A DNA stretch of 27,618 nucleotides from a virus, in IMG/VR virus record IMGVR_UViG_3300007722_000087, positions 1 to 27,618 of that record; one strand, given 5' to 3'. Of the stretch, positions 1 through 27,618 are shown one piece after another. Every line of letters starts with the position of its first letter. Position 1 is the stretch's first letter. Below the pieces are notes generated by a model, which worked only from the letters and a program-made list of their open reading frames with translations, was not told where the DNA came from and did not search any database. The position numbers were made by a program, and so were the translations under genes.

Positions 1-15
1 CACGAAATCTAAGCT
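1..15 (+). promoter_or_regulatory. Operator-core copy inside the leftward gene
   Basis: The 15 bases CACGAAATCTAAGCT match the internal part of the 26-bp repeat at 139-216 exactly. The copy lies in the same orientation as the tandem copies, inside the reading frame of the putative repressor. The bases that would complete the unit on its left are outside the window, and its right flank (CTTCG) departs from the repeat. It may be an intragenic operator or a remnant of promoter duplication. Confidence 0.5.
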
Positions 16-58
16 CTTCGCAGTAAGGTTCAAACTTTTGGCCGTACCTGTTAAACAT
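1..58 (-). CDS. 5' end of leftward gene, probable prophage repressor (partial)
   Basis: An ATG at 58-56 on the minus strand opens a frame that stays open to the window edge, giving 19 residues that begin MFNRYGQKFEPYCEELRFR. An AAGGG Shine-Dalgarno lies 8 nt upstream (71-67). A consensus promoter further upstream (83-121) faces the gene, which predicts a leader of about 25 nt. The position opposite a Cro-like gene across a shared operator region is where lambdoid phages keep the CI/C2 repressor, and that is the only basis for the functional guess: 19 residues are too few to recognise a domain. The coding sequence itself contains a perfect copy of the operator core (1-15). Confidence 0.5.
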   Translation of the reverse strand, partial: MFNRYGQKFEPYCEELRFR

Positions 59-82
59 TTTTCTATCCCTTGCGCGTTTGTT

Positions 83-121
83 ATGATTAAATTATAAGTT
101 AGCTTAGATTTCGTGTCAAGT
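83..121 (-). promoter_or_regulatory. Leftward consensus sigma70 promoter (repressor side)
   Basis: On the minus strand TTGACA (119-114) is followed after exactly 17 nt by TATAAT (96-91), a full consensus. The segment 83-121 is a perfect 39-bp inverted copy of 191-229, so the two divergent promoters are identical through the -35, operator and -10 and for eight bases beyond. The 12-bp dyad TAAGTTAGCTTA (95-106 on the plus strand) overlaps the -10, so a bound repressor would block polymerase. The start site is expected near 84, upstream of the ATG at 58. Confidence 0.85.
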
Positions 122-138
122 AAAATATAAGATTATTT

Positions 139-216
139 ACTTGACACGAAATCTAAGCTAACTTACTTGACACGAAATCTAAGCTAACTTACTTGACACG
201 AAATCTAAGCTAACTT
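139..216 (+). repeat. Three perfect tandem 26-bp operator repeats
   Basis: Copies at 139-164, 165-190 and 191-216 are identical, with no spacers, and a fourth lies inverted at 96-121. Each starts ACTTGACACG and ends TAAGCTAACTT. The junctions create the imperfect 12-bp dyad TAAGCTAACTTA (154-165, 180-191, 206-217; 10 of 12 positions symmetric). The 26-bp period puts sites about 2.5 helical turns apart. Each copy contains a TTGACA, but only the last is followed by a -10. The arrangement fits cooperative binding sites for the CI/Cro-type pair of this phage. Confidence 0.85.
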
Positions 217-229
217 ATAATTTAATCAT
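191..229 (+). promoter_or_regulatory. Rightward consensus promoter of the cro-like gene
   Basis: TTGACA (193-198), 17-nt spacer, TATAAT (216-221). The third operator copy occupies the spacer and its dyad (206-217) overlaps the -10. The start point is expected about 7 nt after the -10, at or next to the ATG at 228, so the transcript would have essentially no leader. Confidence 0.85.
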
Positions 230-470
230 GAATCTTAAGTTTAAAGATGTTGTTGCTTATTTTGGCTCTATTTTAGAGCTAGCTGAATCTCTTGGTGTGA
301 AGCGTGAGGCTATATATCAATGGGAGAAAATTCCAGTACTTCGCTGTTATGAGCTTGAAAAACTTTCTCTTGGAAAATTTAAAGCAGATGATCTGTTGAA
401 GCTAAAACTAAAAGACTCACCAACCGCCCCGAACAAACCCCGTCGGGCAACGTCTCATACAAACGGGTAA
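228..470 (+). CDS. cro: Cro-like repressor
   Basis: The product is an 80-residue Cro-type DNA-binding protein. Residues 6-35 fit the Cro pattern: a DVVAYFGS start, then a helix-turn-helix around LAESLGVKREAIYQW, then IPVLRCYELEKLSLGKFKADDLL. The Tyr-Gln-Trp after the recognition helix is typical of Cro and related YdaS-type proteins. The C-terminus is Pro/Lys/Arg-rich and probably disordered. Position just right of the operator array and opposite the putative repressor gene supports the role: early repression of the leftward promoter in the lytic direction. No Shine-Dalgarno precedes the ATG, which lies at the expected transcription start, so translation is probably leaderless. A terminator follows 7 nt after the stop codon. 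Confidence 0.8.
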   Translation: MNLKFKDVVAYFGSILELAESLGVKREAIYQWEKIPVLRCYELEKLSLGKFKADDLLKLKLKDSPTAPNKPRRATSHTNG

Positions 471-477
471 AAAGAAT

Positions 478-504
478 GCCCCGCATAGCTATGCGGGGCT
501 TTAG
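478..504 (+). terminator. Intrinsic terminator after the cro-like gene
   Basis: GCCCCGCATAG/CTATGCGGGGC is a perfect 22-bp palindrome (478-499) followed by only a short T-run (TTTA). On the opposite strand it is followed by a better T-rich tail, so it may act in both directions. In a lambdoid layout this would be the tR1-like site controlled by antitermination. Confidence 0.65.
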
Positions 505-536
505 GTTAAGTGCCTAAAGGTAAGAGTCAGCTCTTA
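499..536. other. Two further inverted repeats behind the terminator
   Basis: CTTTAGG (499-505) pairs with CCTAAAG (513-519) around a 7-nt loop, and TAAGAG (521-526) pairs with CTCTTA (531-536) around TCAG. They may be extra terminator hairpins. The second has half-sites resembling the GTAAGAG operator half at 651 and could instead be a protein site. Confidence 0.35.
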
Positions 537-590
537 TCTGTATGTACTTATAATAAACAACTAAACCACAACAGTAGACTTGTTTATAGC

Positions 591-618
591 TTTACATGCA
601 ATAACGATTTTTTAATAT
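591..618 (+). promoter_or_regulatory. Candidate promoter of the AlpA-like operon
   Basis: TTTACA (591-596) and TAATAT (613-618) are separated by 16 nt. The match to consensus is 5/6 and 4/6. The expected start site near 625 falls inside the first of two operators, a classical repression position. Confidence 0.45.
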
Positions 619-620
619 AT

Positions 621-666
621 GTGAGATATTTCTCACAGGTTTTAAAATCCGTAAGAGATTGCTCAC
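621..666. promoter_or_regulatory. Pair of 16-bp operators upstream of the AlpA-like gene
   Basis: GTGAGATATTTCTCAC (621-636) has perfect GTGAGA/TCTCAC arms. GTAAGAGATTGCTCAC (651-666) is a related imperfect copy. Their centres are 30 bp apart, close to three helical turns, so both present on the same DNA face. They share no sequence with the 26-bp immunity repeat and imply a different regulator. A related copy lies at 3374-3389 before the late operon. Confidence 0.6.
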
Positions 667-689
667 GGTGAGAGGATAAGGATTAGACA

Positions 690-965
690 ATGGCTGAAAC
701 AGGACAAATAGTGACACTCAATAAAGCGGACATTGCTTACCTAGATTATGGATTGGTAGACATAGCCATTCTTACAGATTTAGCACCCAGGGAGATCCGC
801 GCGTTAATTGCTAGCGGAGACTTTCCCAAGCCATTCAAATGTCAGATGTCATTTGCGGATACCCACAAAAAAACAGGTCAACGTATTCTGCGCTCTAGAA
901 ATATTGAACGCTGGGAAAAGTCAGCTATTATAAGTTGGATTAAAGGGAACTTGAATGGCGATTGA
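690..965 (+). CDS. AlpA/excisionase-like small DNA-binding regulator
   Basis: The 91-residue product resembles AlpA-type winged helix-turn-helix regulators. ILTDLAPREIRALIASGDFP reads as the HTH, with the common GDFPKPFK turn after the recognition helix. RSRNIERWEKSAIISWI matches the second helical element where AlpA proteins carry the conserved W and the R/W-x-x-x-I-x-x-W pattern. AlpA family proteins activate excision or late phage genes. An AGGA lies about 10 nt before the ATG. The gene sits 23 nt behind an operator pair and overlaps the next gene by 11 nt. Autoregulation through those operators is an inference. It could equally act as an excisionase, although no integrase is in this window. 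Confidence 0.65.
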   Translation: MAETGQIVTLNKADIAYLDYGLVDIAILTDLAPREIRALIASGDFPKPFKCQMSFADTHKKTGQRILRSRNIERWEKSAIISWIKGNLNGD

Positions 966-1410
966 CGACCTTTATCAAGATGAAAACGGTTTGCCCATCT
1001 ATCCGGTCAGGATATGCCGAGAAGCGCATTTCGTTTTGCTGCGCCGTGCCAGCCATTTCCAATTTATGATTTACGCCGAATTAACAAGCCTGCGTGACCC
1101 TGGCAGCGGCACGGTCGGTGTTCGCCATCTACTTCTTGCAAAATACTTTAAAGACCGCTTTGCCACCGCTGCACGTCACGGCAAAGCAGCGGTAGAGGCA
1201 CCTAATCCAACACAAATTGAATGGGCTATTTTAAAGCTAAAAGAGTTTGGGCTTGTGGATATCTCTGAGGAAGCCTGTAAAGAACTCAAAAAGCGCATAA
1301 AATTGTTCATGCCACTAGAAAAACAGTACGACGAATACGTACAAGAAACTTACGGATTGTCTAAAAAAAACCCTGATTTTGACACCAAGGGATTAATCCG
1401 CGTGAAATAA
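955..1410 (+). CDS. Unknown early protein, possible winged-helix DNA-binding or replication protein
   Basis: The product has 151 residues and no signal peptide or membrane segment. Residues 25-50 (HFVLLRRASHFQFMIYAELTSLRDP) look like a helical domain. PNPTQIEWAILKLKEFGLVDISEE, near residues 83-106, has the spacing of a winged-helix recognition region (T-x-Q-x-x-x-A-x-x-x-L-x-x-x-G-L-V). The start codon lies inside the end of the AlpA-like gene, so translation is coupled. A DnaA-box dyad lies 74 nt after the stop. A replication-initiation or origin-regulating role is therefore possible, but it is inferred from position only. No family was recognised with confidence. Confidence 0.6.
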   Translation: MAIDDLYQDENGLPIYPVRICREAHFVLLRRASHFQFMIYAELTSLRDPGSGTVGVRHLLLAKYFKDRFATAARHGKAAVEAPNPTQIEWAILKLKEFGLVDISEEACKELKKRIKLFMPLEKQYDEYVQETYGLSKKNPDFDTKGLIRVK

Positions 1411-1483
1411 GTCTTTATACAAGGCATATGGGACGGTTTAAAATTTCAGTGAGTTTTAATTGTTGATTTTAAAGGATTTTTAG

Positions 1484-1605
1484 GAAGTTATCCACAGAAG
1501 TCTTTATTAAAGACCTGCATGACTCTTTATGAATATATATAAACATAATACTTAAGGTAGTAACAATAATAATAAAAGATTTTAGGGAAAGCTGTGGATA
1601 ACTTC
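1484..1605. other. Candidate replication origin: DnaA-box dyad around an AT-rich core
   Basis: GAAGTTATCCACAG (1484-1497) and CTGTGGATAACTTC (1592-1605) form a perfect 14-bp inverted repeat. Each arm contains an exact consensus DnaA box, TTATCCACA (1488-1496) and its complement (1593-1601). The 94 bp between them is very AT-rich. It starts with a small hairpin, GTCTTT-ATT-AAAGAC (1500-1514), and includes runs of ATATATA and AATAATAATAAAA. Two perfect, facing boxes around an unwinding-prone stretch fit a theta origin for phage or plasmid replication. A DnaA-controlled promoter is the alternative. Confidence 0.55.
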
Positions 1606-1770
1606 TTAATTATCGAAGAGGTCGGAAAGTACAGTTAAAAACGATAGGTTATTGTGGTTAAAATACAGAGATAGGGGCTTGCTATGCAATTATCTCAACG
1701 TTACCCTAGCTTGGGGTTGGGTAATAAAAAATAATGGCTAGAAACGCAAATTTTAAAGGGATGATAAAAT
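1606..1770. other. Intergenic stretch with a possible hairpin and tiny frames
   Basis: There is no sizeable gene here. TTACCC (1702-1707) and GGGTAA (1719-1724) can pair, followed by an A-rich rather than T-rich tail. Two tiny frames overlap by one base (ATG at 1684 giving 16 codons, ATG at 1734 giving 31), but neither shows family features. AAGGG at about 1755-1760 probably serves the membrane peptide that follows. Confidence 0.3.
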
Positions 1771-1845
1771 ATGAATTGGGTGGTTTATTTTGTATTAATT
1801 GCTTTTTCAGCGGCTGTAATATTTTCCTTTAGCGTGTACTGGTAA
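1771..1845 (+). CDS. Small single-span membrane peptide (24 aa)
   Basis: The frame encodes a 24-residue peptide beginning MNWVVYFVLIAFSAAVIF and ending in SVYW. Nearly the whole chain is hydrophobic and long enough for one transmembrane helix with aromatic residues at both ends, as expected for an inserted mini-protein. AAAGGG sits about 10 nt before the ATG. The stop is 3 nt before the next gene's ATG, and that next gene lacks its own Shine-Dalgarno, so coupling is likely. Phages use such peptides in superinfection exclusion and membrane signalling, but nothing here identifies the role. The alternative start at 1761 is in another frame and too close to the Shine-Dalgarno. Confidence 0.45.
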   Translation: MNWVVYFVLIAFSAAVIFSFSVYW

Positions 1846-1848
1846 AAT

Positions 1849-2058
1849 ATGAAACAGATTCTAGAAAAAATTATTACGCGCTTTTTAGGTACAGAAAAAC
1901 CTCAGGTTAAGCAAGAAGTCCGGTACGATGCGTGGCTATGTTATAATGTGCACTGTCATAACGGCCAGCAAGAGGCGGATGACTGTGACCGAAGATATGC
2001 CGCAATGTTATTGACCCAGCAAACTTTTAAAGCGCTTAGTCGTGAGGCTAAAAAATAA
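1849..2058 (+). CDS. Small Cys/His-containing early protein, unknown
   Basis: The product has 69 residues with a basic N-terminus. The central segment has Cys and His in CYNVHCHNGQQEADDCDR, about residues 31-48. Three Cys and two His in 18 residues would suit a small metal site, although no classical zinc-finger spacing is present. There is no useful Shine-Dalgarno, and the ATG lies 3 nt after the membrane-peptide stop. A terminator begins at the stop codon. I do not recognise the family. Confidence 0.5.
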   Translation: MKQILEKIITRFLGTEKPQVKQEVRYDAWLCYNVHCHNGQQEADDCDRRYAAMLLTQQTFKALSREAKK

Positions 2059-2091
2059 TGGCCCCGTAATTGGAGCCATGTTTTAATTTTT
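2058..2091. terminator. Bidirectional terminator between convergent genes
   Basis: ATGGCCCC (2058-2065) pairs with GGAGCCAT (2072-2079), with one internal mismatch, around a loop of 6 nt. A T-rich tail (GTTTTAATTTTTA) follows. It lies exactly between a rightward stop and a leftward stop, and on the minus strand the stem is also preceded by an A/T-rich stretch. Confidence 0.7.
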
Positions 2092-2434
2092 ATTCTTGTC
2101 CAGAAATAGGAAGGCTTTGAGAGATGTCGGTGCGCATAAACATTTCTCCGGGGCTTTTAATTTCTATGACCATCTTAATGATTTCATAAATTATGTTCAG
2201 TCTAGCTGTCTCAGTTAAATACCGAGGGTCAGTGCTGCTAAGTCCATTAGTTTTGGCGGCATTAATATTTTCATGTGCGCATCCTAATTTTTCAAACAAT
2301 CCCTCAAGCACTAAATTAATTTTAGCATTTGGACCGCTCTGCTCTTGGGCGGGAAAATTTTCAGCATCCATTTCTTCTTGTGTTCGCATAGATGTTTTAA
2401 CTTCTTTTTGTGGTGCAAATCCTTGGTCTGGCAT
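2090..2434 (-). CDS. Unknown leftward early protein
   Basis: The product has 114 residues when started at the ATG at 2434, which has a GAGG Shine-Dalgarno 9-10 nt upstream. An ATG five codons earlier (2449) lacks one. The N-terminal third is Gln/Glu-rich and polar. The rest (INLVLEGLFEKLG..., then LTETARLNIIYEIIKMVIEI) is predicted amphipathic helix. It is transcribed against the surrounding operon and closed by a terminator, the arrangement of an independently expressed prophage (moron-type) gene. No family recognised. Confidence 0.55.
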   Translation of the reverse strand: MPDQGFAPQKEVKTSMRTQEEMDAENFPAQEQSGPNAKINLVLEGLFEKLGCAHENINAAKTNGLSSTDPRYLTETARLNIIYEIIKMVIEIKSPGEMFMRTDISQSLPISGQE

Positions 2435-2464
2435 TTTGTAAATCCTCATTTGTTAAAGGCGCAC

Positions 2465-2493
2465 ATTATACATCTAGCGGTGATAAAAATCTA
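2465..2493 (-). promoter_or_regulatory. Possible leftward promoter for the 114-aa gene
   Basis: On the minus strand TATAAT (2470-2465) is an exact -10. The hexamer 17 nt upstream, TAGATT (2493-2488), is a poor -35. The leader to the ATG at 2434 would be about 25 nt. Confidence 0.35.
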
Positions 2494-2756
2494 TACAGAA
2501 GAGTTTTATATGTACAATAAATATTTATAATTTGACGAAGTCCAAGATGATTTCAGCTTGGCATTCATTTTCAGGGGTCAAAATTTAAGATTGGCAATTT
2601 ATTTTTTAGCCCACACAACGCCCTTGACAACAGCAAGAAAATCGCTACGTTTTAAATTTTTAAAATGACACAGAGCGCAGTAAATTTCATTATGGTTAAA
2701 CAGTTATAAAATTTTTGCCCCATCCTAACGAGAACGCTCAGTATGCCTAAAATCGA
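2494..2756. other. Non-coding AT-rich stretch
   Basis: I see no gene here. Short frames on either strand lack Shine-Dalgarno sequences and coding character. The stretch separates two leftward genes and leads into the large dyad at 2757-2827. Confidence 0.4.
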
Positions 2757-2827
2757 AAAAACCCCTATTTTTACAGGGTAAAACGTTTCACGTGGAACGA
2801 TTTTAACCAGTTTAAATAGGGGTTTTT
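2757..2827. other. parS-like: 71-bp dyad with a parS-like centre; also terminator-shaped
   Basis: AAAAACCCCTATTT (2757-2770) and AAATAGGGGTTTTT (2814-2827) are perfect 14-bp inverted arms whose axis is at 2792. The centre holds CGTTTCACGTGGAACG (2784-2799), whose axis is at 2791.5. This matches the chromosomal ParB target TGTTTCACGTGAAACA at 13 of 16 positions and its GTTNCACGTGNAAC core fully. Inner flanks (GGTAAAA/TTTTAACC) also pair with small bulges. As RNA, the element would be a long hairpin with a U-tract in both directions, so it also suits the terminator of the leftward gene at 2848-3300. No ParA or ParB gene is in the window. Confidence 0.6.
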
Positions 2828-2847
2828 GATTGCTAAAATTAATATTC

Positions 2848-3300
2848 CTAGCCGGTACGCTGAACCTGAAGCACTTTGTTATTGTCATAATACAGCCGGT
2901 ACATCAGTCCGTATTGTTGCCCTTGAGTTGGCTCAAACATAATTGGGAGGTCTAATCCAACAGATTGATCTAAATAACTAAGTGTAATATGACCCGTTAC
3001 CTCTGTCTCAAAAAGGGGCGGAAAAACTGAGCCAACACGTACGCCACAGGCAACTACTTGATCGCCCCCATCCCAAGCGGCTACGTAACAAAGGGTATGG
3101 GGCGCTATGTTAGGGTCTTGAATGCCTGTTACGACAGGGTCAGTAAATTTAACATCTCCAGTATTGCAGCCATAGGGCGCATCAAAATGATAGTAGTTAA
3201 CCGATGAGCCTGACTCAAACCCAGTAGTTACCGGTGTTAAGCTATAACAGGTTGAAGACGCTAATAACGTAGTAATAATCAACGGTAGTATTTTATGCAT
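2848..3300 (-). CDS. Secreted or periplasmic protein, probable lysogenic-conversion cargo
   Basis: The product has 150 residues, starting at the ATG at 3300. That start has GGAGGA 7 nt upstream and begins directly with a signal peptide (MHKILPLIITTLLASSTCYS, cleavage likely after this hydrophobic stretch). The longer frame from 3330 would bury the signal. The mature part is rich in beta-forming residues, with Cys in GCNTGDVKF, HTLCYV and VVACGV. I recognise no domain. The gene faces away from the late operon, has its own promoter side and a terminator-shaped dyad after it, and is exported. That is the standard profile of a moron expressed from the prophage. The last bases include GTACGCTGAACCTG before the dyad. 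Confidence 0.6.
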   Translation of the reverse strand: MHKILPLIITTLLASSTCYSLTPVTTGFESGSSVNYYHFDAPYGCNTGDVKFTDPVVTGIQDPNIAPHTLCYVAAWDGGDQVVACGVRVGSVFPPLFETEVTGHITLSYLDQSVGLDLPIMFEPTQGQQYGLMYRLYYDNNKVLQVQRTG

Positions 3301-3359
3301 AATTGTTCCTCCAGATTGGACCTCCATCACACCACAAAATTAACATTATCGCAATAGGG

Positions 3360-3389
3360 GTGAGAGAATCTCTGTGAGCAATATCTGAT
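3360..3389. promoter_or_regulatory. Operator-like sites between the leftward cargo gene and the late operon
   Basis: GTGAGCAATATCTGAT (3374-3389) matches the complement of the operator at 651-666 in 13 of 16 positions. Next to it, GTGAGAGAATCTC (3360-3372) has the same half-sites at a shorter spacing. The location between divergent transcription units would let one regulator control both. Confidence 0.4.
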
Positions 3390-3415
3390 TTGTTGCATTT
3401 ACAGCCAATTTGCTA

Positions 3416-3450
3416 TTGATTTTTTACCTGCATACAGATATCAATATAGT
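3416..3450 (+). promoter_or_regulatory. Candidate late promoter
   Basis: TTGATT (3416-3421) is followed after 17 nt by TATCAA (3439-3444). An alternative -10, TATAGT (3445-3450), has the weak -35 TTTACC 16 nt upstream. The weakness is compatible with an activator-dependent late promoter. The leader to the first gene would be 25-30 nt. Confidence 0.35.
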
Positions 3451-3479
3451 ACTATTTTTAATCAGGGCAATAAAAAACT

Positions 3480-3806
3480 ATGAATGAAGATATGCTTAGA
3501 ATTAAAACGATTCTAGTGGGCGATAAGAGAGACAGCCCCGCAGGCGAATCAACCTTACAGGATGTAGTCGATGCAATCCGATATCGACTGGAAGTGAATA
3601 GTAAGTATAAAAAAATTATCGTCTACTATGACGGCGACCAATTCACGATTAGAAACACAATTGCCCAATCTAAACATAAGTATGACTGCCTAGACCCACG
3701 TTACTTGGTGGGCGTTTACCGCAAAGGCGCATTAAAAAATTGGATAGCCGAAGATATTTTAAACGCTTACAGGGAGTGTACCTATGATGCAATACATAAC
3801 CGCTAA
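3480..3806 (+). CDS. Unknown first gene of the late operon
   Basis: The product has 108 residues, soluble and basic. It begins MNEDMLRIKTILVGDKRD and has a central KKIIVYYDGDQFTIRNTI stretch that looks like paired beta strands. An AGGG lies 12 nt before the ATG, which is a weak signal. The 3' end overlaps the next gene by 23 nt in another frame. The position just ahead of the terminase genes suggests an accessory packaging or regulatory role, but no family was recognised. Confidence 0.6.
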   Translation: MNEDMLRIKTILVGDKRDSPAGESTLQDVVDAIRYRLEVNSKYKKIIVYYDGDQFTIRNTIAQSKHKYDCLDPRYLVGVYRKGALKNWIAEDILNAYRECTYDAIHNR

Positions 3807-3981
3807 AGATGCCGGTATTTTATTAAGCTGTACGCCTGACGCAATTAGGCAAAAGCAACATCGTGGGCAATTAAAAGTTGTTGGTAGAAAAAATAGCTCC
3901 GTAACATGGTGTGGTCAGCCACGTCGCATGATGGTGAATTTATACGATAAGAATGAGGTGTTAAAGCTATGTCAAACGTAG
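3784..3981 (+). CDS. Small helix-turn-helix (excisionase/MerR-type) protein
   Basis: The product has 65 residues. ITAKDAGILLSCTPDAIRQ is a HTH of the excisionase/MerR type, with the next turn HRGQLKVVGRK in the wing position. YDKNEVLKLC closes the domain, where such proteins read a final strand and helix. The size is right for a DNA-binding domain alone. It has GGGAG about 10 nt before the ATG. The end overlaps the terminase small subunit by 13 nt. It may regulate the late operon or assist DNA recognition by terminase. Excision is less likely from its location. Confidence 0.6.
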   Translation: MMQYITAKDAGILLSCTPDAIRQKQHRGQLKVVGRKNSSVTWCGQPRRMMVNLYDKNEVLKLCQT

Positions 3982-4373
3982 AGGCAGGCAAGCAGCTGCA
4001 CCCTAACTGCAAATTTAAGGATGGGATGCCAGATATGATTGTCACCATGATGTCTGAGGGCGCGAGCAAAACAGAAGTTTGTGCGCACCTTGGTATCGAT
4101 AAAGACACACTGAATGAATGGAAAAAACCTAACGGTGTATATTTTATTGACGCAGTTTCCGTCGCCGTAAAAAAAGGCGAGCTTTGTTCTCAAGCATGGT
4201 GGGAGCGCGCAGGTCGATTGTCACTCAAGGATAAAGAGTTCAGCTACACCGGTTGGTACATGAACATGAAGAACCGTTTTGGCTGGGCGGATAAACAAGA
4301 GCAAATTATTAGTGCAAACGTAAACCACTCTGTTGACAGAGATATTCTCGATAGATTTGAAAAAGAGTTTTGA
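3969..4373 (+). CDS. terS: Terminase small subunit
   Basis: The product has 134 residues. MIVTMMSEGASKTEVCAHLGIDKDTLNEWKK is an HTH of the small-terminase type, covering residues 23-53 approximately. The following segment, with FIDAVSVAVKKGELCSQAWWERAGR and GWYMNMKNRFGW, matches the conserved helical body of this family, in which WxMNMKNRFGW is a hallmark. It recognises the packaging start site and hands DNA to the large subunit in headful packaging. It overlaps the large-subunit region by a few bases and is shorter than P22 gp3 (162 aa). Any pac site is likely within or near this gene but cannot be identified by eye. Confidence 0.85.
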   Translation: MSNVEAGKQLHPNCKFKDGMPDMIVTMMSEGASKTEVCAHLGIDKDTLNEWKKPNGVYFIDAVSVAVKKGELCSQAWWERAGRLSLKDKEFSYTGWYMNMKNRFGWADKQEQIISANVNHSVDRDILDRFEKEF

Positions 4374-4375
4374 TA

Positions 4376-5896
4376 ATGTTAGCGCCAAAACTAGCCCCAC
4401 AAGATGAACTAAAATATAAACTGCTAGGCTCGTTTCTGGATTTTACACGCTATTTTTACAAGATACGCACGGGGCGGAAGTTTGAATTATCACAGCCTAC
4501 GTCGCGTGAATCTCACTACGTCACCGTATCTAAAGCGCTCACCCAGTGTCATCGCGGGGAAATTCCTAATCTGGGCATTAACATCCCGCCACGCTACGGA
4601 AAGACTGAGCTATTAATTCATTTTGTCGCGTGGTGCTTAGCGCGTAATGCAGCATGTAACTTTATTTATGTTTCATATTCACACACATTGGCCACAAAAC
4701 AAACGGCAACAGTAAGAGAAATTGTGTCTATGCCCGAGTATCGCCGATTGTTTGGTGTAGACCTTGCTGACGATACGCAAGCCAAGGATAACTTTGCAAC
4801 GACTGCTGGCGGTAGCGTGTACGCCGTTGGTGCGGGTGGTTCGATTACAGGCCGTGGCGCAGGTATCGCAAATTTAAAAGACTTCGGGGGTGCGATAATT
4901 ATTGACGACATTATCAAACCACAGGATGCGCTCTCAGATACAATCAGGGATTCGCGCAATGACTGGTACAAAAACACACTGCTCAGTCGCCTTAATAATC
5001 GCAATACCCCCATCATATTCATTGGCCAACGAGTTCACGAGGATGACCTGGCTGGTAACCTACAATTAGATTTTGATGGCAGAAATTGGCAGTGGTTGAT
5101 TCTGCAGGCGCTCGATCATCTAAACCACGCGCTAATGCCAACGCTGCACACAACAGAAGAATTACAGATGATGGCAAAAAAAATGCCATATGAGTTTGCA
5201 TCGCAGTACCAACAAAATCCTCAAAAACCTGGCGGTAGCGTGTATCAGCGTGAATGGTTTGTGCTATTGGATATTATCCCATCAATGCTGATAACGTTTA
5301 TTACCTGCGACACCGCAGAAACGGATAAAACCTATAACGACGCAACTGTGTTTAGCTTCTGGGGTTTGTACAAGATAACCCAGCATGGCATTGACAGTGA
5401 TTTATATGGCCTGCATTGCATCGATTGTAACGAGATGCGGGTTCAGCCCAAGGATTTACAAAGCGAGTTTTTAGCGTTCTTTGCTGAGTGCTCACGCTTC
5501 CCAGTCAAGCCAAAACAGGCGTACATCGAGAAAAAATCAACCGGAACCACGATGTTTTCAGTATTGCAATCAATGCGAGCGTTAGCAATCATAGCTATTG
5601 AGCGTGACGGCACAAGCAAGACTGCGCGGTTCTTACAGGCTCAGCCGTTTGTTGCGGCGCACCAAGTATCCATTACTCGTGGCGCTAGACATGAAAAGTT
5701 AGTACTAGACCACATGGAAAAAATTACGGCGAATAATACGCATAGACATGACGACATCGCAGACACAATGGCCGACGCAATTAGCCTAGCGTTTATCGAT
5801 AAAACTATCTTAGGTTTTGTAGCACCCAGTGAGCAAGTAACCTATCAAAGTGTTTATCGACACAAGAAACCCGTTAATTTTGGAGGATTTGAATAA
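4376..5896 (+). CDS. terL: Terminase large subunit
   Basis: The product is the packaging ATPase-nuclease, about 506 residues (P22 gp2 is 499). Walker A is PPRYGKTE near residues 71-78, Walker B is AIIIDD near 173-178, and the coupling motif IIFIGQRVHEDDL lies near 213-225. The C-terminal RNase H-like nuclease shows its acidic residues in TFITCDTAE (about 312) and HDDIADTMADA (about 460). I prefer ATG 4376. TTG 4370 is in frame and would overlap the terS stop, adding two residues. The stop TAA shares a base with the portal ATG, so the genes are coupled. It powers DNA entry through the portal and cuts concatemers. Confidence 0.93.
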   Translation: MLAPKLAPQDELKYKLLGSFLDFTRYFYKIRTGRKFELSQPTSRESHYVTVSKALTQCHRGEIPNLGINIPPRYGKTELLIHFVAWCLARNAACNFIYVSYSHTLATKQTATVREIVSMPEYRRLFGVDLADDTQAKDNFATTAGGSVYAVGAGGSITGRGAGIANLKDFGGAIIIDDIIKPQDALSDTIRDSRNDWYKNTLLSRLNNRNTPIIFIGQRVHEDDLAGNLQLDFDGRNWQWLILQALDHLNHALMPTLHTTEELQMMAKKMPYEFASQYQQNPQKPGGSVYQREWFVLLDIIPSMLITFITCDTAETDKTYNDATVFSFWGLYKITQHGIDSDLYGLHCIDCNEMRVQPKDLQSEFLAFFAECSRFPVKPKQAYIEKKSTGTTMFSVLQSMRALAIIAIERDGTSKTARFLQAQPFVAAHQVSITRGARHEKLVLDHMEKITANNTHRHDDIADTMADAISLAFIDKTILGFVAPSEQVTYQSVYRHKKPVNFGGFE

Positions 5897-7827
5897 TGGC
5901 ATTACCCGGCAAAAGGATTCAAGACCAATTGCCACGCTTAAAAGAATGCGTGGAAAATTGGCAAGAGTATTTCTCTGAAAACAATGAACGGTTTCATAGG
6001 TCAAAAAAGTTTGTATTTAAAAACACGTTGAGCGACAGCGACAAGGCTAAGCTAGTGGCGTTAGGCATGCCTACACTGCAATTTAATGTGCTGGAAGGGT
6101 ATGTGTCACGGCTGCGTGGTGAGTTTGCAATTGTTGAGCCCCAAATTGGCGTGCAAAGCAGAGACGAAAACAACGATGATGCTCCCATGATAAAAACAGT
6201 AACCGCCATTGTCAGGTCAATTCTGTACCATTCTCAGAGCCAAGACGTTGATAATCAAATTTACAAAGATATCTTAGTGGGTGGATTTTCTGTGATGAAA
6301 GTGTACACAGACTATGTGGACGATCACAGCATAGAGCAAGATGTATTTCTTGGTACGACATTTGACCCGACGCTGTGCGGGTTCGACCCCTATGCGCGAA
6401 AGCCACACAAAGGCGATGGGAATTATTGCTATGAATTGTTTCCTTTGTATACAAAAGATTTTAAAGCACAATATCCAAATGTTGATTATTCAGAGTTGAG
6501 CTTTGTAAAAGATAATGGCGTGTTTAATTGGTCATACACAAGTGCGAAGCAAAAAGAAATTTTGTTTGTGTGTGATTTTTTTGAAAAGAAAAAACGCACC
6601 GTTACGTTTTATTGCGTAACAACCCCATCACAACAAGACCCAACAGAAACCTATCAGCAGTATTTAACCGAAAAGCAATTTGAGCAATATATTTCAGGCT
6701 TGGTAATTCCGCCGGAAGAAGGCCAGTACAAGGTTATGAAGCGTGAGGCGTTTGATATTTATCGATACCGATTCATGGGTGATAAAGTTTTGGAGTATGA
6801 AAAAACTGCGTTCACGCAGTTGCCAAGGATATTTGTTGATGGCAACAGTGAAACTATTGAACAAAAACAAATGACGCGTGGTTATGTCTATAATGCAATG
6901 GATGCTCAGCGTGCTCGTAACCTTTCTGGTAATAGTCTTCTGGATGAAATTCAAAACATGCGCAAGACAACTATCATTGCGCCAGAGCGATCGCTGCCCA
7001 CCAGTCCGGCTGACAGAGAGTTGTGGGAAAATCCGCAGCGCACAAGTGCCGCGTTGCCATACCGCGATATCGATCCACTTACTAATATGCCAATCCCATC
7101 ACCGCAAGTATTTCCGAGAGCGCCAATACCGCCTGAGCTATTCCAGTTTTTTAACGGATCAATCCCAGCAATCCAATCTGCATTAGGTGCGTACAACCAA
7201 GCGACGGGAGCGGGGGAAAATAATAGCTCTGGTGTAGCGATTATTAAATCCACAACAAACTCTAATGCTGCTGCGAAGCCGTACATGATGAATTACATAT
7301 CTGCCATGAACCAAGCGTCACGGGCTATTATTGATATTATCCCGATATATTACACCACGCCACGCACGGTTCCTCTTAGAGCACCTGATGGTAGTCGCAC
7401 ATTTCAAAAAATTAATGACCCCAACAATCAAAACAGTGTCATGCTGCGTTACGCGCCTAATGAGCTAAATGTATATGTTGAAGAAGGGGTTAATTTTGAG
7501 ATTCAAAAACAAGAGTCAGTCACTACATTGCTTGGTTTATCTCAACAGTTAAGTACGCTTCAAAGTATACTAAATGGCCCTGGATTGCCTATTGTATTAG
7601 AAAATCTGGATATCAAAGGCATTGAAGAATTAAGAGAAGTGTCGGCTGAATTCTTAAAGCAGCAGCAAGCTCAGCAGCAAAGTCAAGGCAATCAACCTGA
7701 CCCAACAACAATAGCGCTTCAACTCGAAGGCCAGAAAGTGCAGATTGAAGGACAGAAAGCCCAGTCTGAAAATGAGTACAAACAAAGCTCGTTACAGATA
7801 GAGCAGCAGAAAGTTAGCGGCGACTAA
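5896..7827 (+). CDS. P22-like portal protein, main part
   Basis: The frame has 643 residues of P22 gp1-type portal protein, the dodecameric DNA gate at the capsid vertex. Typical features are the N-terminal NWQEYFSENNERF region, FNVLEGYVSRLRGEF, and FDPYARKPHKGDGNY. VAIIKSTTNSNAAAKPYMMNY is in the region that forms the stem and crown helices. The last 60 residues are Gln-rich and helical (KQQQAQQQSQGNQ, then repeated Q-x-E-G-Q-K). The frame ends at TAA 7825-7827, earlier than P22 portal (725 aa). The same frame stays open for another 68 codons after the stop, so the portal may be split or extended by read-through. Confidence 0.93.
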   Translation: MALPGKRIQDQLPRLKECVENWQEYFSENNERFHRSKKFVFKNTLSDSDKAKLVALGMPTLQFNVLEGYVSRLRGEFAIVEPQIGVQSRDENNDDAPMIKTVTAIVRSILYHSQSQDVDNQIYKDILVGGFSVMKVYTDYVDDHSIEQDVFLGTTFDPTLCGFDPYARKPHKGDGNYCYELFPLYTKDFKAQYPNVDYSELSFVKDNGVFNWSYTSAKQKEILFVCDFFEKKKRTVTFYCVTTPSQQDPTETYQQYLTEKQFEQYISGLVIPPEEGQYKVMKREAFDIYRYRFMGDKVLEYEKTAFTQLPRIFVDGNSETIEQKQMTRGYVYNAMDAQRARNLSGNSLLDEIQNMRKTTIIAPERSLPTSPADRELWENPQRTSAALPYRDIDPLTNMPIPSPQVFPRAPIPPELFQFFNGSIPAIQSALGAYNQATGAGENNSSGVAIIKSTTNSNAAAKPYMMNYISAMNQASRAIIDIIPIYYTTPRTVPLRAPDGSRTFQKINDPNNQNSVMLRYAPNELNVYVEEGVNFEIQKQESVTTLLGLSQQLSTLQSILNGPGLPIVLENLDIKGIEELREVSAEFLKQQQAQQQSQGNQPDPTTIALQLEGQKVQIEGQKAQSENEYKQSSLQIEQQKVSGD

Positions 7828-7830
7828 CAA

Positions 7831-8034
7831 TTGAAACAGTTGCAGTTGATGCTTGATTATAGGGTGGCCGTTGCTAAATTACAGACCGCCCAAAGCGCAC
7901 AAGACACTGAAAATGCTCGCACTGAAATTGATAGGCTAGAAATTGCTATTGACCAGTGGAAGTTTATGGTTAACAAAAACCATGAGCTACATAAAGATAG
8001 TGTTGCCAGTTCCAATGCAGGCGTTCAACTGTAA
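7831..8034 (+). CDS. In-frame portal C-terminal coiled coil after a single stop
   Basis: The frame is the same as the portal's, separated from it by one TAA and one CAA codon. From TTG 7831 it gives 67 residues, from ATG 7849 it gives 61. The sequence is helical with heptad character (LQTAQSAQDTENARTEIDRL...), which fits the alpha-helical barrel at the end of P22-type portals. Neither start has a Shine-Dalgarno, so independent initiation would be weak and coupled re-initiation or stop read-through is more likely. Together with the main part, 711 residues would result, close to P22's 725. It may alternatively be a recent nonsense mutation. P22 portal tolerates barrel loss. Confidence 0.55.
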   Translation: MKQLQLMLDYRVAVAKLQTAQSAQDTENARTEIDRLEIAIDQWKFMVNKNHELHKDSVASSNAGVQL

Positions 8035-8047
8035 CTTTTAACCTCTT

Positions 8048-8073
8048 GCCCCTTAATTGGGGCTTTTTATTTT
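8048..8073 (+). terminator. Strong intrinsic terminator inside the late operon
   Basis: GCCCC-TTAATT-GGGGC (8048-8063) is followed directly by TTTTTATTTT. It lies 14 nt behind the portal extension and in front of scaffold and coat. Full-strength termination here would silence the head genes, so antitermination, partial read-through or a new promoter is implied. Confidence 0.8.
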
Positions 8074-8237
8074 CTCCTCCACGCCACTGTTGACTCGCCA
8101 AAATGTCACGCATCTCATGATGATACTAGCCCTAGAACTTTATAGAGCTAGGCCACTGAGCTTGTCAGGTGAACAAGTCGGACTGCGACGTATGCAGGGT
8201 ACCGTGACGGGGTTAATAGTCGACAAGAGAGGTACTA
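8074..8237 (+). other. Non-coding, structured-looking leader before scaffold
   Basis: The 164-nt stretch looks richer in G and C than its surroundings and contains several small inverted repeats: CCTAG/CTAGG (8131-8135 and 8148-8152), CTTGT/ACAAG (8161-8165 and 8173-8177) and GTACC/GGTAC (8199-8203 and 8231-8235). The last partner overlaps the AGAGAGG Shine-Dalgarno of scaffold, so folding could reduce translation. No clear promoter or tRNA was found. A 63-codon frame through it is unlikely to be coding. Confidence 0.4.
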
Positions 8238-9050
8238 ATGTTCGATGAGCATAGTGCAGCGATAGGGCAGGCTGATAATAATTCTGCTTCAGGATTGACA
8301 ATAGATAGTGCGCCAACACAGGAAAGTGAAAGCACGCCATCCGTAAATGAAGTTTCAACATCGGAAGATAATAGCAGCCATCATCAAGGGATACCCCAAG
8401 ATGATTTTAACGGTATAGCGGCAGCTATTAAAAAGAAGTATTACGCTAAAGGTCAGCGTGATGCTCAAAAGCAATATGACGGGCAGCAGGCACCAGTAGC
8501 TCAGTCGGAGTATCAGCAATATAGTGATGCACCGCCTGCAAACGTGTCGCAAGAGCAGTACCAGCAACCAAATGATATGGCTGGGCTTGTTCAAAATGAG
8601 ATTGCTAAACTTTTAGATATTGCAGAGCGTTCTAACAATGAGCGTCAAGCAAATCAAAAAGCACAATCTGTTGCACAGCAATTGCAATCTAAGATGACAG
8701 AAGCATCGGGGCGTTATTCTGATTATAGAAATGTATTATCAAATGTAAAAATGTTTACTGATACTCCACAGATATTGGATTTAGCCAATACTGTAGATAA
8801 TGCGGGTGATGTTTTATATCACTTAGCAAAGTCGCCAAATAGAATCGGTAATATTTTAGCGTTGTGCCAGCAATCACCGCATTTAGCCACTATGGCGATT
8901 CGAGAAATTTCTGGGCAGATTAATGCGAATAAAGCGGGTGCGAGTGCATCTGTCGTTCCTGACCCAGTTAATCCCATTAGACCCTCTCGTGTAGGCACTG
9001 ATGATGGCAAGCTAGGTGTGCGCGATTACAAAAACATGTTCCGCGTGTAG
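8238..9050 (+). CDS. Scaffolding protein
   Basis: The product has 270 residues (P22 gp8 is 303) and is placed between portal and coat as in P22. The N-terminal half is acidic, Ser/Gln-rich and low in hydrophobic residues. The middle (LVQNEIAKLLDIAERSNNERQANQKAQSVAQQLQSK) is helical. The short basic C-terminus, with KNMFRV, is where scaffolds bind coat. It directs procapsid assembly and portal incorporation, then leaves before or during packaging. An AGAGAGG Shine-Dalgarno lies about 6 nt before the ATG. Identification rests on position and composition, because scaffold sequences diverge fast. Confidence 0.8.
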   Translation: MFDEHSAAIGQADNNSASGLTIDSAPTQESESTPSVNEVSTSEDNSSHHQGIPQDDFNGIAAAIKKKYYAKGQRDAQKQYDGQQAPVAQSEYQQYSDAPPANVSQEQYQQPNDMAGLVQNEIAKLLDIAERSNNERQANQKAQSVAQQLQSKMTEASGRYSDYRNVLSNVKMFTDTPQILDLANTVDNAGDVLYHLAKSPNRIGNILALCQQSPHLATMAIREISGQINANKAGASASVVPDPVNPIRPSRVGTDDGKLGVRDYKNMFRV

Positions 9051-9107
9051 TTAAGCAATACAGTCATTGTCGGTAAAAAATAATCTATTTTACACGGAGA
9101 ACTTCCA

Positions 9108-10367
9108 ATGGCTGACATTCTACAACAGGTTCAAACCTACAACGACTCAAACCTTGGCGCTTTGCAAAATCAAATGCCAGTGGTGAGCGCTGCTAATACT
9201 AAATTTAAAAACTTTGCCGAAGATACCGCTAAGAACTTAGGCGATACAGTTGGATTCGATTTACCACCACGTTTTACGGTTAACGATACCTTAGTTGCTA
9301 CATTCCAAGATACTGAACAACGCGTTCAGACATTGACGGTAAATTCAGCTAAAAACGTAGCTTATAACTTTACAGCACAACAATTCATTTTTAACGTAAA
9401 AGATTACATGGGTAAGTTTGGTATGAATGCCATGGCTGAGTTGGCGACTAAAGTTGAGACAGATGTTTCGACGGTAGCCGTTAACAACACTTATCGCACA
9501 GCAGGCACCGGCCTTTCAGGCACATTAAGCTCCTACACAGCACTTGCTCAGGCAATCGCAGCGTATAAAAACTACGGTGCTCCAAAAGGCAATATCAAAG
9601 TATTTTTACCAGACACAATCGTGCCTACAATTATTGGTAACGGTTTAGGGCAGTTTACGCCAAAACGAAATGACGCAGAAGCTAATAGCTGGCAGCTTGG
9701 TGATTTCCAAGGCGTAAATTTCTATAGCTCAAACTTATTGCCACCATTTGTGGCGGGTGTTGCTGGTCAATCTGCATCTGAAGTTGTTATTAACAGTATC
9801 GACTCAACAGGTACGGTATTAACCGTGACGGTGTCATCACTATTAAGTCAAGCGGGTGCATTTGCTGCAGGGGATATTTTAACCTTTGGCGATAACACTA
9901 CTGTTGGCGGAACAGCTAAATTACGTTTCTTAACATTTGTTGGCCATCAACCATGCGCTCAAAAAGTGCAGGTGCGTATTACAGCAGCATCAGACACAAA
10001 TGGTTCTGGCGTGGCAACGTTGACTGTCTCACCTGCATTAATTGGTCCGACGCTTGCAACTACTTTGGGTGCTCGTAATCAAAACATTAACAAAGATATT
10101 GCTTCAACGATGACAGCAAGTGTGTTGCCGTCTCATCGCGCGGGCTTTATTTGTGGTGGTGATGCGCTTTATGTTGGTATGCCTAAATTGCCTGATGAAG
10201 ATCCATTCAAAACAGCAATTTCTACCGATCCAGATACAGGTGTGTCAATGCGTACGTACTACGGTGCTACGTTCGGACAAAACCAGCGCGGCATCGTGCA
10301 TGACGTGCTTTATGGTTATACGGCAGTGCCTGAATATATGATGCGTTTAGCGTTCGAAGACGTATAG
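9108..10367 (+). CDS. Major coat protein, P22-like
   Basis: The product has 419 residues (P22 gp5 is 430) with an HK97-type fold. The P22-like N-terminus is MADILQQVQTYNDSNLGALQ, and VGFDLPPRFTVNDTL follows. The region from about residue 222 to 320 (VINSIDSTGTVLTVTVSSLLS and onward) is a beta-rich insertion where P22 coat has its I-domain. The C-terminal part, HRAGFICGGDALYVGMPKLP, leads to GIVHDVLYGYTAVPEYMMRLA, typical of the family. A GGAG Shine-Dalgarno precedes the ATG. It forms the capsid with scaffold as the assembly partner. Confidence 0.93.
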   Translation: MADILQQVQTYNDSNLGALQNQMPVVSAANTKFKNFAEDTAKNLGDTVGFDLPPRFTVNDTLVATFQDTEQRVQTLTVNSAKNVAYNFTAQQFIFNVKDYMGKFGMNAMAELATKVETDVSTVAVNNTYRTAGTGLSGTLSSYTALAQAIAAYKNYGAPKGNIKVFLPDTIVPTIIGNGLGQFTPKRNDAEANSWQLGDFQGVNFYSSNLLPPFVAGVAGQSASEVVINSIDSTGTVLTVTVSSLLSQAGAFAAGDILTFGDNTTVGGTAKLRFLTFVGHQPCAQKVQVRITAASDTNGSGVATLTVSPALIGPTLATTLGARNQNINKDIASTMTASVLPSHRAGFICGGDALYVGMPKLPDEDPFKTAISTDPDTGVSMRTYYGATFGQNQRGIVHDVLYGYTAVPEYMMRLAFEDV

Positions 10368-10374
10368 GTCTGAG

Positions 10375-11073
10375 ATGCTAGCCAGTGAATTAATAGCAAA
10401 CGCATGGTATACGTCGGGCATCGTTGCGCGACAATCCGAGTCTGTCAGTGGAGCACAATCTGCTGACGGATTGCGTTTGCTTAATTCATTATTAACGGAG
10501 TTTGCTATCGATGGCGCAAACGTCCCTTACTACACAGTGGCCTCGATAAATTTAGTCGTGGGTCAGGAAAAATACAATGTTCCTGGTCTTATTTTTGCAG
10601 AGTCTGTTACATTCCAAGATGGCGATATTCGATGGCCTATGTGGGAAGATAAGCGTAAAGCATATTTTTCAACCGGTCGCGTTAACGATATTCAGTCATT
10701 GCCTTTTCACTATCATCAGGAGCGTGCAAAAGGCGGAACCGATATTTATTTGTATTTCTTGCCTGATAAAGCCTATCAATTAAATATCGTTGGCAAGTAT
10801 ATGCTAACCAACGTATTGATGAGCACTAATTTAAATACAGGGCTTGATAATTTTTATATTAACTATCTTGAATATGCTTTAGCTGAGCGACTGTGTGCGT
10901 GGTACAACGTAGACATGCCATCAGGCGCTGCAAAAATATTGTTACGCCTTAATGGCGTGATATCAAAAATATCTACACCTGATTTAGAAATAACAACAGT
11001 AAATATGTTGTCTAGTGAAGGCTCACCCAATTGGGCTCAGCTCAATATTGGCAAGGGGTGGACACCCTCATGA
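10375..11073 (+). CDS. Tail accessory / DNA stabilization protein, gp4-like
   Basis: The product has 232 residues (P22 gp4 is 166). The N-terminal helical domain LIANAWYTSGIVARQSESVSG leads to SADGLRLLNSLLTEF, the pattern of P22 gp4, which docks on portal and starts tail assembly. The extra length is in the middle and end, including a beta-rich section around VPYYTVASINLVVGQEKYNV. It lies right after coat in P22 order and its stop overlaps the gp10-like ATG. It plugs the portal after packaging and forms the adaptor for the next tail factor. Confidence 0.82.
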   Translation: MLASELIANAWYTSGIVARQSESVSGAQSADGLRLLNSLLTEFAIDGANVPYYTVASINLVVGQEKYNVPGLIFAESVTFQDGDIRWPMWEDKRKAYFSTGRVNDIQSLPFHYHQERAKGGTDIYLYFLPDKAYQLNIVGKYMLTNVLMSTNLNTGLDNFYINYLEYALAERLCAWYNVDMPSGAAKILLRLNGVISKISTPDLEITTVNMLSSEGSPNWAQLNIGKGWTPS

Positions 11074-12473
11074 TGACCGTACCTATTGATATAGTGGGCG
11101 GCAGCAATCCAGGCCGATACCCACGAATTTCGCAAGAATCTACCTACAACATGATTGTTTCGGACAATGCGCTCGTGCCGTTTGCTGGGTATTTAGCTGT
11201 GCTGGCTATTCTTACACAAGCCAATGCGCGACAAATCTATGTTAGCCCGTTATACAATCGTATTTTGGTGGTATTTAATGAATCCCTTTATGCGCTAAGC
11301 TCTGACTTATCCTATATTCGCGTTGGGCAGCTAGACACCAGCAATGGTTCGGTGGAAATGGCAGAGAATGCTAATTCACAAATAGGCATAGTCGACGGAC
11401 TTAATTTGTATGTTTATAACTATGTCGACAATTCATTTCTCAAAAAAACAGAATCTGAATTAGGGTTCAGGCCAGTTTCTATTACTGAGCAAGATAGTTA
11501 TTTAATTATAGCTGCTGATGACTCCAATCAATTTTTTGTTTCAGAAGTTAATGACGCGTTCACATATCCCATCACGCAGATGGGTGAAATTGGCGGTGAC
11601 AGGATTGTCGCGGTACAGGCGCATGAGCGCCAGCTATTTGTTTTTGGTCAAAGACACACGGAATTATGGCGTGATGCGGGGCTACAAATCATGCCTTACG
11701 TGCAAGAGCAAACCATGGGTATATCTTATGGTTGCTTGCAGAAAGACACTATTGCGGCTGCATTTGGATTGGTGGTGTGGCTTGGTGCGAGCGATGAATC
11801 GAATGCCGTGCTTTTATATTCTGACGGTAGCCAGCCCAAAGAATTTCCCGTTAGTGATGGAATTGATTTTAAGATAAACCAGCTTACTGACCCATCAAAT
11901 AGCAGTGCATTTTTATTCCAAGCAGATGGGCATACGTTTTATCAAATTACGTTTGAAACCGACAACTTAACTTTAGTATTTGATTTCAAAAACCAAAAAT
12001 TCTTTTATGCGACTGATGAAAACTTAAATAATCATATCGCTAAAAAAGCTATTCACTTTAGTGGCAACAACTATTTTATTGCATTTGGTAATGACCCAAA
12101 TCTATATCGATTAAGTAGCACGCTATATACATACAATGGCGCAACAATCCCAAGAATACGTATCACTAAGCCTCATCGCAGGTCTGACCATAAGTTTTTT
12201 AAAATTAACGAGCTTGAGGTTATGGCTGCGACTGGTTACACAGCAGAGCCATTGCGAATTCAAATGGCTACATCGAAAGATGGCGGCGTGACGTTTGGTA
12301 ATTATGTTTCGCGTGATACAGGTCCGCTTGGCGCTCTAGTGCGTTTATTGCGATGGTTTCAGCTTGGTTATGCCTATGACTGGGTATTTCAATTTAGATT
12401 TTACGGGCAAGACCGATTTACGATTTTGGGCGCACAAGCCAAGGCTGATTTAGGGCAAGAAGGTGTGGCTTAA
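11070..12473 (+). CDS. Packaged DNA stabilization protein, gp10-like
   Basis: The product has about 467 residues (P22 gp10 is 472). MTVPIDIVGGSNPGRYPRIS and YNMIV resemble the gp10 start, and repeated short beta strands (IYVSPLYNRILVV, LYALSSDLSYIRVG) are consistent with the family's beta-propeller. The ATG at 11070 gives an ATGA overlap with gp4's stop and has GGGGTGG 8 nt upstream, so the frame extension to 11031 is not used. Gp10 binds gp4 and supports the tail needle or spikes. The stop overlaps the following ATG by one base. Confidence 0.85.
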   Translation: MMTVPIDIVGGSNPGRYPRISQESTYNMIVSDNALVPFAGYLAVLAILTQANARQIYVSPLYNRILVVFNESLYALSSDLSYIRVGQLDTSNGSVEMAENANSQIGIVDGLNLYVYNYVDNSFLKKTESELGFRPVSITEQDSYLIIAADDSNQFFVSEVNDAFTYPITQMGEIGGDRIVAVQAHERQLFVFGQRHTELWRDAGLQIMPYVQEQTMGISYGCLQKDTIAAAFGLVVWLGASDESNAVLLYSDGSQPKEFPVSDGIDFKINQLTDPSNSSAFLFQADGHTFYQITFETDNLTLVFDFKNQKFFYATDENLNNHIAKKAIHFSGNNYFIAFGNDPNLYRLSSTLYTYNGATIPRIRITKPHRRSDHKFFKINELEVMAATGYTAEPLRIQMATSKDGGVTFGNYVSRDTGPLGALVRLLRWFQLGYAYDWVFQFRFYGQDRFTILGAQAKADLGQEGVA

Positions 12474-12868
12474 TGAATATTCCATACGTTCCTCAAGATA
12501 AATTAATTACCGCTGACGGTGGGTTACATCCAACGTGGCGACGTTTTTTGGGTGCGCTTACTGACGAGCTTCAAAGAAGCTTACCCTCTGAGGGCTATTA
12601 TTTACCGCCTCAGCCTACAGCTTCCGTGCAGATGCTAAATACAGCACAAAGCAAAAGCGGAATGCTCTATGACAGCGATAAAGAGTCAATGCACATCAAT
12701 AATGATGGCACATATCGACCTGTGCAAGTTACCAAAATTCAAATGACTACCGCGCAAAGAAACGCAGTCCCTGCTGATAAGCGTGACGATTTGTGGGTGC
12801 ACGATACAGACGATTCAAATTTATACACCGGCATTAACGGTGTTTGGAAAGGGGTGACTTTAACATGA
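12473..12868 (+). CDS. Unknown small virion-operon protein
   Basis: The product has 131 residues. The start LITADGGLHPTWRRFLGALTDEL is helical and the end is beta-rich (LWVHDTDDSNLYTGINGVWKG). It occupies the place of the tail needle gene gp26 or gp14 in P22, but the sequence is too short and lacks the long coiled coil of a needle. One-base overlap at the start and a four-base overlap at the end show it is part of the same translational chain. A short tail-plug or assembly role is inferred from position only. Confidence 0.6.
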   Translation: MNIPYVPQDKLITADGGLHPTWRRFLGALTDELQRSLPSEGYYLPPQPTASVQMLNTAQSKSGMLYDSDKESMHINNDGTYRPVQVTKIQMTTAQRNAVPADKRDDLWVHDTDDSNLYTGINGVWKGVTLT

Positions 12869-13470
12869 GTGATTTTTGGAACTACGCTAGCGGTATTTAT
12901 TCTCCTTCTACAATGGAAGGTTGGATGGATAATTTAGATGGCAACACTGGAAACAATGCCTACGCCTCTTACCTGCAACAAATTCCTAGCATGTTGCAAA
13001 AATATTATGGCCCGTATCAACAAATGGGCGAGTCTGAAATTGCGCCATATCAAGATACCGTGAACACACTCATGGATGACCCGACGGGATTTGTTAATAA
13101 CATTATGCAGTCATATAAACCGTCGCAAATGAATCAAAACAATATGGCATCGATGTTGACGGCTTCCGATCACGCATCGGCCGCTGGCGGGACGTTAGGA
13201 ACGGGCGAGCAAACTTATGACGTGCAGAAGACTGCCAACAATCTATCGATGGGTGACCAAACACAGTATTTACAACAAACATTAGCGCCGTTCTATCAAG
13301 GCCTAAATGGGGGCAACAGCATGATTGGCATGGGGCTTAGCGCTACAAACGACTTAACACAAGGCTTGATGGAGAACACCCAGGGTATGGGTGCTCTTGC
13401 GCAGCAGCATGGTAATAACACAATGCAAGGGCTCATGGGTCTAGGGATGGCTGCGCTAATGTTTTTATAG
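12865..13470 (+). CDS. Injection protein, gp7-like
   Basis: The product has 201 residues (P22 gp7 is 229). The ATG at 12865 is in an ATGA overlap with the previous stop and has AAGGGGTG upstream, so the longer frame from 12844 is rejected. The chain is rich in Gln, Asn and Gly, and ends in a hydrophobic Gly/Met tail (GLMGLGMAALMFL). That composition and the place ahead of two larger injection-type genes match the P22 gp7-gp20-gp16 set, which is ejected into the host to carry DNA across the envelope. The family assignment is by order and composition rather than clear homology. Confidence 0.62.
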   Translation: MSDFWNYASGIYSPSTMEGWMDNLDGNTGNNAYASYLQQIPSMLQKYYGPYQQMGESEIAPYQDTVNTLMDDPTGFVNNIMQSYKPSQMNQNNMASMLTASDHASAAGGTLGTGEQTYDVQKTANNLSMGDQTQYLQQTLAPFYQGLNGGNSMIGMGLSATNDLTQGLMENTQGMGALAQQHGNNTMQGLMGLGMAALMFL

Positions 13471-13478
13471 GAGGTACT

Positions 13479-14750
13479 ATGGCTATACAAAATTTACCTA
13501 CAACAGCACCAAATATTCTGGGCATGTTGCAAAACGCGTTGAATTTACGTCAACAGCAAAAAACGATGGGAAGCTCTATTGCCGCAAGGAATGCTACGAA
13601 TAACGCTACAGCCCAGACAGCATTACCTGCTGCCCAAAATAAAGTAGAAACCGATCAAATGTATTTGAACAATCCATTGCTTAAGCAGGGAGGCGTTGCT
13701 GGGCAAGTGGGTAGTTATCGGTATTTGAGAGACCACCAAAATCAAAACACAGGAAGTGGCGCGCCAGACAGTTCTCTTGCTCATCAAGTATTGAGCAGCC
13801 TTTCCTCAGCTCAAGATGCCCAACAGGCTAACACTGATTGGAAAAGTGGGCTAACCAACGCAAATGCGGTGCGCTTTAATACAGCGCTAGGTAAAAACCA
13901 AATCCAAGCTCAATTACAAAAGCAAGGATTTCCTGCGGCTGTGGCCGCATCGGTCGCCGTTAATGGCCCTATGTCAAATGATATTGTGTCAAAAGGCACT
14001 AACTTTAATGATTGGTATGCTGCTCAGCAAAATGGTGGGGCTCAGCAACAGCCACAATCTCCGCAACTTCAGCAGCCTACACAGGGCGGCAATCAGCAAT
14101 TACAACAGCCAGCTCAATCGCCGATACCGCAGCAGCAACAAGAATCAATAGCTGATCAAGCGCAACAGCAGGCATCTGAAACGCAGTCGGCAATTATGAA
14201 ACAGACGACTACGGTTGACACGCAAAAACGCCTTGGCGCAGCAAATCGCGTTATTCCTCAATTACAAAACATGCTGAAATTAGCCCCTCAGGCATTGCAG
14301 TACAATTTAATTCAAGGAAAAAGCGCAAAACTTGCGGCTCAATTAAAACAGCAAAACGATCCGCGCTATCTTGCGTACAAAGAATATAAACAAGCTCAAG
14401 CGGTTGCTGAGCCTGATGCGGCATTGGCCGTCGGCGTCCATCCAACAGACAAAGGATTTGGTGAGTTCGCCCCATTATTTGATGTTGATGGCTGGGATAC
14501 CACGCCGGAAGAAGGGCAAGCAGCCTTAAGAAATGCCATACAAATTATTAACCAAGAAGGCAGGATAAATACCCAGAATCTTTCTCAAAACAGACAGGCC
14601 GTTGGGGGCAGTTCTCTAGAAAATTCAGTTCAACAAAGCGCCCCAGTTTCTATGCCTAAATTTAATTCTAAGCAAGAAGGCCTTGCATGGTTCAACAAAC
14701 AATCCCCTGATGTTCAAGAAAAAATCCGTGCGCAAATGAGGGGCGGCTAA
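13479..14750 (+). CDS. Injection protein, gp20-like
   Basis: The product has 423 residues (P22 gp20 is 471). It is extremely Gln-rich: in residues 185-235 runs such as QQNGGAQQQPQ and QQQQESIADQAQQQ dominate. The flanking parts are predicted helical, with AANRVIPQLQNMLKLAPQA in the second half. GGAGG precedes the ATG. It shares a base with the next start. Gp20-type proteins are ejected with the genome and assemble in the cell envelope. Function is inferred from composition and location. Confidence 0.65.
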   Translation: MAIQNLPTTAPNILGMLQNALNLRQQQKTMGSSIAARNATNNATAQTALPAAQNKVETDQMYLNNPLLKQGGVAGQVGSYRYLRDHQNQNTGSGAPDSSLAHQVLSSLSSAQDAQQANTDWKSGLTNANAVRFNTALGKNQIQAQLQKQGFPAAVAASVAVNGPMSNDIVSKGTNFNDWYAAQQNGGAQQQPQSPQLQQPTQGGNQQLQQPAQSPIPQQQQESIADQAQQQASETQSAIMKQTTTVDTQKRLGAANRVIPQLQNMLKLAPQALQYNLIQGKSAKLAAQLKQQNDPRYLAYKEYKQAQAVAEPDAALAVGVHPTDKGFGEFAPLFDVDGWDTTPEEGQAALRNAIQIINQEGRINTQNLSQNRQAVGGSSLENSVQQSAPVSMPKFNSKQEGLAWFNKQSPDVQEKIRAQMRGG

Positions 14751-16480
14751 TGGCTTATACACTATCATTATCCGATCTCCCTGCTGCACCTCAGAGCCAG
14801 GGATATACGCTTACGGCTGATGATTTGCCTAAGACCAAAGAAGAATTGGCTGCAAAAAAACAAGCAATGCTATCTAAATTAGAGGCTATGGAGCAGCCTA
14901 ATTTATTACGGTACCCTGGAGATTTTGCCAGCGGTATGGCCAAGGGTGTTTATGATTTGGCTAATTTTGGCGCTAAAAAATTATTTAACAAAACATTGCC
15001 TGAGCCAACGAGCATTACTGAACCACAAAACAATGATATGTCCGACAGAGTAGCTCATGCATTCGGTGAGTTTGCACCATTCAATGCAGCAGGCGATTTA
15101 GCCACAGCGGGTAAAGTGGCAGAAGTTGTTAGCAATCCAGCCATTAGAAATATTTTGGCTCAAACAGTTGCAGGCGCAGGTTATGGTGCGGCCACAAATC
15201 CTGATAATGCGGCCAGCGGTGCTGCCACAGGGGCTGTCATTGGTGCTGGAGCGTGGACTTTGGGCGCTGCAGCAAGCAAAGGAATACAGGCTGGCTCAAA
15301 AGCATTAAGCACAGCATCCATTCATCCATTCCTTGCCAAGATTAAAGACACATTTGAAAATGCTGATTTGCCTGGCATGCAAAACATAGCCAATGCGCTT
15401 AAAAATAATTACTTAAAAGTGGCAGGAAAAAGTGAGGAATTATTTCCCGCTGTCAATGCGTCAGCAGATGCGATTGATAAAAACTTTCCACAATCATTTG
15501 ATAGCACTGACTATATAAACACATTAAAAGCAAAACGTGCAGAAATTCAAGATACTGTGGGTAACAATAAGAATTTGCAAAAGCAATATAGCGTTGCGAA
15601 CGACCAGCTAAATAATCTTATTGATAATCCTCCGGCAGGATTTAGAGATGCTGTAAGAGAGCGTCAAGGTATTAATGCTATTCCAGATAATTATTTTTCA
15701 GAGAAAGGCCAAACAAATAAAAAACTTGGTGATGTTGTAAGCACAGCTAAAAATGCTTTGATACATCAAGTGAATAAGAACATCGAGGCTGCTCCAAATG
15801 TGGGTGATTTTGGCGACTTGTGGAGTTCAGCCAATAAAAATTATGAAGCCCAGCAAGCATTTAAGCAGCTGCCAAATGTTACGAATAAATTAGAAGATTC
15901 AGCTGACTTACAAAAAGCTATGCATGGTGGCGAAATGCCGGATGCTGGCATCATGAATAAATTCTTACCGGCTAAGACGGATGAAGGGCTATCAAAATTT
16001 AATCATCTTGAAACGCTACTTGGTGACCCGGTGGCTGCTAAAAATGCATTACGCAGCACATTCATGAACAACGCTATGAAAGACGGCGCAAATCCTCAAA
16101 AAATTGTTAATGCCTATAAAACATTGTCAGAAACTCAGCGTGGTTATCTATTCACCAATGAAGAACGCCATATGTTGGATTCTGTTATCAGCGCCAAAGC
16201 TGGTTCAGTAACTCAAAGCAAATTGCTAGCGCGGGTAGGCCACTGGGGCGCTGGCGCGTTATTAGGTGGCGCAGTCGCTGAGCATGAGAAGCAGCCGGTA
16301 TGGATGGGTATGGTTACAGGCGGATTAGCAGGTGAGGGCGCAAGCCACGGTCTTGGCGAGTTAGCGGCAACGCAGGTCGGCCAAAATATATTGAAACATA
16401 TGGCAAATGCGAGGTTGAAAGGAACGTCAGCCAACGTTGCTGGGCAGAATTTTTTTAATAATGGCGGGAGCAATAACTAA
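14750..16480 (+). CDS. Injection protein, gp16-like
   Basis: The product has 576 residues (P22 gp16 is 609). It begins with two near-copies of one motif, YTLSLSDLPAAP and YTLTADDLPKTK (residues 3-28). Two small-residue hydrophobic stretches could enter membranes: AGYGAATNPDNAASGAATGA with the following IGAGAWTLGAAA (about 145-180), and GHWGAGALLGGAVAEH (about 500-515), then WMGMVTGGLAGEG. The middle is long helix. This suits a protein that crosses or channels the inner membrane during DNA ejection. Some gp16-type proteins carry a transglycosylase, but I see no catalytic motif. Confidence 0.68.
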   Translation: MAYTLSLSDLPAAPQSQGYTLTADDLPKTKEELAAKKQAMLSKLEAMEQPNLLRYPGDFASGMAKGVYDLANFGAKKLFNKTLPEPTSITEPQNNDMSDRVAHAFGEFAPFNAAGDLATAGKVAEVVSNPAIRNILAQTVAGAGYGAATNPDNAASGAATGAVIGAGAWTLGAAASKGIQAGSKALSTASIHPFLAKIKDTFENADLPGMQNIANALKNNYLKVAGKSEELFPAVNASADAIDKNFPQSFDSTDYINTLKAKRAEIQDTVGNNKNLQKQYSVANDQLNNLIDNPPAGFRDAVRERQGINAIPDNYFSEKGQTNKKLGDVVSTAKNALIHQVNKNIEAAPNVGDFGDLWSSANKNYEAQQAFKQLPNVTNKLEDSADLQKAMHGGEMPDAGIMNKFLPAKTDEGLSKFNHLETLLGDPVAAKNALRSTFMNNAMKDGANPQKIVNAYKTLSETQRGYLFTNEERHMLDSVISAKAGSVTQSKLLARVGHWGAGALLGGAVAEHEKQPVWMGMVTGGLAGEGASHGLGELAATQVGQNILKHMANARLKGTSANVAGQNFFNNGGSNN

Positions 16481-18786
16481 TGGCTGAATATATAAATTGT
16501 CCTATTTTACAGCATGTCTTTATTGATAAAGACACCTCAACGCCGTTAATTGCCGGTAAGGTTTATTTTTATCATGACAATGACCGCTCTACATTAAAAG
16601 ATATTTATGTAGATGCAGGCACGCCGGGCAATCCTGTCTATGTTGCAACATCGAACCCACAAACACTTGATAATGCTGGCTCATTTCAGCAAATGATTTA
16701 TTTATACCCCTATGATGCCAGCGGCAAAGTTGATACCTATTATGTAGAGATATATTCGGCAATAGCAGGTGGGCCACCAGCAACGCCACAGCGTACTATT
16801 GAAAATTTCCCAGCGCTTGCAGATGGCGGCGGTGATGACGTGCCATTGGACGTTTACAACTATATTAATAACGTTCAGTTTTTACTTAACCAAACACTGC
16901 CTGCAACTGATACTAAGATCGCTGGTGAAATTAGAGCCCCTATCACAAATATCGCATATGGCGGCTGGACATTTGAACGGCCTGAAGCATCCACTGCTCA
17001 GGATATAGTTACATTTGTGCCATTCAATTCATGGGTGTCAAACCCTGATGGTAACCCGCGCTATCAATTGCGCGTGCAAAATACTGGTGTCAGCAGCGGT
17101 GATGGCACCAAAGATGTGCGAATTAAATTTAAGGATGTTAATTTTTTTGCATCTGATACTAAAAAACTTACCGTTGTTTTTGATGCAAAATCAAATGGTG
17201 TTTCTACGTTGCCGGTCTCGTTCGGATATATCAAAAATTTTGGTACAGGTGGCAGCACTCAAGTGGACATGAGCCTAGAAACCTTTACCATAGAAACTGC
17301 TTACGAAAAATTCAGCTTTACATTTACTTTAGGTGATAACAGCGGCCAAACATTAAGCACCCTACAAGACGACTATCTGCAGCTATATTGGCGATTACCA
17401 ACGAATGCCACATTTGACTTTGAAGCCACTAGTTTTATGTTACTGGCGGGTGAATATTCAGACCCTTCATTTGAAGAGGAAACGCCCCAAGAAACTATTG
17501 GCCGAACACTTGGCGGTTCTTTGCCTGTGCCAGCAAGTGATGGTAGTGATTTATATTTGCCAATTGTATTAACTACATCAGGATTTATTTTTGATGATGC
17601 GGAAGTGGGACAGATAAAAGCTTTTGCGCATGGGGAAGCTGCAGCATCTTATAAACCTGCAAATGGTGCAAAATATGAAACTGCATTAACAGACCCTGAC
17701 GATGGGATACCTTACTCACGATTGCAATCAAAAATTGGTTACACATACGGCACGGGAGCTGATTACTTCCAAGCATCTGACCCTACAACTACCAATACAT
17801 TTAACATCGGCAATAACACGCCAGGCTCTGTAAGTGCATCAGCAGATGGCGCTGTACCGACAGGATTTACGTTTGTTGAAGTTCACGCGGGCGCAAATTA
17901 TAAAACTGACTCAGTACTAACGGCCGCATCAACTCTTTTATTGCTAAACAATAATCCTGGGGTGGTAACAACTATTGCTCCAGGAACATCAGGGTTTACG
18001 GTTGCGATTGTTCAAACGGGCAGTGCTGTCTTACCTGAAATGTCATCGATAGTAACAACTGTAGCGACAGCATTAAAAGGCAAATACTTTAATTTCCAAG
18101 CATATGATGCTGGCGCTCCGGTTCTATATTATTTGTGGTATGCCGATGAAACTGGCGGAACAGACCCTGCTCCACCAGCTCTTGGCGCTGGAATAAAGGT
18201 TATTGTTAACTCGGCAGACAGTGCTGCAGTTGTTGCTGTAAAAACCATGCTTGCATTAAAAGGTGGCGAGGTTACGAATGTAACAACTGTAGCGGGTTCA
18301 GCAGTCCCAGCTAATTCATATTTCACAATAAGCTCTACAGCAAGCGCGTTTTATGTCTGGTACCAAAAAGATGGTACTGGGATCGATCCTGCAATATCAG
18401 GGAAAATTGGGATAGAGGTAGATATTTTAACGGCTGATACTGACGATGAAGTCGCTACAAAAACTCATGACGCTATAAATAATAAATACTTTGCCACTCC
18501 GGACGTTAGAGGAACATTCTTGCGCGGCTGGGATAACGGCGCGGGTGTCGATCAAGACTCTGCAAGCCGTTGGAGCCATTCAATTGCTGTGCAAGGCGAT
18601 GCTGTGGGTACGTTCCAGTTTAGCGCTAACTTAGAACATTCTCATATTTATAACGCACCTCTAGGTGGTGGCTCAGGTCCTTCGCCAGCTGGAGAGGGGC
18701 CTTATAACCCATCCCCGACAAACTTGGATGGAACATACGAGGCGCGCCCCGTAAACATGTACGTTAACTACCAGATTAAATATTAG
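16480..18786 (+). CDS. Modular tail fibre with P22-tailspike-like head-binding N-terminus and collar-type tip
   Basis: The product has 768 residues. Residues 5-110 (HVFIDKDTSTPLIAGKVYFY, then NPQTLDNAGSF, then TYYVEIYSA) follow the P22 tailspike head-binding pattern. The middle (about 150-330) is a beta-sandwich-type region, with a GRTLGGSLPVP linker near 345-355. About 535-675 contains two tandem copies of a roughly 60-residue unit (YYLWYADETGGTDPAPPALG and FYVWYQKDGTGIDPAISGKI). The end, PDVRGTFLRGWDNGAGVDQD, then HSHIYN and ARPVNMYVNYQIKY, is the receptor-binding collar pattern. It attaches the virion to a host surface glycan or protein. Confidence 0.8.
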   Translation: MAEYINCPILQHVFIDKDTSTPLIAGKVYFYHDNDRSTLKDIYVDAGTPGNPVYVATSNPQTLDNAGSFQQMIYLYPYDASGKVDTYYVEIYSAIAGGPPATPQRTIENFPALADGGGDDVPLDVYNYINNVQFLLNQTLPATDTKIAGEIRAPITNIAYGGWTFERPEASTAQDIVTFVPFNSWVSNPDGNPRYQLRVQNTGVSSGDGTKDVRIKFKDVNFFASDTKKLTVVFDAKSNGVSTLPVSFGYIKNFGTGGSTQVDMSLETFTIETAYEKFSFTFTLGDNSGQTLSTLQDDYLQLYWRLPTNATFDFEATSFMLLAGEYSDPSFEEETPQETIGRTLGGSLPVPASDGSDLYLPIVLTTSGFIFDDAEVGQIKAFAHGEAAASYKPANGAKYETALTDPDDGIPYSRLQSKIGYTYGTGADYFQASDPTTTNTFNIGNNTPGSVSASADGAVPTGFTFVEVHAGANYKTDSVLTAASTLLLLNNNPGVVTTIAPGTSGFTVAIVQTGSAVLPEMSSIVTTVATALKGKYFNFQAYDAGAPVLYYLWYADETGGTDPAPPALGAGIKVIVNSADSAAVVAVKTMLALKGGEVTNVTTVAGSAVPANSYFTISSTASAFYVWYQKDGTGIDPAISGKIGIEVDILTADTDDEVATKTHDAINNKYFATPDVRGTFLRGWDNGAGVDQDSASRWSHSIAVQGDAVGTFQFSANLEHSHIYNAPLGGGSGPSPAGEGPYNPSPTNLDGTYEARPVNMYVNYQIKY

Positions 18787-18795
18787 GAGCAAGAA

Positions 18796-19125
18796 ATGAC
18801 ACAACTAGTTTTAGGAAGAGACCCAAATTTAAATGTTGATTATGGAATCCCATTTAGCGCGGTAGGTTCAATTATTAATATGGCAGCTGGCGCTAGCGCA
18901 TCGTTAGCGGTTCCATCTGGCGTAAGCAAAGCATTAATTCAAGTTCAGCCAGGCGCGACAGTCTTAGTTGGTACTGCGGCCCCATCAGCACCGTCGGGGT
19001 CATTCGCTGCATCGTTAGCAGATATAAACCCCGCATTACGTGAAGTAGGAGCAGACAACGGCGTTAACACTTTATATTTTTACGCCGTTGAAGCAGCTAT
19101 TATAAAAGTATCTTTCTACGAGTAA
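18796..19125 (+). CDS. Small virion-type protein, unknown
   Basis: The product has 109 residues and is beta-rich (ALIQVQPGATVLVGTAAPSA, then TLYFYAVEAAIIKVSFYE). AGGAGC lies before the ATG. No signal peptide or membrane segment. The location between fibre genes and the pattern of a small jelly-roll-like domain suggest a tail component or assembly partner. No family recognised. Confidence 0.55.
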   Translation: MTQLVLGRDPNLNVDYGIPFSAVGSIINMAAGASASLAVPSGVSKALIQVQPGATVLVGTAAPSAPSGSFAASLADINPALREVGADNGVNTLYFYAVEAAIIKVSFYE

Positions 19126-19130
19126 AAATT

Positions 19131-19301
19131 ATGGGCCCAACAATACACCATACAAATGTATACGTGGAAGGAAGCATGTATGACAGCAACAATGGCGGCA
19201 CTTACTCACCGCCACCACCTGCTCCAGTTCGCCATTTGTTGCTGGAAAGTGGCTACAAGCTTCTGTTGGAGAGCGGCAATCCTATTTTATTAGAAGGGTA
19301 G
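19131..19301 (+). CDS. 56-aa protein with LLLESG repeats
   Basis: The frame runs from ATG 19131 to TAG 19299-19301. The N-terminus has HHTNVYVEGSMYDSNN, the centre has a proline run (SPPPPAPVR), and the C-terminus has three copies of a short motif: LLLESGYK, LLLESGNP, ILLEG. Such LLLE-D/S-G repeats recur in small phage structural proteins. It starts 5 nt after the previous stop and has no strong Shine-Dalgarno, so coupling is likely. Role unknown. Confidence 0.5.
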   Translation: MGPTIHHTNVYVEGSMYDSNNGGTYSPPPPAPVRHLLLESGYKLLLESGNPILLEG

Positions 19302-19349
19302 CTTTGAGCAACATGGAATAAATTAACACAGTTGAATGAGGAAATTACA

Positions 19350-22307
19350 ATGATAGAGCTACCACCACTTTCTGCAACAGATGCTAGAATATCTAGCCTC
19401 GATGCAGCTACTTCTTTAGCCACAAACGACCTGTTTTTAGTTGTTGACGTTTCAGACGTATCAATGGCACCGACCGGTACAGATAAAAAATCCACCGTTC
19501 AAACCGTGTTTAACACCTCAGCCGTGCCGATTTTAAATCCTGCGGCTAACTTTGCGGCACTAGATGCTCGCGATAAAACTAATTTAGTCTCTGGCGCTAT
19601 CTGCTATTTAACAAATGGTGATTTATATCAATTTGTTGGTGGCGCATGGGTAGAGCATAGCTCTGATTCGAATGTTGCATTGCCTGATTGTATTATTGAT
19701 GGTGTAGGTGGTGCCGTTGATACCTTTGCAAGCTTTAATGCGGCGGTCTTAGCGGTTAAAAAATCCCCTAAAGTAACGGCGAATGTCTCCGAAACAGTAG
19801 CCGCTACTCTTATTAATGACATGACCGTTTACACGGAAGAAGGGTTTACTCTTGCATTTGGAAATTTTGAACCCAAAAGTAATGGTCATAGCATAACCTT
19901 TAACATGCTTAGTGCTAATTCAGCGGTAACATGGACACCTCTATCATCAAAACCATTTTGGGACGGCGCATCCGCATCAGAACAGATTATTTTAACGGGT
20001 CCAGGCACTTTTTTAAATAATGGCGCTGTAGCTAATACTCCGCTGACGGCTGGCAATTACCAGACTGTTAATTGCGGATTTTATAAAGCAGGCGATGCTG
20101 AAAATGCAGGGTTAATTTTTACCGCATTAAATTCCAGCATGTCAAAATGCATTGTATACACTACAAGTCCAGCGTGTAATTTGCCAGTTGTTAATAATGG
20201 CGGATTAATATCAAGTAGCATTCTACGACCAACTTCTTTTGCGCCGCGAGATTTTTCTACATTTACAGCAAGTTCAGTTTCTAATGAATTAACCTTCCCT
20301 GACGGCACTGAATTAGTTTACACAACAGGCACACCGTTTACCGTTTCAACAACAGCCACACTGCCAGAGCCATTAGTTACAGGCACAAAATATTATGCAA
20401 TTTACGTAAACAATACAGTTTTAAAACTAGCAACAACATTTGCCAATGCAAAAGCTGGAGCAGCTATCACGCTAACCACAGATGGAAGCGGTAATATGAC
20501 AGCAACAACGGCCACAGTATTTTATTCATCAGAAAATGATTTATCTCAGCTAATACAAACTCAATTTAGCGGCACTGTAGAAAGCATCCCTGTGGTTATA
20601 GGTGGGCTTGCTCAAAACGTAATTACTAGAGAAGTGTATTTAACAATTGAAACTGGCTGTGCAAACACAGTTATTGATAACGTTCAAACCAATGATGGCA
20701 CTATCAATATTTTGCATAACGACTGTTCGTTAGCAACATCCCTAGATTCTTCTGGCATAACAGTGTTAGCCGGAACAACCGGCACGTCAATTGAAAACAG
20801 CAACACGGGCACATATGCGCCAAACGGATGCCCTGTGCGCCGCGCTTTAAATTATCCGGTAATTGGAAACAGCGCAGGCGATAGTGATGAAGGCATAGAA
20901 TTATTTCAAGCTGGGATTGATGCGACAGGCGCTACTAATCATTATTCAACCGTTGTGGCTGCTTACGCGGCTGGCAAGAAAATTGATTTGGTGCTAGCCA
21001 ATACAGTCGAAACGTCTGACTTGGTGTTATCAGCCACTAGTGAAGTAGCCGTTACAATCAATCAGGGGTTATCTTGGGACATTGCGGCAACACAAATTGA
21101 CGGCACCGCAGGCGGAACAGCATTTACATTGTCGTGGGTAGACCAATCTGCGGTATTTAAGTACGCAATGACGGGTACAAATTTACCATTTGCAGCATTT
21201 GATATTAATTCAACCATTTCATTGCTTGCCAATGGCGGAACAGTACAAAACACATCCGCTGTCGACAATACTTACATCACGGGAAACGGCGATTTATTTG
21301 TTAATGGCGCATACTTTTTACTAGCTAACCAATACCACAGCGGTATCAAAACAAACCCTTATGCTGAAATTAAAGGGGTTTGGTTTCAAGGCGCGGGGGT
21401 GGCTTGTGAAGTTGCTATAGAAACCGCTGGTGGCGTAATTAACGGCACAGTTATTACAGGCCAATACAAAACTGATGGTGTATTAATTCTTGCTACAGCC
21501 CCATCGTTTGTACGTGATACAACTATCGATATTAATGGCGCGGCACAACTTGAAGCACAGGGGTTATTCGATGGTTTAATTTACACAGATACAAGCAGTC
21601 TTGTGCTTACAGCGCAAAGCGATACGGTTATTGCAAATATTCCAAAACCAAGCGAAGGTATATTGTCGCTCGCAATTCCAAGCGGGGTTGAAAATGTCGA
21701 CGTGTTGGCAGTAACTTTAACCGGCGTTTTATCATTGGCCGTGGATAACACAGCAGAAAATATTACATTTTTACGTGTTACATTTCAGCAAGACACAATT
21801 GTTTATGGTTCAAATATTAATTTCATTGGCTGTAAATTCTATGGCAACTTAACCACGGATGAAGATGCGACGGGTGAATTTATTGGTTGCGAAATCATTG
21901 GTGGCGGAACATTTACGGACGACGGTGATTTCAGATTATCTGGTAATGACTCAGCCATCGGAAATGATTACGCCCCAGCAATTGAATTCATTTCAACTAC
22001 CACGCAGCAAATGAGCTCTAAAGGCAAGTCTTACGTAGCTGAAAATGCAGCGCTAACAACATTTACATTACCAGCTACATTCCAAAAAGGCGAAATATTT
22101 AAAATTATTGGCAACAATGTTGGTGGTTGGAAGCTTGCACAGAATGCGGGGCAGCAAATATCTGTCTGCGACACAATAACTACTACCATCGGCGCGTCTG
22201 GGTATGTTCAATCAACAGCAGCGGGTGATTGTATAGAGCTTCTTGCCGTGACAGATAACACAGCATTAAGAGTTGTTGGATCCATGGGGAATCCAAACTA
22301 TTTATAA
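19350..22307 (+). CDS. Large tail fibre or tailspike
   Basis: The product has 985 residues from the ATG at 19350, with GAGG 8 nt upstream. The TTG at 19332 is rejected. The N-terminus, LPPLSATDARISSLDAATS, then NDLFLVVDVSDVSMAPTGT, is a common fibre start that attaches to the virion. Many short beta strands with Asn and Gly turns (GGLISSSILRPTSF and later GCKFYGNLTTDEDATGEFIG) fit a right-handed beta-helix. An inserted module (about 325-395) has TGTKYYAIYVNNTVLKLATT. The last about 90 residues are homologous to the next gene's C-terminus. No catalytic residues can be assigned. Confidence 0.75.
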   Translation: MIELPPLSATDARISSLDAATSLATNDLFLVVDVSDVSMAPTGTDKKSTVQTVFNTSAVPILNPAANFAALDARDKTNLVSGAICYLTNGDLYQFVGGAWVEHSSDSNVALPDCIIDGVGGAVDTFASFNAAVLAVKKSPKVTANVSETVAATLINDMTVYTEEGFTLAFGNFEPKSNGHSITFNMLSANSAVTWTPLSSKPFWDGASASEQIILTGPGTFLNNGAVANTPLTAGNYQTVNCGFYKAGDAENAGLIFTALNSSMSKCIVYTTSPACNLPVVNNGGLISSSILRPTSFAPRDFSTFTASSVSNELTFPDGTELVYTTGTPFTVSTTATLPEPLVTGTKYYAIYVNNTVLKLATTFANAKAGAAITLTTDGSGNMTATTATVFYSSENDLSQLIQTQFSGTVESIPVVIGGLAQNVITREVYLTIETGCANTVIDNVQTNDGTINILHNDCSLATSLDSSGITVLAGTTGTSIENSNTGTYAPNGCPVRRALNYPVIGNSAGDSDEGIELFQAGIDATGATNHYSTVVAAYAAGKKIDLVLANTVETSDLVLSATSEVAVTINQGLSWDIAATQIDGTAGGTAFTLSWVDQSAVFKYAMTGTNLPFAAFDINSTISLLANGGTVQNTSAVDNTYITGNGDLFVNGAYFLLANQYHSGIKTNPYAEIKGVWFQGAGVACEVAIETAGGVINGTVITGQYKTDGVLILATAPSFVRDTTIDINGAAQLEAQGLFDGLIYTDTSSLVLTAQSDTVIANIPKPSEGILSLAIPSGVENVDVLAVTLTGVLSLAVDNTAENITFLRVTFQQDTIVYGSNINFIGCKFYGNLTTDEDATGEFIGCEIIGGGTFTDDGDFRLSGNDSAIGNDYAPAIEFISTTTQQMSSKGKSYVAENAALTTFTLPATFQKGEIFKIIGNNVGGWKLAQNAGQQISVCDTITTTIGASGYVQSTAAGDCIELLAVTDNTALRVVGSMGNPNYL

Positions 22308-22324
22308 ATTAGGAGATATTTGAA

Positions 22325-22825
22325 ATGACTACATGTAACGCAAGTGGAAATAAATTAACAGACGGGACTAGCAATATTACGCTAGGTGGAGACTTAATAA
22401 CATCTGGTGCCTATGCAACAACTATTACTGCAACCGGCACTACAAACATCACAATCCCTACAAGTGGAACATTATCAAATGGCACATTGGCAGTGACAAA
22501 TGTTACGGGCACAAGCGCGGCGATGACAGCTAACAATGCTTACGTTGCAAACAATGCAGCGTTAGTAACATTAGCGCTTCCTACAACAGGTGCTGTGGGT
22601 GACGTAGTAGAGATTTGTGGTGCTGGCGCAGGTGGTTGGGCAGTATCTCAGGCAGCTAGTCAATACATTCGTTTTGCTAGCGGTGGGTCTACGCTTTCTA
22701 CAACAGTTGGCGTTGGCGGCTCTATTGCATCAACAACAGCAGCCGATTGCATCACATTAAAATGTATTGTAATTAACAATGGCTGGGAAGCGTCTGACAT
22801 GGTAGGCAATATCACCGTCGTTTAA
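22325..22825 (+). CDS. Short fibre-type protein sharing the terminal domain of its neighbour
   Basis: The product has 166 residues. The first 60 have short fibre-like repeats (SNITLGGDLITSGAY, then NITIPTSGTLSNGTL). Residues 65-160 are clearly homologous to the end of the 985-aa fibre: YVANNAALVTLALPTTGAVGD aligns with its YVAENAALTTFTLPATF, and both have a GGW then Q-A-A/N repeat and a TAADC or AAGDC. This reads as a virion-exposed trimerisation or receptor domain used twice. AGGAGA lies 9 nt before the ATG. Confidence 0.68.
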   Translation: MTTCNASGNKLTDGTSNITLGGDLITSGAYATTITATGTTNITIPTSGTLSNGTLAVTNVTGTSAAMTANNAYVANNAALVTLALPTTGAVGDVVEICGAGAGGWAVSQAASQYIRFASGGSTLSTTVGVGGSIASTTAADCITLKCIVINNGWEASDMVGNITVV

Positions 22826-22832
22826 TAATTTA

Positions 22833-22851
22833 GGGCGGTGAAATGCCGCCC
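22833..22851 (+). other. Hairpin just before the secreted protein's ribosome site
   Basis: GGGCGG (22833-22838) pairs with CCGCCC (22846-22851) around TGAAATG. No T-run follows, so it is not a normal terminator. It sits between the fibre stop and the GAGGA Shine-Dalgarno at about 22857-22863. It may be an RNA processing or attenuation element. Confidence 0.4.
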
Positions 22852-22867
22852 CTATTGTGAGGAAATT

Positions 22868-25800
22868 ATGAAAATTTTTAATGAAAAAATATTTGCCGGA
22901 ATGCTTTTATTGTTTTTTAGTTTTTTTGCTCAGCAGAGCAATGCGGCAAGTAACACCGTATCAATTACACGAATAAACGGGATGCCAGCAAAAGTTATTG
23001 AAGGGACAACTCTTACCAACCTTACGTATAATATTCATAATAATAGTGATTCGGAAACTTTCAGTCTAGCATTTCCTGGCTTGCAAGGCGCTGGTATCAC
23101 CTACACCACAACCTGCGGAAGCTTGGCACCAAGTGCGGACTGTGGTTTAACGCTAACCTTTGTTGCTCCGATGTTGCCGCCAGCGTCCTATAACCATCCT
23201 TTTTCAATCACGGGGGCACCTTCGCCAACAATTGCTAATTTGTCGACTACGATTATTGCAAATCCAGGGCTAATAACAGTAAGCGCAAATATCTCCTTAA
23301 GTGGCGGGGCCTCTGACCCAACGCCAGATACTTTTGACATAGACCTTACTAGTACTACGCCAGGTGGCCCAACTTATCATTATACAAGCGTACCATTAGG
23401 TACATCGGCATTGTCACCACAAGTTCAAGGCGGCCATTATATTGAGCATATTTCACCAGCTACGGTAACAGGCGGCGCGGGCACTTATGACGCACCCACA
23501 GACACAACAGTTAATATTACTAGCGCAACAACGCTGCCATTTGTTTATACGCTTGAACAAAACCCAGAGGTGGACACTGATTTAACAATGCCTCTAGTAG
23601 GTTCTGCAACGTCAGACGTAACCATGGCTGGAACGGCTGGAACATTTGGCCCACATGCACAAGGCCCTGGATCTACAGACTTTGATCGCATGCCAGCAGG
23701 TTCGTACACGGTAACGGCTACTAATTATGTAGATACTAATGGCGATACAGAGGTTGCAGTGCTTTCAAACCCTTATACCATTTCGTCTGGATCGCATGTT
23801 GTTTCGTTCTCGTTTGCAGCAAAAGCTCCCACCACAGAACATGTTTCCACTGTTATCACAGCACCGAATTTACCTGCTGGTCAACCTGTTGCTGTCACAG
23901 CCACGGGAACGCCAACTTATGGCCCGCATAATCAAGCAGCCGGAACCACAGCATTTGATACCATGGAAGATGGAAGCTACACATTCTCAGCAGCAAATTA
24001 TACAGTAGGGTCAAATACTTATGTTGCAACAATCAGCAACCCAGTTGTAATTAATGGCTCAAGCACAAGCGTTGCTATTGTTTATTCTAAAGTAGCTCCA
24101 GGTGGTAATTATGATTGGCACCCATCTCGACTAGAAGATCTTGCTGATGATAATATTTTTGCAATTTTTTGGGGAGGTGGCAGCACTACAGCACCAGTTC
24201 ATATCAGCACCAACCCGCCCGTGAATCCTTTCTTGAATGCACAATTAGCGGCTTATGCATTAGATACTACGCCAAGACAATCCAACGCAGCAGTGCAAAA
24301 CTTTCCTAATTATATTGCGCAAGGCTCGGTTTCAGAATTTACACCAGACGTAACAACTCAAATGGGATCTCAAAAATTAGATATCGATTTTCATTACGAG
24401 GGCGGGGGCGATTCTAGCGCATCATGTGCTTGGGATAATAGCCTAGGTTACAATGTAGCACTTCCTGCCGCATCTGGAAGCATTGGAACATTAGCAGCAG
24501 GAACGTATAATATTATTGCGGATTATTACTTATATTCCGATCCTCCCGCTGGTTTTTTTGGAAAAATGTTTAATTCTGTAACAAGTTTATTTGGCGCTCC
24601 AAGTAACGGCGTACATTATTACCAAGGTGCGTTAACTATAACTAACACTAGCGGATTAAATTACGTTGTTAATGTTGTTTATACTGAGACAACCTCAGCG
24701 ATTACAGCGGCACCAAATTTATCTTTAGTGAAAAGAGTTACTTTGCCTGCAAATGCCGTTGTCACGTATACACAAACTGCACCACATTTGGGTAGCATCG
24801 TAACGCCGCCGCATTTAAATTTAAATGTTGATGGGTTGTGCTATTCGGTGTGGTATGAATCGGGCGGCTATGCTCCTCAGGTTGACAATATTGCAGCGCA
24901 AGCAGCAGCAGTAAAAGCGTCGAATAGTCACAATCTAATTGCTGGTAATGTGTTTTATACTACGCGCAATAGTGATTCTTTTGATTCGATTCATGATGAC
25001 TTGACTAATGACTATAGCTTAATATTTTATTTGTATAATTTAATGTGGGAAGCTCAGCGGATGCAATATCAACATGATCAAAACGATGTTGATATGGTAT
25101 TGTTAATCAATCCTGATTCAACGCAAGTTTTCCAAGGTTGTACACAATACTACTGCCCGATCATTTGGAAAGCAGGGATTACTCAAGACACTGTAAATCA
25201 ATTGATTCAGATTCCAAACTTGCTTGCAGATGTTAATGCAGCAGCAGATCGCATGGTAGCTAAAGGTTACCTAAGCTCTGGTGATGCTGCAACATTTAAA
25301 GCGTTAGTTGTGAGCTCTGGTATATTAACGCCTCCAGGCGGTAGCGGCAGAACGGTAGCTGGTGCGCCAGAATACTACTTGCTTCATAACTTGATCGTAA
25401 AACATTTTGGTCCTAACGTTCCGTTTGGTTATGGTCAAAATATTTATGATAATGCTAATCCATTAATGGCTGTGGGAACTCCGCCGGTTGCAAATGCTCC
25501 GTGGGAAACTGCATCTGTGACTTGGTTGCATAAAGTTAATCACCTTGGATACAGTCCTAGCGTAGTTTCTCAAGCAATTGCTTTTGATGCTGCAAAATAC
25601 GCGCAGTTTTTGAAAGACATGCATTACGCGAGCTATGCTGGAGATCCAAACGCGGCCTACGCGCCTGACTTTATTTATTATGATATCTATGAGCGCGATC
25701 CAATTCCTGGCGAAGTTGGTTCAGGACGCGTAATGAACGGCCCTGACTTAGATAGTTATTTTGAGTACATCAAAGACATTGACGCGCTTACTGCTAACCA

Positions 25801-26059
25801 ACCAATGGCAATCTGGCAAATACCTGGTTCTAGCTTGCAAGTGCAAGGTGATACGTTCACAGGTGTATTAGCTGGGACATGGCCGGATTATGTTTTTGGT
25901 CATCCAACTTTAAATAATGATATGAGTAATCTAGCAACATCATTAGGGATCCCAGCAATTGTATTTGTACCTTACTGGCAAACAAGCGTGTATTACACGA
26001 ATAATAGCCACGTAAATAATTTAGAGGATTATTTAAAGCTAACATCGGATTCCCCGTAA
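22868..26059 (+). CDS. Large secreted protein with beta repeats and a possible enzymatic domain
   Basis: The product has 1063 residues from the ATG at 22868, with GAGGA upstream; the GTG at 22838 is not used. It begins with a signal peptide (MKIFNEKIFAGMLLLFFSFF, cleavage near SNA-A). Residues 30-130 look Ig-like, and about 225-410 holds two near-repeats of roughly 85 residues (TYGPHNQAAGTTAFDTMEDG vs TFGPHAQGPGSTDFDRMPAG). From about 425 (DWHPSRLEDLADDNIFAIFW) a large globular domain runs to the end. Notable segments are YSVWYESGGY (about 655), DMVLLINPDS (about 745) and DFIYYDIYERDP (about 935), the last with clustered acidic and aromatic residues as in glycoside hydrolase active sites. No family is assigned. 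The stop overlaps the nuclease ATG. Confidence 0.62.
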   Translation: MKIFNEKIFAGMLLLFFSFFAQQSNAASNTVSITRINGMPAKVIEGTTLTNLTYNIHNNSDSETFSLAFPGLQGAGITYTTTCGSLAPSADCGLTLTFVAPMLPPASYNHPFSITGAPSPTIANLSTTIIANPGLITVSANISLSGGASDPTPDTFDIDLTSTTPGGPTYHYTSVPLGTSALSPQVQGGHYIEHISPATVTGGAGTYDAPTDTTVNITSATTLPFVYTLEQNPEVDTDLTMPLVGSATSDVTMAGTAGTFGPHAQGPGSTDFDRMPAGSYTVTATNYVDTNGDTEVAVLSNPYTISSGSHVVSFSFAAKAPTTEHVSTVITAPNLPAGQPVAVTATGTPTYGPHNQAAGTTAFDTMEDGSYTFSAANYTVGSNTYVATISNPVVINGSSTSVAIVYSKVAPGGNYDWHPSRLEDLADDNIFAIFWGGGSTTAPVHISTNPPVNPFLNAQLAAYALDTTPRQSNAAVQNFPNYIAQGSVSEFTPDVTTQMGSQKLDIDFHYEGGGDSSASCAWDNSLGYNVALPAASGSIGTLAAGTYNIIADYYLYSDPPAGFFGKMFNSVTSLFGAPSNGVHYYQGALTITNTSGLNYVVNVVYTETTSAITAAPNLSLVKRVTLPANAVVTYTQTAPHLGSIVTPPHLNLNVDGLCYSVWYESGGYAPQVDNIAAQAAAVKASNSHNLIAGNVFYTTRNSDSFDSIHDDLTNDYSLIFYLYNLMWEAQRMQYQHDQNDVDMVLLINPDSTQVFQGCTQYYCPIIWKAGITQDTVNQLIQIPNLLADVNAAADRMVAKGYLSSGDAATFKALVVSSGILTPPGGSGRTVAGAPEYYLLHNLIVKHFGPNVPFGYGQNIYDNANPLMAVGTPPVANAPWETASVTWLHKVNHLGYSPSVVSQAIAFDAAKYAQFLKDMHYASYAGDPNAAYAPDFIYYDIYERDPIPGEVGSGRVMNGPDLDSYFEYIKDIDALTANQPMAIWQIPGSSLQVQGDTFTGVLAGTWPDYVFGHPTLNNDMSNLATSLGIPAIVFVPYWQTSVYYTNNSHVNNLEDYLKLTSDSP

Positions 26060-26406
26060 TGGAGAAACACGAGCAAGCAGCAGTAATAGGGTGGTCTAGC
26101 CATATCCCTGAAATTAGGGGTAGGCTATTCCACATTCCAAACGGTGGCTCACGCCACAAATTGGAGGCTGTAGCTCTGAAAAGACAAGGTGTTAGGGCAG
26201 GTGTAAGTGATTTATTTTTACCCGTGCCAAAAGGCAAATTTCACGGCATGTGGATTGAAATGAAAGCAGTTAATGGCGCTAAGCCCAGTAAGGCTCAGCA
26301 GGAATGGCTGGATGATATGGAAAGCTTAGGCTATGCAGCTATCGTAGCCTATGGCGCAGAACAAGCTATTAATGGCTTAAAAAACTACTTAGCATTGGAG
26401 GCTTAA
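26059..26406 (+). CDS. VRR-NUC nuclease
   Basis: The product has 115 residues. It fits the VRR-NUC branch of the PD-(D/E)xK superfamily: FHIPNGGSRHKLEAVALKRQ, then GVRAGVSDLFLP with the metal-binding Asp near 54, then GMWIEMKA with the E-x-K near 69-71, then the characteristic Q-x-x-W (QQEWLDDM). GYAAIVAYGAEQAINGL ends the fold. The ATG shares a base with the stop of the secreted protein, so translation is coupled. VRR-NUC proteins cleave DNA structures such as Holliday junctions or flaps. A role in resolving branched DNA before packaging is plausible. Confidence 0.85.
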   Translation: MEKHEQAAVIGWSSHIPEIRGRLFHIPNGGSRHKLEAVALKRQGVRAGVSDLFLPVPKGKFHGMWIEMKAVNGAKPSKAQQEWLDDMESLGYAAIVAYGAEQAINGLKNYLALEA

Positions 26407-26790
26407 ATGTTTGGTGCAATATTTACAGGAGTTTCAGATATCGTTAGCGGCTGGTTTTCATTAAAGAAATCTCAGCTACAAACGCAGCGCGATATTGAAG
26501 CCAATAAATCACGCTTAGCACTTTCAACTGAAAGCAATAATTCAGCATGGGAAATGGCCGACTTAGCTAATAGCGATAAGTGGCTAAAGCGCATTCTTAC
26601 AGCACTTATTATATGGCCCATTATTCACTGTAACTTTGATGCCGCAGCTGTGGCGCAATACTTTTCAGCACTAGCTAATTCAATACCTGGATGGTGGTTA
26701 TCGCTATTTATATTAATATTTTCAAATGTATTTGGAATTTCGCCTATGCGTAATTCGATTTTAAGCATCATTGCAGCAGCTAAAAAATAA
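26407..26790 (+). CDS. Holin-like membrane protein
   Basis: The product has 127 residues. A short hydrophobic start and a basic, helical linker (residues 20-50) lead to WEMADLANSDKWLKRILTAL, then two hydrophobic segments: ILTALIIWPIIHC (about 67-80) and GWWLSLFILIFSNVFGI (about 97-115). The W-E-M-A and SDKWLKRI pattern resembles the three-transmembrane holins (GTA-type). It would form membrane lesions that release the lytic enzyme. It starts immediately after the nuclease stop. No endolysin gene was recognised nearby. Confidence 0.68.
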   Translation: MFGAIFTGVSDIVSGWFSLKKSQLQTQRDIEANKSRLALSTESNNSAWEMADLANSDKWLKRILTALIIWPIIHCNFDAAAVAQYFSALANSIPGWWLSLFILIFSNVFGISPMRNSILSIIAAAKK

Positions 26791-26812
26791 CAGGAGACAG
26801 GGGGTAGCGTAT

Positions 26813-27169
26813 ATGTCAGAATCAGCAAGTTTTAGAGCAGACGATGTTAAATGGATTATTGATTTAGTTTCAAAGAATTTTAACTCCAGCCTCGAAAAAA
26901 TTGAAAAAACATTGGAAAAAGTAATGTCTGAAATGGTTTCTCGCAAGGAATTTGACGAGCTGAAAAAATCAGTTACAGATCTAAAAGACCAGGTTACAGA
27001 CACCGAGAAAACATTTGGAATCATGGAGTCAATTAAGCGCCAGTGGAAATTTCTTTCTCTTTTGTCGGTTATTTTTGGTGGCATGTGCGGCGGAATGTAT
27101 ATAATTGGTAGTGATATTCATGTTATTGCCAAGACGCAGCAGCAGGGGATTGTCAACCTAAGCTCGTGA
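26813..27169 (+). CDS. Coiled-coil protein with a C-terminal membrane segment
   Basis: The product has 118 residues from the ATG at 26813, which has AGGGGG 8 nt upstream; the frame from 26771 lacks that. Residues 15-75 are coiled coil (NSSLEKIEKTLEKVMSEMVS, EFDELKKSVTDLKDQVTDTEK). A hydrophobic segment FLSLLSVIFGGMCGGMYIIG follows. The topology resembles XhlA-type membrane-anchored proteins that assist holins, an analogy from layout rather than sequence. The last codons overlap the first of the 22-bp-spaced repeats. Confidence 0.58.
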   Translation: MSESASFRADDVKWIIDLVSKNFNSSLEKIEKTLEKVMSEMVSRKEFDELKKSVTDLKDQVTDTEKTFGIMESIKRQWKFLSLLSVIFGGMCGGMYIIGSDIHVIAKTQQQGIVNLSS

Positions 27170-27214
27170 CATTGTCAACTTTAAGGTAGGGGATTGTCAA
27201 CTTTACGTGGCATA
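27149..27214 (+). repeat. Three iteron-like repeats with 22-bp period
   Basis: ATTGTCAAC occurs at 27149, 27171 and 27193, each exactly 22 bp apart. The second and third copies extend to ATTGTCAACTTTA, and the first and third share AGGGG before the repeat (27144 and 27188). The first copy lies within the end of the coiled-coil gene and the rest after its stop. A 22-bp period is about two helical turns and suits a protein-binding array. On the minus strand each copy contains TTGACA. Confidence 0.6.
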
Positions 27215-27288
27215 AAAATAATAAACTGGAAATAAGCTTTATTGCTAATGGTAAATAAATGAAATAACAATCAAACAAATATCCTTTT

Positions 27289-27304
27289 AAAATCATATGA
27301 TTTT
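27289..27304. repeat. 16-bp perfect palindrome
   Basis: AAAATCATATGATTTT is fully symmetric and AT-only apart from one C and one G. It lies between the end of the rightward operon and the leftward genes. It may be a protein site or a weak bidirectional terminator element. The TCA of its left half is also the stop codon of the 16-codon leftward frame (27293-27343). Confidence 0.35.
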
Positions 27305-27343
27305 ATTCATAATTTCCCGTGTTAATCTTTCAGTCTCGTTCAT
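27293..27343 (-). other. Tiny leftward frame behind the partial gene (16 codons)
   Basis: ATG at 27343 gives MNETERLTREIMNKII and a TGA at 27295-27293. AGGAGA lies 11 nt upstream, a good signal. It may be a leader peptide, the truncated start of a lost gene, or chance. Confidence 0.25.
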
Positions 27344-27367
27344 AACCCAATAATCTCCTGTGTAATG

Positions 27368-27618
27368 TTAAAATTTCATGTGCACCAATTTGCGGGGAAC
27401 CGGTGTCAATCTGTAGTAATCTGTTTCTTCATAAAAAATGTCTAAGCTTTGAAGTTTTTCGCTGTAATAATAAGGAATCATATTCATACATTGGGCGCCC
27501 TGAATATCTTCTTTTTTTATCCCGGACTGAAAACAAGGGGCATCCCACTCTAGCTGCCTAGCAGCCGCATAAAGCTTCTTAGATAATTCATATTTAGTTA
27601 AGTTTCTTTCGGCGACAA
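27368..27618 (-). CDS. C-terminal part of a leftward gene of unknown function (partial)
   Basis: On the minus strand a frame enters from the right edge and ends at TAA 27370-27368, giving 82 residues without the start. It contains KYELSKKLYAAARQLEW, DAPCFQSGIKKEDIQG and YYYSEKLQSLDIFYEETDYY. Aromatic and charged residues dominate, no membrane segment is visible, and I recognise no family. It faces the late operon and so belongs to a separate transcription unit, possibly the neighbouring prophage or host region. Confidence 0.5.
   Translation of the reverse strand, partial: VAERNLTKYELSKKLYAAARQLEWDAPCFQSGIKKEDIQGAQCMNMIPYYYSEKLQSLDIFYEETDYYRLTPVPRKLVHMKF

Follow-up and report, generated by a model that had tools for sequence, protein, structure and literature searches.

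A polymorphic in-frame stop codon in the P22-type portal gene of a phage genome fragment

The portal gene of this phage raises a simple question: why does its reading frame continue for 68 codons beyond an in-frame TAA? The window, by which we mean the whole 27.6 kb stretch of DNA analyzed, is a fragment of a tailed-phage genome (IMG/VR virus record, a bacterial virus). A preliminary description had noted that the portal gene was split by this single stop and had proposed a recent nonsense mutation trimming the barrel, regulated read-through, or coupled re-initiation. The split frame is as described, and our analysis favors the first of the proposals; the gene is very probably a P22-type portal gene with a recent nonsense allele that arose by ordinary mutation and is segregating in the phage population.

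The portal gene and the frame beyond its stop

Genes in the window are ordered as terminase small and large subunits, portal, scaffold-like, major head protein, adaptor, head-closure, and tail genes, with the portal between terL and the scaffold and coat genes, as expected of a P22-like portal. Megablast of the window against phage records gave no match, and a protein search of phage records returned portals of 21-24% identity at most. The 643-residue product matched Pfam PF16510 (P22_portal) with 286 bits (cut-off 26.1, E 7e-85), and the portal also matched PHROG 156. No family match in Pfam or PHROG was found for the scaffold-like gene. Two very large proteins of 991 and 1073 aa, encoded at 19332-22307 and 22838-26059, were also without any Pfam or PHROG match and are possibly ejection or internal virion proteins. 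An Rfam match to MIR848 at 99-164 was far under threshold and was dismissed as chance. Features of the locus are listed in Table 1.

The portal gene begins with an ATG that has GGAGG upstream, and its open reading frame ends with GTT AGC GGC GAC TAA. Beyond this stop the frame goes on with CAA TTG AAA for 68 codons, up to a second TAA at 8032-8034; the previously reported total of 711 residues is correct (643 + 68, or 712 if the stop position holds a residue). Such a stretch stayed open in 1.1% of composition-keeping shuffles. Codon use after the stop was coding-like, as in the phage's own genes, with only 0.35% of off-frame windows scoring as high, and the intergenic DNA 3' of the distal stop was not coding-like. 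The open stretch beyond the stop is more than chance.

The 68-residue post-stop peptide was scored against a tail profile built from relatives, excluding the window and a near-identical contig, L002. The peptide scored 14.3 bits, compared to a highest value of 11.1 bits among 2000 shuffles; of the other frames, four yielded a score, in each case a negative one. A conserved segment, DTENARTEID, is present in the peptide; E672 was kept in 68 of the 82 relatives compared and D679 in 44 of 82. Judged by sequence, the stretch past the stop is old portal coding sequence. A terminator-like hairpin begins 13 nt after the distal stop and is a candidate for marking the original end of the portal gene, although chance matches of such quality are expected in a region this size. 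A match to the post-stop peptide in another locus (L006) was dropped as an unrelated ORF in a non-portal context.

Table 1. Features of the portal locus, in window coordinates
Feature	Position	Strand	Remarks
Terminase large subunit (terL)	4370..5896	+	Intact; TAA stop overlaps portal ATG
Portal gene as read in the window	5896..7827	+	643 aa; P22-like: clip, wing, stem, crown, barrel base
In-frame TAA	7825..7827	+	Glutamine codon in L002, TAA in L003
Putative distal barrel tail	7828..8034	+	68 codons + stop; part of the unbroken gene in L002; homology to the C-terminal tails of relatives
Intrinsic-terminator-like hairpin and T-run	8048..8073	+	Consensus match; 1.7 kb scanned, with about 1.6 chance matches expected
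Conserved structured leader	8080-8237, kernel 8201-8221	+	Directly upstream of the scaffold-like gene
Scaffold-like gene	8238..9050	+	Named by position alone, between portal and major head protein
Major head protein	9108..10367	+	Intact

Near-identical contigs and distant relatives

When the entire viral collection was scanned by pattern with the stop base left free, only two contigs were found, L002 and L003. L002 (IMG/VR, sample 3300007523) is 99.86% identical to the window over 5883 nt. At the site of the TAA it has a codon for glutamine that differs by one base, and its portal is unbroken at 712 aa. L003 (L003/L005, sample 3300032462) has 1 mismatch to the window in 4211 nt, located at 10913, and carries the TAA. 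The portal stop codon is therefore polymorphic among near-identical phages, because L002 has glutamine while L003 shares the TAA, which is present in 2 of the 3 near-identical contigs (the window and L003). Chance error in L002 explains the sense codon poorly, since about eight random changes in 5883 nt were estimated to convert the stop to sense in only roughly 0.3% of cases.

The eight differences between L002 and the window lie at 4318, 5873, 7166, 7199-7200, 7825, and 9156-9157. All are nonsynonymous or stop-removing, and two adjacent doublets are among them; for this reason L002 may hold some sequence errors. They reflect either sequence error or variation that is very recent and unselected. 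Polarizing them against relatives gave a mixed outcome: L002 has the commoner state at portal residue 424 (Q in 20 of 82 relatives, P in 3), and its state at portal residue 435 and head protein residue 17 looks odd compared to the relatives.

More distant relatives were collected by a profile scan that gave 292 viral relatives, of which the best 80 were kept, plus 8 in bacterial genomes, a Legionella maceachernii prophage among them. The comparison set of 82 distinct relatives was drawn from these best 80 of 292 and the bacterial loci. All 82 have an uninterrupted portal, and each locus with a portal ORF closing inside the fetched DNA has an unbroken frame to a single stop. L007 and L008, found in terminase and portal searches, share 48-49% identity with the window in terminase and about 33% in portal, and their uninterrupted portals have at least 731 residues and 713 residues, respectively. 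The portals of the Legionella maceachernii prophage (L095, 723 aa) and of the IMG/VR relative L010 (684 aa) are, together with that of L008, also from IMG/VR, homologous at 34-43% identity and have the same type of tail; unlike the window, all three have uninterrupted frames.

Tail length, counted from the alignment column of window residue 590 up to the portal end, ranged from 92 to 160 residues (median 123.5) in the 82 distinct relatives (from the best 80 of 292 viral relatives and the bacterial loci), compared to 123 for the full frame of the window and 54 for its truncated product. As aligned, the predicted truncated portal is shorter than that of every relative compared, and the full frame is typical. 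The portal tail seems to be under selection, because all relatives compared keep at least 92 tail residues, and the loss of 69 residues might be costly. This counts against a nonsense allele, yet the stop is present in two of the three near-identical contigs.

Two features expected of a nonsense allele were thus found, namely a near-identical genome in which the codon is intact and homology in the sequence past the stop. Comparison of relatives for conservation of the stop had been suggested in the preliminary description; the stop was in none of the 82 compared and is a sense codon in L002, and these uninterrupted frames support its option of a recent nonsense mutation. It had also considered that relatives might be uninterrupted and this genome a unique mutant. 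The relatives are indeed uninterrupted, but the window is not unique, as L003 shares the TAA.

The truncated portal and competing explanations

An AlphaFold2 model of the full-length L002 portal had a mean pLDDT of 76 and a pTM of 0.63, and Foldseek matched it to the P22 and Sf6 portals (best 8tvu, E 2e-27). C-terminal helices were predicted with moderate confidence at residues 606-664 and 670-711; residue 643, the last encoded before the stop in the window allele, falls within the first of these. P22 gp1 (PDB 3lj5, 5jj3; PF16510) belongs to the same family and has a core followed by a long C-terminal helix, at a sequence identity of about 16-18% and a length of 725 residues compared to 712 for the full frame of the window. 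The P22 portal is unbroken, whereas the window frame is cut after residue 643.

The family profile aligned to P22 portal residues 57-712, barrel included (E 9e-10). Because this alignment runs through residue 712, the post-stop segment is assigned to the distal barrel; its conserved part corresponds to the P22 SEDARAN segment at about 680-686, and the window stop corresponds to P22 residue 650, an approximate position from the same alignment. The P22 barrel comprises residues 603-725, of which those after 631 are unfolded in the procapsid and take up their fold while the head is being filled with DNA (PMC5290284). The P22 dif1 mutant produces gp1 without residues 676-725, and these last 50 residues are dispensable (PMC4992974). 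Both dif1 and the window allele lose the distal barrel including the SEDARAN segment, a loss that is tolerated in dif1; the loss in the window allele amounts to 69 residues, and its product ends roughly 25 residues before that of dif1, an approximate figure.

With a nonsense allele, the ancestral product would have been one polypeptide of about 712 residues, forming a dodecamer whose long C-terminal helical barrel points into the capsid. Translation of the window variant would end after residue 643, so that the product would comprise the portal core plus the first 50 or so residues of the tail, and the distal barrel would be lost. The 68 post-stop codons would now be essentially untranslated 3' sequence. 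The truncation is probably tolerated, since P22 dif1 dispenses with its last 50 portal residues; by the same analogy, the truncated portal would assemble and package DNA, perhaps with an altered distal barrel, and would be functional or mildly defective. Members of one phage population may differ in the distal barrel of the portal, which fits the dispensable tail of P22 gp1. As a finding the stop allele matters little, and it is a caution that nothing more than a nonsense polymorphism may lie behind a split frame in a single contig. Should the truncated allele be common and fit, it would offer a natural test of the role of the distal barrel, with the other relatives surveyed keeping at least 92 tail residues.

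Other explanations have to be weighed against a recent nonsense allele. We regard it as unlikely that the TAA of the window and L003 is an error of sequencing or assembly and that the real phage has an uninterrupted gene. The intact frame is universal in the relatives compared and present in near-identical L002, and L003, which equals the window except for one base, could stem from related data; however, two separately named contigs in different IMG records share the base and yet differ at 10913. Programmed read-through of the TAA, giving a minority of long subunits and a mixed portal ring, is very improbable. In its favor, the frame past the stop is unbroken, has coding-like codon use, and shares homology with real tails, but an intact downstream frame would be expected anyway in a recent mutant, and the stop is absent from near-identical L002 and all 82 relatives compared. 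TAA is recognized by both bacterial release factors, which counts against read-through. Predicted RNA structure 3' of the stop folded no better than shuffles (z 0.85), and a search of the window for a suppressor tRNA found no tRNA of any kind. The read-through context proposed earlier stands in part, in that CAA-TTG does follow the stop. In the CARYYA read-through described in plant RNA viruses (PMC3542737), CAA follows the stop as it does in the window; the hexamer here, CAATTG, does not fit, with TTG in place of YYA and a final base of G rather than A, and the two systems also differ in the kind of ribosome and in that the window stop is not conserved. We found no positive evidence for regulated read-through. 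A variant in which low-level read-through keeps the stop allele at high frequency, with mixed long and short rings altering DNA filling or ejection, has just as little probability.

Re-initiation at TTG 7831 or ATG 7849, which would yield a separate barrel peptide of 61-67 residues, is less probable still. These potential restart codons lie only 3 and 21 nt past the stop, but neither has a Shine-Dalgarno sequence, in agreement with the preliminary description, and the same residues lie within one polypeptide in L002 and the relatives. Coupled re-initiation gained no positive support, with no ribosome site at either codon. The probability that TAA has been reassigned to glutamine in the phage or its host is close to nil, even with a glutamine codon one base off in L002. 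TAA terminates the majority of the window's genes, and does so at the expected length; the terminase and head proteins are also as long as those of their relatives. Moreover, the terminase TAA overlaps the portal ATG, which indicates that TAA functions as a stop in this phage. An alternative genetic code was ruled out by the many TAA-terminated genes of normal length.

A conserved leader upstream of the scaffold-like gene

The intergenic stretch between the portal and scaffold-like genes (8035-8237) holds a block that recurs in distant phages. Its kernel, ACCGU-NNC-GGGGUUAAUA-GNN, was found in 60 viral contigs. In 57 of 65 loci it lies 739-939 nt upstream of a same-strand major head protein gene, a position immediately ahead of the scaffold-like gene. 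Both variable pairs of the covarying kernel stem form at 34 of 49 distinct sites, compared to 17 on average and 27 at most in 2000 shuffles that took no account of kinship, and the inner variable pair forms at all 49. Directly 5' of the kernel is a hairpin, likewise covarying, with at least 4 pairs in 31 of 34 distinct loci, formed by many different stems (CCUG/CAGG, CUCA/UGAG, CUUG/CAAG, and CUUAUU/AAUAAG, for example). Rfam gave no match for the leader, and its folding by energy alone was not significant, perhaps due to pseudoknots.

The leader may be a cis-acting RNA, so far undescribed, through which phage scaffold synthesis is controlled. Scaffold synthesis in P22 is autoregulated after transcription, which makes the leader a candidate operator. 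It looks more novel than the portal stop and more deserving of its own study.

In some relatives a kernel-type unit occurs twice in tandem (L028:7132-7201, L080:7098-7183, and L026:6892-6979), an arrangement that suggests an internally duplicated leader in the order hairpin-kernel-hairpin-kernel. One relative also has a cluster of five tRNA genes (L028:6567-6951) that follows the portal and precedes the leader by a few hundred bases.

Follow-up and report, generated by a model that had tools for sequence, protein, structure and literature searches.

A phage protein with predicted Sec export and an apparently permuted, glycosidase-like barrel related to the STM0019 family

The closest described relatives of the phage protein reported here (P0001) are Salmonella STM0019 and its chiA-adjacent orthologs, which carry a homologous catalytic-type domain with the same conserved aspartates. 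These relatives, however, are chromosomal, adjoin a GH18 chitinase gene and keep the canonical order of barrel strands. In the chiA secretion paper, stm0014 to stm0018 are described as an operon, and STM0019 is unnamed in its main text (PMC10109510). Vibrio homologs (L015, L018, L022, and L004 from V. campbellii) resemble P0001 in having both a signal peptide and a homologous barrel, but their strand order is canonical and they end in C-terminal PKD-like and CBM5/12-like domains. Among systems from other families, the soil viral GH75 chitosanase V-Csn is a phage-borne polysaccharide-degrading enzyme, as P0001 is proposed to be; its activity has been demonstrated, but its family is unrelated to that of P0001 and a signal peptide is unmentioned in the main text (PMC9485262). 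MalS, a GH13 alpha-amylase, is a glycosidase described as having circularly permuted domains, but is cellular and of a different family (PMC10223318). Phage-borne polysaccharide-active proteins are a known kind, and it is the permutation of P0001 that is unusual.

The window, meaning the whole stretch of DNA analyzed, is a virus record of 27.6 kb (27,618 nt; IMGVR_UViG_3300007722_000087) and is probably an incomplete contig. Because it encodes a P22-type Cro (228-470), has terminase, portal, major head and head-closure genes that match phage families, and carries a portal resembling those of phages including CUS-3 and Sf101 (21-23% identity), it is probably part of a temperate P22-like podovirus. 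Close relatives of this phage exist elsewhere, since contigs from two other metagenomes (L054 and L055) encode its major head protein at 99-100% identity. The minus strand carries a second ORF (2848-3330) whose N terminus resembles a signal peptide; it has no match in Pfam, PHROGs or phage records. Where the last late gene ends, ATTGTCAAC is present in three direct copies (27149, 27171 and 27193) with a spacing of 22 bp, which could represent an operator or attachment region.

The P0001 gene and all features of its locus described below are on the plus strand. The gene is at the end of the late operon and runs from an ATG at 22868, preceded by AGGAA, to the end of its stop codon at 26059, encoding 1063 aa; an alternative in-frame start, the GTG at 22838, would lengthen the protein to 1073 aa. 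The protein has nothing significant in Pfam, NCBIfam or PHROGs. Searches of viral contigs using P0001, A1, A4, A6, the repeat region and the spike-like protein as queries returned a single viral relative, P0004, and no other permuted one. P0004 comes from an 18.8-kb contig whose tail sheath and baseplate genes identify a myovirus. The two proteins are 60% identical in the barrel and 43% identical in the N-terminal part, and their codons differ at positions 1, 2 and 3 with frequencies of 0.34, 0.25 and 0.61, which indicates selection at the protein level on the P0001 gene.

An earlier note on this DNA had read the N terminus as a signal peptide, and our analysis bears this out. Residues 1-26 (22868-22945) read MKIFNEK-IFAGMLLLFFSFF-AQQSNA|AS, with an n-region of net charge +1, a hydrophobic stretch that scores highest (2.76 on a crude scale) among the 23 window ORFs tested, and a predicted SNA|AS cleavage site with suitable -3/-1 residues. 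P0004 likewise has a signal peptide (2.58 on the same crude scale; VFG|QD site). The note's view that such a signal is unusual in a phage late operon was overstated, as lambda Lom, the spanin Rz1 and SAR endolysins are precedents for exported proteins from phage late regions. Lom also bears on whether P0001 is a late lytic product at all, since lambda lom occupies a similar position. A prophage-expressed gene that helps the lysogen, for example in polysaccharide use, would agree with that position, with the temperate character marked by the P22 Cro, and with the accessory, rare distribution of P0001. No promoter stands out upstream of P0001, however, and promoter-like sites in the region are near the shuffled expectation; we consider lysogenic conversion highly improbable. 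A hairpin (22825-22858; z -2.25) without a T tract separates the spike genes from P0001.

Following the signal peptide is a region of beta-sandwich type (residues about 28-233; 22949-23566), a prediction from sequence character and the P0004 alignment, which has no match in Pfam or PHROG. Next come the two near-repeats that the earlier note had recognized, at residues 235-318 (23570-23821) and 321-408 (23828-24091), which are 45% identical over 67 columns (E 2e-13).

When public records were searched in translation, short stretches matched in Salmonella STM0019 and in Vibrio campbellii. Alignment A1 of the shared part, used as a query, recovered 19 loci from cellular genomes (Enterobacterales, Vibrio and Shewanella), and sampling by class and phylum added further cellular homologs; the Gammaproteobacteria sample comprised 369 genomes and the order-level search around G064 covered one genome. 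A scan of genome contigs with P0001 alone as the query found nothing. The resulting STM0019-like family, defined by profiles A2 and A6, is without a Pfam or NCBIfam model, and among its members we found none of measured activity. Remoter A2 matches (E 1e-11 to 1e-17) were observed in several genomes (L041-L046), one of which (L045) is without the WQIP and NPD motifs, and a Shewanella homolog (L010, 6036-9284) has a weak cyclic-phosphodiesterase-like match after its barrel (17.5 bits vs 21).

Residues 414-1063 of P0001 form a catalytic-type domain homologous to this family. Strands 3-7 (residues 690-1030; 24935-25957), which include YTTRNS, INPD, FGYGQN, DIYERD and WQIPG, align with the cellular family at a profile-profile (hhalign) E of 1.9e-23, strands 5-7 are found by HMM at E 3e-11, and across the barrel the rotated protein scores 131 bits. 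The YYDIYERDP cluster singled out in the note, at residues 937-945, is a conserved motif of the family.

What the earlier note missed is the order of the barrel segments, for which we used separate HMMs for strands 1-2, 3-4, 5-7 and 8. Strand 8 comes last in 27/27 distinct cellular homologs with a strand 8 match (L005, L029, L035-L037, L039 and L047 repeat loci already counted) and first in both phage proteins, making these permuted variants rather than regular members of the family. In P0001, the strand 8 segment (NIFAIFWGGGST; residues 414-464; 24107-24259) stands at the front of the barrel, with an HMM E of 3e-12 and 40% identity to Vibrio residues 792-865. It precedes strands 1-2 (FPNYIAQG...FHYEGGGD; residues 476-515; 24293-24412), which are detected at E 1e-2 in P0001 and 9e-4 in P0004. 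Pairwise alignment gave the same arrangement, with phage residues 391-468 corresponding to the Vibrio C-terminal segment 792-865, 475-512 to 441-478, and 879-1026 to 653-786. Rotating the sequences by 60-70 residues raised the cellular-profile score from 86 to 130-131 bits for P0001 and from 86 to 103-104 bits for P0004, and extended coverage to profile position 429-431. The strand 8 HMM found no second, leftover strand 8 at the phage C terminus. Judged by segment order, then, the barrel of P0001 and P0004 reads as circularly permuted, in an order so far seen only in these two phages. Misassembly was considered as its origin and rejected, as the same order occurs in the contigs of two unrelated phages at 45-62% identity. 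In a tree built with the rotated sequences, the two phages pair with full support on a long branch, which agrees with a single permutation event in their ancestor. Between strands 2 and 3, P0001 has a predicted inserted beta-sandwich (residues about 521-640; 24428-24787; strands of the AlphaFold2 model), and the P0004 insertion at the corresponding site matches P0001 residues 200-308.

The fold is best seen in a Vibrio member, for which AlphaFold2 predicted eight strands in barrel order (pLDDT 79.8, pTM 0.86); that strand 8 would belong to the barrel rests on this model. Its best structural matches are GH5, GH35, GH164 and other hydrolase barrels (Z 16-18), and Foldseek listed beta-glucosidases, endo-galactanases, GH5 and GH6. 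The earlier note had suggested that the large domain of P0001 looks enzymatic and proposed structure prediction and a structural search; the phage domain does match hydrolase-like barrels (Z 11-12.6), but the model is weak, with a mean pLDDT of 55.9 and the N-terminal strand 8 placed without confidence. The Glu residues that clan GH-A carries at the ends of strands 4 and 7 are absent from the family, which has NPD and WQIPG there, and its catalytic mechanism can therefore not be transferred to the STM0019-like proteins. The GH18 Pfam model does not match P0001 at E up to 1.

A relation to GH6 was considered in more depth. Sub-threshold matches to PF01341 occur in 6/18 STM0019-like members (best E 2.2e-4); L015 scores 18.6 bits and P0001 itself 10.9 bits, both below the gathering cut-off of 27. 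By hhalign the family NPD falls in register with the GH6 EPD, at a P of only 0.012 and in competition with the Pfam register, and a PDB sequence search with A3 placed GH6 as the top match at E 0.16, too weak alone. The differences are that the Vibrio member has its strongest Pfam match (residues 229-310) in another register, that the E of the GH6 EPD is replaced by N, and that the loop following YxLPxRDC is reduced or missing. Querying PDB sequences with the broader profile A6 returned no glycosidase and no GH6, and GH6 is not in the best 50 matches listed in a second structural comparison. We treat GH6 as a lead and not as membership.

The acidic positions of the cellular family are kept in the phages, and its invariant aspartates, at the NPD and FDK positions, are present in P0001 as Asp750 and Asp939. 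Asp750 of INPD (25115-25117) is a candidate catalytic acid, as the NPD Asp is invariant in A6 and aligned with the GH6 EPD; Asp939 of DIYERD (25682-25684) is the second candidate, its counterpart Asp272 being invariant in A6. A non-catalytic barrel that, together with the beta-sandwich modules, binds cell-surface polysaccharide, for example altering adsorption or excluding other phages, would accord with the several such modules in P0001, with the absence of the known catalytic Glu pair, and with the changes in both phages at the H after WQIPGG and the W of GWQ, which most cellular members keep. Yet both phages retain the two aspartates that are invariant across diverse cellular members, and the barrel is better conserved than the N-terminal part, so that we find a purely glycan-binding protein unlikely.

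Genomic context may point to the substrate of the cellular relatives. Directly upstream of the homolog in 9/15 Enterobacterales loci are chiA (GH18) and homologs of STM0016 and STM0017, as is also the case in a Salmonella Infantis record, while the remaining 6/15 are without these genes within the fetched stretch. None of the Enterobacterales homologs tested has a signal peptide. The CBM5/12-like end of the Vibrio proteins scores 20.6 bits, below the Pfam cut-off of 26.2, and matches a PDB chitinase domain at E 0.0075. The chiA context and these ends suggest that the cellular family acts on a chitin-like substrate, but show none for the phage protein. The chitinase association of the relatives also weighs against P0001 being an exported endolysin, a cell-wall glycosidase that would reach peptidoglycan from the periplasm. 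Such a role could be argued from the nature of peptidoglycan, a beta-1,4-linked amino-sugar polymer, from the small holin-like membrane protein that follows at 26407, and from the window having no other recognized endolysin. However, the contig is probably incomplete and the true endolysin may lie outside it, P0004 is not adjacent to lysis genes, and a protein of 1063 aa with repeats is atypical, all of which makes an endolysin very unlikely.

The P0001 gene follows directly 3' of spike-like genes. The spike-like protein (19332-22307) matches, through residues 780-880, a fragment encoded upstream of P0004 (33% identity, E 4e-8). The C-terminal part of this spike-like protein recurs in the next ORF (22325-22825; 37% identity, E 7e-16). 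The position of P0001 would suit a virion-associated depolymerase, a tail tip or spike component digesting surface glycan at adsorption, all the more as the second phage, too, has a spike homolog upstream. The signal peptides of both phages, however, would export the protein ahead of virion assembly, and P0001 matches no tail or virion PHROG; a virion component is accordingly improbable.

Downstream, the stop codon of P0001 (TAA, 26057-26059) shares one base with the ATG at 26059 of a 115-aa VRR-NUC nuclease gene (26059-26406; TAATG), which has no clear Shine-Dalgarno upstream of its start. Both the overlap and the nuclease, as described in the earlier note, are genuine (PF08774, 41.2 bits against a cut-off of 23.8; phrog_824). 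The P0004 contig (L002) has the counterpart at 3840-4031, where a TTG start overlaps the P0004 stop codon. Spike, permuted enzyme and VRR-NUC thus occur in the same order in two unrelated phages of differing tail types, which indicates a shared cassette. The note's pairing of the enzyme with a DNA nuclease stands as a recurring gene order but not as a functional partnership: the nuclease of the P0004 phage is truncated to 63 aa beside an intact enzyme, so that a required partnership is not supported. VRR-NUC was also set aside as a specific partner because the gene occurs commonly in phages (453 records).

Homology, permutation, signal-peptide features and the repeated association, in two phages, with a spike-like gene and VRR-NUC were computed directly. 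The reading that we favor, with a probability of about 0.58, is that P0001 is a Sec-exported, polysaccharide-active protein whose glycoside-hydrolase-like (beta/alpha)8 barrel is a permuted relative of that in the STM0019 family. The secreted polysaccharide-active enzyme envisaged earlier gains support from the chitinase-associated homologs, the predicted barrel and the signal peptides of both phages, while its activity is inferred. Going by gene order, P0001 would most likely be a late product of infection, expressed from the late operon. Its signal peptide would take it to the periplasm, and it would act there, or outside after lysis. The beta-sandwich modules are predicted to bind a glycan, and the barrel may cut a beta-linked polymer, which would be either a matrix polysaccharide or something resembling chitin. 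Asp750 and Asp939 are the residues that would most likely serve in catalysis.

More tentatively, an undescribed glycoside hydrolase family, chitinase-adjacent in Enterobacterales and present in Vibrio, may have been captured by phages and permuted, its product being exported late to digest host matrix polysaccharide and aid the spread of progeny, with spike and enzyme moving as one cassette across tail types. A polysaccharide-active family that has no Pfam or NCBIfam model would then adjoin a studied Salmonella chitinase, and a natural circular permutation of a hydrolase-like barrel would offer material for folding studies. The locus also makes testable the idea that phages, beyond their virion-bound depolymerases, export soluble enzymes that may clear the way for their progeny.
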